NCBI RefSeq assembly: GCF_900465355.1
Contig: NZ_LS483254.1
Span: forward strand, 930,001-994,000
DNA: 64,000 bases
Direction: 5' to 3'
From: Candidatus Bipolaricaulis anaerobius
GTDB taxonomy: Bacteria > Bipolaricaulota > Bipolaricaulia > Bipolaricaulales > Bipolaricaulaceae
This document shows, piece by piece, positions 1-64,000 of the stretch. The notes beneath the pieces are model-generated. The model was not told where the DNA came from. It worked only from the letters and a program-made list of their open reading frames with translations, and did not search any database. The stretch's first letter is position 1. The number at the start of each line of letters is the position of its first letter. The translations under genes were made by a program, and so were the position numbers.

Positions 1-968
1 AGGGACAGCCCGATCGTGGCCGCTGCGGGGACGATCATCCCCTCGGCCACCCTGCCGCCCACGGCATTCAAGATGAGGACAAGCGGGGGTTGACAGGCGA
101 GCCACAGGAGCCAGGTCCACACGAACAGGTATAGCGGGACGTTGTACCGGAACACGGGGAACAGGTTCTTCGCCAGGCCCCGCGCCGCCTCGTTCCACCC
201 CTGGTACATCCGCGTCGTGACCCGCCCGGATCCGTCGAGGAACGCCCAGCCGAGGCCTGCCCGGTGCACGTTGCGGGCCAGGGCGAGGTCGTCCACGACC
301 TCGGACCGGATCGCGGCGTGGCCCCCGACTGCCTCGTACGTTCCCCGCCGGAAGAGCATGAACTGCCCCACCGCGGTCGGTATCCGTCGGGGGAGGATGA
401 ACAGGACAAACGTGTGGATGACCCATGCCAGGACCGGGATCACGAGCCTCTCGCCCCAGCTCCCCACCGCCTGGCGGGGGAGGACGCTCAGCACGCCCGC
501 CCCCTCCGCGTGAAGGGCCCCCACCGCGTCGCGCAGCGCCAACGGATGGTGGACCGTGTCGGCATCCGTGAACAGGAGGAGCTCGCTCTGGGCAGCCTGG
601 GCGAGCTGGTGGCACGCCCAGTGCTTCCCGAGCCAGCCAGCGGGGACCGGCTCCCCGGCGAGGACCCGTACCCGTCCCCCGGACCGCGCCGCGATCTCCT
701 GGAGCAACGCCCACGTCCCATCGTGGGAGTCATCGTCGAGGACGATCACCTCGAACTGCGGATAGTCCTGGCGGAGGAGGGACTCCACGCAAGCTTCAAT
801 GTTCCGCTCCTCATCGCGGGCGGGGACGAGGATTGAGACCGCGGGGTACTTGGACAGAGGGGGGTGCCTGCCGAGCCGCCGCATCGCGACGAGGTTCGTG
901 AGGGAAATGCCCGCCAGGACCGCCATGAACACGGCCAGGCTCCACTCGTGGGAGACGAAAAAGCTCAT
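1..968 (-). CDS. Glycosyltransferase family 2 (membrane-associated), 3' end outside window
   Basis: The reverse strand reads from ATG at 968 to the window edge without a stop, so the C terminus is missing. A hydrophobic N-terminal segment is followed by a GT2 fold: a start like SILVPARDEERNIEAC, the DDD of VIVLDDDSHDGT, and the metal-binding DAD of LLFTDADTVHH. More hydrophobic helices follow (PLYLFVWTWLLWLAC). This matches GT2 enzymes of the hopanoid/carotenoid type that transfer sugars to lipid acceptors at the inner membrane; the acceptor cannot be read from sequence. The start codon overlaps the plsY stop by 4 bases (ATGA), so the two are co-transcribed, which fits a lipid or envelope role. 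Confidence 0.85.
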   Translation of the reverse strand, partial: MSFFVSHEWSLAVFMAVLAGISLTNLVAMRRLGRHPPLSKYPAVSILVPARDEERNIEACVESLLRQDYPQFEVIVLDDDSHDGTWALLQEIAARSGGRVRVLAGEPVPAGWLGKHWACHQLAQAAQSELLLFTDADTVHHPLALRDAVGALHAEGAGVLSVLPRQAVGSWGERLVIPVLAWVIHTFVLFILPRRIPTAVGQFMLFRRGTYEAVGGHAAIRSEVVDDLALARNVHRAGLGWAFLDGSGRVTTRMYQGWNEAARGLAKNLFPVFRYNVPLYLFVWTWLLWLACQPPLVLILNAVGGRVAEGMIVPAAATIGLS

Positions 969-1555
969 GTGGATCCCCCTCGCGGGCGCCACCGCGGCGG
1001 GGAGCGGAGCTCACGGCGGTGGGTCCAGACGAGGAGGGCAAAGTTCGCTCCCAAGGTCGCAAGGAGCCACGGCTCGGCCCGACGCAGGATGAGGTACACG
1101 GCGACAACGGGGAAGGACAGGATCACCGTCCACCCGTCCACCGCCTGCACGGTCCGGACGAGGGCAAACGAGAGCCCGAGCACGGTCGGGACCTCCCAGT
1201 ACGTGAGAGCGGACCACGCCCCGAATGTGGATGCCACGGCCTTCCCGCCCCGGAAGGCGAGCCAGGGAGAGAACGCGTGGCCGAGGAGGGGGGCCAACGC
1301 CACCGGGAGAAGGGCCCAGCCTCCGAGGCCCCCGCGCGAGCGGGCGAGCGCGACGGGGAGGGCGCCCTTGGCCACGTCGAGGACGAGGGCGAGGAGCCCG
1401 ACCCGCCACCCCTCCGCCCGCCATGCGTTGACCGCTCCCGGGTTCCCGTCCCCCCGGGCGCGGACATCGGTCTTGGTCCAAATTTTCCCCACCCAAACTG
1501 CGAACGGGAGCGATCCCAGTCCGAAGCCGAGGAGAAAGAAGAGGAGGACCGTCAT
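965..1555 (-). CDS. plsY: Acyl-phosphate--glycerol-3-phosphate acyltransferase PlsY
   Basis: About 196 residues, the usual PlsY length, with several membrane helices. It keeps the family motifs GSLPFAVWVGK near the N terminus, DVRARGDGNPGAVNAWR, LDVAKGALPV, and GHAFSPWLAFRGGKAVAS (the glycine-rich FxGGKGVA-like loop). PlsY transfers an acyl group from acyl phosphate to glycerol-3-phosphate, making lysophosphatidic acid in the inner membrane. The ATG at 1555 (MTVLLFF) was chosen because it begins the first helix and has a G-rich stretch before it; the frame stays open about 23 codons further upstream. It is followed by the glycosyltransferase with an ATGA overlap. Confidence 0.93.
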   Translation of the reverse strand: MTVLLFFLLGFGLGSLPFAVWVGKIWTKTDVRARGDGNPGAVNAWRAEGWRVGLLALVLDVAKGALPVALARSRGGLGGWALLPVALAPLLGHAFSPWLAFRGGKAVASTFGAWSALTYWEVPTVLGLSFALVRTVQAVDGWTVILSFPVVAVYLILRRAEPWLLATLGANFALLVWTHRRELRSPPRWRPRGGST

Positions 1556-1673
1556 CCCCACCCCCCGGATCGGCACCCCCCTGCCCGATCGGCCATCGCC
1601 GGAGTCTACGCGATCCCCCGCCAACAGGGGAACCTTGTCCCACGGAAGGGAACGGGCTATCCTCCTTTAGCAC

Positions 1674-1745
1674 TAGGGCGTAGCCAAGTGGCAAGGCAGC
1701 GGCCTTTGGAGCCGCCATTCGGAGGTTCGAATCCTCCCGCCCTAG
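1674..1745 (+). tRNA. tRNA-Gln (anticodon TTG)
   Basis: A cloverleaf can be folded by eye. The acceptor stem TAGGGCG (1674-1680) pairs with CGCCCTA (1738-1744). The anticodon stem GCGGC/GCCGC encloses the loop CTTTGGA, so the anticodon is TTG (Gln). The T arm carries GGTTCGAATCC. Position 1745 is the discriminator base and CCA is not encoded. Confidence 0.95.
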
Positions 1746-1844
1746 CCCATCTCCACGGAACTGCCGCACCGTCGCTCCACCATCTCCATCCCACCGGGGC
1801 ACCCTCGTCGCGCCTCCCCACCAGGAGGCAAAGGAGGAACGACG

Positions 1845-2084
1845 ATGACCCAATGGAATGTGGTTCTCCTGACAGGGCTTGCGGTGTTCACGTCGGGCAT
1901 GTCCGTCGCCCTGCTCCGCTGGGCGTGGAGGAGCACTGCTCTGCGGCCGGTCCGCGCTCCTGTCCCCCGGGGGCCCTCCGTAGCGAGCGAGAGAACCCCG
2001 CTCGGGAACGAGAGCATCCTGTGCCCGGCCCCGTCCCTCGCGCAACAAGGAGGGGTTCCCGGTCCCCCCCGCGGCGAGTCCTAG
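1845..2084 (+). CDS. Small hypothetical protein with one predicted membrane helix
   Basis: A 79-codon ORF with a strong ribosome binding site (GGAGGCAAAGGAGG, 8 bases before ATG) lies 100 bases after tRNA-Gln, and a good rho-independent terminator follows it. The first 28 residues look like a single membrane anchor (VVLLTGLAVFTSGMSVALL). The remainder is rich in Pro, Arg and Gly and resembles no family I know. The RBS and terminator are the best evidence that it is translated; the disordered tail leaves doubt. It may be co-transcribed with the tRNA. Confidence 0.45.
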   Translation: MTQWNVVLLTGLAVFTSGMSVALLRWAWRSTALRPVRAPVPRGPSVASERTPLGNESILCPAPSLAQQGGVPGPPRGES

Positions 2085-2094
2085 CCTCCCCCAC

Positions 2095-2134
2095 CGGCGC
2101 AGCGGGGCCCATCCACTCCGCTGCGCCGTTTTCT
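2095..2134 (+). terminator. Rho-independent terminator
   Basis: A perfect 11-bp stem (CGGCGCAGCGG, 2095-2105, with CCGCTGCGCCG, 2118-2128) encloses a 12-base loop and is followed by TTTTCT. It ends the tRNA-Gln / small-ORF transcript and faces the convergent DUF4956 gene. Confidence 0.85.
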
Positions 2135-2148
2135 ATCCGTCCACCGCC

Positions 2149-2835
2149 CTAGAACACGTTCTCCGCAAGCCCCTCATCGTCGCAGACGATGACGGTCGCC
2201 TTCTCCACAAGGGGGTAGGCGGACAGGGCGCGCGAGAACGCGACAAGGTCCGCATCCCGCCGCGGCTTCACGAGGTAGGTCAACTCCACACGCTCCCCGT
2301 CGCAAGCGGAGCGGGTGCCGATGAGGCGAACGGACTGGAAGTGGCGTTCGAATGCGTCGCGGGGGTAGGCAGGCTCGCCCCCCCCTCCGCTGGGGATGGT
2401 GAACTTCACCAGCGTCTCACCATGGGGGCGCTTCCCCAGGCGGAGGAACCGGACAGCGATCATGCATAGCCCGATGAGCCCCACGCCCGCGGCCGTCTCG
2501 GCGTACATCCCCACCCCAGCCCCCATCCCCGCCGCCAGGCCGAGGAAGATGAACGCCGCATCCCGGGTGTCCTTCACCGGCGTGCGGAACCGGACCACGG
2601 CCAGCGCCCCGACGAGGGTGAACGCCCGCGCAACCTGATTGGAGATGATGACCATGACGAGCGACACGATGAGTGCGAGGTAGAGAAGCGTGTGTTGGAT
2701 CGTGATCGAGAACGCGGCCCCCGGCGTAGCGAGGCGGTAGACGAAGGCCACGTACAGGCCAAGGCCGAGGCTGACCCCGACCGCCGCGAGCACCGGCAGC
2801 AGGTTGCCAAGAAGCGGTTCAGAGGAGCTGAGCAT
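2149..2835 (-). CDS. DUF4956 family membrane protein
   Basis: 228 residues with about four membrane helices in the first 130, then a soluble C-terminal domain. The segment ISNQVARAFTLVGALAVVRF, followed by RTPVKDTRDAAFIFLGLAAG, is the hallmark of DUF4956. The family is known from clusters with VTC-type polyphosphate polymerase domains and secreted DUF4353 or CotH proteins, as here; its biochemical role is not established. The start overlaps the 3' end of the VTC gene by 17 bases, so it is the last gene of a three-gene operon (DUF4353, VTC, DUF4956). Confidence 0.9.
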   Translation of the reverse strand: MLSSSEPLLGNLLPVLAAVGVSLGLGLYVAFVYRLATPGAAFSITIQHTLLYLALIVSLVMVIISNQVARAFTLVGALAVVRFRTPVKDTRDAAFIFLGLAAGMGAGVGMYAETAAGVGLIGLCMIAVRFLRLGKRPHGETLVKFTIPSGGGGEPAYPRDAFERHFQSVRLIGTRSACDGERVELTYLVKPRRDADLVAFSRALSAYPLVEKATVIVCDDEGLAENVF

Positions 2836-3814
2836 GGGCCCCTACCCCCTTCGTTGTGGCTGAGTTAAGAACGACATGTTCAATGCTCGCGGCGTATTTG
2901 GAACACGCCCGCCAGAGGAGGGGAAACCGCCGCGTGAGCTCGCGCAGGGTCCACGGGACCACACCGCTGAACTTGACCTCGAGGATCGCCCACCGGGTGA
3001 GGAGCGGACGGAGGTCCCCTTCATCGTACATCTCCTCGAGGCGGGGGACCGCCTGGGCCCGGAGGTTCCGATCGAGGGTGATCCTCACCGTATCCTGGTC
3101 CGCCCATTCCACGTACGCCTCGCGCTCGTAGGCGATGAGCACCGTGGGGACGAACGCCTGGCGGTCCATGCGGTAGAGGAGGCGTTGCACGACGGTCGGA
3201 CAGCCCGCCGCGGCTGGGGAGCCCAGCCCATCCCGTGCGGCAAGACATCCCAGCCAGGCATCGTTCAGCCGCGCCTTCTCCTTGCGGTAAAGGTGTCCCT
3301 GACGGGCTTTGCGTTCGAGAAAGATGGGGGCCGACCCCGGCTCATTGTAGGTGCGGACGCGGTACTTCTCCCGGACCGGTGCGCCGTTCTGTTTGGCGTG
3401 GTAACAGATGAGCCCTGGGGAGTCGAAGTACACGCTGCGGACCGTGTAGGCGTTCCCGGGCCTCCCTCGAGCATGGGGATCCACCTCGAGGCGGGCGGCG
3501 AGGAACCGGGAGACCTGCCGTGCCTCCTCGGGCGAGAGGAGGTACTTGCGCTCAAGGCGGCTCGTCGTCCCCGGCCCGTGGCCGCCGTTCCCGCTTCCGC
3601 GCAAGGCCTCGGCCACGGCGTCGAGGCCGGGACCCGCGGAGCCCGCACCGCTTCCGGTGCCGCGCCGAAAGAGGCCGTAACGATGGGATGGGGGCTGCAC
3701 CGTTTCGGACGAGGCGCGATGGAGGGCACCCGGGTCACCCCCGGCCGACCCACTCAAGGGACATCCTCGTCCGCCTTCCGCGAACTGAAACTCCGTCCTC
3801 CTCATCGGTCCCAT
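2819..3814 (-). CDS. VTC-domain (polyphosphate polymerase-like) protein
   Basis: The conserved part begins near residue 86 (LERKYLLSPEEARQVSRFL) and includes YTVRSVYFDSPGL, REKYRVRTYN, IFLERKAR, the lysine-rich YRKEKARL, and ILEVKFSGVVPWTLRE. These are the basic and acidic strands of the VTC/triphosphate-tunnel fold that binds ATP and polyphosphate in yeast Vtc4. The first 85 residues are Gly/Arg/Pro-rich with no recognisable domain; the true start could be an internal GTG near VAEALRGSG. It sits between DUF4353 and DUF4956 genes. Polyphosphate synthesis is an inference from the fold, and bacterial members of this cluster have no settled function. Confidence 0.87.
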   Translation of the reverse strand: MGPMRRTEFQFAEGGRGCPLSGSAGGDPGALHRASSETVQPPSHRYGLFRRGTGSGAGSAGPGLDAVAEALRGSGNGGHGPGTTSRLERKYLLSPEEARQVSRFLAARLEVDPHARGRPGNAYTVRSVYFDSPGLICYHAKQNGAPVREKYRVRTYNEPGSAPIFLERKARQGHLYRKEKARLNDAWLGCLAARDGLGSPAAAGCPTVVQRLLYRMDRQAFVPTVLIAYEREAYVEWADQDTVRITLDRNLRAQAVPRLEEMYDEGDLRPLLTRWAILEVKFSGVVPWTLRELTRRFPLLWRACSKYAASIEHVVLNSATTKGVGAHAQLL

Positions 3815-3844
3815 GATGGCCCCCTGATCGTCGCCAGACCTCGC

Positions 3845-5677
3845 CTACCAGCCTGGCGGCCTGATCCGAGACGCCCCGGCGTAGGTGACATTCCCGGCGA
3901 CCGTGAACCGGGCGACCTCGGTCCCGGGGGTGTAGTCCCCCCCCGCGGAGAGGCCATCCGTCGCCGCGCCGGCGGAACGCCCCCCGAGGTAGATGGCGTA
4001 GGTGGAGCCGTTCGTAAGGAGCGGAGAGGCGACGACCACGGACTGGTACGCCTTGGCCGGGGCGAAGGTCAACACGTCCCCACCCCCTGCCGCGGCGATG
4101 TGGAACAGGCTCCCCGCCGGCTGGGGCGTGGTGAAGGTCATCAGCACCGAGTTCACGGTCGAGGAGGTGCTCGGGGCTTGCGCCATCCCCGCGCTGCCGG
4201 CAGCGACGAGGAGTCCGCCCGTGATCTTGAACGTGCCGTAGTAGTCGAGCGCCCCGTTGTCGCTCCGCGTCGGACCGTGGATGAGCACGGTCCCCCCCGT
4301 CATCGCGATCGAGCTGTTGACGTCAAGCCCGTCTCCACCGGAGTTGATAACGATCCATCCCCCATTCACGAACAGCCAAGTGCTGGAGGACGAGGCCATC
4401 CCGGGACGGCCCAGCGGCATCGCCGCCGCCCCGCCGGAGGTGGCGTTGATCCCATCGTCGGTGGAGGTGATGCGGACCTCGCCGGAGTTGACCGTGATCG
4501 TGTTCCCCTCCACCCCCTCGTACGACGCCTTGACCTGGATCTGCCCCCCATTGATGATCACCGCCTCGTCGGCGTGGATCGCGTCGTCGCCCGAGGCGAG
4601 GGTGAGGGTTCCGCCGTCAATCGTGATCGTTCCATTCGAGTGAAGCGCATCATCGGCGGAGTCAACGAGGATCGTGCCACCGGTGATCATCAGGTCCACA
4701 CCGGCTTTGAGCCCCTTCATGCTTGGGAGGCTCGTGGCCGTTGACGGGGGCCGCCCGGGGAACCCCATCCCGCCGACCGGGTTCTGTCCAACGTTGTTGG
4801 CACTCCCGCCCCCCGACAGGACTTCGATCGTCCCGCCGTGCACGACGAGGCGTGTCTCGGCCTGGATCCCATCCTCCCCGGATGTGATGCGGATCGTGCC
4901 GCTCTCGATCGTGACCGTGCCTCGCTCTGGATCCTCGTCGTTATTCGATTGCATCCCGTCGGCACCAGCGCGGATCGTGATCGTGGCCTCACTGACGGTG
5001 ATCGAGTCCCGGCCCTTGATCCCGTCGTTGACCGCCGCCACCGTGACCGTCGCCCCGCTGAGCGCCAGGTCATCCTTGCTCTGGATCCCATTACTGTAGT
5101 TTCCGTTCACGGTGAGGGATCCGGTCCCTGTGATCACGAGGTCGTCCGCACTGAACAAGGCAGCGTTCGGCTCATCGGCCCCCGCAACCTCGTACAGGTA
5201 GGAGCTCCCGTCCGTGAGGGTGTTGTCCGTGCCCGCGGCCAGGCTGATCACGACGTCCTTGGCCTGAGCGATGTAGATCGGAGAGCTCGTCGAGCAGGTG
5301 ATCCGCGCCCCGCCGAGGACCAGGTTCACGGGACTGTTGTCCGCCGAGGAGACAACGACCTGGCCGTCATCCAGGGTGCCGCGGATGTGGTACGTCCCCC
5401 CGGCCGTGATGAGGAGCCGGGACCCTTGGGCAACGGCCCCGGTCCCCGTCACCTGGATCGCGCTCCCGGCGAGGACGATCTCGGTCACGGTGGGGCTTGT
5501 TGAGGCTGCGGCCAATGCGGTCGTGAAGCCGCTCCCCAATGCCAGAATCGCAGCCCCTCCCGAGGCGTCGGCCGCCGCTTGGTCCGCCCCTTCCCTCCCC
5601 CGCTGCGTCACGCCACCGGCGACCGCGGCCGCCAGGGCGAGAGCGATCACGCCAACCGTCCACTTCGATCGGTGCAT
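3845..5677 (-). CDS. Secreted DUF4353 carbohydrate-binding (Cthe_2159-like) beta-helix protein
   Basis: About 610 residues with an N-terminal signal peptide (KWTVGVIALALAAAVAGGV). The body is made of repeating units such as LVITGTGSLTVNGNYSNGIQ, ITSGEDGIQAE and LTLASGDDAIHADEAVIING. This spacing of D-G-I and G-G-x-I turns is typical of a right-handed parallel beta-helix. The family includes the cellulose- and pectate-binding Cthe_2159 of Clostridium thermocellum. The protein is exported, and repeated Asp residues in the turns suggest calcium binding. It is the first gene of the cluster with VTC and DUF4956. No CotH kinase, a frequent fourth member, is present nearby. Confidence 0.88.
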   Translation of the reverse strand: MHRSKWTVGVIALALAAAVAGGVTQRGREGADQAAADASGGAAILALGSGFTTALAAASTSPTVTEIVLAGSAIQVTGTGAVAQGSRLLITAGGTYHIRGTLDDGQVVVSSADNSPVNLVLGGARITCSTSSPIYIAQAKDVVISLAAGTDNTLTDGSSYLYEVAGADEPNAALFSADDLVITGTGSLTVNGNYSNGIQSKDDLALSGATVTVAAVNDGIKGRDSITVSEATITIRAGADGMQSNNDEDPERGTVTIESGTIRITSGEDGIQAETRLVVHGGTIEVLSGGGSANNVGQNPVGGMGFPGRPPSTATSLPSMKGLKAGVDLMITGGTILVDSADDALHSNGTITIDGGTLTLASGDDAIHADEAVIINGGQIQVKASYEGVEGNTITVNSGEVRITSTDDGINATSGGAAAMPLGRPGMASSSSTWLFVNGGWIVINSGGDGLDVNSSIAMTGGTVLIHGPTRSDNGALDYYGTFKITGGLLVAAGSAGMAQAPSTSSTVNSVLMTFTTPQPAGSLFHIAAAGGGDVLTFAPAKAYQSVVVASPLLTNGSTYAIYLGGRSAGAATDGLSAGGDYTPGTEVARFTVAGNVTYAGASRIRPPGW

Positions 5678-5884
5678 GGTCTCGTACCTCCAAGGCCGGG
5701 GAGGGTAGCCGCGACGGGTCGGTGCATCGTGGCAGAGTTGTGGCTACGGTGTGGAGATGCCCTCGCCTCCATCGGGGGCGAAACGGCGACCCCGTAGGCT
5801 GACCCGCCGACTGTAGGGTACACTTTCCCCTGGTTGTTTCGTTCCCCCACCGAGAGCGTGCACCCAAGGAGGGAGCCCGTACCC

Positions 5885-6787
5885 ATGACCGAACCGACGA
5901 CGCGCACCCGCGCGAGCTCCGACGGCGCGTGGAAGCTCCGGGTCAACCTCTTCACCCGAGTCCTCCTCCTCGCGGTAAAGCTGGGCGCGTTCGCCTACAC
6001 AGGGTTCCTCATCATGCTCAGCGAGGCCCTGAACAACCTCGTGGACATCGTCGTCACCTCGTCCCTCCTCCTCAGCCAACGGATGGGGCGCCGCGCCGCC
6101 GACCGCGAGCATCCATTCGGCCATATGCGGTTCCGGTACGTCGTTTCCCTCATCGTGTCCGTTGCGTTCATCACCGTCACCGGGCTGCAGATCCTCCGCG
6201 AGGCGATCGCGCGGCTCATCTCCCCGGTACCGCTTGAGCACCCGGAGATCGCGCTCTACGTGCTCGCCTTCTCGTTCGTGGTCAACCTGATCCCCCTCGG
6301 GCTCATGCTCATCGGCCAGAGGCGCGACATCACGGTGAAGACCGCGCTCTACGACAACATCAACGACGAGATCACGATCCTCGCGTCGGTGATCGGCGTC
6401 CTCGCGGCCCAACGGGGGTTCCCCCTCGCGGACCCCATTGCGGCGATGTTCGTTGCCGGACTGATCGGGGTCATGGCGGGCAAATTGATCCGCGAGAACA
6501 CGTACGTACTCCTCGGCCTCTCGCCCAGTGCGAAGTTCTACGAGAGGGTGAAGTCGGTCGCCCAGAGCGTGGCCGGAGTGGCGGGGGTACACGACATGAT
6601 CGCCGAGTTCATCGGCCCCGACGCGATTCACCTCGATCTCGATCTCGAACTGGCACCTAACACCACGGTTCAGGAGGCCGATCGGCTTGTCGCCGAGCTT
6701 GAGGAAAAGCTGCGAGAACTCAACGTAGTTCACTGCACGATCCGACCCTGCGCCCACACCGGCCACGAACGGCACATCAGCGACTAA
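5885..6787 (+). CDS. Cation diffusion facilitator (CDF) metal/proton antiporter
   Basis: 300 residues with six membrane helices and a C-terminal cytoplasmic ferredoxin-like domain (VKSVAQSVAGVAGVHDMIAE onward). The family signature is visible around LSEALNNLVDIVVTSSLLLS and the loop DREHPFGHMRFRY. The TM2 metal site reads N-x-x-x-D (NNLVD) and the TM5 site reads D-x-x-x-D (YDNIND) where zinc exporters usually have H-x-x-x-D, so the metal may not be zinc. It should export divalent metal from the cytoplasm. The ATG at 5885 was chosen for the AAGGAGGG site just upstream; the frame is open 17 codons earlier. It stands alone. Confidence 0.9.
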   Translation: MTEPTTRTRASSDGAWKLRVNLFTRVLLLAVKLGAFAYTGFLIMLSEALNNLVDIVVTSSLLLSQRMGRRAADREHPFGHMRFRYVVSLIVSVAFITVTGLQILREAIARLISPVPLEHPEIALYVLAFSFVVNLIPLGLMLIGQRRDITVKTALYDNINDEITILASVIGVLAAQRGFPLADPIAAMFVAGLIGVMAGKLIRENTYVLLGLSPSAKFYERVKSVAQSVAGVAGVHDMIAEFIGPDAIHLDLDLELAPNTTVQEADRLVAELEEKLRELNVVHCTIRPCAHTGHERHISD

Positions 6788-6855
6788 GGCCCGCGTCCGC
6801 CGCGGAGTGGTGACGTACTCCCTGGGAGATCGTCCACAAGCCAGATCAATCCTGT

Positions 6856-7629
6856 TCACAACTGACGCAACGAAGGAGAGGAGAGATTCCGCAGCGGGGG
6901 TGGCCCGCCGCCGGTGGCAGGTCCACCTGCTGGGAGCAGAACTCCGGCGCTCCCCATTCCACGAACAGATCCGCCAGCATGTCGATCACATCCGCCGATC
7001 GCAACCTGCGGCCCACCGTGATCGCCAAACACTCCCGGCTGTACTCGTCCACCACCGTCAGCATCCGCACTGGCGCGCACTCTCCGTCCGGTCGTGGAGG
7101 AAGTCGTAGGTCCACACATGGTCCTCGTGGGTGGCCCGAACCGGGACGCCCCACGGCGCTGACGCTTGCGCTTCCGTGGCTGCGTCAGCCCCGCCCCAAC
7201 CGCTGCACTGTCTTGTGGTGATCCCACACCCTTCCCGACGCAACATCGCCCACGCCGTGCGGTAACCGGCATAAGGATGCTCCCGGGCAATGACCTACAG
7301 CCGTGCCTCAAGCTCCTCGCCCTCCTTCCGCTTCACCAAACGGCGCTGATAGGCCGAGCGAGACATCCCGACCAGTTGGCAGCTACGCCGCTCCGGCACC
7401 TGCAACTCCACAAGCTGCCCCCACAGTTGCGTCGCGCCGGCGGCGCTACAGTTTTTCGAATCACCTCCTTCATTGCCTCGATCTCAAGGTCGCGGTCAGC
7501 GATCATCTTCCTGAACTGCGTGTTCTCCTGCCTTAGCCGCCAGTAGTCCCGCACCTCGTTCACCCCCATCCCCCGAAACCGCTTCCGCCAGGATCGCCAA
7601 GATCTCTCGGCGAACCGACTGCGCTTCAT
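6856..7629 (-). pseudogene. Degraded IS3-family transposase (orfA plus orfB remnants)
   Basis: Reading from 7629, an orfA start (MKRSRFAERS) is joined to an orfA end (VNEVRDYWRLRQEN, IEAMKEVIRK), with the HTH part deleted. Reading then shifts frame several times through orfB pieces: MSRSAYQRRLVKRKEGEE, an in-frame stop, YAGYRTAWAMLRREG, THEDHVWTYDFLHDRTE, then LTVVDEYSRECLAITVG and IDMLADLFVEWGAPEF. The first DDE aspartate is still readable (VVDEYS), but the element stops before the catalytic glutamate and the C-terminal part. No clear terminal inverted repeats were found. It is dead DNA marking an insertion hot spot next to the orphan gene at 7916. Confidence 0.85.
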
Positions 7630-7778
7630 CCTCTCCTCCCATCAGTTCCCCGATCCTCCACTATCCCCCAGCCGGAATCCTTAGGTGTACGCCCGAGAAG
7701 CGATGCTGAAGAAACCGGGCTCAGATGATTTGTGGGTGGAGTTATCTTCCCCTCTTCACAGGCTTCCGCCTTTTGTGC

Positions 7779-7903
7779 TATAGTGTGCCATGAAAGGAGG
7801 GTTGTAGAGAGCTGCGTAACTCCCAAGAAATAGCGGATTAATGTAGGAAAATCTGGGAGCGGCGGCCCGTATAAACGCCGGCTATCCCGAAGTTGCGGGA
7901 TAG
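7779..7903 (+). promoter_or_regulatory. Candidate promoter and structured 5' leader
   Basis: TATAGT (7779-7784) is a good -10 box preceding about 130 bases of untranslated leader before the gene at 7916. The leader can form three successive hairpins: CTCCCA (7820-7825) with TGGGAG (7854-7859), GGCG (7861-7864) with CGCC (7876-7879), and a perfect 8-bp stem CTATCCCG/CGGGATAG (7882-7889 with 7896-7903) that ends a few bases before the AAGGAGG ribosome binding site. I do not recognise a known riboswitch. The last hairpin could control access to the RBS. Confidence 0.4.
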
Positions 7904-7915
7904 AAAGGAGGAGGT

Positions 7916-8329
7916 ATGGACGTTCGAGTGCGGCGTAGAGTGGCGATGGGAGCGGTCGGGTTGGTCCTTCTCGCTGGAGTCGTTCTTCTGGCCACGGGTT
8001 TTTACAAAGGGGATACGTTAACAAGCGAAAAAGCCAAAGCGGCCATTGATATCTTTGTTAAACAAGAGGAGGAAGAGTGGGGAGAGGAATATGAATATGG
8101 AGTATATGACGGTGTATATCAAGAAGGAAACAGGGCTTTCGCTTGGTTCTGGGTAGCTATGGATGGTGAGAAGATGGTACATGCTGCAATCTTTCTCCGT
8201 CTAACGGACAAGCGATGGATTCTGTCCGGCTGTACATCTCCACACGATCAGCCATACGTGCTACCTGAGGAGGAAGAGACGCGTGCTGGTTATGTGTATG
8301 CTCCACCGGAGCCGATTTTTGTCCCTTGA
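7916..8329 (+). CDS. Hypothetical membrane-anchored protein, AT-richer than its neighbours
   Basis: 137 residues preceded by AAAGGAGGAGGT, so translation is well supported. An N-terminal helix (MGAVGLVLLAGVVLLATGF) acts as signal or anchor. The rest is a small acidic domain with the Glu-rich stretch KQEEEEWGEEYEYG and conserved-looking aromatic positions (FAWFWVAMDGEKMVHAAIF). I recognise no family. Codon use shifts to A/T-ending codons compared with flanking genes, and the gene lies between an IS3 remnant and a RAYT-type end motif, which suggests acquisition. Function unknown. Confidence 0.75.
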   Translation: MDVRVRRRVAMGAVGLVLLAGVVLLATGFYKGDTLTSEKAKAAIDIFVKQEEEEWGEEYEYGVYDGVYQEGNRAFAWFWVAMDGEKMVHAAIFLRLTDKRWILSGCTSPHDQPYVLPEEEETRAGYVYAPPEPIFVP

Positions 8330-8466
8330 CCGCTCTACCGGTAGGGAGCTTGGGGACAATCCAGCCGATCGCGTCTGGCTTTTGGCCCCGGAAGCGTTGC
8401 GAGCCGGCGGTTGGGGTTGTAAATATAGGGAGGTCACAGGGCTGACCGAAAGAAGCGGCGGCCGAC

Positions 8467-8491
8467 GGGGTCAGACCTTTGTTCTTAAGAT
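8467..8491 (+). repeat. RAYT-type end motif (GGGGTCAGACCT)
   Basis: GGGGTCAGACCT followed by an A/T-rich tail resembles the motif that bounds the RAYT transposase remnants at 44121-44145 and 45352-45377. No transposase is left here. It marks the right edge of the AT-richer cassette at 7.7-8.5 kb. The 257 bases between the gene at 7916 and thiQ hold nothing else I can support. Confidence 0.4.
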
Positions 8492-8586
8492 TCCCACCTA
8501 ACTGCACCCGCCCCTTCTACTGCCGCCCAGCACACTCCGCCCGTCCCTGCTAGCGGTTGTGGCTCGTTGTCGGACAGCAGGCGAGA

Positions 8587-9603
8587 CTACTGCCGGCGGA
8601 TCGCCTGAGAGGTCGGAATCGCGAACGAAAGTGCAGTGCTCGCTCGGGGGTCTTGGGCTGCGATAAGCACGAGGGGGAGGTCGCGAAAGCGGGCGCGGAG
8701 TTCCCAACGGTCCCCGAGGTACTCGGCGCCCTCGACCGCGGCCACGAACGGCCCATCTCCCAGGTGCACCCACTCCGGCCGGAAGAAGAGGAACACCTCG
8801 TCCCCTTCCCTTGCCTCCCCGCGCTCGGCGGGAAACCTCTCTCCAGCGACCTCGACCAGAGCCCGGTCGCCGTCCACGGACACAACCTTGCCTGGCCAGA
8901 GGTTAGCCCGGCCGAGGAAGGCAGCCACGAACGAAGTCCGCGGCCGCGCGTAGAGCTCCGCCGGCGGGGCGACCTGGTCGAGCCTCCCCTCCCGCATCAC
9001 CGCCACCCGATCGGCGAGGGCGAGCGCCTCCTCCTGGTCGTGGGTCACGTAGAGGGCGGTCATCCCGAGCTTCCCGAGGATCGCGCGCAGCTCGCCGCGA
9101 AGCTCCTTGCGCAGCGCGGCGTCGAGCGCGGACAGGGGCTCGTCGAGGAGGAGGATCCCCGGCTCGGGGGCAAGGGCCCGGGCCAGGGCCACCCGCTGCT
9201 GCTGCCCGGCGGAGAGCTGATGCGGCTTCCGCCGTTCGTACCCGGAAAGGCCGACGAGCGAGAGGAGCTCCTCTACCCGCGCCACCCGATCCACCCCCCG
9301 CCGGAACCGGAGGCCGTACGCGACGTTCGCCCCCACGGAGAGGTGGGGGAACAGGGCGTAGCTCTGGAACACGAGCCCCACCCCGCGCCTCTCCGGCGGC
9401 CAGTCGGTGGCGTCGCGGCCGGCGAGGAGGACCTGGCCCGCATCGGGCTGCTCCAGGCCCGCGATTATCCGCAGGACGGTCGTCTTCCCGCACCCGGACG
9501 GGCCGAGGAGGGCAACGGTCTCCCCGTCGGCCACGGCGAGGGAGAAGTCGGCGACCGCGGTCACCTCCCCGAACCGCTTGGTGAGCCCGCGGACCTCAAG
9601 CAC
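8587..9603 (-). CDS. thiQ: Thiamine ABC transporter ATP-binding protein
   Basis: 338 residues. Walker A is GPSGCGKTT, the Q loop lies in LVFQSYALFPHL, the signature is LSAGQQQRVALARAL, Walker B is ILLLDEPLSALD, and the switch histidine is in VTHDQEEAL. A C-terminal extension from about residue 235 resembles the TOBE-type domain of the CUT1/ferric-type subfamily. It powers import through the adjacent fused permease. The thiamine assignment rests on the operon: it overlaps the permease gene by 8 bases and all three genes lie behind a TPP riboswitch. By sequence alone it could be iron or sulfate type. Confidence 0.88.
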   Translation of the reverse strand: MLEVRGLTKRFGEVTAVADFSLAVADGETVALLGPSGCGKTTVLRIIAGLEQPDAGQVLLAGRDATDWPPERRGVGLVFQSYALFPHLSVGANVAYGLRFRRGVDRVARVEELLSLVGLSGYERRKPHQLSAGQQQRVALARALAPEPGILLLDEPLSALDAALRKELRGELRAILGKLGMTALYVTHDQEEALALADRVAVMREGRLDQVAPPAELYARPRTSFVAAFLGRANLWPGKVVSVDGDRALVEVAGERFPAERGEAREGDEVFLFFRPEWVHLGDGPFVAAVEGAEYLGDRWELRARFRDLPLVLIAAQDPRASTALSFAIPTSQAIRRQ

Positions 9604-11296
9604 GGGATCCCCCCAGCCAGCGGGAGCCGGCGCGGTCCCACGCCCACGCGGCGAGGGCGGTGGTGACCATGAGCACGGTCGCCATCGCCGACGCCGCCCC
9701 GAAGTCGCGGCTCCCCAGGAAGTGGTAGATCGCCATCGGCATCGTCATCACGCCCGGTCCAGACAGCATCGCGACCGCGGTCATCTCCCCCAACGAAAGG
9801 GCGAACGCGAAGGCGCCCGCGGCGAGGACCCCGTTCCCGAGCAACGGCAGGGTCACGGTGCGGAACGCGCTGAGCGGGCCCGCCCCGAGGGTCCGCGCGG
9901 CCTCGGTGAGGGTGGGGTCAAGGGAATCCCACCGGGGGCGGATCGCCCGCACCACAAACGGGTACACGATCAACGTGTGGGCAAGGACGATCGCCCATCC
10001 CCCCCCGAGCGCGGAGAGGGGCGGCCGGCGGAACGCGAGGAGGAGCGCGAGCCCCAGGACGACCGACGACACGGCCAAGGGGGCCATGAGGAGCGTCTCC
10101 AGGAGGCGCGACCTCACCCGGCGCAGGACAGCGCTCACGCTGATCCCGAGGACGAGGGCAAGGCCCGTCGCCCCGAGGCCAACCAAGAGGCTCATCCGCA
10201 CCGCACCCCGGGGGGAGGACTCGATGAACGGGTTCCAGGCCGGGGAGGCGATCATCCGGTACCAGTGGAGGGTGGGGGACGCGCCACCGGGAGCGGGGTG
10301 GAGGAACGAGTCAGCGATCACCGCCCCGATCGGGCCGAGGAAGACGACCGCCGCCGGAAGGAGGTAGAGGAGCCACAACGCCCGGACGGGCCGGTCCCGG
10401 GAGAAGAGGGGGACCGTTGGGGCGGGCCGGCCCCCGTCCTGGGGAGCGGAGAACGCGCCCCCTCCCCACAGGTGGAGGTAGGTGAGGACGAGGGACAGGC
10501 CGAGGGTGATCGTGGCCAGCGCCGCCGCGCGGGGCAAGTCCATCAGCACACCGCGGGCGTAGAGGTACACCCCGACCTCGATCGTGGCGTAGCGCGCCCC
10601 CCCCAGGGCGAGCGGGATCGAGAACGAGAGGGTGCAAAGCATGAACACGAGGGCAAGGGAGGAAAGGAGGGAAGGGAGGAGCAGGGGAAGCGTCACCGTC
10701 GCGAACGCGCGGGCCGGCCGCGCGCCGAGGGTCCGCGCCGCCTCAACCAGACCTGGGTCAGCCCCCTCCCACGCCGCGTTCACAAACCGCGCCACCACCG
10801 GCGCGTTGTAGAACGCGTGGGCGAGGACGACCGCCCACAGGGTGTACAGGACCCGGATCGGTGGCTCCCCAAGCCCAAACAGGCCCATCAGGAACCGGTT
10901 GAGGTGCCCGGAGCGGCCGAAGAAGAGGATGAACCCGAGCGCGACCGTGATCGAGGGGAGGACGAACGGGACGATCGTGAACGCCCGCAGGAGCCCCCGC
11001 CCGGGGAAGTGGTACCGGGTGAGGAACCAGCCGAGGGGGAACCCGAGGGCGAGCGAAAGGAGGGCGGACAGGCCGGCCTGCTCCAGGGTGAACAGGATCA
11101 GCCGCTGCACATAGGGGTCGGAGAGGGCAGCGAGGATCCGCTCCCCACTCCACCGCCCCTCGACCTGGAGCCCCGTGCGGAGAACGTCCCCCAGGGGCCA
11201 GAAGAACGTGACCCCCAAGAAGAGGAGGGGCAGGAGGGCGAGCGCCCATCCTGCCCCATTACGGAAACTTATGGCTCGCCGAGGATCTGCTGCCAC
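9596..11296 (-). CDS. thiP: Thiamine ABC transporter permease, fused double-domain
   Basis: About 566 residues forming two copies of a six-helix permease. Each copy has an EAA loop that docks the ATPase: EAARTLGARPARAFATVTLP and EAARTLGAGPLSAFRTVTLP. This duplicated arrangement is typical of ThiP and FbpB. The start is uncertain. No ATG lies near the first helix, and GTG at 11296 overlaps the end of thiB by 28 bases; an ATA at 11272 sits right at the thiB stop. Translation is probably coupled to thiB. The open frame continues much further upstream antisense to nothing else, but that part has no permease features. Confidence 0.87.
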   Translation of the reverse strand: MAADPRRAISFRNGAGWALALLPLLFLGVTFFWPLGDVLRTGLQVEGRWSGERILAALSDPYVQRLILFTLEQAGLSALLSLALGFPLGWFLTRYHFPGRGLLRAFTIVPFVLPSITVALGFILFFGRSGHLNRFLMGLFGLGEPPIRVLYTLWAVVLAHAFYNAPVVARFVNAAWEGADPGLVEAARTLGARPARAFATVTLPLLLPSLLSSLALVFMLCTLSFSIPLALGGARYATIEVGVYLYARGVLMDLPRAAALATITLGLSLVLTYLHLWGGGAFSAPQDGGRPAPTVPLFSRDRPVRALWLLYLLPAAVVFLGPIGAVIADSFLHPAPGGASPTLHWYRMIASPAWNPFIESSPRGAVRMSLLVGLGATGLALVLGISVSAVLRRVRSRLLETLLMAPLAVSSVVLGLALLLAFRRPPLSALGGGWAIVLAHTLIVYPFVVRAIRPRWDSLDPTLTEAARTLGAGPLSAFRTVTLPLLGNGVLAAGAFAFALSLGEMTAVAMLSGPGVMTMPMAIYHFLGSRDFGAASAMATVLMVTTALAAWAWDRAGSRWLGGSRA

Positions 11297-12288
11297 GTGG
11301 TGATCCACTCCGCGAGGTGGTCGGCGGCATCGGTGGGGAGGATGAACACCGGGTGCGGGGGAAGCACGGCGTAACGGGCGAAGTCCGGCAGGAGCTCGAC
11401 CCCATCGTGAACGGGGAACATCCACTGGGATGTGGGGATCAACTCCTGGATCTCCGGCGAGAGGACGATATCCAGGAACGAATGCGCAAGATCAAGCTTC
11501 GCTGAGGTCCGCACGATCCCCATCCCCTCGATGAGACGGTATCCCTCCCCATCTAGGGTCAGCACGTGGTAGGTCGCCGCGCCCCCTGTGAGGTAGGCGT
11601 AGGCCGCATCGGTGGAGTAGGAAAGGACGATCGGCGCCTCGCCCGCCTCGAACATCGCGAACGCCTCGCTCCACCCCTTGGTGATGGTGAGCGTGTTGGG
11701 GAGGAGCGCCTTCCAAAACGCGGGCCAGTCGTCCCTAAAGTGGGCCACTGTCCACAGGAGGAACGCGAGCCCGGTGGTGGAGGTCCGCGGGTCCTGGAGG
11801 ATGATCTTCCCCGTGAGCTCCGGCCGGAGGAGGTCGGCAAACGTCCGCGGGAGAAGATCGGCGGGCAGGGCGTTGCTCGCCACGAACGCGACGTAGCCGT
11901 GATCAAACGGGAGAACCCGTCCCGCACTGTCGAAGTGGAGGTCCTCCGGGACGTGGGCGAGGTTGGGGATGAGGGTTGGATCGTAGGGTTGGAAGACCTC
12001 CGCCGCGAGGGCGCGCGGGAGGTCCATCGCCGACACGCCGAGGAATACGTCAGCGTCAGTCGCCCCGACGGCGAGCTCGGCGATGAGGCGGGACAGCATC
12101 TCCGCCCCGCCGCCTGGGGCAACCCACACGAGGTCCACCCCGGGATGGGCGGCCTCGAACGCCTCTTCGATCGCGGCGGCCGGCCCGTCGCGAACGAACG
12201 ACCGGTACGTGTACACCACGAACCGCTCCGCCCCGACCGCGGTGCCGCCCACGGCCAGGGCCACGATGAACCCCACGAGCTTCTTCAT
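11269..12288 (-). CDS. thiB: Thiamine-binding periplasmic protein
   Basis: 339 residues with a signal peptide (KKLVGFIVALAVGGTAVGA) and then ERFVVYTYRSF, the start of a TbpA/ThiB-type type II solute-binding protein. Family landmarks are DPRTSTTGLAFLLW and TKGWSEAFAMFEAGEAPIVL, followed by YSTDAAYAY. It captures thiamine or its phosphates outside the inner membrane and delivers it to ThiP. The ATG is preceded by AAGGAGG. About 100 bases separate it from the upstream TPP riboswitch, which is the direct evidence for a thiamine substrate. Confidence 0.92.
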   Translation of the reverse strand: MKKLVGFIVALAVGGTAVGAERFVVYTYRSFVRDGPAAAIEEAFEAAHPGVDLVWVAPGGGAEMLSRLIAELAVGATDADVFLGVSAMDLPRALAAEVFQPYDPTLIPNLAHVPEDLHFDSAGRVLPFDHGYVAFVASNALPADLLPRTFADLLRPELTGKIILQDPRTSTTGLAFLLWTVAHFRDDWPAFWKALLPNTLTITKGWSEAFAMFEAGEAPIVLSYSTDAAYAYLTGGAATYHVLTLDGEGYRLIEGMGIVRTSAKLDLAHSFLDIVLSPEIQELIPTSQWMFPVHDGVELLPDFARYAVLPPHPVFILPTDAADHLAEWITTWQQILGEP

Positions 12289-12389
12289 GGGACGCCTCCT
12301 TGGGGACTGGGGATCGGATCTCCCCGCGGGGCGAGAGGACAGCTTGCGGCGGTCCAGGCGGGCTGAACCTCGGTGGGCCTCGTTCGCAT

Positions 12390-12484
12390 GGGTAACCTTT
12401 CCTCCGCTGGCATAACCCAGATCAGGTTCTGGGGTCGAGGCGTGGGACCTCCTCTCAGCCCCGTACGGGCTCCCCCAGTTACCC
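12390..12484 (-). promoter_or_regulatory. TPP (THI-box) riboswitch
   Basis: On the reverse strand the P1 stem GGGTAAC (12484-12478) pairs with GTTACCC (12396-12390). Inside are the two invariant cores: CGGGGCTGAGAGG (pyrimidine-binding arm), and GAACCTGATCTGGGTTATGC followed by CAGCGGAGGAA (pyrophosphate-binding arm). This is a textbook THI box. It lies in the leader of thiB, so thiamine import should be shut off when TPP is abundant. The expression platform is not obvious; about 100 bases with GC-rich inverted repeats precede the AAGGAGG of thiB. Confidence 0.97.
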
Positions 12485-12550
12485 CGGAGCGATTATAGGG
12501 GACGTGGCTCCCCGTGCCACCCTGAGCTCCTCTCCCCCCAGGGGGCGGGT

Positions 12551-13573
12551 CTAGGGTGCCGGTCCCGAGAAGTGCCTGAACCCCCGCGGCGCGAGGGGGA
12601 TCTCCTCCCCCGTGGGGAGGACGAGCCAGCGGCCCGCGGGGGCGGGCAAGACCTCCCCCACCACGGACACGGGCGTTCCCGTCTCGACCGAGACCCGTTC
12701 GGACAGGACGCGTGCTGCGTCGGGCGGGCAGGTGAACACGAGCTCGAAGTCCTCTCCATGGAACAGGGCGAGGTCCCACGGCGGCTCCCCGGCGAGCTCC
12801 GCCACCCGCGCCACGGCCGGGGGCACGGGGAGCTTCTCCGCGTGGATCCTCACTCCGACCCGGCTCCGGTCGCACAGGTGCCCGACGTCGCTTCCCAGGC
12901 CATCGGAGAGGTCGGTCATCGCCGTGGCGAGCCCAGACGCGGCGATGAGGCGGCCCTCCCTCACCCGCGGGGTCGGGACGAGGTGGCGGGCGACGAGGGC
13001 CTCCCCCTCCGCGGCGGGAACGGGGAGGTCGGCCCGTCCGCTCACGATGAGCCCGGCTGCCGCTTCCCCCAAGGCTCCCGTCACCAGGACGAGGTCCCCC
13101 GGCCTGGCCCCGGCGCGGGTGAGAAGGTGCGCCCGGGGCACCCCTCCTACGAGCGCGAGGTCGAGGACGATCCCGCCCGGGGAACGGGCGACGTTCCCTC
13201 CCACCACTGCGACCCCGAACCGCTCTGCCTCCTCCTCAAGGCCGGCGTAGAGCTCCTCCACCCACGCCAGGGCCAGGTCCGGCGGGAGGACGAGGGAGAC
13301 GAGGGCGTGCGTGGGCCGGCCGCCCATCGCCGCGATGTCGCTTGCGTTCACAGCAAGGAGGCGCCGACCGAGGAGGTGGGGTGGGATGCGGTCGAACACG
13401 AAATGGCTCCCCTCCACCTGGCTGTCCACGGTGAAGAGGACGAGACGGTCCCCCCCGAGGTCGAGGGCAGCCGCGTCATCGCCGATCCCCACGACCACGT
13501 CCGGCTGGGCGGAGGCTACGATCCGCGCCAGCCGCGCGATGAGCGGGAACTCCCCCACGTCCGCGATGCGCAT
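12551..13573 (-). CDS. thiL: Thiamine-monophosphate kinase
   Basis: About 340 residues of the PurM/ThiL fold: EFPLIARL near the N terminus, GIGDDAAALD (Mg-binding), VDSQVEGSHF, AVNASDIAAMGGRP, VVGGNVARSPG, TDLSDGLGSD and HGEDFELVF. It phosphorylates thiamine monophosphate to the cofactor TPP in the cytoplasm. The ATG at 13573 was chosen over 13582 because AGGA sits 8 bases before it. The gene lies just upstream of the TPP riboswitch and transporter operon, so a salvage-and-activation unit is formed. The riboswitch is downstream of thiL and should not control it. Confidence 0.93.
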   Translation of the reverse strand: MRIADVGEFPLIARLARIVASAQPDVVVGIGDDAAALDLGGDRLVLFTVDSQVEGSHFVFDRIPPHLLGRRLLAVNASDIAAMGGRPTHALVSLVLPPDLALAWVEELYAGLEEEAERFGVAVVGGNVARSPGGIVLDLALVGGVPRAHLLTRAGARPGDLVLVTGALGEAAAGLIVSGRADLPVPAAEGEALVARHLVPTPRVREGRLIAASGLATAMTDLSDGLGSDVGHLCDRSRVGVRIHAEKLPVPPAVARVAELAGEPPWDLALFHGEDFELVFTCPPDAARVLSERVSVETGTPVSVVGEVLPAPAGRWLVLPTGEEIPLAPRGFRHFSGPAP

Positions 13574-13649
13574 GCCCCTCATCCTAACGGGAAACCGAGG
13601 GCCATGTCGCCCGCTTGCCGCACGGAGGGGAAGCGCATCTAAGCACCGA

Positions 13650-14813
13650 TCAGGCCGCGGATCCCGCCTCGCGCGAGGGCTCCCTCAACCCGACAGCAAG
13701 GAGGGTCGCGGGGACGAGGCACAACGTAAGGAGCCCGAGCGCGACCTCGAGCCCCAAGAGGTCACCGAAGTACCCGACCCCGCCGATGAGGAGGGCCCCC
13801 ACCCCCCACGCGAGCCCCATCAGCACGCCGGAGACGAGGCCTTTTTGCTCGGGGACAAGCTCCTGCCCGAGCACGACCGACACGGGGATCGAGCCGACGA
13901 GCACAGCCCCCGCCAGGGCGAGGAACGCAAACGACAGCCCACCATCGGTGAGGAGGAACAGGTAGAGGAGGGGGATCGCCCCGCCCACCGACCCCACGAT
14001 GACCCTCTTCCGGCCGAACCGGTCGGAGAGCCGCCCCCCGACGAGATCCCCCACTGCCCCGGCCAGGGAGTACACGGTGAGGGAGAGGCTGGCCATCGTC
14101 AGGGAGGCCCCGCGCTCGGTCCACAGGACAGCGAGGAACGTGAGGTAGGATGCGCTCACGAGCTCCCGCAGGGCGGCGATGCCCCACAACCGGGCGAGCT
14201 GGCCCGTGGCACGGTGGTCGCGCAGCCGGGACTGCCTCTCCCGCGCCGGCCGCGCCTCGCGGGGCAGGGCCCGCACGAGCAGGGCTACGACACCCGCCGC
14301 GGGGAGGAGGAGGAGCGGGGTGAACGCCAGGCCCAGGTTCCCCACCACCCACGCGATGAGGAGCGGCCCGAACGCCGATCCGAGGGTGCCCCCGGCGGAG
14401 AAAAGGGCCATCGAGATCCCCCGCCGGCCATCCGTTCCCGACACAAGGGATGCCCCAGCGGGGTGGAACGCCGCGGTCCCGATCCCCGCCGCAACGAGGG
14501 CCGCAGCGACCGCCCAGTACGTGGGGAGGATCCCGAGGAGGCCCATCGCCGTGCAGGTGAGGGCCGGACCGAGGAGGACAAGCCACCGCCCCCACCCCCG
14601 ATCGGCGAGCGCCCCGAGCGGGAGCTGGCCGAACGCTGACACGCTCGATCGAAACGACGATAGCACCCCAGCGGCAGCGAGGGAGATCCCGAACCGGCTG
14701 ATGAGGAGGGGGAGCAAGGCCGACAGGAACGCGCCGTACCCGTCGTTGAGCCCGTGGCCGAGGGCGAGGGGCCACGTGGGGCGGCGACGCGGCGCGGGCT
14801 CTTCCCGGATCAA
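13650..14813 (-). CDS. MFS transporter (fosmidomycin-resistance-like)
   Basis: About 387 residues with 12 predicted helices. The N terminus has LGHGLNDGYGAFLSALLPLL, typical of the Fsr/sugar-proton MFS branch. The loop-2 motif is LGALADRGWGR and its repeat in the second half is GGRLSDRFGRKR. The substrate cannot be deduced. The start is most likely TTG at 14813, whose TTGA overlaps the stop of the molybdenum hydroxylase gene; the open frame upstream of it is just a shadow of that gene. Translational coupling suggests transport of a substrate or product of the hydroxylase. Confidence 0.85.
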   Translation of the reverse strand: MIREEPAPRRRPTWPLALGHGLNDGYGAFLSALLPLLISRFGISLAAAGVLSSFRSSVSAFGQLPLGALADRGWGRWLVLLGPALTCTAMGLLGILPTYWAVAAALVAAGIGTAAFHPAGASLVSGTDGRRGISMALFSAGGTLGSAFGPLLIAWVVGNLGLAFTPLLLLPAAGVVALLVRALPREARPARERQSRLRDHRATGQLARLWGIAALRELVSASYLTFLAVLWTERGASLTMASLSLTVYSLAGAVGDLVGGRLSDRFGRKRVIVGSVGGAIPLLYLFLLTDGGLSFAFLALAGAVLVGSIPVSVVLGQELVPEQKGLVSGVLMGLAWGVGALLIGGVGYFGDLLGLEVALGLLTLCLVPATLLAVGLREPSREAGSAA

Positions 14814-17128
14814 GCGCCGTTCGCCACCAGGTCCAGCACCCGCTCCGGGATCGCCGGGTACGCCCGCAGGCGGCTCCCGGTGGCCGACGAGACCGCGTTC
14901 GCCACCGCAGCGTGAGACGCCATGAGCGGGACCTCGCCGAGGCCCTTCGCCCCGAACGGCCCGCCCGAGTAGGGGGCCTCGACGAATGCGACCGCGATCC
15001 CCGTCGGCACGTCGCGCGCCGTCGGGATGTGGTAGGAAGTGAACGAGGGGGCGAGGATCCGGCCATCGCGGGACGGGAGGTCCTCCATGAGGGCGTACCC
15101 GATCCCCTGAGCGATCCCGCCGATGACCTGGCCGCGGGCGGTCGCCGGGTTCACGATCCTCCCCGAGTCGTGCACGGCCCAGAACCCGGTCACGCGCGTC
15201 TCCCCGGTGAGGAGGTCCACCTCGACGAGGGCGATGTGGCACGCGTAGGCGTACACGAAGTACGCGTTGCCGCGGCCCGTGGCGGGATCCCAGTCCACGG
15301 GCTTCGCCTCCGCCCAGCCCGTGGCCCCCATGTCCCAGTTATGGGTCCACATCCAGCGCGCAACCTCGGCGAGCGACGAAGAACGAGCGGGGTCCTGCGG
15401 GTGGCAGAACCGGTGCCCCTCAACGGTGAACTCGGGGCAGCCCAGGATCGCGCGGACGGCGTCCTCGATCCGCAGCCGCAGCCGCCGCGCCGCGTCGAGG
15501 ACCGCCATCCCCTGCACGGTCGTCGTGCGCGAGGCCACGGTGGGACCGGAGTCGGGGACGCGCGACGTGTCCACCGGCGCAACCCGGACCATCCCCACTG
15601 GGATCCCGAGGCCATCGGCGGCGATCTGGGCGAGCACCGTCTCCGCCCCTTGCCCCATCTCCGTCGTCCCCACGGCAAGGGTGACCGACCCGTCCGCCTC
15701 CAGTTTGAGGTAGGCCCCCGCCTTATCGAGGAGCGGCGCCTTTGCCCCCATCCCCACCCCGTACATCACCGTCGAAGCGCCGATGCCGCGGCGCTTGAAC
15801 CGCTCCCGGCGGTTGAACGCCGCAACCTCCGCCTGCACCTCCTCCCAGCGGGAGATCTCCCGCGCCTTCGCAATGCACGCCGCAAGCCCCACCGACTCCG
15901 TGAGGACCTGGCCCGTGGCTGTCTCGTCCCCCACCCGCAGGGCGTTCCTGGCGCGCAGCTCGAGCGGGTCCATCCGCAGCCGGCGGGCGAGCTCGTCCAT
16001 CTGCGACTCGTGGGCGAAGATGACCTGGGGGGAGCCGAACCCGCGGAACGCCCCGCAGGGCACGGTGTTCGTGGCCACGGAATAGGCGTCCACCTTGACG
16101 TTGGGGATCCGATACGGGCCCGGGGCGTGGACCAAGCCCCGCCACAGGACGGCGCTCGACAGAGTCTGATACGCCCCCGCGTTGTAGTAGAACTCGACCT
16201 CGACCGCGGTCAGGGTTCCGTCGCGCTTGGCCCCGGTGCGGTAACGGATGATCCCCGGATGGCGCTTGGAGGTGGTGGCGATGTCCTCGGACCGATCCAG
16301 GACGAGCTTCGCCGGCCGGCGAAGCTTCCAGGCGACGACGGCCGCCAACGCCGCGAGGTGGCTCGGCACATCCTCCTTGCCCCCAAACCCCCCGCCGGTT
16401 GCGGTCTGGACGATGCGGACCCGGGCCAAGGGCAATCCCAATACGTTGGCAACAGCGTTCTGCACGTAGAACGGGCATTGGAGGGTTCCGTACACCGTCA
16501 TCCCCCCATCCTCCGGGACGGCGATCACCCCTTGCGGCTCGAGGTACGCGTGCTCCTGATACCCGACCTCGTACTCCCCCTCCACGATCACGTCAGCGTG
16601 AGCGAACCCATGGGCAAGATTGCCCTTGCGGATGACCATGTGGTTGAACGCGTTCCCCTCGTCCGCCGCATCCGGGCGGGCAATCGGGGGCGCGCCAGGG
16701 GCGAGGGCATCCCGGGGATCGAACACCGCCGGTAGATCTTCGTACGCGACCTGCGCCCGCGCGGCCGCCTCCTCAGCCGCATCCCGCGTCTGGGCCGCCA
16801 CAAGGGCGAGCGGTTCCCCGACATAGCGGACCACACCCCCGGCGAGGAGCGGCATGTCGCGGTAGATGATGGGGACGATGTTCTCCCCGGGGATGTCCGC
16901 CACGGTGGCGATCCCCACCACGCCGGGGGTGGACCCCACCCCCGACAGGTCGAGGCGCACGACCCGGGCGTGGGGGCGCTCGGAGCGGATCGTCTTCACG
17001 TGGACCATCCCTGAGAACACGAGGTCGTCCGCGTAGCGGGCCTCGCCGCGCACCTTCGCCTCGGCATCGAGGCGAGGGACAGCCGTGCCCACGATCGGAT
17101 CGCTCTCCCCCTCACTCCGCCGCTTCAT
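14810..17128 (-). CDS. Xanthine dehydrogenase-family molybdopterin-binding subunit
   Basis: 772 residues covering the full large subunit: an N-terminal aldehyde oxidase a/b hammerhead domain (DAEAKVRGEARYADDL), then the molybdopterin domain with TATGGGFGGKED, CGAFRGFGSPQ, GTTEMGQGAETVLAQIAAD, and the catalytic-glutamate region FGAKGLGEVPLM. Such enzymes hydroxylate N-heterocycles or oxidise aldehydes using Mo-cytosine/pterin cofactor. The [2Fe-2S] and FAD subunits normally encoded beside it are absent from the flanking genes, so partners must be elsewhere or non-canonical. ATG at 17128 was chosen as the first with family-like sequence; a longer frame starts at 17179. It is followed by an overlapping MFS gene. 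Confidence 0.92.
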   Translation of the reverse strand: MKRRSEGESDPIVGTAVPRLDAEAKVRGEARYADDLVFSGMVHVKTIRSERPHARVVRLDLSGVGSTPGVVGIATVADIPGENIVPIIYRDMPLLAGGVVRYVGEPLALVAAQTRDAAEEAAARAQVAYEDLPAVFDPRDALAPGAPPIARPDAADEGNAFNHMVIRKGNLAHGFAHADVIVEGEYEVGYQEHAYLEPQGVIAVPEDGGMTVYGTLQCPFYVQNAVANVLGLPLARVRIVQTATGGGFGGKEDVPSHLAALAAVVAWKLRRPAKLVLDRSEDIATTSKRHPGIIRYRTGAKRDGTLTAVEVEFYYNAGAYQTLSSAVLWRGLVHAPGPYRIPNVKVDAYSVATNTVPCGAFRGFGSPQVIFAHESQMDELARRLRMDPLELRARNALRVGDETATGQVLTESVGLAACIAKAREISRWEEVQAEVAAFNRRERFKRRGIGASTVMYGVGMGAKAPLLDKAGAYLKLEADGSVTLAVGTTEMGQGAETVLAQIAADGLGIPVGMVRVAPVDTSRVPDSGPTVASRTTTVQGMAVLDAARRLRLRIEDAVRAILGCPEFTVEGHRFCHPQDPARSSSLAEVARWMWTHNWDMGATGWAEAKPVDWDPATGRGNAYFVYAYACHIALVEVDLLTGETRVTGFWAVHDSGRIVNPATARGQVIGGIAQGIGYALMEDLPSRDGRILAPSFTSYHIPTARDVPTGIAVAFVEAPYSGGPFGAKGLGEVPLMASHAAVANAVSSATGSRLRAYPAIPERVLDLVANGA

Positions 17129-17242
17129 GACCGCCCTCGCTCCTTGAGAGAACGGATTGTAGCCGACGCGGCGGGACAACGCCCTTCCGGCCGGTGGGGT
17201 TGACAGATCCCCCCCCGCAAGCGACGCTCCGGGCGGATCCGG

Positions 17243-19363
17243 ATGAACTCACGGAGCGGACTCGGGGTCTTCCTCGTCATCGGCCTCAGCGTCGCAACCG
17301 CCGGTCAGGCGCTCGACGTGGCCATTCGCGATACTCCGTTCGCGGCCGTCTTCACCTCCGGTGGGAAAACGGTCGTCGAGGTTGTGGATGCGAACCGATC
17401 GGCGCTCTACGTGAACGGGTGGGGCGGCCGGGCGTCCCTCGTGGGCCCGCCCCGCGTGGTCAAGGACGGGGACGGGACCGAGCTCACCTACCGCACGTCC
17501 GACGGCCGCACGGCGCGCGTCGAGCTCCGGCCGGCCGAGGAAGGGGCGATCCAAGTGCGGTTCTCCGTCGCGGGGAAGGCACGCTGGGAGCGGCTCGGGA
17601 TCACGCTCCGCGTATCGGAGGACGAGGGGTTCTACGGGCTCCTGGAACGCCCCGTCCAGGGGATCCTCCACGAGTCCTTCCCGCCCCGCGACGCGGGGTT
17701 CAACCTCCGTGGACAGGAGGTCTGGCTGTACGTCCTCCCCACCCATGCTCTCTACAGCCCGTTCTTCGTCTCCTCCCGGGGCTGGGGCCTGTACGTGGAG
17801 AGCTCGTGGCCGGGGATCTACCGGTTCGGCCGGGATGGGAGGGGACGGCCCACCCCCACCCAGGTCACGATCGAATACGAGGGTCCGGAGCTCGTGGTCC
17901 GCATCTTCGGCGGGGCAACGCCGCTTGAGGTGGTGGAGAAGTACAGCCGCACCGTGGGAACGACCGTGCTCCCCCCGGAATGGGTCTTCGGGCCATGGCG
18001 CTGGCGGGATGAGGTGTGGAACCTCCCCACGTTCTACGATGGGACCCCCGCCAGGGGGCCCTACAACTCGATGGTCGTCGAGGACATCTTGATGATGGAC
18101 GCCCTGGGGATCCCATGCTCCGCCTACGTCCTCGACCGGCCGTGGGCCGGGGGGACGATGGGCTACGGGGATCTCGAGTTCGATCCTGAACGATTCCCGA
18201 ACGCAGAAGCGATGCTCGCTTGGCTGAAGGGCCGCGGCGTGCAGCCGGTCTTGTGGCTCGGGCCGTGGGTCCTCGATGCGCGGCGGGCGGAGGCGGTGAC
18301 GCGAGGATACCACGTGCGAAAGCGCATCCCGTACCCCCCGCGCGCGGCGCTCCTCGACTTCACCTCTTCCGAGGCCGCGGCGTGGTGGCAGGGGCTCCTC
18401 GCCCCGCTCCTCGACCTCGGGATCGCCGGGTTCAAGCTCGACCGGGGCGACGAGGATGTCCCCGACGGTCTCCTCTTCTCCGGCTCCTATTCCGATGGGA
18501 CGGGCTACCGCGAGGGGCACAACGCCTACCCCCTGTGGTTCGCCCGCGCCGCCCACGGAGCGCTGCCCGACCCGGCTGACTCCCTCCTCCTCGTCCGCGC
18601 CGGCTGGGTCGGGACCTCAACCTACGCGATCGCGTGGGGTGGGGATCCGGCGTCGAACGAGTGGGGCCTGCGGAACTCGGTCCTCGCCCTCCAGCGGGCG
18701 GCGGCGATGGGCTTCCCGATCTGGGGCTCGGATACGGGCGGGTACACGGGCCGGCCGTCGCGGGAGGTCTTCGCACGCTGGCTTGGGTTCTCCGCGTTCT
18801 GCCCCCTGATGGAGGTCGGGCCAACGGCGAACCTCGCTCCGTGGAGCTGGCCCCCCGACGGCACCCCGGCGCGGGTGGATGCCCAAGGGTACCGGTTCGC
18901 CCCGACCTACGACGAGGAGCTCGTCGCGATCTGGATCCTCTACGCCCGGCTCCACGACGATCTCCGGGCCTACACCTATGCCCAGGCAGTGGCCGCCCAC
19001 GAGCGGGGCACGCCGATCGTGCGGCCACTCGTGTTCGTTCATCCCGACCGGCCGGAGTACGTGGACCTCTGGGAGACGTACCTCTATGGACCCGATCTCC
19101 TCGTGCGCCCGGTGTGGGAACGCGGGGCAAGGTCGGTCACGGTCCACATCCCGCCTCGGGAGTGGCGCGACCTGTGGACGGGGGAGACGTGGGAGGGGCC
19201 ACGGACCATCGCGGTCGAAGCCCCGCTCCACGTCATCCCGGCCTACGTTCGGGTGGGAAGCGAGCTTGACCACCTCGACCTTGCGGCCCGGTGGGTAGAG
19301 GCCCAAAAGCGGGCTCGGTCACAGCCTGACCTCAGCTCGCTCCTCCCGGCCCACGGGTGGTGA
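17243..19363 (+). CDS. Secreted glycoside hydrolase family 31
   Basis: 706 residues with a signal peptide (GVFLVIGLSVATAGQA). The GH31 barrel is evident: GFKLDRGDE carries the nucleophile (D400) and AIAWGGDPASNEWGLR the acid/base (D468), with the downstream WGSDTGGYTG motif. N- and C-terminal beta domains flank the barrel. GH31 enzymes are alpha-glucosidases, alpha-xylosidases or transglucosidases; the precise sugar is not clear. It is transcribed divergently from the hydroxylase operon. TTGACA at 17200-17205 could be a -35 box but no good -10 follows, and the ribosome binding site is weak. Confidence 0.9.
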   Translation: MNSRSGLGVFLVIGLSVATAGQALDVAIRDTPFAAVFTSGGKTVVEVVDANRSALYVNGWGGRASLVGPPRVVKDGDGTELTYRTSDGRTARVELRPAEEGAIQVRFSVAGKARWERLGITLRVSEDEGFYGLLERPVQGILHESFPPRDAGFNLRGQEVWLYVLPTHALYSPFFVSSRGWGLYVESSWPGIYRFGRDGRGRPTPTQVTIEYEGPELVVRIFGGATPLEVVEKYSRTVGTTVLPPEWVFGPWRWRDEVWNLPTFYDGTPARGPYNSMVVEDILMMDALGIPCSAYVLDRPWAGGTMGYGDLEFDPERFPNAEAMLAWLKGRGVQPVLWLGPWVLDARRAEAVTRGYHVRKRIPYPPRAALLDFTSSEAAAWWQGLLAPLLDLGIAGFKLDRGDEDVPDGLLFSGSYSDGTGYREGHNAYPLWFARAAHGALPDPADSLLLVRAGWVGTSTYAIAWGGDPASNEWGLRNSVLALQRAAAMGFPIWGSDTGGYTGRPSREVFARWLGFSAFCPLMEVGPTANLAPWSWPPDGTPARVDAQGYRFAPTYDEELVAIWILYARLHDDLRAYTYAQAVAAHERGTPIVRPLVFVHPDRPEYVDLWETYLYGPDLLVRPVWERGARSVTVHIPPREWRDLWTGETWEGPRTIAVEAPLHVIPAYVRVGSELDHLDLAARWVEAQKRARSQPDLSSLLPAHGW

Positions 19364-19487
19364 AGGCGAGGGCGTTCGGCCGCTTCGGGGCGCGAAGCCG
19401 GCGGGCCCATCGTGCACCTGACCAGTGCCTTCGATATGCTATTTGATGTGCTAGTGGATCTGGTATCCTTAGATGCGAGGGGGCGGC

Positions 19488-22400
19488 ATGGCTCAGCAGA
19501 GGGGAAGCAGCCCGAAGAGACGGGTCGAGCAGTACAAGCATAAGGATAAGGAACGGCTGAACAACCCACCGGCGGGCCTGGTAACGCCGGAGACCGACCC
19601 CGATGCTGGGCAGAAGAAGACCTACGCCTACGATCCCCACCTCGATCCGCAGCTCGTATGGGCGGGCAAGGCCGAGCACACCTCGTTCGAGGTCCCAACC
19701 GTCTCCCTCCATGTTCACGAGCGCATTGACCCGTCCACGATCATCGAGGCGGTTCTGAAGAGGAATGGGGAACAGTACCAGCCGTCGCTCTTCGAGACAC
19801 CGGAGGAGAACCCCCCGATCCGCCAGGCGGTGGAGTTCTACAAGCACGCCCACGGCTGGAGCAACCGCCTGGTCGCCGGTGATTCGTTGCTGGTGATGAA
19901 CTCGCTCTTGGAAAAAGAGGGCATGGCGGGCAAGGTGCAGATGATCTATATCGACCCGCCCTACGGCATCAAGTACGGCTCCAACTTCCAGCCTTTCGTG
20001 AACAATCGCGATGTGAAGGACGGTAAGGACGAGGACCTGACCGCCGAGCCGGAGCAGATCCGCGCCTTCCGCGACACCTGGGAACTGGGCATCCACTCGT
20101 ACCTTACCTACCTGCGTGATCGGCTGCTGCTAGCGCGGGAGCTCCTCACCGAGAGCGGCAGTATCTTCGTCCAGATCAGCGACGAGAACGTCCACCACGT
20201 CCGGGAGTTGATGGATGAGGTGTTTGGAAAAGACAATTTTGTCTCAGTCATTACAGTTGAAAAAACAAGTGGATTCACCGAAATATTAATCCCTTACGTC
20301 ACTGATTTCCTTGTTTTGTATGCGAAGGATAAGAAAACCACAAAATACAATCAGCTTTATTCATCAAAAAAAATAGGTGGCGAAGGTGGTGTTGGATACA
20401 CGAATATCGAATCTCCAGACGGGCGGGAAAGCCGACCACTGACGAAAGAAGAGATGGACGATCCGAGACGAATCCCAAAAGGATGGAGGCCGTTTTTCCT
20501 CGGTTCATTGGCAAGCCAAGGACAAAGCGCCAATACGACTGTTGAATTCGAGTTTAATGGAAAAAATTATTTTCCCGGACATGATCGACATTGGACAGTT
20601 TCATTAGAGGGATTGAAGAGATTAGCAGAAGTTGGACGAATTGCTGAACGAGGAAATGGAATTGCTTATGTGAGGTATTTAGACGATTACCCGGTACAAC
20701 CAATAGTTAATGTCTGGAGTGATACTGGGGGTGGTGGCTTCATTCGAGAAAGAAAAGTTTATGTCGTTCAGACAGCAATTAAAGTCCTTGAGCGCTGTCT
20801 CCTCATGACCACCGACCCGGGTGACCTGGTCTTCGACCCGACGTGTGTGCGGAAGGGGACGGGGGTCTGGGGGAGCCCCACCCCGGCCCTCCCCGTACAC
20901 GGGGAGGGAGCATCCTTGTCCCCCCGTTTACGGGGGGATCACAGGGGGGCTACTTCCCCCCGTTTACTGGGGGACGATAGTGGGGCTACTTCCCCCCGTT
21001 TACGGGGGGATGATAGGGGGGCTGCCGTAATCCCCATCGAAACCATCCGGCCTGATGACTACGTCCTGGGCCATGGTGCTCAACCCCACCGCGTCCTTCG
21101 GCTCATCCGAAAATGGTATCGTGGGGAAATGATCGGCATCCGCCATGAGCACAGTGAACAAACCCTGTGGCTTACCGCCGATCACAAAGTGCTGGCCCAC
21201 CGACGTCCGCACACGCTCGGTGGCCGCTTAGATTGGTCGGCCATCCCTCAACCCCTTCGCGGCAGAAGTAAAGAACTCCGCCGAGAAATGACCCCGCCCG
21301 AGCGAAAATTATGGCAGGTGCTGAGGAAGAACCAACTGGGTATCACTTTTCGTCGTCAGCATCCCATCGGGCCATATATTGGCGATTTCTACTGCCGCGA
21401 GGCTGCCCTTGTGGTGGAGGTAGATGGCGCCGCCGCCCACGGTACTGAGGAAGCGCTTGCCCATGATCAGGCGCGCGACGCCTTCATGCAGTCATTGGGG
21501 CTGAAAATAATTCGCATTCCTGCGGTGGACGTGGAACGCAACCTCGAAGCCGTCTGGCAATATATCGGCGACGTATCCAGTCAGCAATTCTCGCCCGAGA
21601 CGGCGGAATGGATAGAGGCGAAAGAGCTTCGGAAAGGTGATCTGGTCTTTTTCGGCGCGGGTCGTATGCCGGCTCGAATCGTCGAAGTCATTACAGAATT
21701 CACAGAGGAAGAGGTCTATGACCTGGAAGTCGAAGGTGTCCACTCTTTCCTGACAGAAGTCTGTGCTGTCCACAACTGCGGTTCCGGCACCACGGCCTAT
21801 GTGGCCGAGCAGTGGGGCCGGCGCTGGATCACCTGCGACACCTCGCGCGTGGCGCTCACCCTTGCCCGCCAGCGCTTGATGACCGCCATGTTCGACTATT
21901 ACGAGCTGGCCCATCTCAACGAGGGCGTGGGGAGCGGCTTCAAGTACAAGACCGTCCCGCATGTGACCCTCAAATCCATCGCCAACAACCCGGAGATCGA
22001 CGGCATCTACGCCCGGATGCATCCCGCAGTCGAACAGGCGCTTGCCGAACTCAATCGTGCGCTCAAAGGCAAGCCAGTCAAGTTCAAAGTGACCCAGGGT
22101 GGGCGTCAGGGGCAATTCGTGGACTTTGCCGCTCCCGATAGTGCTACCCTCACGATGCCAAGCGGTCAGGTGGTCAAGGTCAACGGACTGTTGGAATCTG
22201 AGGTGCCCTTTGAGTTTCCCGCCGATTGGCCGAAGGAGACGAGGCAGGCCTTCGAGAGCTTCCATCGGGCGCGCCGGGCGATGCGGGAGAAGATCGACGA
22301 GGCGATCGCCCAGCACGCGCCGCAGGAGACGCTCTACGACCAGCCCTTTGTGGACCGGAAGAAGGTGCGTGTGACCGGCCCGTTCACGGTCGAGGCGGTA

Positions 22401-23300
22401 CCTGCACCGGCGGTCAAATCCATTGAGGAAAGTCTCACCCCGACCCTCTCCCAGGGGGAAAGGGAGCCTACGGCCGACGCGTCCGTTGCCCGTTCCGGCG
22501 AGACCCTTCGCCAGGCAGAATGGCGCGACGAGCTTCTCAAGACAGGCATCCGCGGCAGGGGAAGACAGTCCATCCGCTTCGTCCGTCTGGAACCGCTGGC
22601 GGGTTGTCGCTGGCTCCATGCCGATGGGGAGACAAGCGGCAACGGCGCCACCCGTGCAGTCGTGTCCTTCGGACCGGATCATGCTCCCCTGGAACAGCGC
22701 CAGGTGGCAAGTGCCCTCGAAGAGGCCCAGAGGCTTGTTCCCCGGCCCAAGCTCATCATCTTCGCCGCGTTCCAGTTCGATCCCGAGGCGGCGAAGGACA
22801 TCGAGGAGACCAACTGGCCTGGGGTGACGCTCCTCAAGGTGCAGATGAACGCGGATCTTCTGACGGAGGATCTGAAGAAGAAGCGGGCATCGAACGAATC
22901 GTTCTGGCTCATCGGCCAGCCGGACGTGCAGGTGGAGCGGATCACCGAAGGAGAACACGCAGGCAAGGTGCGCGTCTCGGTGAACGGGTTCGACTACTAC
23001 AACACGGTGACCGGCAACATCGAGTCAGGAGGGCCGGAACGGATCGCGATGTGGCTTCTCGACACGGACTACGATGGCCGGAGCCTGTTCCCCCGCCAGG
23101 TCTTCTTCCCGATGGCCGGCGACGACGAGGGCTGGGCGAAGCTCTCCCGCAACCTCCGGGCGGAGATTGACCCCGACCTCATCGAAGCCTACCGGGGGAC
23201 AGTCTCACTCCCGTTCGGGCCCGGGGAGCACAAGCGCATCGCGGTCAAGATCGTGGACGATCGGGGCATCGAGAGCCTGAAGGTGATGAATCTCAGGTGA
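19488..23300 (+). CDS. DNA methyltransferase (type III Mod-like) interrupted by an intein
   Basis: 1270 codons, of which about 959 remain after intein removal. Motif IV is IYIDPPYGIKYGS (D156), and motif I comes later as VFDPT + CGSGTTAYVAEQWGRRW, so this is a beta-class N6-adenine/N4-cytosine enzyme. Between them lies a target-recognition region (about 20217-20800) that is strikingly AT-rich. The C-terminal half (about 400 residues) is typical of methyltransferases paired with BPTD_3080-type helicase-nucleases. A 311-residue intein splits motif I exactly between T452 and C764. A palindromic element also adds residues near 22434. ATG 19488 is preferred over 19473 because GAGGGGGCGG precedes it. 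It is the first gene of a three-gene operon with the OLD-like ATPase and the helicase-nuclease. Confidence 0.93.
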   Translation: MAQQRGSSPKRRVEQYKHKDKERLNNPPAGLVTPETDPDAGQKKTYAYDPHLDPQLVWAGKAEHTSFEVPTVSLHVHERIDPSTIIEAVLKRNGEQYQPSLFETPEENPPIRQAVEFYKHAHGWSNRLVAGDSLLVMNSLLEKEGMAGKVQMIYIDPPYGIKYGSNFQPFVNNRDVKDGKDEDLTAEPEQIRAFRDTWELGIHSYLTYLRDRLLLARELLTESGSIFVQISDENVHHVRELMDEVFGKDNFVSVITVEKTSGFTEILIPYVTDFLVLYAKDKKTTKYNQLYSSKKIGGEGGVGYTNIESPDGRESRPLTKEEMDDPRRIPKGWRPFFLGSLASQGQSANTTVEFEFNGKNYFPGHDRHWTVSLEGLKRLAEVGRIAERGNGIAYVRYLDDYPVQPIVNVWSDTGGGGFIRERKVYVVQTAIKVLERCLLMTTDPGDLVFDPTCVRKGTGVWGSPTPALPVHGEGASLSPRLRGDHRGATSPRLLGDDSGATSPRLRGDDRGAAVIPIETIRPDDYVLGHGAQPHRVLRLIRKWYRGEMIGIRHEHSEQTLWLTADHKVLAHRRPHTLGGRLDWSAIPQPLRGRSKELRREMTPPERKLWQVLRKNQLGITFRRQHPIGPYIGDFYCREAALVVEVDGAAAHGTEEALAHDQARDAFMQSLGLKIIRIPAVDVERNLEAVWQYIGDVSSQQFSPETAEWIEAKELRKGDLVFFGAGRMPARIVEVITEFTEEEVYDLEVEGVHSFLTEVCAVHNCGSGTTAYVAEQWGRRWITCDTSRVALTLARQRLMTAMFDYYELAHLNEGVGSGFKYKTVPHVTLKSIANNPEIDGIYARMHPAVEQALAELNRALKGKPVKFKVTQGGRQGQFVDFAAPDSATLTMPSGQVVKVNGLLESEVPFEFPADWPKETRQAFESFHRARRAMREKIDEAIAQHAPQETLYDQPFVDRKKVRVTGPFTVEAVPAPAVKSIEESLTPTLSQGEREPTADASVARSGETLRQAEWRDELLKTGIRGRGRQSIRFVRLEPLAGCRWLHADGETSGNGATRAVVSFGPDHAPLEQRQVASALEEAQRLVPRPKLIIFAAFQFDPEAAKDIEETNWPGVTLLKVQMNADLLTEDLKKKRASNESFWLIGQPDVQVERITEGEHAGKVRVSVNGFDYYNTVTGNIESGGPERIAMWLLDTDYDGRSLFPRQVFFPMAGDDEGWAKLSRNLRAEIDPDLIEAYRGTVSLPFGPGEHKRIAVKIVDDRGIESLKVMNLR
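20844..21776 (+). other. Intein with DUF559-type nuclease domain, inserted in methyltransferase motif I
   Basis: Residues 453-763 of the precursor (311 aa). The N-terminal splice residue is Cys1 (CVRKGTGVW, block A). Block B is LTADHKVLAH with the T-x-x-H signature (T111, H114). Block F is EEEVYDLEVEGVHSFL, and block G is AVHN followed by Cys+1. All class 1 splicing residues (Cys1, block-B His, penultimate His, terminal Asn, Cys+1) are present, so it should splice. Residues about 141-241 form a DUF559/Vsr-like PD-(D/E)XK nuclease: MTPPERKLWQVLRKNQLG, FRRQHPIGPYIGDFYC, and ALVVEVDGAAAHG. No LAGLIDADG or HNH domain is seen. Splicing restores DPT-CGSGTT, the SAM-binding loop. Residues about 9-54 are a repeat insertion. 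Confidence 0.93.
20891..21009 (+). repeat. In-frame 36-bp palindromic tandem repeats inside the intein
   Basis: Three units start at 20920, 20956 and 20992, exactly 36 bases apart. Each contains the inverted repeat CCCCCCGTTTACGGGGGG (one copy has CTGGGGG). A related palindrome, CCCCGTACACGGGG (20891-20904), precedes them. Because 36 is a multiple of 3, they are read as three near-identical 12-residue units (SPRLRGDHRGAT, SPRLLGDDSGAT, SPRLRGDDRGAA). They sit between intein blocks A and B. Confidence 0.9.
22434..22468 (+). repeat. Palindromic element inserted in the methyltransferase C-terminal region
   Basis: CTCACCCC, ACCCTCTCCC and AGGGGGAAAGGGAG form a dispersed-repeat-like inverted structure. 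It is translated in frame as SLTPTLSQGEREP within a linker of the methyltransferase. A similar element lies at 32350-32388. Confidence 0.6.
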
Positions 23301-23304
23301 TGCC

Positions 23305-25023
23305 ATGCTGACCAAGCTCACAATACGCAATTTCAAGCTGTTTGAGAACGTCGAGATCGAACTCGGCGAACGCGTCGTGCTCATCGGCCCCAACAACGCC
23401 GGCAAGACCTCGGCATTGCAGGCGCTCGCCCTGTGGGACGTGGGGACGAAACGCTGGCTGGAAAAGCGCGGCGGCGGCGCGGTGCCCGAGAAACGCCCGG
23501 GCGTGACCATCAACCGGCGCGACCTGGTCGCCGTGCCGGTGCCCGTGGCCAATCTGCTCTGGCGCGATCTGCACGTCCGCGAGGGCAGCCGTGCGCAAGG
23601 CAAGACCCGCACGCAGAACGTGCTCATCGAGATCGCCGTCGAAGGCGTGGACCAGGGGAAAACGTGGGCGTGCGGGCTGGAGTTCGATTACGCCAACGAA
23701 GAGTCCTTCTACTGCCGGCCGCCGCGCGCCACGGATGGCCAGCGACTGGACGTGCCGTCGCATCTTGCCGAGCTTCGCCTGGCCTACCTACCGTCGATGT
23801 CCGGCCTTTCGCCCCGCGAAGACCGGCTGGAGCTGGGCACGATCAACGTGCGGCTCGGGGAGGGGCGCACGGCAGAGGTGTTGCGCAATCTGTGCTGGCA
23901 GGCGCTCCAATCGGAGAACGGCGATCGGAAGTGGCAGCGGATCGCTGAGCGGATCGAGGCACTGTTTGGCGCGAGGCTCAACGAACCGCGTTACATCAAG
24001 GAGCGCGGCGAGGTGGTGATGGACTACCGCACGCGCGAGGGGATCACGCTCGATCTGTCGGCGAGCGGGCGCGGCCAGCAGCAGACGCTGCTCCTGCTCG
24101 CGCACATGGCCGTGAATCCGGGCGCGGTGCTACTGCTCGACGAACCCGACGCGCACCTGGAGATCCTGCGCCAGCGGCAGATTTACCAGGTGCTCAGCGA
24201 GCAGGCAGAGGATACAGGCAGCCAGATCATTGCCGCCAGCCACTCGGAAGTGTTCCTTAACGAGGCGGCCGATCGTGACATCGTGATTGCCTTCGTCGGG
24301 AAGCCGCATCGGATCGATAACCGCGGCAGCCAAGTGCTCAAGGCGTTGCGTGACATCGGCTTTGAGCATTACTACCTCGCCGAAGAGACGGGCTGGGTGT
24401 TGTATCTCGAAGGCTCGACCGATCTTGCGATGCTCCGGGCCTTCGCTAGCGCATTGAAGCATCCGGCGCAGCAGTTTCTCGACCGGCCGTTCGTGCACTA
24501 TGTCGGCAACCAATCGCGCGAGGTGCGAAAGCATTTCCACGCTTTGCGAGAGGCCAAGCCGGACCTTGTCGGCATTGCCATCTATGACCGACTGGATGAG
24601 AACTTGCCGGACGATCCGAGGCTTGTGCAACGGATGTGGACGCGGCGCGAGCTGGAGAATTATCTGTGTCAGCGGGAGACACTGCTCGCCTATGCCGAAG
24701 AGCAGGGGCGCAGACAGCAAGGCGACCTCTTCGGCGTGGCATGGCGGACGGCCATGGAGGAGGCCATCCGGCAGGTCGAAGGCGCCCTGCGGAGGTCGGA
24801 CAAGGACCCGTGGAGCACCGACATCAAGGCGAGCGACGAATTCCTCGAGCCGTTGTTCAAGCAGTTCTACGAACGGCTTGGTCTGCCGAATCTCATGAGC
24901 AAGACCGATTACCACGCGCTGGCGGCTTTCGTGCCGGCGAACGCGATCGACCGGGAGATCGGGCAAGCGCTCGACGCCATCGTGGCTGTGGCGGGTGCTG
25001 CGAAACCGCGCGGGACCGCGTAA
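23305..25023 (+). CDS. OLD-like AAA/ABC ATPase with TOPRIM-like C-terminal segment
   Basis: 572 residues. The N terminus is SMC/RecF-like: LTIRNFKLFENVEIELGE, Walker A GPNNAGKTS, a degenerate ABC signature (DLSASGRGQQQTLLLLAHM) and Walker B AVLLLDEPDAHLE, then IIAASHSEVFL. After about residue 360 comes a TOPRIM-like segment with the glutamate of VLYLEGSTDLAM and acidic residues in IAIYDRLDEN. This is the OLD-nuclease layout, found in Gabija-type and retron-associated defence, although the TOPRIM motifs here are only approximate. It starts 4 bases after the methyltransferase stop, and its stop overlaps the start of the next gene by 1 base (TAATG). It is probably a third, phage-defence-related component of this system. 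Confidence 0.85.
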   Translation: MLTKLTIRNFKLFENVEIELGERVVLIGPNNAGKTSALQALALWDVGTKRWLEKRGGGAVPEKRPGVTINRRDLVAVPVPVANLLWRDLHVREGSRAQGKTRTQNVLIEIAVEGVDQGKTWACGLEFDYANEESFYCRPPRATDGQRLDVPSHLAELRLAYLPSMSGLSPREDRLELGTINVRLGEGRTAEVLRNLCWQALQSENGDRKWQRIAERIEALFGARLNEPRYIKERGEVVMDYRTREGITLDLSASGRGQQQTLLLLAHMAVNPGAVLLLDEPDAHLEILRQRQIYQVLSEQAEDTGSQIIAASHSEVFLNEAADRDIVIAFVGKPHRIDNRGSQVLKALRDIGFEHYYLAEETGWVLYLEGSTDLAMLRAFASALKHPAQQFLDRPFVHYVGNQSREVRKHFHALREAKPDLVGIAIYDRLDENLPDDPRLVQRMWTRRELENYLCQRETLLAYAEEQGRRQQGDLFGVAWRTAMEEAIRQVEGALRRSDKDPWSTDIKASDEFLEPLFKQFYERLGLPNLMSKTDYHALAAFVPANAIDREIGQALDAIVAVAGAAKPRGTA

Positions 25024-27821
25024 TGGGCAAGACCACCATCGGCCGGCTCATCATCAACTCGCCGTTCGAAGAGCCGCAGCGGCACTGGCGCTACGACCGC
25101 GAGACGCGCACCTTCGACCTCGTGGACGGGCGACGGCCGGCGGGCTACGTGGTGGCCTCGGGCGAGTCGCGCGCCTTCGACGATCCGGGCATCTTCGTCG
25201 AGATTCCGCTGGTCAACCAGATTCGCCCGCGCGTGGCGGCGTGGCGCAACGCAGGCTATCCGGGCGTATCCAGTATCACCAAGCGGCTGCTGGAGCACTG
25301 GCGCGACCCGGAGGAGTTCGACGCGCGGCGGTTCTTCTTCTGCCAGCTCGAGGCCATCGAGACCCTGATCTGGCTGACCGAGGCGCCGGACTCTGAGCGT
25401 GTAGGAATCGAGATCCCCGGTGACGGTGGGGAGATCCTGCGCCGCTGCTGCAAGATGGCCACTGGGGCCGGCAAGACGATTGTGATGGCGATGACCATCG
25501 CCTGGCACATCCTCAATAAGGTGACCTACCCCCAAGATCCACGGTTCGCGAAGAACGTGCTCGTGATTGCTCCTGGGCTCACGGTGCGCAATCGGCTGGC
25601 GGTCCTGGGGCCCTCGGCACCGGGGAACTACTACGAGGAGTTCCGCATCGTGCCCCCCAGCCTTCTCGAAAAGCTGCGTCAGGGGCGAGTGCTGATCCGG
25701 AACTGGCACGTCCTCAACTGGGAGACCGACACCCAGATCGCGAAGAAACGCAGTGTAGACAAGCGCGGAGCCAAGAGCGATGAGGCCTACACCCGCGAGG
25801 TCCTGGGAGAGATGGCAAACGCGCGGAACTTCCTCGTCATTAACGACGAGGCGCACCACGCATGGCGTGTGCCCGCGGAGTCGAAGATCAGAGGGGTTGC
25901 GAAGGAGGACATCGAGGAAGCGACGAAGTGGATCGGCGGATTCGATCGGCTCCACCGCACCCGAGGCATCCTCGTCGCTTACGATTTCAGTGCCACACCG
26001 TTTGCCCCGTCAGGGAAGAAGAGCACGGAGGAGGCTCTGTTCCCGTGGATCGTGAGCGACTTCGGACTCAACGATGCCATCGAGTCCGGCTTGGTGAAGA
26101 CCCCCCGTGTAGTCGTCCGGGATGATGCGGTGCCCGATGCGAAGACGTATCGCTCACGGCTCTACCACATTTACAACGACCCCGAGGTGAAGGATGACCT
26201 GAGCCGGAAGGCCGAACCTCATGAACCCCTCCCTGACCTCGTCCTCAACGCCTACTACCTGCTTGGTTACGACTGGAATGAGACTGCGGAGCACTGGGAG
26301 AAGGCGGGAATGCCCACGCCTCCGGTGATGATCACTGTCTGTAACCGCACCGAAACCGCGGCCCGCGTAAAGTATGCCTTCGACCACCACCAGATCCGGA
26401 TCACCCGACTCTGTGACCCCAACTGCATCCTTCACATCGACACGAAGGTACTGAAGAAGGCGGAGGAAGAAGAGGAGCCCCTCACAGCCGTCAGTTCCAT
26501 CCCTGATGACGAAGAGGGGGAAGAAAACGGCGAACCCAAACGCAAATTGACGAAGAACGAGCAGGCAGAGGTCCTTCGGCAACAAGTGGACACCATCGGA
26601 CGGCTTGGGCAGCCCGGAGAGAAGATCCAGAACGTCATCTCGGTCGGGATGCTCAACGAAGGCTTGGATGCGAAGACCGTGACGCACATCATGGGCCTGC
26701 GCGCGTTCACCAGCCAGCTCCTATGTGAGCAGGTAGTCGGACGGGGATTGAGGCGGACGAGCTACGAAGTGGACCCGGAGTCTGGTCTGTTTGACGCGGA
26801 GTACGTCAACATCTTCGGTGTTCCGTTCACCTTCTTGCCTCACGAGGGAGCGCCTTCCACCGTGGCGCCGCCGAACCCCAAGACCGCGATTGGCCCGGAC
26901 CCAGCGAAGGCAAAGTACGAGATCCGTTGGCCTTGCATTGTCAGGATTGACCACGTGATGCGACCAATTCTCTCGTTGGACTGGGACAAGATCGCCCCGC
27001 TGTACCTTGACGCCTCACAGACAGCGAAGGTCGCGGAGTTGGCCCCCATCGTGGAGGGGAAACCCGACCTCTCGAAGATTGCCGCCATTGACCTGGAGCG
27101 GCTGGCCCAGGAGTTCCGGACCCAGAGGATCATCTTCGAGACGGCCCGCGATGTCTATGACCAGATGCAACATCGCTGGCAGGGAAGTAAGGAAGTCCTA
27201 CTGGCTCAGCTGGTCCGGATCGTTGAACAGTTCATCCGCTCCGACAAGATCCTCATCACCCCATCTTCCTTCTTCCACAGCGACTTACGCAGGCGGCTCA
27301 TCATCACCCTGAATATGTCCCGAGTTGTGCAGCACATCTGGGAGGCGATTCGGTTTGAGAACGCGGAGCGCCTGGAACCCGTGTTTGACCGCGATCATCC
27401 GATTCGCTCTACGGCAGACATGACCACGCGGTACACAGGTAAGCCCTGTGAGCGGACACAAAAGTCGCACATCAACTTCTGTGTCTACGACAGTACCTGG
27501 GAGGCATCCGATGCGTTCACCCTCGACCACAGCCCTCTTGTGGAAGCGTGGGTGAAAAACGATCACCTCGGCTTCGAGATCTTGTACCTGCACAAGGGGA
27601 TCGTCCACAAGTATCGTCCTGACTTCCTCATCCGGCTTAAGTCCGGGGAGATGCTTATTCTGGAAACGAAAGGACAGGTCACAGAACAGGACCGGACGAA
27701 ACTGAGGTTCCTCGATGAGTGGGTGAGGGCGGTGAACGCCCATGGAGGGTTTGGCTGCTGGCGGTGGGCAGTTGTCGAAGGTCCAGGCGAGATTCAAGAC
27801 GTCATCGCAAACCACAGCTAG
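25023..27821 (+). CDS. Type III restriction-like helicase-endonuclease (BPTD_3080 family)
   Basis: 932 residues. SF2 helicase motifs: Walker A MATGAGKT (near residue 145), DEAH box in LVINDEAHHAW, motif III YDFSATPF, and a second RecA domain with SVGMLNEGLDAKTVTHIMGL and QVVGRGLRR. Near the C terminus HKYRPDFLIRL and LILETKGQ give the P-D...E-x-K nuclease core. It matches the restriction subunit family that accompanies this kind of methyltransferase. It should cleave unmodified DNA after ATP-driven action. It is translationally coupled to the ATPase gene upstream. The last operon gene ends without an obvious hairpin, 123 bases before the convergent clpP stop. Confidence 0.93.
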   Translation: MGKTTIGRLIINSPFEEPQRHWRYDRETRTFDLVDGRRPAGYVVASGESRAFDDPGIFVEIPLVNQIRPRVAAWRNAGYPGVSSITKRLLEHWRDPEEFDARRFFFCQLEAIETLIWLTEAPDSERVGIEIPGDGGEILRRCCKMATGAGKTIVMAMTIAWHILNKVTYPQDPRFAKNVLVIAPGLTVRNRLAVLGPSAPGNYYEEFRIVPPSLLEKLRQGRVLIRNWHVLNWETDTQIAKKRSVDKRGAKSDEAYTREVLGEMANARNFLVINDEAHHAWRVPAESKIRGVAKEDIEEATKWIGGFDRLHRTRGILVAYDFSATPFAPSGKKSTEEALFPWIVSDFGLNDAIESGLVKTPRVVVRDDAVPDAKTYRSRLYHIYNDPEVKDDLSRKAEPHEPLPDLVLNAYYLLGYDWNETAEHWEKAGMPTPPVMITVCNRTETAARVKYAFDHHQIRITRLCDPNCILHIDTKVLKKAEEEEEPLTAVSSIPDDEEGEENGEPKRKLTKNEQAEVLRQQVDTIGRLGQPGEKIQNVISVGMLNEGLDAKTVTHIMGLRAFTSQLLCEQVVGRGLRRTSYEVDPESGLFDAEYVNIFGVPFTFLPHEGAPSTVAPPNPKTAIGPDPAKAKYEIRWPCIVRIDHVMRPILSLDWDKIAPLYLDASQTAKVAELAPIVEGKPDLSKIAAIDLERLAQEFRTQRIIFETARDVYDQMQHRWQGSKEVLLAQLVRIVEQFIRSDKILITPSSFFHSDLRRRLIITLNMSRVVQHIWEAIRFENAERLEPVFDRDHPIRSTADMTTRYTGKPCERTQKSHINFCVYDSTWEASDAFTLDHSPLVEAWVKNDHLGFEILYLHKGIVHKYRPDFLIRLKSGEMLILETKGQVTEQDRTKLRFLDEWVRAVNAHGGFGCWRWAVVEGPGEIQDVIANHS

Positions 27822-27944
27822 CAGCCTACGCGGAACTACGAACCATGAACCTTCGCACGTCGGCTTCCTGATGAACGGGCGTACGAGCTAACGGAACCTC
27901 CGCGCATCGGTCGGCACCGGTGACAGCGGTTCTCACACCCCCCA

Positions 27945-28556
27945 CTAGCGGCGGGGCGGGATGATCTCGTCCACGATCCCGTACGCCTTCGCTTCCTCGG
28001 CGCTCATCCAGAAGTCGCGGTCCGTGTCCTTCTCGATCTTTTCTTTCGGCTGGCCGGTGTGCTTGGCCAAGATCTCGTTCACCCGATCGCGGGTCTTCAT
28101 GATCTCGTCGGCGTAGATCTTGACATCGATCGCCTGGCCGCCGACGCCGGACACCCACGGCTGGTGGATGAGGATCTTGGCATTGGGGAGGGAGAACCTC
28201 TTCCCCTTGGCCCCACCGGCGAGGATGATCGCCGCGGCCGAGGCGGCCACCCCGACGCAGATCGTGCGCACCGGGCACTTCGTGGTCTGCATCGTGTCGT
28301 AGATCGCGAGCGCCGCCGACACGTCGCCCCCGGGGCTATTGATGTAGAGCTGGATGTCCTTCTCCGGGTCCTCGGCCTCGAGGCTCAACATCTGGGACAC
28401 GATCCACTCCGCCCCCACGTACTGCATGACCCGTCCCGGGGCCCCGGTGATGATCGTCCCGGACAGGAAGATGATCCGGTCGGCGAAGAGCCGCGCCAGG
28501 ACCTGGTCGTAGTAGGACATCAGGCGTTCCTGCTCGGTGAACCGCTGCATCTTCAT
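27945..28556 (-). CDS. clpP: ATP-dependent Clp protease proteolytic subunit
   Basis: 203 residues. Catalytic Ser lies in [14 protein letters not shown], His in [10 protein letters not shown], and Asp in [13 protein letters not shown]. It forms the tetradecameric serine protease chamber used by ClpX or ClpA/C. The loop usually written AASMGA is AASAAA here, a mild variation. ATG 28556 has AGGAGG 7 bases upstream and overlaps the trigger-factor stop (ATGA), giving the classic tig-clpP pair; no clpX follows. Confidence 0.96.
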
Positions 28557-29656
28557 TCGTGCCTCCTCGCTTGGGAGATGACCCAGTCCGCGGCCTTCTC
28601 CAGGACGAGCGCGACCCACACCGCGCTCTCCTCGCGGCCCTGCTCCTCAGCCCGCCGCTTCACTTCGTCCTCGTCCGGTTGGAGGCCCCTCGCCTCCGCC
28701 ACCCGCTGGGCGACGATCTCCCGCCGCAGCTTGCGCCGCACTGCCTCCTCCAGCCGCGGCCTCTGGTCGGGATGGAGCCGCAGCTCCTTCATCTCCGCGG
28801 CGACGGCCTCGGCGAGGAGGGTGGGGGGGACTTCGATCCCGAGGGCATCGGCCGCCGCATCGAGCGCCGCCAGCCGCCGCGCCTGCAACCGCCGCGCCTC
28901 CGCGACCCGCCCGAGCTCCTCGCGTACCGCCTGCTCGAACGCCTCCCACGAGGGGTGCCCGTAGGTCCCGGCTGCCTCCTCCAGGGTGGGGAGGAGGAGG
29001 CGATACACCCCGGTCACGGAGAACACCTCCGACCGGCCGCCCTCCTCGGTGAGGGTGACCCGTTCCCCGGCCCTCACCCCGAGAAGCTGCCTCCCGATGG
29101 GGCGGGACGCGGTGGCCTCACCTTCCCAATCGCGGCCGGCCCGTTCAAGGCGGATCACGTCGCCCTCCTCGGCCGGCCCGTCCTTCGGCTCGAGCACCGC
29201 TGCCTCGCGGCGGAGGTCGGCGAGCACAGCCTGAACTTCATCGTCCGTGACCTCCGCCGGCGGGGGCTCCGGGACCTCCACCACCAGCTCGTCCGGGATC
29301 GCCACCTCAGGGAGGACGGCGAACTTAACCCGGAAGGCGAGGCGCTCGCCCGGCGTGAACGCGGTCGTCTCCACGGCCGGCGTGGTGACCGGATGCAGGT
29401 CCAGCTCCCCTAGCGCCCGGGAGAGCCACTCCCGGATCAGGTCTTCCTTGAGGTCGCGGGCGAACTCGTCCGGGCCGTACTGGCGGAGGATGAGGTCCTC
29501 GGGGGCCTTGCCGGGGCGGAACCCGGGCACCGTGAGCTGAGCCCGGGCCGCGGCGAGGAGGTCCTGTTCCTTCTTCCGGATCTCCTCCGCTGGCACCTCG
29601 ATGGAGAGCACGACCTCGCTCCCCTCACGTTCGACGGTAAACCCTCCCTCGGTCAC
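28553..29656 (-). CDS. tig: Trigger factor with a reduced PPIase domain
   Basis: 367 residues, shorter than the usual 430 or so. The ribosome-docking N domain is clear, with the signature in [19 protein letters not shown]. The C-terminal helical arms are present ([17 protein letters not shown] onward). The middle FKBP-like domain is only about 65 residues ([12 protein letters not shown] to FSVTGVYR) and lacks the usual catalytic pocket, so it may be chaperone-only. It shields nascent chains at the ribosome exit. The start codon is GTG with a weak ribosome binding site. It is coupled to clpP downstream. Confidence 0.9.
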
Positions 29657-29675
29657 GGTACGGGATTATAGCCGC

Positions 29676-30344
29676 CTAACCCCACAGCCCGGAGAGGAGG
29701 GCCCACCGAAGCCCAATCAGGTGGAGCGCGATCGCTTCCGCCCCCGTGAACACGACCTGCAGGACCCCGAGGAAAAGGAGGGCCACCACGATCACCAACC
29801 CAAACTGCTCCCAGCGCAGAAGCGCGAGCCGCCACCGCACGGGAAGGAAGTAGGCGAGGACCTTCGAGCCATCGAGAGGGGGGACGGGGAGGAGGTTGAA
29901 CAGCCCCAGCACGAGGGAGAGGAGGACGATCAGGGCGACGAACGCGAGGACGTAAGCGTTCCTCACCCCGAGGGCGACGAGGCCGCGACCGAGTCCGGCA
30001 GCGGCGAGGGCCATCGCGAAGTTCGTCCCCGGCCCGGCGAGGCTCACGTAGAGCGTCCCCTTCCACGTGTCGCGAAAGTAGTACGGGTTGATCGGGACCG
30101 GCTTCGCCCACCCGAACACGACCAGGCTCCCGCCGACGAACTGCCGCAGGAGCAGAAGCCCCAGCGGGAGGACGACGGAACCGATCGGGTCGAGGTGCTT
30201 GAGCGGGTTCAGGGTGAGCCGCCCCGCTGCCTTGGCTGTGGGATCGCCGAGCTTCCACGCCACGTAGCCGTGGGCCACCTCATGGGGGATCACGCACAAG
30301 AAGAGAGCTGCAAGGGAGAGCAGCCCGTAGACGAGCTCGATCAC
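29676..30344 (-). CDS. Site-2 protease family (M50) membrane metalloprotease
   Basis: 222 residues, nearly all membrane helices. The zinc motif is in VIPHEVAHGYVAWKLGD (HExxH) and the second motif is NLLPVPPLDGSK (the NPDG-like aspartate). This is the compact rhomboid-like YwhC/SpoIVFB branch without a PDZ domain. The substrate is unknown. GTG start overlaps the RqcH stop (GTGA), so it is co-transcribed with that gene. Confidence 0.92.
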   Translation of the reverse strand: MIELVYGLLSLAALFLCVIPHEVAHGYVAWKLGDPTAKAAGRLTLNPLKHLDPIGSVVLPLGLLLLRQFVGGSLVVFGWAKPVPINPYYFRDTWKGTLYVSLAGPGTNFAMALAAAGLGRGLVALGVRNAYVLAFVALIVLLSLVLGLFNLLPVPPLDGSKVLAYFLPVRWRLALLRWEQFGLVIVVALLFLGVLQVVFTGAEAIALHLIGLRWALLSGLWG

Positions 30345-31801
30345 GGTCCCCTGTCCCCCGGGACGACGAGGACCTCCTCCCTCTGGAGCGTCACCATGCC
30401 TGGCGGTGCCCCCTTTCGTTTGCGCACATAACGGGCTTCAGTGTAGCTGATCGGGACCTTACGCTCACCCCGCGCCCGCGAATGCCAGGCCGCGAGCTCC
30501 GCGGCCCTTTCCAGGACCTCGCGGGGCACAGGTCGCCCCTCCGTACGGATGATGACGTGCGCGCCGGGAACGCCGCGGGCGTGCAGCCACAGGTCATGGG
30601 GGCGGGCACCCTGGACGAGGCGGTCGTTCTCCTCTCCCGATCGACCGATCTGGATCGGGAAGCCCTCCACAACAAGCTCGCGGGGGCGCGCGGCCGGGGC
30701 GGGCTTTTCGCGTGGGGAAGCGGGGGCAAGGGCAGCGGTCTCCCCCGCCACGTACGGGGCGAGGTGCGGCTCCTGGGTGAGGAGGTCCCGCAGGTCCCGC
30801 AGCCGCCGGATCTCCGCCGCAAGCTCCTCGCGGCGAGCGGGGGTCCTCGCGAGCCTCCGCCGCAGTTTCTTCGCCTTCGCATAGAGCGCATGGGCCTGGG
30901 CTGCCGGAGGAAGGGCCGGGTTGAGCTCAAGCTCAACCGGTCGCCCATCGAACCCCTCCACGACCGCCACCGCGGCCCCCCGGGGGATGTCCGCGATCCG
31001 CGTGAGGATGAGGTCGGCCTGCGCCTGGAACTGTTGCCAGTTCTGCGCCTCGGCCTCCGCCGCGGCGAGCGCGGCGAGGGCCCGTTCCCGCCTCCGCAGG
31101 GCCCGCTCGACCTGGTCGAGCTGATCCCGGGCGAGCCCCACCCCCAGGCGCTGCTCGAGGAGATGGTCCAGGGCTTCGCTGAACGAGGGGAAGGTGGCGT
31201 CCGGCTCTCCAAGGTCGGGACGGGGGAAGAAGCTCGCCACCCTCCCGCTCGCCGTCCTGTACAGGTATCCCGCTGGGGCTTGCGCGAGGAGGTCCGCCGC
31301 GAACGCGGCCAGTTCCTCCGGTGCCGGGGGGTGCCCCACGTGGGCGGCGGCGGCGCGGCGGAGGAGGGGCCCCAGGCCGGTTACGGGATCATCGGCGGCC
31401 GCAAAATCCACGGGCCGTAGCTCCCCCCCGCGGAACGAGGCCATCCGTCCATCGCGGGCGAGGAAGAACACGTCCCCCTGCCGTGGGCGGAGGTCGAGGA
31501 CGAGGTCAGCCTCCGGGAACCGGAGGCGCACCACCCGGTCCAGTCCAGCCTGATCGAGGGCGAGGAGGGGTTGTCCGGCGAGCGAGCGGAGGAGCATGCA
31601 GAACGGGGGAGGCGAGGGGAGGGCGGGCGGGCGGAGCGAGGTGCGGTGGAACGCCTTGCCCCCGGGGTCGAGGACGAGCGCCCCGCGCGGGCGGTAGGTG
31701 CGGAGGAAGAAGACGTCCCCCACCTGGTGGACCTTCGCCAGGCGCGCTCCCTCGAGGGCCCGCGCCTCCTCCAGCGCCTTCCGAAGCTCAATCCCCTCCA
31801 C
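30341..31801 (-). CDS. rqcH: NFACT family protein (RqcH-like ribosome quality control factor)
   Basis: 486 residues in the order NFACT-N (LEGARLAKVHQVGDVFFLRT), HhH linker, a coiled-coil rich in Ala/Arg/Glu (RRRERALAALAAAEAEAQNW), and the C-terminal NFACT-R domain (IQIGRSGEENDRLVQGARPH, DLWLHARGVPGAHVIIRT). RqcH recruits tRNA-Ala to stalled 50S subunits and adds alanine tails; older annotations call it fibronectin-binding. It is shorter than typical (about 570), mainly in the central part. The start is GTG. It overlaps the M50 gene. Confidence 0.9.
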   Translation of the reverse strand: MEGIELRKALEEARALEGARLAKVHQVGDVFFLRTYRPRGALVLDPGGKAFHRTSLRPPALPSPPPFCMLLRSLAGQPLLALDQAGLDRVVRLRFPEADLVLDLRPRQGDVFFLARDGRMASFRGGELRPVDFAAADDPVTGLGPLLRRAAAAHVGHPPAPEELAAFAADLLAQAPAGYLYRTASGRVASFFPRPDLGEPDATFPSFSEALDHLLEQRLGVGLARDQLDQVERALRRRERALAALAAAEAEAQNWQQFQAQADLILTRIADIPRGAAVAVVEGFDGRPVELELNPALPPAAQAHALYAKAKKLRRRLARTPARREELAAEIRRLRDLRDLLTQEPHLAPYVAGETAALAPASPREKPAPAARPRELVVEGFPIQIGRSGEENDRLVQGARPHDLWLHARGVPGAHVIIRTEGRPVPREVLERAAELAAWHSRARGERKVPISYTEARYVRKRKGAPPGMVTLQREEVLVVPGDRGP

Positions 31802-31810
31802 GACGGGACT

Positions 31811-32308
31811 CTACAGCGGGCAGATCGACACGCAGATGTCGAGGATGAATTTCTTCTCCGGATGGGTCTCGTGGTCGTTCAGGTAGACCTCGTAGCACAT
31901 CCGATCGTCGGGCTGGTAGCCGCTCGTGGAGATCCACTCCATGAGCGCGCTCCATGCCGCCCCGAACTGGTCCCCAGCGATCTCCACGTGGGCCACCGCG
32001 AACAGCCCGCCGGGGATCGTCATCCTCTTCACGGGGTCTTCCACGGCCGTGTTCTCAGGCACAGTGATGCAGACGCTCGACGTGAGGTTGGCCTCCTCGA
32101 CCACGTCCGGATCGTTGTGGTACACGGCGATGACCTTCGTCTCCGGGAACCGGAGGAGCCCGCGGGGCCCGGCCCAGTGCAACAGTCTCTCGAACGCGCT
32201 CCCGATCCTGTTGTACGGCCCCACATGGCGGATACAAGCCACATGGAGCTCCGGAAGCTCCTTCACTTCCACCGTCATCTCGACCTCGCGACCGCTTGGG
32301 TTGGTCAT
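31811..32308 (-). CDS. GyrI-like / AraC effector-binding domain protein
   Basis: About 165 residues. After ten residues the family pattern appears: MTVEVKELPELHVACIRHVG, PYNRIGSAFERLLHW, VIAVYHNDPDVVEE, GLFAVAHVEIAGDQFGAAW, and the C-terminal DDRMCYEVYLND. Such stand-alone SOUL/GyrI-like domains bind small ligands or, in GyrI/SbmC, gyrase inhibitors. There is no DNA-binding domain. ATG 32308 was chosen; the frame runs upstream through a palindromic repeat (32350-32388), which is unlikely to be coding. It is followed by the NFACT gene after 10 bases. Confidence 0.82.
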   Translation of the reverse strand: MTNPSGREVEMTVEVKELPELHVACIRHVGPYNRIGSAFERLLHWAGPRGLLRFPETKVIAVYHNDPDVVEEANLTSSVCITVPENTAVEDPVKRMTIPGGLFAVAHVEIAGDQFGAAWSALMEWISTSGYQPDDRMCYEVYLNDHETHPEKKFILDICVSICPL

Positions 32309-32349
32309 GGCGCCAGTGTACGCGAGGCGGAGGGCGGAGGAACGCCCCC

Positions 32350-32388
32350 CTCCCACCCTCTCCCCCAGGGGTGGGAGAAGAGAGGGAG
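32350..32388 (-). repeat. Dispersed palindromic element
   Basis: CTCCCACCCTCTCCC and GGGTGGGAG/AGAGGGAG give nested inverted repeats. It shares ACCCTCTCCC...AGGGG with the element at 22434-22468. It lies in the roughly 320 bases between the GyrI-like gene and the lipoprotein gene; apart from this element and a possible promoter I see nothing else in that gap. Confidence 0.5.
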
Positions 32389-32512
32389 CGCCCATGACGA
32401 AGGAACATCGTAGGGGAGAGCGCCTCCATGCCATCGGTGACAGCGACTCTCACCCAACGTGCGAGGGGGTGTCGCGCGCCGGGCCTCCCTTCCCTCCATC
32501 TCCCGTCCCTGC

Positions 32513-32518
32513 TATACT
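32513..32518 (+). promoter_or_regulatory. Possible -10 box
   Basis: TGCTATACT contains a near-consensus -10 hexamer with a partly extended form, about 110 bases before the lipoprotein start. The -35 region is poor, so this is tentative. A TTGACA at about 32564 has no fitting -10. Confidence 0.25.
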
Positions 32519-32629
32519 GCCGACGCGAATCAAGGCTGCCGGCCTCTCCAAGGGGGCTTCGAGGTTGACAGCTCTAGAGAAGGGCTTGGCTCGTCGTGCT
32601 TGGGACGGCAGAGCGCCCGGGAGGAGAGG

Positions 32630-33256
32630 ATGGGCGGGAAGAGGATAGCGGCAGCGGTACTTGTGGCGGTCGGGGCAGGGCTCCTCACGGGGTGCTGCCT
32701 CTTCAGCGGAGCCCCCACGGTCTCGATCATGGGACCTTCGACCGCGACGGTGGGCACGGCAGTGACGTTCACGGCCACAGCAACCGGCGGGAGCTCCCCC
32801 TACACGTACACGTGGAGCGTTGGTGGCTCAGGATCCACCGTCAACTACACGTTCACCTCGGCCGGGACGCAGACGATCGGGGTCACGGTCACGGATAACT
32901 GCGGGAAGCAGGCGAGCGCCATGTGGCCCGTCACCGTCTCCGAGGGCTCCGGTGGCGGGGGCAACCTCACCGGGATGTGGAACGGGACACTGTATCTCCA
33001 AGGCGCACCGTACCAGTTCGCGCTGCAGCTTGCGCATCAGGGACAAAGCGTCGTCGGCACGGCGTTCATAGCTGGGCTGAGTTCTCCCGGGAGCGGATCG
33101 TACACCGCCGGCCAGTTCATGTTCCAGTTCGAGCTCCCGGGCTCTCAGGACATGCTCACCCTAACCGGTACGTACAACCCCTACGCGAACCAGTTGAGCG
33201 GCAGAGTGACCGTGGCCGGAGGGATCGAGGTCGGTAGTTGGACGGTCATGCGATAG
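32630..33256 (+). CDS. Lipoprotein with PKD-like domain
   Basis: 208 residues. The N terminus [17 protein letters not shown] is followed by the lipobox LLTGC, so it should be lipidated and exported. Residues about 30-110 form a PKD/Ig-like fold ([41 protein letters not shown]). A Gly-rich linker leads to a second beta domain ([20 protein letters not shown]). PKD domains usually mediate surface interactions; no enzyme motif is seen. ATG 32630 was chosen for the GGGAGGAGAGG just before it; the frame is open 57 codons upstream. Confidence 0.8.
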
Positions 33257-33356
33257 GGAACCGGACAGGTCACGCCGCATCGCAGTAGAAAGTGTGTCGC
33301 GCCGCGGGCCGTCGTTCCTTGCGGCCCCTCTTGCTTTCGGTAAGCTACTCTCACCG

Positions 33357-33429
33357 GCCGGCGTAGCTCAGCAGGCAGAGCAGCCGCTTCGTAAGCGGCG
33401 GGTCGGGGGTTCGATTCCTCCCGCCGGCT
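33357..33429 (+). tRNA. tRNA-Thr (anticodon CGT)
   Basis: The acceptor stem GCCGGCG (33357-33363) pairs with CGCCGGC (33422-33428). The D arm has TAGCTCAGCAGGCAGAGCA. The anticodon stem GCCGC/GCGGC encloses TTCGTAA, giving CGT. The T arm has GGTTCGATTCC. CCA is not encoded. Confidence 0.96.
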
Positions 33430-33503
33430 CAGGAAGGCAGTCTCAAGTCCGCGGGCGAAGGCTTGAGGCTCCGGACTTGGACTGTACCTCCGGGGTGAGA
33501 GCG

Positions 33504-34379
33504 ATGGAGAAGGGCACGTATCGGGTGAAGACGGGGTTCGCGGAGATGTTCAAGGGCGGGGTGATCATGGACGTCACCACCGCTGACCAGGCGCGGATCG
33601 CCGAGGAAGCCGGGGCCGTAGCGGTGATGGCCCTGGAGCGGGTCCCGGCGGACATCCGCGCCCAGGGCGGCGTGGCCCGGATGGCGGATCCGCAGAAGAT
33701 CAAGGAGATCCAGGCCGCGGTCTCGATCCCGGTCATGGCCAAGGCGAGGATCGGCCACATCGCCGAGGCGCGGATCCTGGAGGCCCTCGGGGTGGACTTC
33801 GTTGACGAAAGCGAGGTCCTCACCCCGGCCGATCCGTTCCACCACATCGACAAGTGGCAGTTCAAGGTCCCGTTCGTGTGCGGATGCCGGGACCTCGGCG
33901 AGGCGGCGCGGCGGATCGCGGAGGGGGCGGCGATGATCCGCACGAAGGGCGAGGCCGGAACGGGGAACGTGATCGAGGCCGTCCGCCACATGCGCCTCCT
34001 CAACGACCAAATCCGACGGATGGCCGGGATGAGCCGGGCCGAGCTCGTCTCCTACGGGAAGGAGCTCGGTGCCCCAGCGGAGATCCTCGAGCTCATCCAG
34101 GAGCACGGACGCCTCCCGGTGGTCAACTTCGCCGCGGGGGGGATCGCCACCCCGGCCGATGCGGCCCTGATGAGGCTGCTCGGCTGCGACGGGGTATTCG
34201 TGGGGTCGGGGATCTTCAAGAGCGCCGACCCGGAGAAGAGGGCGAAGGCGATCGTCCTCGCCTGCACGAACTACGACGACCCCCAGGTCCTGGCGCAGGT
34301 CTCGATGGGCCTCGGGGAGGCGATGCCCGGGATCACGATCGAGGCGATCCCCAGCGCGGAGCTGATGCAACACCGATGA
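33504..34379 (+). CDS. pdxS: Pyridoxal 5'-phosphate synthase, synthase subunit
   Basis: 291 residues and very well conserved: [40 protein letters not shown], the catalytic lysine of [34 protein letters not shown] and [15 protein letters not shown]. It condenses ribose-5-phosphate, glyceraldehyde-3-phosphate and ammonia to PLP. It forms a dodecamer with PdxT, whose gene overlaps by 4 bases (ATGA). The ATG at 33504 is preceded by GGGGTGAGAG; the upstream frame runs through tRNA-Thr and is not coding. Confidence 0.98.
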
Positions 34380-34960
34380 CGGTCGGGGTCGTCGCGGTCC
34401 AGGGGGATGTGCGCGAGCACCTGCGGACCCTGGCCCGCCTCGGGGTGGAGGGGTGCCCCGTGCTTCGGCCGGAGCAGTTGGCAAGGCTCGCGGGGATCAT
34501 CCTTCCCGGGGGCGAGTCGACCGCGATGTGGCGGCTCATGACGCGGACTGGACTAGCAGCCCCGCTCCGGGAGGCGCTCGCGAGGGGGCTCCCCGCGTTC
34601 GGGACCTGCGCGGGGATGATCCTCCTCGCCCGCCGGATCACGAACTGGGGGGAGACGTTCCTCGGGGTCCTCGACGTCGCGGTGGAGCGGAACGCCACCG
34701 GCCGCCAGGTGGACTCGTTCGAGGCCCGCGTCTCCGCGGACGGGCTCGGGGAGATCCCGGCCGTGTTCATCCGCGCGCCCCTCGTGCGGCAGATGGGCCC
34801 GACCGTCGAGGCGCTAGGCTGGCTGGGCGATGTCCCGGTCCTGGTGCGGGAAGGCCGCCTCCTCGCCGCGAGCTTCCACCCCGAGCTCACCGACGACGCG
34901 CAGGTGCACGACTTGTTCATCCAGATGTGCCGAAAGGAGAGACCATGGCAGCACGTGTAG
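34376..34960 (+). CDS. pdxT: Pyridoxal 5'-phosphate synthase, glutaminase subunit
   Basis: 194 residues of a class I glutamine amidotransferase. [14 protein letters not shown] opens the protein, [15 protein letters not shown] is the PdxT-specific GGEST motif, [11 protein letters not shown] holds the nucleophilic cysteine, and the His/Glu pair lies in SFHPELTDD. It supplies ammonia from glutamine to PdxS. ATGA overlap with pdxS, and its last 16 bases overlap the start of gap. Confidence 0.97.
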
Positions 34961-35991
34961 CGATCAACGGATTCGGACGAATCGGACGGATTGCCCTCCG
35001 CATCATCGCCACGGGCGGATGGCCGGTAGAGGTGGTGGCGATCAACGACCCGTTCCTCCCGGCCGAGACGGCAGCCCACCTCCTCCGCTACGACACGGTA
35101 TACCGGCGGCCCCCGTTCCCGATCCACGTCGAGGGCGAAGCGCTCATCGTGGATGGACGGAAGATCCCGTTCCTCGCGGAGAAGGAACCGGGGAACCTCC
35201 CGTGGGCGAAGCACAAGGTGGACGTGGTCATCGAGTCGAGCGGGGTGTTCACCGATCCCGACAAGGCGGAGGCGCACCTCAAGGCGGGCGCGAAGCGGAT
35301 CGTCCTCTCCGCCCCCCCCAGCGGGCCGCGCAAGGGCGAGGTGCTGCAGATCCTGTGGCGGGTGAACGAGGGTCAGTTCGCGGAGCGGGGGAAGCCAGCG
35401 ATCGTGTCCGCTGCCTCCTGCACCACGAACTCGCTCGGGCCGGTGGTGAAGGTCCTCCACGAGGCGTTCGGGATCGAATACGGGTTCCTGACCACCGTCC
35501 ACGGCTACACCGCAGATCAGCGCCTCGTGGACGCGCCCCACAAGGACCTTGCGCGGGCGCGGGCCGCGGCGGCGAACATCATCCCCACCTCCACCGGGGC
35601 GGCGCGGTCCATCCCCGCCATCTTCCCCGATCTCGCGGGCAAGCTCGACGGGATCGCGATGCGCGTCCCCGTCCCCGCGGGCTCGGTGTCGGACTTCGTG
35701 GCGAAGTTGCGGAAGCCCCTGCCGGGGAAGAGCGCCAAGGAGGCGGCGGCGCTCGTGAACAAGGCGTTCCACGCCGCAGCGCAGACGCCCCTCGGGGAGG
35801 CGATGGCCGTTGAGGACGACCCGATCGTGTCGAGCGATGTCATCGGCCGGAACCATTCGTCGGTCGTGGCCACGAGCTACACGATGGTCCTCTCCGACCG
35901 GCTGGATGTGGTGAAGGTCCTTGCGTTCTACGACAACGAGTGGGGTTATGCGGCACGTCTCATCGATGTGGCGAGGTTCGTCGCCTCCTAG
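34945..35991 (+). CDS. gap: Glyceraldehyde-3-phosphate dehydrogenase
   Basis: 348 residues. NAD-binding starts with [13 protein letters not shown]; the Asp in VVAINDPF favours NAD+. The active-site cysteine is in [12 protein letters not shown], the histidine in TVHGYTADQ, followed by [20 protein letters not shown] and the C-terminal [13 protein letters not shown]. It performs the reversible oxidation of glyceraldehyde-3-phosphate. Its start lies inside the pdxT end, with AAAGGAGAG as ribosome binding site. Placement beside pdxST is notable because both use glyceraldehyde-3-phosphate. Confidence 0.97.
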
Positions 35992-36706
35992 AACGGCGCG
36001 GGCCGCGGCGGGGGCGGTGGGGCTCCTATTCCGGCCGGTCTGTTTCGTGTGCGAGGAGCCGGTACCGGATCTCGCCCCGCTCTGTAAGGCGTGTACGGAT
36101 GCACTCCCTCGCTGGGAGGGGGCGATCTGCCTCGTGTGCGGGATGGGGATCGAAGAGGGGTTGGACCTGTGCCGGGCGTGTGCCGTCGCGGGGCGGAGCT
36201 ACGCCTGGGCCCGCACGATTGGGCCCTACGAGGGGACGTTGCGAAGAGCGGTCCAAGCCCTGAAGTACGAGGGGGAACGCGCCCTCGCCCGACCCCTCGG
36301 GCGGCTCCTCGCGGCCGCGCTGGACGACGTCCCTTCCGCAGAGCTGACCACCGTCACCTGCGTGCCGCCGGACCCGCGCCGCCTGCGAGAACGGGGGTAC
36401 CACCCCGCCGAGCTCCTGGCACGGGAGGTGGCAGCGACGTTGGGGATACGGTTCCGCCCCCTCCTCGCGAAGCGACGTCCGACCCCACCCCAGGTGGGGC
36501 GCCCCCGTGCCGAACGGGAGAAGGCGATGACCGGCCTCTTCTCCGCCCGCGTCCGCGGCGAGGGGGAAGCCGTCCTCGTGGTGGACGACGTGATCACGAC
36601 CGGCGCTACCGCCTCCGAGGCAGCGCGGGCCCTCGGGGAAGCCGGGTTCGGGGAAGTCGGCGTCCTGGCCTGTGCCCAGGCCGTGCCCGGGAGGGAGGGA
36701 TACTAG
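35966..36706 (+). CDS. comF: ComF family phosphoribosyltransferase-like protein
   Basis: 246 residues from ATG 35966. The N-terminal zinc ribbon shows four Cys pairs (CFVC, CKAC, CLVC, CRAC), followed by a phosphoribosyltransferase domain with [20 protein letters not shown] and the PRPP loop [17 protein letters not shown]. ComF homologues aid single-stranded DNA uptake during transformation; in other lineages the role is unclear. No ribosome binding site is seen before 35966; a GTG at 36017, 25 bases after the gap stop, is an alternative start that keeps all cysteines. Confidence 0.9.
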
Positions 36707-37308
36707 TGGAGTTCAAACGACTCGTGGTGGGACCACTGCGCACGAACGCGTACGTCCTGGTGGCGGACGGCGAGGCCGCGGTCGTGGATCCGGGCGACGC
36801 TGCGCCGGACCTCGCTGCAGCGTGGGACGGCCATGCGGTGCGGTACATCCTCCTCACCCATGGGCACTTCGACCACGCCGACGGGGCCGAGGCGATCCGC
36901 GCCCGCACCGGCGCCCCCATCCTCTACCACCCCGACGAGGTGGGCTCGTTTTGGCTAACGGGCCGTCAGCCTCCTCCCCTCGCGCGTCCCCTGGCCGAGG
37001 GCGACCGCCTCCCCCTCGGGGACGAGGAGCTCGTCGTGTGGCACCTCCCCGGCCACTCCCCGGGATCGGTCGCCTACCTGTGGGAGAAGGGGAAGGTGGC
37101 GATCGTGGGCGACGTCCTGTTCGCCCGGTCGGTGGGACGGTCCGACCTGCCCGGCGGCTCGTGGGAGGCGCTGTCGAAGTCGCTCCGCCGGCTGCTCAGC
37201 CTGGACGACACGTGGCAGGTCCTGCCCGGCCACGGCCTGACCACCACCATCGGCCGGGAGCGGGAGCGGAACCCCTACCTGGAGGGCCTTGGCGATGCCG
37301 AGCGTTGA
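36706..37308 (+). CDS. MBL-fold metallohydrolase (glyoxalase II-like)
   Basis: 200 residues. The metal motif is LLTHGHFDHAD (THxHxDH), followed by LPGHSPGSVAYL, GDVLFARSVGRSDLPGGSW and VLPGHG. This is the short glyoxalase II-like branch. The substrate is probably a thioester or similar, but unproven. GTG start overlaps the comF stop by one base and is preceded by GGGAGGGAGG. Its last 14 bases overlap dnaG. Confidence 0.92.
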   Translation: MEFKRLVVGPLRTNAYVLVADGEAAVVDPGDAAPDLAAAWDGHAVRYILLTHGHFDHADGAEAIRARTGAPILYHPDEVGSFWLTGRQPPPLARPLAEGDRLPLGDEELVVWHLPGHSPGSVAYLWEKGKVAIVGDVLFARSVGRSDLPGGSWEALSKSLRRLLSLDDTWQVLPGHGLTTTIGRERERNPYLEGLGDAER

Positions 37309-38998
37309 CGTCGAGGAGGTGAAGTCGCGGGTCAACATCGTCGAGCTCATCGGGCGGTACATCACCCTCAAACCCTCCGGCCAGAGGTTCAAGGGCCGCT
37401 GCCCGTTCCACCCCGACGACACCCCCTCCCTCCTCGTCTCCCCGGATAAGGGGCTCTGGCACTGCTTCGGCTGCCACGCCGGTGGCGACGCGATCGGGTT
37501 CCTGATGAAGATCGAACGGCTATCGTTTCCCGAGGCCCTGTCCCGCCTGGCCCGCGAGCTGGGGATCGAGATCCGCACCGCGGGAGGAGAGGGCAGGGCG
37601 AAGCTCCTCCAGGCAAACGAGCAGGCAGTCCAGTACTTCGCCCGCGAGCTACGGAGGCCCTCGGGGAAGAAGGCCCGCGACTACCTCCTCGGCCGGGGGC
37701 TGGAGGAAAAGGTGTGGGAGCGGTACAAGCTCGGCTACGCCCCGGAGGGCTGGGATGGGCTCCTCCGCACCCTCGGTCAGGTGGGGGTGGATACGCTCCG
37801 CGATTTAGGGCTGGTTGTGGCCGGCGAGAGGGGCTACTACGACCGGTTCCGGGACCGGGTCATGTTCACGATCGGCGATGATCAGGGCCGCCCCGTGGCG
37901 TTCGCGGGCCGGAGCTTCGCCGGCGATCCCAAGTACGTGAACATCCCCAATACGTCCCTCTTCACGAAGGGGACGCTCCTGTACGGACTCGATCTCGCCC
38001 GGGACGCGATCCGCTCCGCCGGCCGCGCCGTCCTCGTCGAGGGGTATACGGACGTGATCAGCCTCCAGACGGCGGGGATCGGGGAGGCGGTCGGCTCGAT
38101 GGGCACCGCCCTCACCGACGCCCAGGCCCGCCTCATCGCTCGGCACGCGGACCAGGTCGTGATCGCCTACGACCGCGATGCGGCCGGGGAGGCCTCGGCC
38201 CTGCGCGGGCTCGTCATCCTCCGCGCGGCCGGGCTCAGGGTGGCAGTGGCCGTGCTCCCGCCGGACGAAGACCCGGATTCCCTCGTCCGCGGCCAGGGGG
38301 CCGATGCGGCGCGGGAGGTCCTCGCCCGGGCGCTCCCGTTCCATCGTTTCTTCGTCGAAGCCATCGCCAGTCGGCACGACGTGGCCACGGTGGAGGGCAA
38401 GGAGCAGGTCCTCGTCGAGGCGAAGACCTTCTGGCCCGAGATCCGCAGCGTCCCCCTCCAGCACGAGCTCGCCCGCGAGCTCGCCGCCCTCCTTTCCCTG
38501 CGCGAAGAGGAGGTGTGGGGCTACCTCCGCGGCGAGGCCCGCGTGGCCGTGCCCAACGAAGAGCGGCCCCGGATCGGGCCGGAGGAGATCTTCCTCCATT
38601 TTCTCGTCGCGGGGAAACTACCGGAGCGGGTGCTTGGCGACCTTGACCTCGCCGAATTCCGCCCCGAACACCGCCCGATCGTGGCGAAGTGGGTGGAGCT
38701 CTGGCACGGGGGCGAACGGCCGACCGCCAGCAGGCTGGCGAGCGAGCTCCCCCCCGATTCGGTGCAGGTCCTGACCCAAGTTGCCCTCCTCGACCTCCCG
38801 TTCTCGAACGAGGCGCAGGCCATCGCCGATGCGGAGACCCGCTTCCTCCACCTTCCGCGCCTGAACCGACGGTTGGATGAAGCCCGCCGGCGCCTCGTCG
38901 AGGCCGAGACGGCCGGCGATGCGGACGAGGTGCAGAGGCTCAACGCCGCGTTGCAGGCGCTGTGCCAGGAGCGCCTCCGGTTGATGCGAAGGAGGTGA
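37295..38998 (+). CDS. dnaG: DNA primase
   Basis: 567 residues. The CHC2 zinc finger reads CPFHPDD...[16 protein letters not shown]. The TOPRIM core has [16 protein letters not shown] and [15 protein letters not shown] DnaB-binding C-terminal region follows. It makes RNA primers at the replication fork. ATG 37295 was chosen (GGAGGG 8 bases upstream) rather than TTG 37289. It is followed after 2 bases by rpoD, the conserved dnaG-rpoD core of the macromolecular synthesis operon. Confidence 0.96.
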
Positions 38999-39000
38999 GG

Positions 39001-40059
39001 ATGCCCGACGACCCGGAGATCGTTCCCCCCAACCTGCCTGAACCGGGGACGACAGAGGAGGAGGAACTCACCGACCTCATCCCCCTCATCGCTGAGCTCG
39101 CCGACTCCGAGCCGGAGGAGGAGCCGGTGGAGCGGGGCCGCGACCCGGTGCGCACGTACCTCCGCGAGATCGGCCGCGTCCCCTTGCTCACCCGGGAGGA
39201 AGAGGTGGAGCTCGCCCAGAAGATCGAGGCGGGTACGGCAGCGCTGGAGGAGCTCGCCCAGGGGGTCGCGGATCCGGAGCGAAAGCGCGAGCTCGAGCGG
39301 ATCCTCCACGAGGGGGAGGCGGCACGGGAGAAGCTCGCCGTGTCCAACCTGCGGCTCGTGGTCTCGATCGCCAAGCGCTACATGCACCGCGGGCTATCGT
39401 TCCTCGACCTCATCCAGGAGGGGAACATCGGGCTCATGCGGGCGGTGGAGAAGTTCGATTGGCGCAAGGGGTACAAGTTCTCCACCTACGCCACGTGGTG
39501 GATCCGCCAGGCGATCACGCGCGCGATCGGGGATCAGGCGCGCACGATCCGCGTCCCCGTTCACACGATGGAGGCGGTGCAGGAGCTGAGCCGGCTGCGG
39601 CGGGAGTACATCCGCGAGCACGGGGGGCCGCCGAGCTACGAGCAGCTCGCTGAGCTCCTCGGAACGAGCGTGGATCGGGTGAAGAAGATCGAGCAGGCCG
39701 CCGCGTTCACCACCTCGCTCGAGCGCCCGCTGTCCGACGAAGATGATGACACCTTAGGGGATTTCATCGCCGATGAGACGGCGCAAGACCCGGCCCAGGA
39801 AGCGATCCGGGCCCGGCTGCGGGACGAGTTGCGGGAGGCGCTGGCCGAGCTCGACCCGCGGGAGAGGGAGATCCTCGAGCTGCGCTACGGCCTCCTCGAC
39901 GGCCATCCCCGCACGCTGAAGGAGGTGGCGAGCCAGTTCGAGATCACCCGGGAGCGGGTGCGGCAACTCGAACTGAAGGCGCTGGAGAAGCTGAAGTACC
40001 CAGCGCGGCACCAGTTGCTCCGTTCCCTACGGGAGCTCCTCCTCTCCGAGGAGGCATGA
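39001..40059 (+). CDS. rpoD: Primary RNA polymerase sigma factor (sigma-70)
   Basis: 352 residues. After a short acidic N terminus without a full region 1.1 come region 1.2 ([20 protein letters not shown]), region 2 ([49 protein letters not shown]), region 3 and region 4 ([34 protein letters not shown]). It recognises -10/-35 promoters for housekeeping genes. A strong GGAGGTGAGG precedes ATG 39001. The ATGA overlap with miaA couples them. Confidence 0.96.
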
Positions 40060-40973
40060 CGGTCCTCCTCCTCGTTGGGCCCACCGCGGCGGGGAAGTCG
40101 GAGGTCGCGGTGGCGGTGGCGGAGGCGGTGGGAGGGGAGATCATCTCCGCCGATGCCCGGGCCATCTACCGGGGCTTGGAGATCGGGACGGACCGGCCTC
40201 CCCGAGAGGTCCTCGCTCGGGTCCCACACCACCTCGTCGGCACCCTCGACCCCTGGGAGCACTACGATGCGGCCCGGTTCCGTGCGGACTGCGAACGGCT
40301 TGTCGCCGAGATCCAGGGCCGCGACCACCGGGCGATCATCGTCGGCGGGAGCACGCTCTACGTGCGGGCCCTCACCCGCGGGCTCTCCCCCGGGCCGGCC
40401 GCCGACCCGGAGCTCCGGGCGGAGCTCGCCCAGCGCCCCACCGCGGAGCTCCGGGAAGAGCTTGCACGCGTGGATCCGGCGTCCGCCGCCCGGATCCACC
40501 CTGCAGATCGGGTGCGCCTCGTCCGCGCGGTGGAGGTGCATCGCCTCACCGGCCGGCCGCTTACCGCAGCGTGGGGGAGCGAGAAGGCGTTCCCGTGGCC
40601 GCTCGTCCCGGTCGGGCTCACCGTCGAGCGCTCGGAGCTCGGGCGGAGGATCGAGGCCCGTGTGGCGCGGATGCTCGCGGAAGGGCTGATCGAGGAGGCA
40701 CGGCGGCTGTGGAACCTCGACCTCCCCTCGGATGCCCCGGCCGTACGCACGATCGGGTATCGGGAGCTCTTCCCCTACTTCGCCGGGGAGTACGACCTCG
40801 ATGAAGCGCGGCGGCGGATCGTGCGGAACACGAAGGCCTACGCACGACGCCAGCTCGCGTTCTTCCGCGCCGAGCCGCGCGTCCACTGGCTGGACGTGAC
40901 CGGCCGCCCGGCACCTGAGGTCGCAACGGAGGTCATCGCCCATTGGCAGGCTGCGGAGTCGGGCCTAGAATGA
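40056..40973 (+). CDS. miaA: tRNA dimethylallyltransferase
   Basis: 305 residues. The P loop is [15 protein letters not shown], then [20 protein letters not shown] (usually SADSRQVYRGL; the Gln is replaced here), [36 protein letters not shown] and RRQLAFFR. It adds the dimethylallyl group to A37 of tRNAs that read UNN codons. ATGA overlaps on both sides place it in the middle of the operon. Confidence 0.94.
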
Positions 40974-42532
40974 AACCCGTGCTGAAGGTGTTCACTGCGG
41001 AAGCGATCCGAACGCTCGACCGCCGCGCCGCCGAGCACGGGGTGGCCCCGCTCCTCCTCATGGAGTCGGCCGGACGGGGGGCCGCCGCGGAGATCAGCGC
41101 CTGGAACCGTGGCCTCGCCACCGGCCGCGTCCTCGCCGTGTGCGGGAAGGGCGGAAACGGCGGCGACGCCCTGTCCGCGACGCGGTGGCTCGGGCTCGCC
41201 GGGGCCGACGTACAGGCGGTCGTCCTCGGGACCCCCCACGGTCCCACCGCTGAACAGGAACGTGCATTCCGCGCGTCGTTCCCGGACCGACTCGTTGCCA
41301 TCCGCCGCGCGGCTGAACTCAACGTGCTCCGCACGAGGATTGCTGAGGCAGATCTCGTGCTGGACGGGATCCTCGGGATCGGGCTTGCCCAGGGGGCGCG
41401 CGGTCTGGCCCGGGGGGCGATCGAGATCGTCGTCGCCTCCGGCTCCCCGGTGGTGGCGCTCGACCTTCCATCGGGACTGGTCGCCGACTGCGGCGCCGTC
41501 CCCGGCCCGGCGGTGCGGGCCGAGCTCACGCTCGCCATGGGGGCGCTGAAGCCATGCCACCTCCTCCCCCCCGCGGCGGGGCTATGCGGCGAGGCGCGGG
41601 TGGTGGATGTCGCCTACCCCCCGTCGGTGTGGGATGAGGTGAGCCCCGTAGCGCACGTCGTGGACGCGTCGTTCTGTGGTTCCCTCCTCCCCCGCCGGCC
41701 GCGGTTTGGCCACAAGGGGACGTTCGGGAAGATCCTCGTGGTGGCGGGCGCGGTGGGGATGGCCGGCGCGGCCGCCCTCTGCGCCGAAGGGGCGCTCCGC
41801 GCCGGTGCGGGCCTCGTCCACGTCCTGTGTCCGGAGCCCGTGTTCCCGATCGTGGCAGCCCTCCTGCCAGAAGCGCTCGTCCACCCCGGCCGGGCCGCGG
41901 ACGGGATGCTCTCCCCTGAGGCGGCCGCGGAAGCGGTGCGGCGGGCTCAGGAGATGGACCTCGTCGTGGTCGGCCCCGGCCTCGGGCGGGGTCCCGGCCC
42001 CAAGGAGGTGGTGCACGCGCTCGTTGCGTCCGGGGTCCCGCTCGTCGTCGATGCCGATGCCCTGTTCGCCCTCGCCCAGGACCCGTCGCTCCTGCGGGCG
42101 GGGCATGGGGAGATCATCCTCACCCCGCACGTCGGCGAGTTCGCCCGCCTCGCGGCCGTGGATCCGGACGAAGCCATGTCGGACAAGATCCGCTGGGCAC
42201 GGGGGATGGCCAGAAGCTCGCGCGCCACGGTGGTCCTCAAGGGGCCCCCCACGGCCGTTTCCGGCGGCGGGGACGTGTACCTCACCACGACCGGGAACAC
42301 GGCCCTCGCCCACGGCGGTTCAGGCGATGTCCTCGCCGGGATGATCGGGGGCCTCTGGGCGGGCGGGGCAACGCCTCTCGCCGCAGCGGTTGTGGGGGCC
42401 TACGTCCATGGCCTCGCTGCCGAGCTCGCCACCGCCGGCGCCTCGGAGCGGGCCGCCCTCCCCCGCGACGTGGTGGGGTCCCTCCCGTGGGCGTTCGCCT
42501 CAATCGAGCCCGAGCCTCGCCGGGATTCATGA
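40970..42532 (+). CDS. nnr: Bifunctional NAD(P)H-hydrate epimerase / ADP-dependent dehydratase
   Basis: 520 residues. The N half is the YjeF_N epimerase (TAEAIRTLDRRAAEHGV, GKGGNGGDALSATRWL, LDLPSGLVADCG). The C half is the ribokinase-like dehydratase (FGHKGTFGKILVVAGAVGMA, VVVGPGLGRGPG, LTPHVGEFARL, and GNTALAHGGSGDVLAGMIGG). It repairs damaged NAD(P)H hydrates. Starts with ATGA overlap on miaA and ends with ATGA overlap on tatD. Confidence 0.96.
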   Translation: MKPVLKVFTAEAIRTLDRRAAEHGVAPLLLMESAGRGAAAEISAWNRGLATGRVLAVCGKGGNGGDALSATRWLGLAGADVQAVVLGTPHGPTAEQERAFRASFPDRLVAIRRAAELNVLRTRIAEADLVLDGILGIGLAQGARGLARGAIEIVVASGSPVVALDLPSGLVADCGAVPGPAVRAELTLAMGALKPCHLLPPAAGLCGEARVVDVAYPPSVWDEVSPVAHVVDASFCGSLLPRRPRFGHKGTFGKILVVAGAVGMAGAAALCAEGALRAGAGLVHVLCPEPVFPIVAALLPEALVHPGRAADGMLSPEAAAEAVRRAQEMDLVVVGPGLGRGPGPKEVVHALVASGVPLVVDADALFALAQDPSLLRAGHGEIILTPHVGEFARLAAVDPDEAMSDKIRWARGMARSSRATVVLKGPPTAVSGGGDVYLTTTGNTALAHGGSGDVLAGMIGGLWAGGATPLAAAVVGAYVHGLAAELATAGASERAALPRDVVGSLPWAFASIEPEPRRDS

Positions 42533-43323
42533 ACCTGTTCGACACCCACGCCCACCTCGACTTCCCCCCGTTCGATCGCGACCGCGCGGAGCTCCTCGCC
42601 GCGCTGCGGGTGGAGGGAGTAGCGGTCCTCAACGTAGGGGTGGACCTCCGGTCGTCGGAGGCGGCCCTCGAGCTCGCCCGCCGGCACGGGCACGTGTTCG
42701 CCTCCAGTGGGCTCCACCCCCATGACGCGAAGGCGTTCACCCCTGAGCTAGAGGCGCGACTGGCGGGCCTCCTCCGCCAGGGGGCGGTGGCCGTCGGCGA
42801 GTGTGGGCTCGACTTCTACCGCGACCTCTCCCCGCATGAGGTCCAGATCGAGGCGTTCCGGTCCCAGCTCCGGCTCGCCAAGCGGCTCGCCCTCCCAGTG
42901 ATCCTCCACGAGCGGGCGGCGTGGGATCCGTTCCTCCAGCTGCTCCGCGCGGAGCGGCCGCCCCGCGGGGTGGTGCACGGGTTCGGCGGGGACGAATCCC
43001 GGGCCCAGGAGATCGTGGGCCTCGGGCTCCACCTCGGCATCGGGGGCCCCCTCACCTACCGCCGGAACGACGCCCTCCGCCAGGCCGCCGCGGCGATCCC
43101 TCTCGAGCGGATCCTGCTCGAGACCGACTCGCCCTACCTCCCGCCCGAGCCGTTCCGCGGCCAGCGCAACGATCCGGGGAAGGTGCGCCCGGTGGCGGAG
43201 CGGCTCGCCGCGCTGCGGGGGATCCCCGTGCCCGAACTCGCGGAGGTCACGTGGGAAAGCGCGTGCCGGCTGTTCTCCGTGCATCCCTCGTTCGGGCCAG
43301 CGCCGGCCGGTCACGGAATGTAG
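42529..43323 (+). CDS. tatD: TatD family metal-dependent hydrolase
   Basis: 264 residues. The HxH pair lies in LFDTHAHLDFPPFD, followed by GLHPHDA, AVGECGLDFYRD, ILHERAAWDPF, HGFGGDE and the C-terminal LLETDSPYLPPEPFRGQRN. TatD proteins are metal-dependent 3'-5' DNases or tRNA-processing quality factors. The last gene of the long operon; its final 13 bases overlap a broken radC on the other strand. Confidence 0.94.
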   Translation: MNLFDTHAHLDFPPFDRDRAELLAALRVEGVAVLNVGVDLRSSEAALELARRHGHVFASSGLHPHDAKAFTPELEARLAGLLRQGAVAVGECGLDFYRDLSPHEVQIEAFRSQLRLAKRLALPVILHERAAWDPFLQLLRAERPPRGVVHGFGGDESRAQEIVGLGLHLGIGGPLTYRRNDALRQAAAAIPLERILLETDSPYLPPEPFRGQRNDPGKVRPVAERLAALRGIPVPELAEVTWESACRLFSVHPSFGPAPAGHGM

Positions 43324-43622
43324 CCCTGCTCGCGCAGCGAGGTGTGATTCGTCTTCGTCACGATGATGTGGACGAGGACCTCGATCCCCAGATCTTCCCC
43401 GCCTCGACGAGCTGGCGGGGGGGGGCGAGGTCGTCCCCGCTCCACCGCGCGAGCTGCGGACCGGCGTCCTCCAGGCGCGCTTGGGCCAGCTCGACCGCGC
43501 TCTTCCCCCTCGTCCCGGTGCGGATGAGGACGGCGAGGAATTCGGCGTCCGACAACGCCTTGGGACCCGCGGGCGCGGAGCTTCTGCGGCCGATCCATCT
43601 CCGGGAGGTCCTTGATCCCCAT
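43311..43622 (-). pseudogene. Broken radC (UPF0758/JAB) gene
   Basis: Reading from 43622, MGIKDLPEMDRPQKLRARG begins the RadC N terminus, then the frame shifts by one to PKALSDAEFLAVLIRTGTRG and KSAVELAQARLEDAGPQLA. The frame changes again after a large internal deletion to the C-terminal GIEVLVHIIVTKTNHTSLRE and its QGYIP tail. The catalytic JAB metal motif is lost. RadC-like genes often travel with mobile DNA. It lies between tatD and a decayed RAYT transposase. Confidence 0.85.
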
Positions 43623-43665
43623 CGTAGCCCCCTGCCCCCAAATCGTAGCCCTCCGCCCGGCTCAT

Positions 43666-44099
43666 TCACCCCGAAACAATAGCGCAGAGACAGATCTCAC
43701 AGTACGACGGCCCCGCCTCGCGCCTCTCTCGCCGACGGCTGACCGTGGCGTACTGGAGGCCCAAGGCCTCGGCGATCTCCTTGAGGGTGTATCCGCGGCC
43801 TCCACCACGCAGGACGTGCCCCAGCCGGTTGTTCCGGCGGTTGAAGCCCGGGGGGTAGGCCCCGTTGAGGACCTGCATCCCCTGGGATTGGTTGAGCGCG
43901 TCTGCACAGGCCGGTGACAGTGGTTTGGCATCAAACAGGAGGCGTGACAGATCCAGTTGTACCGTGTGACGACGTCCTCCAGGACCTTCAAGAAGCTCAA
44001 CCGGTCTTCGTCGTCCAGGAAGATATCTTGGCGGTCATTACCACGGCTTTTGATGTGGCACACCGCGCCCTCATATTCGATGCGTAACGGGCGTGCCAC
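43666..44099 (-). pseudogene. Decayed REP-associated tyrosine transposase (RAYT)
   Basis: The N terminus is intact (MARPLRIEYEGAVCHIKSRG, DRQDIFLDDEDRLSFLKVLE), with the HUH motif in SCLMPNHCHRPVQ. A frameshift follows; the continuing reading is QVLNGAYPPGFNRRNNRLGH, and after a deletion that removes the catalytic tyrosine it resumes at RGYTLKEIAEALGLQYATVS. It cannot be active. RAYTs mobilise small palindromic REP elements. Confidence 0.9.
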
Positions 44100-44120
44100 A
44101 CGCCAAGTGTGTCGCGCCTA

Positions 44121-44145
44121 ACACCAAAGGTGAAGACCTGACCCC
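44121..44145 (+). repeat. RAYT end motif, left copy
   Basis: ACACCAAA, two variable bases, then TGAAGACCTGACCCC. Its reverse complement directly precedes the RAYT start at 44099. The same motif in opposite orientation is at 45352-45377, where it contains the stop codon of a second RAYT remnant. Confidence 0.75.
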
Positions 44146-44158
44146 TTCACTTCACTGG

Positions 44159-44464
44159 ATGGAGTCGTTCTGGGCCCACTTTAAGGGGGAGAACGTGTCG
44201 CTGTTTCTAGACGCGGCGACGTTGGAGGAGCTGGAGTGGGTGATCGGGAGGCAGATGGACTACTACAACTGCGAGCGCAGGCACTCTAGCCTTGACTATC
44301 GATCGCCCATGGAGTATCTTGTAAATATAGGGTTTATCCCCGAAACGGTAGCGGAAAACGGGGGGGGTAAAAGTGGTTCCGCCACAGGGGCGCAGGGCCG
44401 GCGTGCCCGAACGGCTGTGGTGAATTCTGGTTGCCGGAGGAAGATGATGACGAGTGAAATGTAA
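44159..44464 (+). pseudogene. IS3-family transposase C-terminal fragment
   Basis: MESFWAHFKGENVSLFLDA and YNCERRHSSLDYRSPMEYL are the end of an IS3 OrfB, carrying the last DDE glutamate (MESFW). Everything upstream (orfA and the first two aspartates) is missing. The fragment then reads on into unrelated sequence to a stop at 44464. It represents the part of OrfB that the remnant at 6856-7629 lacks. Confidence 0.85.
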
Positions 44465-44494
44465 GGAGGTACAGTCTAAAAGGAGGTAATACCA

Positions 44495-44560
44495 ATGCTC
44501 AAGCTAGTCAAGTCCAAACAAACCCGTTGGGAAGAACTGGAGGCCAGAAAGCAGTCTTAG
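44495..44560 (+). CDS. Possible 21-residue small ORF
   Basis: ATG at 44495 is preceded by a perfect AAAAGGAGGTAATACC ribosome binding site. The peptide is very basic and acidic (MLKLVKSKQTRWEELEARKQ, ending in S) and would form an amphipathic helix. It lies directly upstream of another AAGGAGG and the AT-rich gene at 44595, so it may be a leader peptide or a small protein. No family known. Confidence 0.4.
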   Translation: MLKLVKSKQTRWEELEARKQS

Positions 44561-44594
44561 AAGGAGGTTTTCCGCATGGCTGTTTTGCTGGGTT

Positions 44595-45335
44595 ATGGCA
44601 TTGTTTGGCGTGGCTGGAATAGTTGTAACCTTAGTTATGCTGATTGTTAGATCTATCTTTAAACGCGACGGGGGCAAGAAAAGGCTTTGGATAATTGGTG
44701 CTGCGTCGTTAGTTCTGTTTATAGTTGGAGTAGTTACGGGGATATGGTCAGTGCCAGATGGATATAATGCAGGACAGCAGGTTGCAGAGGTTAGCGAACC
44801 CGTGTCTCTTCAACAAGAACAAGAGCAAAAACCAGAGCAAGAAATCGAGCAACCTTCCACTCCGGAACAATCGGCGGTTACCCCTATAGAAGAGGAACAA
44901 GTGTTTCAAAAAGAGGAAAAACCAAAACCATACCAGGAATGGCTTAAAAGCACGGTGGAGGCAGAAATCGGCGCAGAATCAAATTTGAATCTGCCACGGG
45001 TTGCGGGGATCGATTTCGAGAATGGCGATGAGTCTAAGCCGGTAATTTCTTTGGTCGCTGACGATAACCTAACGATTAATTTAGTAAGGACTGTAATGCT
45101 GTTTGATGCAACTAACGTTTTTAAGGCGATATTTGCTGATGGTAGAGCAAAGGTGGTCACCATCGTTTGGGGTCGGCCGGTTACTGATAAATATGGAAAC
45201 ACAAAAATGAAGGCTGTTATGGGAATAGAAATGTCCAGAGATACGGCAAACAAAATCAACTGGAGTAATTTTCTTCATAGCAATTTGCCTAAAGTGGCGG
45301 ATGATTTCTATGAAGCGCCGCAGTCTGAATGGTGA
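44595..45335 (+). CDS. AT-rich hypothetical protein with two N-terminal membrane helices
   Basis: 246 residues. Two helices (FGVAGIVVTLVMLIVRSIF and KRLWIIGAASLVLFIVGVV) are followed by a Gln/Glu/Pro-rich low-complexity linker (LQQEQEQKPEQEIEQP) and a C-terminal alpha/beta domain (AKVVTIVWGRPVTDKYGNTK, MGIEMSRDTANKINWSNF). The layout resembles membrane-anchored proteins of low-GC bacteria, but I cannot name a family. Codon use is far more A/T-rich than the surroundings. ATG 44595 has no ribosome binding site; a well-placed AAGGAGG serves ATG 44576 in another frame, so a one-base loss in the TTTT run at 44582-44585 may have broken the original start. Confidence 0.7.
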   Translation: MALFGVAGIVVTLVMLIVRSIFKRDGGKKRLWIIGAASLVLFIVGVVTGIWSVPDGYNAGQQVAEVSEPVSLQQEQEQKPEQEIEQPSTPEQSAVTPIEEEQVFQKEEKPKPYQEWLKSTVEAEIGAESNLNLPRVAGIDFENGDESKPVISLVADDNLTINLVRTVMLFDATNVFKAIFADGRAKVVTIVWGRPVTDKYGNTKMKAVMGIEMSRDTANKINWSNFLHSNLPKVADDFYEAPQSEW

Positions 45336-45351
45336 GTTGAGTGAGGTCATG

Positions 45352-45377
45352 AGGGTCAGGTCTTCATTTTTGGTGTT
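45352..45377 (-). repeat. RAYT end motif, right copy
   Basis: On the reverse strand it reads AACACCAAAAATGAAGACC and then TGACCCT. It overlaps the TGA stop of the RAYT remnant at 45364 and mirrors the motif at 44121-44145, so the two copies bound the AT-rich cassette between them. Confidence 0.75.
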
Positions 45378-45846
45378 TCCTCGCCTCCGCCACCCGGTTG
45401 GTGATGATGCTCACCGTCGAATAGTACAACCCCAATGCATTTGCCACTTCCTTGAGGGTATACCCGTAAACACGAACGGCTTGATAGATCCGTTCATTTC
45501 GATCGGACTTGTCCTTGATGCCGGAAAAGAGCTCCTCTAGTTTGGGCCGGGTCACCAGCCTCTCCCTCCGGGGAATCTCCACCGCGGAGGACCTCCCTCG
45601 CAATAGCGGTTCCAGCGCCTCCACGAACCGCTCCGTTCCCAGGATCACCCCACCGCGAAGATCGGCCCAGACGTCGATCCCGCGCCCCTCCTTGACAAAC
45701 TTCCGATATTCCTTCTCCGCCCGAGCACGGTCCTGGTGAAATTGGGACAATACCCAATCCGTGGCGAGAAAGTCCGGGGGTTCTTCTTCCCCGGCTGTTG
45801 CTCGGTAGCTGCTCCACCGCCAGGCGCCAGGATGGCGGACGAGCCC
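45364..45846 (-). pseudogene. RAYT transposase, C-terminal half only
   Basis: From GLVRHPGAWRWSSYRATAGE through FLATDWVLSQFH, FVEALEPLLRGR, IPRRERLVTRPKLEELF to the HTH-like tail VYGYTLKEVANALGLYYSTV, this matches the second half of RAYT proteins. The HUH motif and catalytic tyrosine half are missing; upstream in-frame sequence to 46005 is unrelated. It is a separate copy from the remnant at 43666-44099. Confidence 0.87.
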
Positions 45847-45867
45847 TAAGGCAAGTCTACCACCCCC

Positions 45868-45904
45868 GGCGCCAAAAGTGATGACCATGCATTGCCTTTG
45901 GCGC
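45868..45904 (+). repeat. Imperfect hairpin next to the RAYT remnant
   Basis: GCGCCAAAAG (45869-45878) pairs imperfectly with CCTTTGGCGC (45895-45904) around a 16-base loop, just beyond the truncated 5' end of the RAYT. It may be a REP-like substrate element or the scar of its truncation. Confidence 0.4.
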
Positions 45905-46028
45905 ACATCGAGTGTGCCGGTCTTGCCAGTATAATGCATCGCCTTAAGACGCACGGACCGATACAGGAGCTCACCCTCCGCTAGGCCCGGTTGGCTTGGG
46001 GGCAAGCCTCGGGTACCATCGCCCGCCG

Positions 46029-47543
46029 ATGGGATCCAAGGTCCACGTCGCGTTCCTGTGGCACATGCACCAACCGTGGTACGCCCTCCCGGGGAGCGGA
46101 GAGAACCTCCTCCCCTGGACCCGCCTCCGGGCGACGAAGGACTACACGGACATGGCGGCGTTCATCGGGCGGGGCGAGGTCCCCGTGACGGTGAACTTTA
46201 CCCCCTGCCTGACGGAGCAGCTGACCCGGTACGCCGCGGGTTCCTTGAGCGATGGCTACTTCCCCGCCACGGCGGGGGAGGGGGCTGTACGCGACCTCCT
46301 CTCCGGCGCAATCCCGCTCCCGGTGGCGCGGCGGGGGCTTCCGGTCCCGGATCTCAATCGCCTGCGGGCGGCCGCCGTCACGCCGGAGGGGGAGCGGGCG
46401 TTGTGGGGATGGTTCCTCCTCTCGTGGATCGGCCAGACCGTCCTCGATGGGGATCCCTCGCTCCGGGATCTGGCGCAGCGCGGCCGGTTCGCGCACGACG
46501 ACCTGGAGTATCTGTCCGGCGTCCATCGCCGCCTCGTGGGCGAGGTCCTCCCCCGCTACCGGGCCCTCGCAGCGGAGGGGCTGGTCGAGCTCACGGCGAC
46601 GCCGTTCTACCATCCGATCCTCCCCCTGCTCCTCGACTCCCAGGTCGCCCACCGGGCGCAGCCGAGCGACCCGATCCCGCCCCTCGCCGCCCCGGACGAC
46701 GCCCGCGAGCAGGTCCTCCGGGCCCTCGCCCACCACGAGGCCACGTTCGGGGGCCGCCCCCTCGGGATGTGGCCGGCGGAGGGGGCGGTGAGCACGGACG
46801 CGGCCGCGGTGTTCGCCCAGGCCGGGGTGCGCTGGATCGCGACCGACGGGGCGATCCTCGCCCGCTCGCTCGGCCGACCTCCCCACCGCGAGGACCTGTA
46901 CCGCCCGTGGCGCTTCGCGACCGGTAGGGGCGAACTGACGATCCTGTTCCGCGACACGTACCTCTCGAACCTCATCGGGTTCGACTACCACCGCTGGCCG
47001 GCGGCCGACGCGGCCGAGGACCTCGTCCGGCGGCTACGGGAGATCGGCCAGACGTGGCGCGGGGATGCACCCCCGCTCGTCCTCATCGCCATGGACGGCG
47101 AGAACGCCTGGGACTTCTACGAGCGGAACGGCCAGCCCTTCTTGGAGGCCCTGTACCGCCTCGTTCGCTCCTCCCCCGACCTCGTGCCGACCACGGTGTC
47201 GGGGTACCTCGATCCGCGGCCCTCCGTCCCGCGGACCCTGCCCGATCTGTGGCCCGGATCGTGGATCGACGCCGACTTCCGCACGTGGATCGGCCACCCC
47301 CAGCAGAACGCGGCCTGGAGCCACCTCGCACGGGCGCTCGATGCGGTCCGGTCCTGCCCGGATCCCGCGGCGCGGGCGCGGGCTCGCGACCACCTCCTCG
47401 TCGCGGAGGGAAGCGACTGGTTCTGGTGGTATGGTCCGCACCACACTTCTGCCCACGAACCCGTGTTCGACCGCGTGTTTCGAGGTCACGTCGCCGCTGC
47501 CTACGGCGAGATCGGCCTCCCCATCCCACCCGACCTCGGTTGA
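46029..47543 (+). CDS. Glycoside hydrolase family 57
   Basis: 504 residues, no signal peptide, so cytoplasmic. It opens with VHVAFLWHMHQPWYALPGSG, typical of GH57. The nucleophile region is LGMWPAEGAVS and the acid/base region is LIAMDGENAWDFYERNG. TATPFYHPILPLLLDS is also diagnostic. Family members are alpha-amylases, amylopullulanases, 4-alpha-glucanotransferases or branching enzymes; the next gene glgC favours glycogen/alpha-glucan metabolism. A TATAAT sequence at 45930-45935 could be its -10 box. ATG 46029 starts the conserved domain; the ribosome binding site is weak. Confidence 0.92.
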   Translation: MGSKVHVAFLWHMHQPWYALPGSGENLLPWTRLRATKDYTDMAAFIGRGEVPVTVNFTPCLTEQLTRYAAGSLSDGYFPATAGEGAVRDLLSGAIPLPVARRGLPVPDLNRLRAAAVTPEGERALWGWFLLSWIGQTVLDGDPSLRDLAQRGRFAHDDLEYLSGVHRRLVGEVLPRYRALAAEGLVELTATPFYHPILPLLLDSQVAHRAQPSDPIPPLAAPDDAREQVLRALAHHEATFGGRPLGMWPAEGAVSTDAAAVFAQAGVRWIATDGAILARSLGRPPHREDLYRPWRFATGRGELTILFRDTYLSNLIGFDYHRWPAADAAEDLVRRLREIGQTWRGDAPPLVLIAMDGENAWDFYERNGQPFLEALYRLVRSSPDLVPTTVSGYLDPRPSVPRTLPDLWPGSWIDADFRTWIGHPQQNAAWSHLARALDAVRSCPDPAARARARDHLLVAEGSDWFWWYGPHHTSAHEPVFDRVFRGHVAAAYGEIGLPIPPDLG

Positions 47544-47636
47544 GCCGGGGATCGCGGCCCCGTGCGGCCGGGGACCACGCCCGGTAAAGTACGGGCGGTG
47601 CGAGAACGCAGCCGGGGTTACTCGCACGGGGAGGGC

Positions 47637-48866
47637 ATGGTGAGCGGCGTACTGGCGTTCGTGCTGGCGGGCGGCCGCGGGCAAAGGCTCTATCCCTTGA
47701 CCCGCGATCGGGCCAAACCGGCGGTCCCCTTTGCTGGCCTGTACCGCATCATCGACTTTACCCTCACCAACTGCCTCCACTCCGGGCTCCGCCACATCCT
47801 CGTCCTCACCCAGTACAAGTCCCTGTCCCTGGAGCGGCACATCCAAATCGGGTGGAGCATCTTCAGCCCTGCGCTGGGGGAGTTCCTCATCACCGTCCCT
47901 CCCCAACAGCGCGCGGCCGAGCACTGGTACCTCGGAACTGCTGATGCAATCTATCAAAACTGGTACTCGGTCGAGCGGTTCGCCATGGAGCAAGGGGCTC
48001 CCGAGGCGATCCTCATCCTCGCCGGGGACCACGTGTACAAGATGGACTACCGGCCCATGGTGCGGTTCCACCAGGAACGGGAGGCCGATCTCACGGTGGG
48101 GGTGGTGGCGGTGCCCCTCGCGGAGGCCGCGGGCGAGCTCGGGGTCCTCGTGGTCAATGGCGAGGGCAGCGTGCTCCACTTCCAGGAGAAGCCAGCCCAG
48201 CCCGCCCCGTCCCCCACCGATCCGGCGGTGTGCCTGGCCTCGATGGGGATCTATGTGTTCCGACCCGAGGTCCTCGCCCGGCGGCTCGAAGAGGACGCCC
48301 AGACCGCGGACTCCTCGCATGACTTCGGCCGGGACGTCATCAACCGCATGGTGGGCGAGGATCGGGTGTTCGCCTTCCCACTCGAGCGTGCGAACAAGAA
48401 CCCCCTTCCCTACTGGAGGGATGTGGGGACCCTGGATGCGTACTGGGAGGCCCACATGGACCTCGTCGCCATCACCCCCAAGTTCAACCTCTATGACAGG
48501 GAATGGCCCATCCACACCTACCACGAGCCTTGGCCCCCCGCCAAGACGGTCCATGATGAGCCGGACCGCACTGGAACCGCAGTGAACTCGCTCCTCTCCC
48601 CAGGCTCCATCGTGTCTGGGTCGCACGTGGCGCGGTCGGTCCTCTCGCCGGGGGTCCGCGTGAACAGCTACGCCACCGTTGAGGACTCGGTCCTGTTGGC
48701 GGGGGTGGACGTGGGGCGGGGGGCGAGGATCCGCCGCGCGATCGTGGATAAGGGGGTGCGCATCCCCCCCGGGGAGAGGATCGGGTACGATCCCGAAACG
48801 GACCGAGCTCGGTTCACCATCACCGAGGCCGGGATCGTCGTCCTCCCCAAGGAAGCTCGCTTCTAG
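47637..48866 (+). CDS. glgC: Glucose-1-phosphate adenylyltransferase
   Basis: 409 residues. The nucleotidyltransferase core reads VLAFVLAGGRGQRLYPLTRD, AKPAVPFAGLYRIIDF, YLGTADAIYQN and ILAGDHVYKMDY, then a C-terminal left-handed beta-helix with the hexapeptide pattern ending near RIPPGERIGYD. It makes ADP-glucose for glycogen synthesis, the committed step. ATG 47637 has GGGGAGGG just upstream. Lies 94 bases after the GH57 gene. Confidence 0.95.
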   Translation: MVSGVLAFVLAGGRGQRLYPLTRDRAKPAVPFAGLYRIIDFTLTNCLHSGLRHILVLTQYKSLSLERHIQIGWSIFSPALGEFLITVPPQQRAAEHWYLGTADAIYQNWYSVERFAMEQGAPEAILILAGDHVYKMDYRPMVRFHQEREADLTVGVVAVPLAEAAGELGVLVVNGEGSVLHFQEKPAQPAPSPTDPAVCLASMGIYVFRPEVLARRLEEDAQTADSSHDFGRDVINRMVGEDRVFAFPLERANKNPLPYWRDVGTLDAYWEAHMDLVAITPKFNLYDREWPIHTYHEPWPPAKTVHDEPDRTGTAVNSLLSPGSIVSGSHVARSVLSPGVRVNSYATVEDSVLLAGVDVGRGARIRRAIVDKGVRIPPGERIGYDPETDRARFTITEAGIVVLPKEARF

Positions 48867-48898
48867 CGGTATCATTACGGGAGGAAGGAGGCCGTCCT

Positions 48899-49897
48899 AT
48901 GCCCTACTTGGGAGGAAGAGAACTGGCACAGGTGTACCGTCGCGCTCACGAGGAGCGGTTCGCCCTCATCGCCAACAACTTCGCTGAGCCGAATGTCCTC
49001 CTCGGGCTCCTCGCCGCCTACGAGCAAGCGAGAAGCGATCTATTGGTCCAAGTGTCGGTCGGGGCCGCAAAGTTCGCCGGGGGGGGCCGCCCCCTCGCTG
49101 GACTGCGGGCCCTCGTCCGCTACGTCCAGGCGGTGGCCGCGGACGCGAAGATCGGGGTGTTCGTGAACCTCGACCACGTCACGCCCGACCAGAGCGACGG
49201 GTTCATCCGCCCCGCCCTCGCCGAGGGCCTCTGCTCATCGGTGATGGTGGATGCCTCGGCGCTCCCGTTCGCGGACAACGTGCGCGCGACGCGGGCCGTG
49301 GTCGAGCTCGCCCAGCCCTATGGGGTCCTCGTGGAGGGGGAGTTGGGGGTGATCCGGGGCGCGGAGGACGAGATCGTCTCCGACGCCGCGTTCTACACTG
49401 ACCCAGAACAGGCCCTTCAGTTCGTCGCGGAGACCGAGGTCGATCTCCTCGCGGTCTCGGTGGGGACCGAGCACGGGGTCTCGGCAGGGCGGGAGCTCTC
49501 CTTACGCGTGGACCTCGCGCGCGCGATCTCGGACCGGCTACGGGCGGGCCGCCGGCCGCGCCCGCTCGTCCTCCATGGGGCATCGGGGCTGTCCTCTTCT
49601 CAGGTCGGGGCCCTCGTCGCGGCGGGCGTGTGCAAGGTGAACAAGGACACCACCTACCAGTACGTGTACGCCCGCACCGCGGCGGAGTTCTTCGCCGACC
49701 ACCGCGCAGAGATCCTCCCCCCTAGAGGGGTGGCGTTCGATCCGATCACGTTTGATGCCGGGGGAAGCCCGTGGCGCCCCAACAAGAAGCTGTTCGACCC
49801 CCGGGTGGTGGGGAAGGAGATCCAGGAGGCGATCTGCTCCGTCGCGACGGACATGATCGCCCAGGTCGGTTCAGGAGGGAGGTCTCTCTATGCCTAG
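48899..49897 (+). CDS. fba: Class II fructose-bisphosphate aldolase
   Basis: 332 residues. Zinc and catalytic motifs: FVNLDHVTPDQSDGF (D, H), VEGELGVIRGAED, AVSVGTEHGVSAG (H) and LVLHGASGLSSSQV (H), with phosphate binding at GVCKVNKDTTYQY (the usual KVNIDTD is KVNKDTT here). It belongs to the ketose-bisphosphate aldolase family, so tagatose-type substrates are possible. Its 3' end overlaps the PFK start by 8 bases, a tight glycolytic pair. Confidence 0.9.
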   Translation: MPYLGGRELAQVYRRAHEERFALIANNFAEPNVLLGLLAAYEQARSDLLVQVSVGAAKFAGGGRPLAGLRALVRYVQAVAADAKIGVFVNLDHVTPDQSDGFIRPALAEGLCSSVMVDASALPFADNVRATRAVVELAQPYGVLVEGELGVIRGAEDEIVSDAAFYTDPEQALQFVAETEVDLLAVSVGTEHGVSAGRELSLRVDLARAISDRLRAGRRPRPLVLHGASGLSSSQVGALVAAGVCKVNKDTTYQYVYARTAAEFFADHRAEILPPRGVAFDPITFDAGGSPWRPNKKLFDPRVVGKEIQEAICSVATDMIAQVGSGGRSLYA

Positions 49898-50969
49898 CGT
49901 GAAGAGGATCGGGGTCCTCACGGGGGGCGGTGACTCCCCGGGGATCAATGCGGCGATCCGGGCCATCGTGCGGCGCGCCGAGCCGGCAGGCCTCGCGGTG
50001 GTCGGGTTCCGCGACGGCTGGCGGGGAGCGGTGGAGGACGACCTCGTGCCGCTCGGCCGGAGCGAGGTCGCGGGGATCCTGCACATCGGAGGCACGATCC
50101 TCGGCACCTCGCGCACGAACCCGTACGAGAAGGATCCAGCGACCGGAACATGGACGCCCACCCCAAAAGTGGACCGGATCCTGGACACCCTGAACCGGCG
50201 GCGGGTGGATGCGGTGCTCGCCATCGGGGGGGATGACACCCTCGGCGTGGCCCACCGACTGGCGAGCCACGGCGTGCGGGCGGTGGGGATCCCCCAGACG
50301 ATCGACAACGACATCGGCGGCACGGACTACGCGATCGGGTTCCACTCGGCACTCGCCGTGGTCACGGAGGCCCTCGACCGGCTGCACACCACGGCCCATG
50401 CCCATCACCGGGTGCTGATCGTGGAGGTCATGGGGCGCGACGCGGGGTGGATCGCGGTCCTCGGCGGGCTGGCCGGCGGGGCAGACGTGATCCTCGCCCC
50501 CGAGGAACCGTTCTCGGTCCCCCAGGTGGAGGAAGCGCTCCAGTGGCGGCTCGACGCCGGGCGGCGGTTCTCGATCATCGTCGTCGCCGAGGGCGCTCGG
50601 CCGCTCGAGCTCGGGAGCCGCCCGGTGGCCGAGGAGGCCAGAACGGACGCGTTCGGCCACGCCCAACTGGGCGGCGTAGGGTATTGGCTCGCGGCGGAAC
50701 TGGAGAAGACGGGCCTCCCGTTGACCCCGCGGGTGACCGTCCTCTCCTACCTGCAGCGGGGCGGCGGCGCCACCCCGTTCGATCGCCTCCTCGCGACCCG
50801 GTTGGGGGTCGCCGCGGTGGAGCTCGCCTGCGCCGGGCAGTACGATGCGATGGTCGGCTTCCATGGCACGGACGTGGGGCCGGTCCCCCTGGCCGCGGCC
50901 CTCGCCGGGTGCCCGAAGCCGGTGCCGAGGGAGTACCTTGAACTGGCCCGAAACATCGGAGTGAGGTGA
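49890..50969 (+). CDS. pfp: 6-phosphofructokinase, probably pyrophosphate-dependent
   Basis: 359 residues. GVLTGGGDSPGINAAIR starts the PFK fold. The phosphoryl-donor loop is LAIGGDDTLGVAH: Asp follows GGD where ATP enzymes have Gly (GGDGS), the known hallmark of PPi dependence. The catalytic loop is GIPQTIDNDIGGTDY; PPi enzymes usually have PKTIDND and ATP enzymes PGTIDND, so the Gln is unusual. MGRDAGWIAVLGGLA completes the family pattern. It interconverts fructose-6-phosphate and fructose-1,6-bisphosphate and would be reversible with PPi. It overlaps fba upstream and ctpA downstream. Confidence 0.9.
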   Translation: MPSVKRIGVLTGGGDSPGINAAIRAIVRRAEPAGLAVVGFRDGWRGAVEDDLVPLGRSEVAGILHIGGTILGTSRTNPYEKDPATGTWTPTPKVDRILDTLNRRRVDAVLAIGGDDTLGVAHRLASHGVRAVGIPQTIDNDIGGTDYAIGFHSALAVVTEALDRLHTTAHAHHRVLIVEVMGRDAGWIAVLGGLAGGADVILAPEEPFSVPQVEEALQWRLDAGRRFSIIVVAEGARPLELGSRPVAEEARTDAFGHAQLGGVGYWLAAELEKTGLPLTPRVTVLSYLQRGGGATPFDRLLATRLGVAAVELACAGQYDAMVGFHGTDVGPVPLAAALAGCPKPVPREYLELARNIGVR

Positions 50970-50974
50970 GCGAG

Positions 50975-52114
50975 ATGGTGCGGAAGTCGTTCGTCGCGTT
51001 GCTGCTCGTGGGCGTGCTCGCCATTGGCGCCGCCCCCGGCGATACCCTGTTCTCCCCGCTCGGGCAGGTCTACCAGCTCATCCACGATTACTACTACCGA
51101 GCCGATAAGATCTCCGACTCGACCCTCCTCCATGGGGCGATCAGGGGGGTGGTGGAGTCCTTGGGCGACCCGTACTCCACCTTCTTCACCCCCGAGGAGT
51201 ACCAGAGCTGGGAGGAGTCCCTGTCCGGGGAGTACTCCGGGGTGGGGATCGAGATCACCCTCCGCGACGGCCGCATCACGGTGGTGGCACCGTTCCCGGG
51301 GACCCCGGCCGAAGCGGGGGGGATCCGCCCCGGGGATTGGATCCAGGCCGTGGACGGGGAACTGACCGAGGGTTGGACCCTGGAGAAGGCGTCGTCGCAC
51401 ATCCGCGGCCCGGAGGGGACGGTGGTCGTCCTCACGGTCCAGCACGACGACGGCACCGTCGAGGAGATCCCCCTCGTCCGGCAGAAGATCCAGATCGAGT
51501 CCGTGTGCTCCGAGTACCGGGCGGAGGAGAAGGTCGGCTACGTCCAGATCTTGAGGTTCGACTTCGATACCCCGGGGCTCCTCGGGAGGGCGCTGTTCTC
51601 GTTCCCGCTCCAAGACCTAGCCGGCATCGTGATCGACCTCCGCAACAACCCGGGAGGGATCCTATCCGCAGCGGTGGAGTCGGCGAGCTACTTCGTGGAC
51701 CGCGGGCCCATCGTTCGCGTCCAGGGCCCATCGTTCGGGGAGCGCACCTACAGCTCGCGTGGAAACAGCGTCCCCAACATCCCCGTGGCGATCATGGTCA
51801 ACGAGGGGACCGCGTCCGCAGCGGAGATCATGGCCGGAGCGATCCAAGATCACAGCATGGGCATCCTCGTCGGCCGACCCACGTTCGGCAAAGGGCTCGT
51901 CCAGGAGATCGTGATGCGCCTCCCCGACGGGGGAGCGATCAAGCTCACCACCGGTGAGTACTTCACCCCACTCGGACGGACCGTCCACGATGTCGGCCTG
52001 ACCCCGGAGATCCTCGTCGAACGGACCGAGGGAGAGGAAGGGGATCCCGAGCTCGAGGCCGCTCTCGCCTGGATCCGAGACGGGGCCCCCATCCCGGTGG
52101 GAGCGGGACGATGA
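50975..52114 (+). CDS. ctpA: S41 family C-terminal processing peptidase
   Basis: 379 residues. A signal peptide or anchor (KSFVALLLVGVLAIGAAPG), a short cap region (YYYRADKISDSTLLHGAIRG), a PDZ domain (EYSGVGIEITLRDGRITVVA to RPGDWIQAVDG), then the S41 catalytic core with Ser in NEGTASAAEIMAGAIQD and Lys in GRPTFGKGLVQE. It degrades or trims exported proteins. ATG 50975 has GAGGTGAG upstream; GTG 50966 overlaps the pfp stop as GTGA and is an alternative. Confidence 0.94.
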   Translation: MVRKSFVALLLVGVLAIGAAPGDTLFSPLGQVYQLIHDYYYRADKISDSTLLHGAIRGVVESLGDPYSTFFTPEEYQSWEESLSGEYSGVGIEITLRDGRITVVAPFPGTPAEAGGIRPGDWIQAVDGELTEGWTLEKASSHIRGPEGTVVVLTVQHDDGTVEEIPLVRQKIQIESVCSEYRAEEKVGYVQILRFDFDTPGLLGRALFSFPLQDLAGIVIDLRNNPGGILSAAVESASYFVDRGPIVRVQGPSFGERTYSSRGNSVPNIPVAIMVNEGTASAAEIMAGAIQDHSMGILVGRPTFGKGLVQEIVMRLPDGGAIKLTTGEYFTPLGRTVHDVGLTPEILVERTEGEEGDPELEAALAWIRDGAPIPVGAGR

Positions 52115-53280
52115 AAGAGCAGGTCTGGAAGAGGATCGATGAGCTTGGGCCTCAGCTATGGGACCTCGCCCTGCGCATCCACGACCACCCTGAGCTCGGG
52201 TTCGAGGAACACCAGGCCGCGGCGTGGCTGGCGGAGGCCCTGGAGGGGGGCGGGTTCCGCGTTGAACGGGGAGCGGGCGGGATCCCGACCGCGTTCCGCG
52301 CCGTCCACCCCGCCGCAAAGCCAGGGCCGCGGGTGGCGCTCCTCGCGGAGTACGACGCCCTGCCTGAGCTCGGGCACGCCTGCGGCCACAACCTGATCGC
52401 CGCGATCGCGGTGGGGGCCGCGCTCGGCCTCGCCCCAGTCAAGAAGGACCTCCCAGGAGCGCTCCTCGTCCTCGGCACCCCCGCCGAGGAGGGAGGCGGC
52501 GGCAAGATCAAGCTCATCGAGGCCGGCCTGTTCCGGGACCTGGACGCAGCGATGATGGTCCACCCCTCAGACCAGACCGTCGTGGACCGGGGCTCGCTCG
52601 CCATCACCGAGGTTGGGATCGAGTTCCATGGGGTGGCCGCCCACGCCTCGTCCGAGCCGGACAAGGGGGTCAATGCCCTCGATGCGGTGATCCAGACGTT
52701 CGTCGGCCTAAACGCCCTCCGCCAGCACATCCGCGACGGGGCGCGCATCCACGGGATCATCACCCACGGGGGCCTCAAGCCGAACATCGTCCCGGAGCAC
52801 GCCGCGGCCCGGTTCTACGTCCGCGCATCCGACAATGGGTACCGGGACGAGCTGGTGGAGAAGCTGCGGCGGTGCGCAGAGGGGGCAGCTCTGGCCACGG
52901 GGGCTCGGCTCGAGTTCCGCCTCGTGGGCCATGCCTACAAGGCGATCCGCCCCAACCGCGCCCTCGCTCACGCGTTCGCCGAGCACCTCGCCCCCCTCGG
53001 GTTCCCCGTGGAGGAGCCCACGGGAGGCGTGGGGTCCACGGACATGGGGGACGTGTCGTGGGAGGTCCCCGCGATCCACCCCTACATCCGCATTGCGGAG
53101 GGCACCGTGCCCGGGCACTCCCGCGCGTTCTGTGAGGCAGCCCGAGCGGAGCCGGCGCGAGCGGCGATGATCGCTGCCGCCAAGGCCCTCGCCGCGGTGT
53201 GCCTCGACCTATGGACGAACCCCGCCCTGATGGCGGACGTGGCGCGCGAGTTCAGCGAGGGTCAGGGGACGGGATCGTAG
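52111..53280 (+). CDS. M20 family amidohydrolase/peptidase
   Basis: 389 residues. Metal and catalytic motifs: [44 protein letters not shown], the dimerisation domain [20 protein letters not shown], and [19 protein letters not shown]. This is the AbgB/M20D type that deacylates aminoacyl or aminobenzoyl conjugates; the exact substrate is not known. It starts with ATGA overlap on ctpA. Its 3' end overlaps yidD on the other strand by 19 bases. Confidence 0.92.
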
Positions 53281-53471
53281 CCGCCGGGGTGCCACGGCCC
53301 GCAGCGGACGAGCCGCCGCAGGGCGAGCCATCCTCCGCGGAGGGGGCCGTACCGGAGGATGGCCTCCCGGGCGTACTCCGAGCACGAGGGGACGAACCGG
53401 CAGCGGCGGGGGAGGAAGGGGGACACGGCCCGCTGGTAGACGACGAGCGGGAGGATGAGCACCCGCCTCAC
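53262..53471 (-). CDS. yidD: Membrane protein insertion efficiency factor YidD
   Basis: 69 residues. [33 protein letters not shown] and [21 protein letters not shown] are the complete YidD family. The start is GTG at 53471, overlapping the stop of the upstream gene (GTGA); the longer frame covers that gene. YidD assists YidC-dependent insertion. The usual neighbours rnpA and yidC are absent. Confidence 0.93.
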
Positions 53472-54562
53472 CACAGGTGCGCGGTGGCGGTGATGACGAT
53501 GCTCTGCTTCCACGCCGGGGCCTCCGCCAGCTTCACGAATTCCATCTGCAAGGTCATGCCCACCCAGCGCTGGCTGATCTCGAGCTGGAACGAGGCCGAC
53601 TGCCGGCCGGCGGGGAGCTGGCCGAGCGGCTTGTCCTGGAACAGGCTGTAGCGGGTGGAGAAGCTGATCGCGCTGTCGAGCTGGACATCGAACGTCACGT
53701 CCAGGGCGAGGGTGTACTGCTCGGTGATCCAGTACGGGCCTGAGACCCGGGCCCTGAAGAGGAGCTGGGAGTTCGGTTCGGGGGCAAGGGCGGCGTCGAG
53801 GGCCAGGGAGAGGAGGAAGTCACGGGTCGCCCCGTTGGGATCCAGGAGCTCGTGGGCGAAGCCCGCCTGCACCGTCCACCCGCAGTACCTCTCCCGGCCC
53901 GTGGCCGCGAGGGCCTCCTCGATCAGGAGGACCGTGGTCGGATCGAGCTCCCGCCCGGCCTCCGCCTCGATGAGCGACACCACCGCGGCCACCCGCTCCG
54001 CCACCACCTCCCCCTCCACCCGCTGCCCGATGGACTTGGCCACGGCGAGGAGGTTCGCATCGGTCAGGGGCACCGGCAGGATGCCCCGCGTCAGCAGCTG
54101 TCCCTCGATCTGGAGCGCCTTGGCGAGCGGGGTCACGTCGTAGAACCGGCCGTACCCCAGTCCAGCCTGGGCCTCCACCCGCGGTTGGGGGAAGGCGGTA
54201 TCCAGGGTCGCCGCGAAGCCCCCGAAGGTGAACAGGGGGAGAGGGCTCTCCAGGTACTGCCGCACCGCACCGCTTGCGCCAACCTCCGCCTGCGTCAGGC
54301 TCAGCTCCGCGAACCCCACCTGGCCACTCCCCGCGAGGGTGAACCCCTCCGTCATGCTGTCGTACTGCCGTCGGGCATCGAACGATAGCCAGCCCGAGCT
54401 GAGGTCCACGCTGGGGGTGGTGGGGTCATCCGTGTGTTGGTAGAAGAACGACACCTTCCCCTGGAGGAACTCCGTGGTTGGGGTCCGGTATTCGCAGAGT
54501 CCAACCCCGAACCCGGTCACGGCGACCCCGATCGCTGCCGCAATCCCCCCTAGCCGCTTCAT
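53468..54562 (-). CDS. Hypothetical exported protein, probable outer-membrane beta-barrel
   Basis: 364 residues with a signal peptide ([20 protein letters not shown]). The body alternates polar and hydrophobic residues in many strands ([61 protein letters not shown]). It ends in a strand closing with an aromatic residue ([11 protein letters not shown]), the classic signal for outer-membrane assembly. No specific family recognised. ATG 54562 was preferred to 54565 for better spacing from GGAGG. It is coupled to yidD. Confidence 0.75.
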
Positions 54563-54597
54563 CATTCCCCCTCCCCGCGCCACGACCGCAGTATACC

Positions 54598-55758
54598 CTA
54601 GCTCGGCCGGCGGTCCCCGCCGGGGAATCCGAGGGTGAGACGCTCCGGCCCATGGCGGGAGAGGACCTCGCGCAGGGCGTCCGTGAGCGCCGAGGGAGCG
54701 AACAGGTGCTCAGGGCGAAACGTCGCCGGGACAAGCCCGGCCAGCCCGACCCCGAGGAGGCGGACCCCGCTCTCGGCGTGGAGCCCACCCCGGTCGAGGA
54801 GCGCCACCGCCTCGTCGGCGATGAGCACGGGGTGATCCGTCGGCTCCGGGAGTTGGACTTGCCGGGTGCGGGTGGTGAAGTCCGCCCACCGGATCTTGAC
54901 CCGCACCGTGGTCGCGAGCAGCCGCTCCTCGACCAACCGGGCCGCCAGGGCGACCGCGAGCTGCCGCACCTCACCCGCGATGACCTCCTCCTGGAACAGG
55001 TCCTCGGGGTAGGTCACCTCCTGGGAGATGGACTTCGCCTCCCGCGCCGGGACGACCGGAGAGTCGTCCAGGCCGCGGGCCAGCCGCCACAGGTGGGCAC
55101 CGCCCCGCGGTCCAAACCAGGAGCAAAGGAGGCTCGCATCGACGTCGCGCAGGTCACCCCCAGTGTGGACCCCCCGCTCGGCGAGGACCTTCGCGGTGTG
55201 CGGGCCGATCCCCCACAACCGGCCGACGGGCAGGGGAGAGAGGAAGCCCTCCACGTCCTGTTCGTGAACGACATGGATCCCACCTGGCTTGGCTGCCTCC
55301 GACGCCAGCTTAGCGAGGAGCTTGTTCCCGGCGAGGCCCACCGAACACGCCAGGCCGGTCTCGGCCCGGATCCGCCGGTGGAGGCCGTGGGCCGTCTCCT
55401 CCGCCGGCCCGTGCAGGCGCTCCGTCCCCGTGAGGTCCACGAACGCCTCGTCAAGGGACAGAGGCTCGACCAGGGGGCTGTACGAGGCGAGGATCGCCCA
55501 CACCTGCCCAGCCACCTGCTCGTACCGCGCGAAGCGGGGCGGCACGAACGCGGCATGGGGACACAGCATACGCGCTTTGGCGATCGGCATCGCGGAGTGC
55601 ACCCCAAATGCCCGCGCCTCGTACGATGCCGTGGCGACCACGCCCCGCGGTCCCAGGCCGCCCACGACCACCGGCTGGCCGCGCAGCATAGGGTGGTCGA
55701 GCTGCTCCACGGCAGCGAAGAACGCGTCCATGTCCATGTGGAGGATCCACCGCGCCAT
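54598..55758 (-). CDS. dinB: DNA polymerase IV (Y family)
   Basis: 386 residues. Catalytic acidic residues lie in ILHMDMDAFFAAVEQ and PLSLDEAFVDLTG. The helix-hairpin-helix is in LWGIGPHTAKVLAERG, and the little-finger domain follows from SISQEVTYPEDLF. It lacks an obvious C-terminal beta-clamp motif of the QLxLF type. It bypasses lesions during replication. ATG 55758 was chosen because MARWILHMDMD is the normal N terminus; the frame is open 22 codons upstream. Confidence 0.95.
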   Translation of the reverse strand: MARWILHMDMDAFFAAVEQLDHPMLRGQPVVVGGLGPRGVVATASYEARAFGVHSAMPIAKARMLCPHAAFVPPRFARYEQVAGQVWAILASYSPLVEPLSLDEAFVDLTGTERLHGPAEETAHGLHRRIRAETGLACSVGLAGNKLLAKLASEAAKPGGIHVVHEQDVEGFLSPLPVGRLWGIGPHTAKVLAERGVHTGGDLRDVDASLLCSWFGPRGGAHLWRLARGLDDSPVVPAREAKSISQEVTYPEDLFQEEVIAGEVRQLAVALAARLVEERLLATTVRVKIRWADFTTRTRQVQLPEPTDHPVLIADEAVALLDRGGLHAESGVRLLGVGLAGLVPATFRPEHLFAPSALTDALREVLSRHGPERLTLGFPGGDRRPS

Positions 55759-55893
55759 GGGCCAATCGTAGCCGGTTTCGGGGCCCGAGGCGGAGGGCGC
55801 ACCGTTGCCCCGCCGCGAGGACACCGCTAGAATCTAGCGCACACACCACGTCCCCATGGTCATCCCAGAGCACGGGTGAACGAGGAGGCAAAC

Positions 55894-56154
55894 ATGGAGA
55901 TCCTCAAGGTCGCAGCTACGTCCAATCCCAACGCGGTCGCGGGGGCCATCGCCGGGGCACTGGAATCGGCGGGGCTCGTCGAGGCGCACGCCATCGGGGC
56001 GGGGGCCGTGAACCAGGCCATCAAGGCGATCGCCATTGCCCGTCGGCTCGTGGAGCGGGAGGGCGAGCCGGAGATCAAGGTCGTCCCCGGGTTCATCGAC
56101 GTCGAGATCGGCGGCGAGGTCAAGACGGGCATGCGGTTCGTGATCGAGCGGTAA
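55894..56154 (+). CDS. spoVS: Stage V sporulation protein S family
   Basis: 86 residues, typical size. MEILKVAATSNPNAVAGAIA, GAGAVNQAIKAIAIARRL and EIKVVPGFIDVEI match SpoVS, an Alba-like nucleic-acid-binding fold also found in many non-sporulating thermophiles such as Thermus. ATG 55894 has GAGGAGG upstream. Its stop overlaps the argS start by one base (TAATG). Confidence 0.95.
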   Translation: MEILKVAATSNPNAVAGAIAGALESAGLVEAHAIGAGAVNQAIKAIAIARRLVEREGEPEIKVVPGFIDVEIGGEVKTGMRFVIER

Positions 56155-57794
56155 TGCGGCTCGAAGCCTTGGTGCGGGCCGCAGTGGTGGAGGCGCTCGC
56201 GGCGGGGGGGAAGCCGGTCCCCGCGGAGGTCCCCATCGAGCGGACGACGCGGCCGGAGCACGGGGACCTGTCGACGCGGGTCGCGTTCCTCCTCGCCCGG
56301 GAGCTCGGGGCACCGCCGGCTACGATCGCAGCCGAGCTCGCCGCCCGACTCGCCGCAGATCCGTCCTTCCTCAAGGTCCAACCGGCGAACGGGTTCGTCA
56401 ACTTCACCCTTCACCCCACGACCCTCCACTCTGTCCTGCGGCAGATCCTCTCCTCCGGCGACCGCTACGGGCGGGGGGAGGAGGGGGAAGGGAAGACGGT
56501 GCAGGTCGAGTTCGTGTCCTCGAACCCCACCGGCCCCCTCACCATCGGCCACCTCCGCCAGGCCGCACTGGGGGATGTGGTGGCCGAGCTCTACGCTCAG
56601 CTCGGCTGGCGGGCAGTCCGCGAGTACTACCTGAACGATGAGGGGAGACAAATGGATCTCCTCGCCCAGTCCCTGTGGGCCCGCTACCGCCAAGCGTTGG
56701 GCGACGACCAGCCGATCCCGGAGGGGGGGTATCAGGGGGCGTACCTCGCCGAGATCGGAGCGGAGCTCGCCCAGGCATGGGGCAACGCCCACCCCAGATG
56801 GGATGAGGCGGCGCGCGCCGTGTTCCGGAGCGAAGCCGTGGCCCGGATGATGGCGATGATCCACGAGGACCTCGACGCGATCGGGGTCCGGTTCGACGTG
56901 TGGACGAAGGAGGGCGACCTCCACCGGCGGGGCCTCGTCCAGGAGGCGCTCGCTCGGCTCAAGCAGCGGGGGGCGGTGTACGAGAAGGACGGGGCGCTCT
57001 GGCTCGCCAGCACCCGCCATGGGCTGGACCGCGACCCCGTGCTCCTCCGCTCCGACGGGACCCCGACCTACACGCTGGTGGACATCGCCTACCACCTGGA
57101 CAAGGCCCGTCGCGGGTTCGACCTCGTCATCAACGTTCAAGGGGCCGACCATGTGGACGAGCAGCGCCAGGTCCTGCTCGCCCTGAAACTCCTCGGGCTC
57201 CCCGACGGGTTCGTTCGCTACTGCCTCCACCAGTTCGTGACCCTCAAGGGGGAGGAGGGGATTCAGCGCATGTCCACCCGCGCCGGGCGGTTCCTGCGCC
57301 TGAAGGACCTCGTGGCCGACGTCGGGCGGGACGTAGCCCGCTACTTCATGGTCATGCGCAAGCCCGGAAGCCACCTCGTGTTCGACTACGCCCTCGCGCG
57401 GGACACGAGCCTGGAGAACCCAGTTTACTACGTGCAGTACGGCTATACCCGCATCGCGTCCCTATTCCGGGAAGCCGAGCGAGCGGGCGAGAGGCCGCCC
57501 GATCTCCGCACCGTGGACCTGTCCCCCCTCACCGACGACCGCGAGCTCGCCTTGATCAGGGAGCTCGACCGCTTCCCGGACGTGGTGGAGGTCGCGGCCC
57601 ACGAGTTCGCTCCCCACCTCTTGTGCGAGTACCTGGAGGGGCTGAGCGGGCTCCTCCACCCCTACTACGCCCACGTGAGGATCCTCGGGCAGGGCCCGGC
57701 CACCCCTGCCCGGCTCGCCCTCCTTGGCGGGATCCAGCTCGTCCTCGGGCGCGGCCTGGGGATTCTCGGCGTCTCCGCCCCGGAAGCGATGTAG
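56154..57794 (+). CDS. argS: Arginyl-tRNA synthetase
   Basis: 546 residues. The N-terminal Add-1 domain is followed by FVSSNPTGPLTIGHLRQAAL (HIGH motif as T-I-G-H), YYLNDEGRQMDLLAQSL, the KMSKS-like loop EGIQRMSTRAGRF, and the DALR anticodon-binding domain ending in GGIQLVLGRGLGILGVSAPE. It charges tRNA-Arg. TAATG coupling to spoVS; ftsY follows after 7 bases. Confidence 0.96.
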   Translation: MRLEALVRAAVVEALAAGGKPVPAEVPIERTTRPEHGDLSTRVAFLLARELGAPPATIAAELAARLAADPSFLKVQPANGFVNFTLHPTTLHSVLRQILSSGDRYGRGEEGEGKTVQVEFVSSNPTGPLTIGHLRQAALGDVVAELYAQLGWRAVREYYLNDEGRQMDLLAQSLWARYRQALGDDQPIPEGGYQGAYLAEIGAELAQAWGNAHPRWDEAARAVFRSEAVARMMAMIHEDLDAIGVRFDVWTKEGDLHRRGLVQEALARLKQRGAVYEKDGALWLASTRHGLDRDPVLLRSDGTPTYTLVDIAYHLDKARRGFDLVINVQGADHVDEQRQVLLALKLLGLPDGFVRYCLHQFVTLKGEEGIQRMSTRAGRFLRLKDLVADVGRDVARYFMVMRKPGSHLVFDYALARDTSLENPVYYVQYGYTRIASLFREAERAGERPPDLRTVDLSPLTDDRELALIRELDRFPDVVEVAAHEFAPHLLCEYLEGLSGLLHPYYAHVRILGQGPATPARLALLGGIQLVLGRGLGILGVSAPEAM

Positions 57795-57801
57795 GCGACC
57801 G

Positions 57802-58737
57802 ATGACCGAGAACCGGCCGGCGGATGACGGCTCCCGCACGATCTGGGACCGCCTGCGACGGGGATTGGCCCGCACCCGTGATGGCCTCCTCGGCCCGCTC
57901 CAGGGGACGAAGGACTCCGTTGGGCCTGAGATCCTCGCCCGGCTGGAGGAGGTGCTCCTCTCCGCCGATGTGGGCCCGGAGGAGACCGCGACCATCATCG
58001 CCCAGGTGGAGGCAACCCTCGCCACGGCGGGAGCGGACTGGCCGGCGGTGGAAGGGGCGCTCGCGGCCGCCCTGCGGGGCGCGCTCGCGGGCGCGGAGCG
58101 GGGGTTCACTCTCCCCCCCGTGCGGCCGGCGGTGCTCCTGTTCGTCGGCGTGAACGGGTCGGGGAAGACGACGACCGTGGCCAAGGTGGCCCACCGCCTC
58201 TCCCAGGACGGGGCACGACCGCTCCTCGTGGCAGCGGACACGTTCCGCGCTGCCGCCATTGACCAGCTCGTCAACCTCGCCCGCGAGAGCGGGGTCGAGG
58301 TGGTCGCCCATCGCCCGGGAGCCGATCCCGGCGCCGTGGTCCACGACGCGCTGGAGCACGCCCGCACTGCCGGGTATGATGCCGTCTTGGTTGACACCGC
58401 TGGACGCCTCCAGACGAAGCGGCCCCTGATGGAGGAGCTGGGGAAGGTGCGCCGCGTGGTGGAACGCCTCCAGGGTCGCCCCCCCGATGAGCGGCTCCTC
58501 GTTGTGGACGCCACCGTAGGGCAAAACGCGATCTCCCAGGCGGAGCTCTTCCACGAGGCGGTGGGGCTCACCGGCCTGGTGGTGACCAAGCTGGATGGGA
58601 CGGCCCGCGGGGGGGCGGTGATCCCGATCTCGCGGGCGCTTGGCCTCCCCATCCTCTGGATCGGGCTGGGGGAAGGACTGGACGAACTTGAGCCGTTCCG
58701 AACTGATGATTTCGTTCGGGCGCTCGTACGGGGGTAG
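57802..58737 (+). CDS. ftsY: Signal recognition particle receptor FtsY
   Basis: 311 residues. A short N extension and four-helix N domain (LARLEEVLLSADVGPEETA) precede the G domain: GVNGSGKTTTVAKVAHR, AADTFRAAAIDQL, VLVDTAGRLQTKRPLM, VTKLDGTARGGAVIP and the closing GLGEGLDELEPF. It receives SRP-ribosome complexes at the inner membrane. No acidic A domain of the E. coli type. ATG 57802 begins the family sequence. Confidence 0.96.
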   Translation: MTENRPADDGSRTIWDRLRRGLARTRDGLLGPLQGTKDSVGPEILARLEEVLLSADVGPEETATIIAQVEATLATAGADWPAVEGALAAALRGALAGAERGFTLPPVRPAVLLFVGVNGSGKTTTVAKVAHRLSQDGARPLLVAADTFRAAAIDQLVNLARESGVEVVAHRPGADPGAVVHDALEHARTAGYDAVLVDTAGRLQTKRPLMEELGKVRRVVERLQGRPPDERLLVVDATVGQNAISQAELFHEAVGLTGLVVTKLDGTARGGAVIPISRALGLPILWIGLGEGLDELEPFRTDDFVRALVRG

Positions 58738-61476
58738 ATGATGGCGAAGTACGTGTACGTGTTCGGCGCCGATGCGACCGAAGGGTCGGCGGAGATGCGG
58801 GACCTGCTGGGCGGCAAGGGGGCGAACCTCGCCGACATGGCGCGGCTGGGGATCCCGGTTCCCCCGGGGTTCACGATCACGACCGAGGTATGCGCCTACT
58901 ACTACGCTCATGGACGGCAGTACCCCCCTGAGCTTGCGTCCCAGGTCGAGGCAGCCCTTGGGGTGGTGGAAAAGGCGACCGGCCGACGGTTCGGAGATCC
59001 CGAGAATCCTCTCCTCGTCTCTATTCGCTCCGGCGCGCGACGCTCGATGCCGGGGATGATGGAGACGGTCCTCAACGTCGGCCTCACCGAGCAAACCCTC
59101 CGCGGCCTCATCGCCCAGACGGGGAACGAGCGGTTCGCCTACGACGCCTACCGCCGCCTGGTGATGATGTACTCCGACGTAGTGATGGAGAAGGGAGCGG
59201 GGATCGAGCCGGCGGAGGGGAAGGGGATCCGCCGGATCCTCGATGCCCGCCTGGCCGCCCTCAAGGCGCGGCGCGGGTACGGGTCCGATGTGGAGTTGAC
59301 CGCATCCGACCTCAAGGCCCTCGTTGCTCGGTTCAAGAAGACGGTCCGGGAGCGGCTGGGGCAGCCGTTTCCCGAGGATCCGTGGGACCAACTGTGGGGG
59401 GCGATCGGGGCCGTGTTCGCGAGCTGGATGGGCAAGCGCGCGGTCGAGTACCGGCGCATCGAGCGGATCCCCGACGACTGGGGCACCGCGGTCAACGTCC
59501 AGGCGATGGTGTTCGGGAACATGGGCGATGACTCCGCCACCGGCGTCGCGTTCACCCGCAACCCGGCCACGGGCGAAAACGCGTTCTATGGCGAGTACCT
59601 CATCAACGCGCAAGGAGAGGATGTCGTCGCCGGGATCCGCACCCCTGCTCCCCTGAACGCTCACTCCCGCAACGAGCAGAGCCGCCACCTCCCGACCCTG
59701 GAGGAGGTGATGCCCGCCGCGTACCGAGAGCTCGTCGGGATCCGGGACAAGCTCGAGCGTCGCTACCGCGACATGCAGGACATCGAGTTCACGATCGAAC
59801 GCAGGAAGCTCTACATGCTCCAGTGCCGCACCGGGAAGCGCACGGGCGTGGCCGCAGTGCGGATGGCGGTGGACATGCTCGATGAGGGGCTGATCGATGC
59901 CCGGACCGCTGTGCGGCGCGTGGACCCGCTCCAGCTCGTCGAGCTCCTCCTCCCGCGGCTCGATCCGCAGGCGGAGAGCAAGGCCACGCCGATCGCAACG
60001 GGGCTCCCCGCTGGGCCGGGGGGGGCCGTCGGGCGGGCCGTGTTCACGGCGCACGACGCCGTGGAGTGGGCCTCCCGGGGGGAGAAGGTGATCCTCGTGC
60101 GGGAGGAGACCTCCCCTGAGGATGTGGATGGGATGCACAAGGCTCAGGCCGTGCTCACGTCCAAGGGTGGGATGACCTCCCACGCCGCCCTCGTCGCCCG
60201 CGGGTGGGGCAAGTGCTGCATCGTCGGGTGCGGGGACATCGAGATCGGCCGCGATGGCCGCTCGTTCCGCGCGCGGGGGGGGCAGGTCGTCAAGGAAGGG
60301 GATTGGATCAGCCTCAACGGGACCTCAGGCCGCGTGTACGTGGGGCAGCTGCCCCTCGTGCCAGCCGATCCGGAGGGGAACCCGTTCTACGTCCGCCTGA
60401 TGAAGCTCGCCGACGGGTTCCGCAAGCTCCACGTGCGCACGAACGCCGATACCCCCAAGGATGCGGCCCAGGCGATCGCGTTCGGGGCGGAAGGGATCGG
60501 CCTCTTCCGCACCGAGCACATGTTCTACGGCGAGGGGAGCGAGGAACCCTTGTTCCTCCTCCGCAAGGTGATCATGAGCTCAACCGAGGAGGAGCGCCGC
60601 CGGGCCCTGGATGAGCTCTTCCCCTACGTCAAGGCTGATGTGAAGGCGACCCTCGCGGTGATGGATGGGCGTCCGGTCACGATCCGGCTCCTCGATCCCC
60701 CGCTCCATGAGTTCGTCCCCCACGATCGGGCGAAGCTCGCCCGCCTCGCCGAGGAACTGGGGATCACGATGCCGAAGCTCCGCAAGCGGGTGGAGGCGCT
60801 GCGAGAGACGAACCCGATGCTCGGGCACCGCGGCGTGAGGCTGGGGATCACGTACCCCGAGATCACGGAGATGCAGATCCGGGCGATTTTTGAGGCCGCT
60901 GGCGAGCTCCTGGCGTCCGGAAAAAATCCGATCCCGGAGGTGATGATCCCCGTCACCTCCACCGTCCGCGAGCTCGACCACCAGAAGGCGATCTTCGATC
61001 GGGTGCGCGATGAGGTGCGGTCCCAGCTTGGGCTAGCTGAGCTTCCGTGCCTGTTCGGGACGATGATCGAGATCCCCCGCGCCGCGCTGCGGGGGGGGGA
61101 CATCGCGGCCACGGCCGAGTTCTTCAGCTTCGGCACGAACGACCTCACCCAGATGACGTTCGGGTTCAGCCGGGACGACATCGGAGGGTTCCTCCCCGAC
61201 TACCTGCGGAGCGGGATCCTGCCAGCCGATCCGTTCCAGACGATTGACCAGGACGGGGTGGGGGAGCTCATCGCCCTCGGCATCGCCCGCGGGCGGGCGA
61301 CCCGCCCCGAGCTGGAGGTCGGGATCTGCGGTGAACATGGGGGAGATCCCGAAAGCGTCATGTTCTGCCATCGCGTAGGGATGGACTACGTGAGCTGCTC
61401 CCCGTTCCGCGTCCCGATCGCCCGCCTCGCTGCCGCCCACGCCGCTCTGGCCGGCCCCGAGGAGGAAGGCAACTAG
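58738..61476 (+). CDS. ppdK: Pyruvate, phosphate dikinase
   Basis: 912 residues, full length. The nucleotide-binding domain starts VYVFGADATEG and LLGGKGANLADMARLG; the phospho-histidine domain is TSKGGMTSHAALVARGWGKC; the PEP/pyruvate TIM barrel carries FSFGTNDLTQMTFGFSRDD and the catalytic Cys of VSCSPFRVPIARLAAAHA. It interconverts pyruvate + ATP + Pi with PEP + AMP + PPi. With the PPi-type PFK this suggests a pyrophosphate-based glycolysis. Two tandem ATGs follow directly on the ftsY stop; the second (58741) is better spaced from GGGGG. Confidence 0.96.
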   Translation: MMAKYVYVFGADATEGSAEMRDLLGGKGANLADMARLGIPVPPGFTITTEVCAYYYAHGRQYPPELASQVEAALGVVEKATGRRFGDPENPLLVSIRSGARRSMPGMMETVLNVGLTEQTLRGLIAQTGNERFAYDAYRRLVMMYSDVVMEKGAGIEPAEGKGIRRILDARLAALKARRGYGSDVELTASDLKALVARFKKTVRERLGQPFPEDPWDQLWGAIGAVFASWMGKRAVEYRRIERIPDDWGTAVNVQAMVFGNMGDDSATGVAFTRNPATGENAFYGEYLINAQGEDVVAGIRTPAPLNAHSRNEQSRHLPTLEEVMPAAYRELVGIRDKLERRYRDMQDIEFTIERRKLYMLQCRTGKRTGVAAVRMAVDMLDEGLIDARTAVRRVDPLQLVELLLPRLDPQAESKATPIATGLPAGPGGAVGRAVFTAHDAVEWASRGEKVILVREETSPEDVDGMHKAQAVLTSKGGMTSHAALVARGWGKCCIVGCGDIEIGRDGRSFRARGGQVVKEGDWISLNGTSGRVYVGQLPLVPADPEGNPFYVRLMKLADGFRKLHVRTNADTPKDAAQAIAFGAEGIGLFRTEHMFYGEGSEEPLFLLRKVIMSSTEEERRRALDELFPYVKADVKATLAVMDGRPVTIRLLDPPLHEFVPHDRAKLARLAEELGITMPKLRKRVEALRETNPMLGHRGVRLGITYPEITEMQIRAIFEAAGELLASGKNPIPEVMIPVTSTVRELDHQKAIFDRVRDEVRSQLGLAELPCLFGTMIEIPRAALRGGDIAATAEFFSFGTNDLTQMTFGFSRDDIGGFLPDYLRSGILPADPFQTIDQDGVGELIALGIARGRATRPELEVGICGEHGGDPESVMFCHRVGMDYVSCSPFRVPIARLAAAHAALAGPEEEGN

Positions 61477-61486
61477 CCCCCTCGCC

Positions 61487-62425
61487 ATGCTCCGGTTCGT
61501 GCTCGGGCGGGCGGTGGCGCTCCTCGGCACGGTGCTGTTCGCCGCGCTGGCGGTGTTCCTCCTTCTCACGGTGATCCCCGGGGACGCAGCCCGGCTCGTG
61601 GTGGGGCCGGAGGCCACGCCCGAGGCCTACCGCGCGGCCCGGGAGGCCCTCGGCCTTGACCGGCCGTGGCCGGCCCGGTTCGGGGACTGGCTCGGCCGGG
61701 CGCTCCGGGGGGACCTCGGGATGTCGTGGGTCTACCCGCGGCCGGTCGGCGAGCTCCTCGTCCGCGCCCTCAGCGTTACCCTCCCCCTCGCCCTGCTCGC
61801 GATCGCCGTCGCCAGCATCCTCGGCCTCGGTGTGGGGATCCTCGCTTCCTCCCACCTCGGACGGGCTGCCGACCTCGGGCTGATGGCCCTCGCCCAAATC
61901 GGGATCGCTGTCCCCGAGTTCTGGGTGGGGATCCTCCTCATGGGCTGGTTCGCGGTGGGGTGGCGCATCCTCCCCTCGGGCGGGTTTCCGGGGTGGGGGG
62001 AGCCAGGGGCACTGGCGTACCTCGTCCTCCCCGCCCTCGCCCTCTCCCTCCCGCGGGGGGCGTACCTGGCGCGGATGGTGCGGGCGGCTGTGGCAGACGT
62101 GCTCTCCAGCGACGCGATCCGCACCGCGCGGGCGAAGGGGCTCCCCGAGCGGCGGGTGATCCTCGTCCATGCCCTGCGCGGGGCGCTCGTCCCGGTGGCG
62201 GCGGCGTTCGGCCTCACCTTCGCCCGGCTCATGGCGGGGACGCTCGTGATCGAAAACGTGTTCTCCCTGCCGGGGGTGGGCTGGTACGCGGTGCGGGCCG
62301 CAAACGGGCGCGACCTCTACCTCCTCCTCGGGATCGCCGTCACCGCGGCGGCTCTGGTGGGCCTGGTGAGTGCAGGTGCGGATCTCGCCTACGCTTTCCT
62401 CAACCCGCGGATCCGTTACCGATGA
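61487..62425 (+). CDS. Peptide-type ABC transporter permease (DppB-like)
   Basis: 312 residues, six helices. The N-terminal MLRFVLGRAVALLGTVLFAA and LGLDRPWPARFGDWLGRALR are the Dpp/Opp/Nik B-type signature; the cytoplasmic EAA loop lies in RTARAKGLPERRVILVHALR. It forms the import channel with the next gene. Substrate could be peptide, nickel or oligosaccharide. It starts 10 bases after ppdK and overlaps the next gene by ATGA. No ATPase genes lie within the window. Confidence 0.92.
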   Translation: MLRFVLGRAVALLGTVLFAALAVFLLLTVIPGDAARLVVGPEATPEAYRAAREALGLDRPWPARFGDWLGRALRGDLGMSWVYPRPVGELLVRALSVTLPLALLAIAVASILGLGVGILASSHLGRAADLGLMALAQIGIAVPEFWVGILLMGWFAVGWRILPSGGFPGWGEPGALAYLVLPALALSLPRGAYLARMVRAAVADVLSSDAIRTARAKGLPERRVILVHALRGALVPVAAAFGLTFARLMAGTLVIENVFSLPGVGWYAVRAANGRDLYLLLGIAVTAAALVGLVSAGADLAYAFLNPRIRYR

Positions 62426-63240
62426 CCTCCCTGCGCCTGGGGGCGATCCTCGTCGGGCTCGGGCTGGGGCTCGTCCTCCTCGGGTTGATCTGGCTCCCTG
62501 CCCCTCCCACCTCCCTCGGCCCGGTGCAGTTCTCCCCACCCTCGCTGCGCCATCCGCTGGGGACCGATTGGTTCGGCCGCGACATCCTGAGCCGGGTGAT
62601 GGTGGGGGGACGGGTGAGCTGGGCCGTGGCTGCGATCGCGGTGGGCGTGGGCGGAACAGCGGGGATCATCCTCGGGGCGATCGCCGGACACGCCGGCGGC
62701 ATCGTCGGCGAGGCCCTGATGCGCGTTCCCGACCTCCTGCTCGCGTTCCCGGCGGTCCTCGTGGCGCTCCTCCTCTCCACCGTGCTCGGGCCAGGGCTCC
62801 TCGGGGTGACGCTCGCCATCTCCCTGTTCACCCTCCCCTACTTCGCCCGGCTCACACACTCCAGCGTCCTCGCCCTGCGCGAGGAGGAGTTCGTCGTCGC
62901 GGCACGGGCGGTGGGGTGCTCGCCGGGGCGGATCGTCCTCCGCCACATCCTCCCCAACCTCTCCTCCCCCCTCCTCGTCCAGGCGTCGGTGAGCCTCGGG
63001 AGCGCCTTCCTCGCCGAAGCGGCCCTGTCCTATTTGGGGCTGGGGACCCAGCCGCCGGACCCGGCGTGGGGCCGCATGCTGCGGGAAGCGCAAACCTACG
63101 TGGGCCTCTCCCCATGGCCGGCCGTGTTCCCCGGCCTCATCCTCGGCCTCACCGTGCTCGGGCTGAACCTCCTCGGCGACGGGCTGCGCGACCTCGCCGA
63201 CCCCCTCACCCGCCGCCTCATCCCTTGGCGGCGGCCGTGA
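62422..63240 (+). CDS. Peptide-type ABC transporter permease (DppC-like)
   Basis: 272 residues. HPLGTDWFGRDILSRVMVGG is the DppC hallmark, and the EAA loop is VVAARAVGCSPGRIVLRHIL. The last part has AEAALSYLGLGTQPPDPAWG, also family-specific. Partner of the DppB-like permease. Its 3' end overlaps the convergent solute-binding protein gene by 23 bases. Confidence 0.93.
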   Translation: MTSLRLGAILVGLGLGLVLLGLIWLPAPPTSLGPVQFSPPSLRHPLGTDWFGRDILSRVMVGGRVSWAVAAIAVGVGGTAGIILGAIAGHAGGIVGEALMRVPDLLLAFPAVLVALLLSTVLGPGLLGVTLAISLFTLPYFARLTHSSVLALREEEFVVAARAVGCSPGRIVLRHILPNLSSPLLVQASVSLGSAFLAEAALSYLGLGTQPPDPAWGRMLREAQTYVGLSPWPAVFPGLILGLTVLGLNLLGDGLRDLADPLTRRLIPWRRP

Positions 63241-64000
63241 AGTCGAGCACGTAGTGGGGCAGGATCTTGACCCCCGTCACCCCGGCCCGTTGGACGAGGA
63301 TCTGGTGGGGGGCGACGAGGAACACGTTGACCGCCTCCGTGGCGAGGATGTACTGGGCCGCGGCGTAGATGCGCTGTCGCTCGTCGGGGTCCGCCACCGC
63401 AATCCCCCTCCGGAGAAGCTCGTCGAGCTCCGGTGAGCTCCACCCCCGACGGAAGTAGTAGTCCGGCCGGTCCGGGCCGTACGCCCTCAGGATCGGCGCC
63501 GGGTCGAGCCGACCGATCTGGGCGACCACGGTGAGGTCGTAGTCGGCCTGCCCGTACACGCGGTCGAGCCACGTCCCCCAGTCTACGATCTGCAGCTCCA
63601 GCCGGATCCCCACCTCCCCAAGCTGGGCAGCGAGGAGCTCGCCCGTGCGGACGTGTTGTGGGTAGTTGCCGGGGAGGGTCAGGGTCGCCGAAAACCCGCG
63701 AGGGTACCCAGCGGCGGCGAGGAGGTCCCGCGCCGTGGCCGGATCGTAGGGATAGACCCAGGTCATGTCCGCGTAGTAGGGGACCGAAGGGGCGAGGTGG
63801 CTCCCCACCGGCGAGGCGAACCCATAGTAGACGAGGGAGATCAGCTGCTCCCGATCCACGGCGTGGGCGAGCGCCTGGCGCACGCGGAGGTCGGAGAACG
63901 GGGCGCGGGCGGTGTTCGTGGCGAGGATCTGCACGAGGTCCTGAGGCTGGGACACCACCCGCAGCTGCGGGTCCTGGGTCAGGGTGGCCGCGATCTCGGG
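63218..64000 (-). CDS. Family 5 extracellular solute-binding protein, 5' end outside window
   Basis: At least 260 residues of the C-terminal two-thirds of a SBP_bac_5 protein: FSDLRVRQALAHAVDREQLI, PYDPATARDLLAAAGYPRG, LLAAQLGEVGIRLELQIVD and ILATEAVNVFLVAPHQILV. The open frame continues past the window edge (PEIAATLTQDPQLRV), so the signal peptide is not visible. It is the likely binding partner of the adjacent permeases, although on the opposite strand, converging tail to tail. Confidence 0.9.
   Translation of the reverse strand, partial: PEIAATLTQDPQLRVVSQPQDLVQILATNTARAPFSDLRVRQALAHAVDREQLISLVYYGFASPVGSHLAPSVPYYADMTWVYPYDPATARDLLAAAGYPRGFSATLTLPGNYPQHVRTGELLAAQLGEVGIRLELQIVDWGTWLDRVYGQADYDLTVVAQIGRLDPAPILRAYGPDRPDYYFRRGWSSPELDELLRRGIAVADPDERQRIYAAAQYILATEAVNVFLVAPHQILVQRAGVTGVKILPHYVLDFTAAAKG

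Follow-up and report, generated by a model that had tools for sequence, protein, structure and literature searches.

Two AT-rich blocks in the chromosome of Candidatus Bipolaricaulis anaerobius as probable accretion islets of IS3, TIRtron and phage-gene remnants

Results

Two blocks absent from the closest relative

The window, by which we mean the whole 64-kb stretch that was analysed, comprises bases 930,001-994,000 of the 1.32-Mb single-contig genome of Candidatus Bipolaricaulis anaerobius (G000). Its GC content is 0.679, and GC3 in three chromosomal genes is 0.87-0.91. Two AT-rich blocks, A and B (Table 1), are missing as units from the closest relative compared (G007), which is syntenic with G000 across most of the window, with an identity of 92-95%. 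The position of block A is taken in G007 by 204 unrelated bases, and at the position of block B the flanks are separated there by 21 bp (between 108738 and 108760 of contig C6). The edges of block B are located 480 bp and 599 bp beyond its TIRs and are not TIRs themselves.

Table 1. Features of blocks A and B (positions in the window)
Feature	Position	Strand	Description
Block A	6809..8574		Absent from G007; blastn breaks at 6808 and 8575, and junction alignment
Transposase remnant	6890..7650	-	Degenerate, several frameshifts/stops, rve domain; IS3-like by reading
AT-rich ORF 7916	7916..8329	+	137 aa; predicted N-terminal membrane helix, then helix and strands
Solo TIR of block A	8467..8492	-	AAGGTC subtype; 34.6 bits (training median 33.5)
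Block B	43665..45951		Between radC and the GH57 gene; absent from G007
TIRtron remnant 1	43665..44145	-	Broken RAYT/TIRYT gene with internal deletions; N-terminal part kept
TIR of remnant 1	44120..44145	+	AAGACC subtype; 30.3 bits
IS3 orfB 3' end	44147..44400 (end approximate)	+	Begins at the TIR, truncated there
AT-rich ORF 44595	44595..45335	+	246 aa; two predicted membrane helices, proline/glutamine linker, conserved C-terminal domain
TIR of remnant 2	45352..45377	-	32.0 bits; downstream TIR, holds the stop codon of the RAYT gene; faces the cargo
TIRtron remnant 2	45364..45850	-	C-terminal half of RAYT/TIRYT gene with putative helix-turn-helix

In block A, the rve domain of the transposase remnant was matched with E=2.6e-5 and 24.9 bits, under the curated cut-off of 32.6, and the domain search gave no transposase match for the other pieces of this remnant. 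The GC content of the 7916 ORF is 0.50 and its GC3 is 0.46. Searches of Pfam and NCBIfam with its product were without match, PHROG gave one marginal match only, and relatives were absent from 99 other genomes of the class, phages, plasmids and viral contigs; the structure model of this protein is weak (mean pLDDT 50). The TIR at 8467 has no partner TIR nearby, the other sites in the window with more than 15 bits being found only in block B. The body of the element to which it belonged would lie to its right and is missing.

Block B has RAYT (Y1-transposase) remnants on both sides of its cargo, that is, of the IS3 3' end and the 44595 gene; the cargo sits between the TIRtron remnants and is therefore outside both elements. 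In remnant 1, whose Y1_Tnp match of 17.2 bits is below the cut-off, it is the outer, upstream TIR that faces the cargo, and this TIR forms with the TIR of remnant 2 a 25-nt inverted repeat of 92% complementarity. Remnant 2 is 67% identical to an intact 327-aa relative (an ORF of L074), in which Y1_Tnp was detected with E=6e-11 and 42.9 bits (cut-off 23). In the 45364 frame, HTH_23/Sigma70_r4 were matched at residues 172-205, which is the expected place, with scores below the cut-offs. The N-terminal part of remnant 1 and the C-terminal part of remnant 2 have, respectively, 92% and 91% identity to the matching parts of a TIRtron with an internal deletion at 462.6 kb of the genome, and the helix-turn-helix parts of remnants 1 and 2 differ. 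The IS3 fragment contains an rve_3 domain (E=2e-7, 31 bits over a cut-off of 26.5) and shares 76% nucleotide identity with the IS3 at site D, described below. The GC content of the 44595 ORF is 0.44 and its GC3 is 0.41, and about 18 bp separate its stop codon from the right TIR. An ATG at 44576 (region 44576-44600), which has a strong ribosome-binding site in front of it, is out of frame with the 44595 ORF; a one-base indel near the beginning of the gene, or an error of this size in the assembly, is possible.

Several further differences or coincidences were noted in the window. The radC gene beside block B (43423-43664) is about 0.33 kb shorter in G000 than in G007 and is probably a pseudogene. 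A lower-GC segment of 8.6 kb (19364-27944) is absent from G007 and encodes an N6/N4 DNA methylase along with DUF559, an AAA ATPase and a ResIII-type helicase; by gene content it looks like a restriction-modification or defence island. The 14-base sequence TTGTAAATATAGGG has only two exact copies in the genome, at 8417-8430 in block A and at 44319-44332 in block B; it might be a sliver of the same IS3 at both places, but it is too short to be used.

The end motif is a TIR of the TIRtron kind

The sequence-only reading of this DNA described a motif in both blocks as a RAYT-type end. We searched for it with a 26-base position matrix whose training set was 55 TIRs of the other genomes of the genus, with G000 left out. 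Exactly three sites in the window scored strongly, at 8467 (34.6 bits), 45352 (32.0) and 44120 (30.3), while the next-best site had 14.9 bits and the maximum over 10 shuffled windows was 11.5. The core AAGRYCTGACCCC was counted 127 times across 12 genomes of the genus, its reversed control not once, and GAAGACCTGACCC, with at most one mismatch, gave 19 matches around 30 RAYT loci of the class versus none in shuffles. At many of these 30 loci, an inverted TIR pair about 905 bp apart encloses the RAYT gene. The motif is not a product of chance. One copy of GAAGACCTGACCC, at 822.7 kb of the genome, is embedded in GC-rich and apparently coding DNA and is devoid of the fourth C of the core, and was treated as a chance match.

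Di Nocera et al. (2013, PMC3733652) describe TIRtrons by the inverted-repeat consensus GGGGWSAS and name their transposases TIRYT. According to Quentin et al. (2018, PMC6006769), most TIRYTs belong to subclass 2.1 of TnpA-Y1, have a C-terminal helix-turn-helix and equal RAYT group 1. The elements studied here share with TIRtrons the Y1 gene, which has a putative C-terminal helix-turn-helix, the GGGGWSAS inverted repeats (here GGGGTCAG), and the occurrence of short TIR pairs and solo TIRs; they differ in that the copies of G000 are broken, and foreign genes lie beside the elements, not inside them. The ends are genuine 26-bp TIRs of a known element kind, TIRtron/TIRYT. The RAYT-type label was therefore correct as far as they are TIRs of RAYT-like TIRYT elements; they are not REPs, and REP/GTAG palindromes as ends were ruled out in favour of TIRs of the GGGGWSAS kind. 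The relation to the IS3 family is indicated by the rve_3 domain at B and by a complete orfB (rve/HTH_21/rve_3) at site D, although B retains only a 3' fragment and the remnant at A is too degenerate to be placed by curated score. The elements at A and B belong to known kinds. The TIR is that of a little-studied kind which is common in the genus, and in G000 such TIRs can serve as handy markers of lateral-transfer scars.

TIR loci elsewhere in the genome and in relatives

The genome of G000 contains four TIR loci, namely, A, B, C (462.6 kb) and D (1264.4 kb), all of them beside AT-rich genes and with a 500-bp stretch of under 56% GC nearby. Site C comprises a TIRtron derivative, a GNAT gene (GC 0.48) with its stop codon some 25 bp away from a TIR, and an IS256-type transposase; a tRNA-like sequence, read by eye, is located upstream. 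Site D comprises the complete IS3 orfB, an AT-rich ORF of 412 aa without match in Pfam, a TIR pair of 146 bp and a gene of PemK/MazF-type toxin. The content of C and D differs between G000 and G007, and all four loci of G000 are in regions unlike those of G007. Our search of G000 for Y1_Tnp gave one sub-threshold match only.

A piece of 99 bp from the cation-efflux gene beside block A (6495-6593) is copied at site C, about 474 kb away, with 95 of 99 bases identical. The copy (L008 3496-3594, 462.5 kb of G000) ends about 4 bp before the TIR and is slightly closer to the cation-efflux gene of its own genome than to that of G007 (92.9%).

The genome-wide search proposed in the sequence-only reading thus found AT-rich genes beside every TIR locus of G000, but the pattern did not extend to the complete congener G009. 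This genome has more TIRs than G000 (14 loci with 22 cores, all fetched), RAYT was matched three times in its long open frames, and none of its 14 loci has a 500-bp stretch of under 56% GC (lowest value 0.560). The difference between 4/4 and 0/14 would arise once in 3060 cases (by hand, one-sided) or, without A and B, which had been chosen as AT-rich, once in 120 (2/2 versus 0/14); the stretches scanned at C (17 kb) and D (5 kb) were generally longer than those in G009 (3.5-6 kb), though the dips at C and D are close to the TIRs. Weak GC dips (minimum 0.54-0.57) are found at some TIR loci of relatives of lower GC (L148, L149, L151, L152 and L157), and the contrast is cleanest only against G009. 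The AT-rich neighbourhood is a feature of the G000 islets and not of the TIRtron element; since none of the G009 loci is under the threshold, the cargo is not an element property.

G007 gave no match for RAYT and has only one TIR core. The latter is part of a TIR pair of about 60 bp (L145 1680-1735, C6 94.68 kb) in a 2.2-kb segment absent from G000, and the gene next to it has a normal GC content and a start that resembles a signal peptide.

The 44595 protein belongs to a phage-linked family

The genes at A and B were both regarded as orphans in the sequence-only reading. While this holds for 7916, the product of 44595 matches PHROG 8263 (E 7.7e-16) and PHROG 25008 (E 1.9e-15), the matches spanning residues 77-242 and 115-243. 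It has relatives in Anaerovirgula (L070), in a pair of Patescibacteria-type metagenome genomes (L071 and L072), in viral contig L103, in three phage records (two of them of the same phage) and in two plasmids. The gene of this type adjoins a recombinase in L070 and L103, which share one sequence, in L071 and L072, and in two phages, Geobacillus virus E2 and Parageobacillus phage NIIg3.2. In a plasmid of Bacillus paralicheniformis that carries phage genes, an integrase is no more than a few genes away from it. In total, an integrase or recombinase is beside or near the members of this family in six distinct contexts (L070, L071, L072, H1, H3 and H4); in a seventh, a Sarcina plasmid (H5), the annotation shows no integrase within 4 kb.

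Among the 99 other genomes of the class there was no clear relative of 44595, the three matches with E 0.003-0.009 being too weak, and the Pfam and NCBIfam searches gave sub-threshold membrane or linker matches only. The C-terminal domain (112-236) was modelled well, with block means mostly of 73-93. Its best viral match is A0A8S5QPN9 (E 8e-9), and its matches in PDB are weak fold matches only, the best with E 6.5e-3; the sequence search of PDB gave nothing at E below 0.2. Given that relatives of 44595 occupy the neighbourhood of integrases in phages and prophages, the gene is best read as a stray gene of a phage lysogeny region. It differs from its relatives, which adjoin the integrase in phages and prophages, in that it stands alone, without an integrase or other phage genes. 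The predicted membrane anchor permits a guess at a surface or superinfection role.

Discussion

The AT-rich ORFs, transposase remnants and end motifs reported at A and B in the sequence-only reading are all real and could be located and scored. The architecture that the two blocks were thought to share was not confirmed. Block A consists of a transposase on the minus strand, an ORF on the plus strand and one TIR, while block B consists of a TIRtron (minus), an IS3 3' end (plus), an ORF (plus) and a second TIRtron (minus). The IS3 pieces of the two blocks have no significant nucleotide similarity and are oppositely oriented relative to the ORF, the proteins 7916 and 44595 are unrelated, and the TIRs are of different subtypes. 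The resemblance between A and B is largely a matter of chance, and a suggestive but wrong cassette can be removed from consideration.

In our opinion, A and B are accretion islets at permissive sites, composed of remnants of IS3, TIRtrons and phage genes; we assign this reading a probability of roughly 0.8. Such islets would be intergenic or gene-end spots at which unrelated mobile DNA piled up and decayed. Block B contains two broken TIRtrons, elements that are moved by a RAYT-like HUH tyrosine transposase acting on inverted repeats of the GGGGTCAG type, together with an IS3 3' end and a membrane-anchored gene of a family found beside phage integrases. Block A contains a broken transposase, an unrelated membrane-anchored gene and one TIR that is left over. 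The AT-rich genes probably arrived by lateral transfer, that of 44595 from a prophage, and the insertions and deletions of IS and TIRtrons may have been separate events at the same permissive spots, where probably nothing moves today. The mixture is different at each of A, B, C and D, the RAYT genes of B and of the 462.6-kb locus have been truncated or have lost internal parts, and at B a TIR abuts a truncated IS3. All four loci do adjoin AT-rich genes, and a transposase, an AT-rich gene and a TIR stand side by side at three of them (A, B and D), which speaks against independent accretion. It is weak counter-evidence, two of these loci having been chosen by the sequence-only reading, and the co-occurrence is expected from pile-up at few permissive sites. 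Lateral-transfer hotspots (PMC5635113) are comparable in being small, variable parts of the chromosome, few in number, that contain foreign genes; the islets described here are much smaller (1.8-2.3 kb) and are found in a 1.3-Mb genome.

That genes such as 44595 could be carried as cargo between RAYT/IS ends, as was previously proposed, would imply for block B that the IS3 piece and the gene once lay between two directly oriented TIRtrons, that RAYT moved all of them, and that the outer parts were lost later. The RAYT gene is indeed on the minus strand in both remnants, both surviving TIRs face the cargo, and G007 lacks the block as a whole. Nevertheless, the outer ends are not TIRs, the differing helix-turn-helix parts imply that the remnants are not copies of one element, and those '-/+' TIR pairs in relatives that we examined enclose either a RAYT gene or less than 400 bp without RAYT, with no cargo-bearing pair among them. 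The body of a TIRtron is enclosed by a '-' and a '+' TIR. With the gene of B outside both TIRtrons and a single TIR at A, the cargo proposal is not supported, and we regard such composite transposition as quite unlikely. Block B may still have arrived in one event, as the empty site in G007 corresponds to the absence of the whole block. Such empty sites, which the sequence-only reading had suggested looking for, do exist for both A and B, but the order of arrival is not readable from G007 because whole blocks are missing there. Loss from G007 of blocks that were ancestral would agree with the lack of RAYT matches and the single TIR core in that genome, which are compatible with purging. It is hardly credible, however, when the composition of both ORFs is foreign, neither ORF was found in relatives, and tatD and the GH57 gene are close to each other without an insert in G002, G005 and G009 (spacing of 1.0-1.15 kb, with no RAYT and no 44595 gene in between; seven relatives were fetched, and in the other four the GH57 gene was outside the fetched stretch). 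For block B, these three further relatives point to gain in G000 and not to loss in G007; for block A, the comparison of gain and loss is with G007, the matches to the cation-efflux gene elsewhere in the genus being under 30% identical.

The other suggestion of the sequence-only reading, that such scars are preferred landing sites, is partly supported by the position of all four G000 loci in regions unlike G007. In its stronger form, TIRs or broken IS would act as targets beside which foreign genes land later. In favour of this, every TIR locus of G000 is a mixed islet, the content of C and D is not the same in G000 and G007, and several TIRs of G000 are just past stop codons (18 bp at the right TIR of B and about 25 bp at that of C). 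Still, the 14 TIR loci of G009 are of ordinary GC, and permissive location accounts for the same data without attraction, which makes attraction by scars improbable.

Tandem repeats at TIR tips

More intriguing than the cassette finding itself are tandem repeats that consist of the TIR tip (GACCCC) and a few bases of the flank. With at least 10 matching bases and a period of 9-19 as the criterion, they are present at 12 of the 81 TIRs in loci of the genus (in L113, L117, L123, L124, L132, L133, L150, L151, L153, L154 and L156), as compared to 0/113 TGACCC sites at distances above 150 bp from any TIR and 0/525 GACCC sites. Our literature search returned no account of such repeats for TIRs or TIRYTs. 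For REPs, a related phenomenon is known: Di Nocera et al. (PMC3733652) mention REP clusters that are tandemly reiterated together with the DNA at their flanks.

The repeats could have been left by the transposase through repeated one-ended joining. We can only speculate, and consider it improbable, that TIRYT enzymes of this lineage use single TIRs as one-ended joining points at the tip (TGACCCC), to which foreign DNA or the flank would be joined repeatedly, leaving the tandem tip-plus-flank repeats and TIRs abutting truncated genes. TIRs of the latter type adjoin the IS3 at B and the 99-bp cation-efflux piece at 462.6 kb. If this were true, islets A and B would be partly enzyme-built, although no gene was carried between two ends. 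The repeats offer a testable footprint of DNA joining by these transposases. At 29 loci of the class level, they are present at 2 of 46 TIRs, both in L080.
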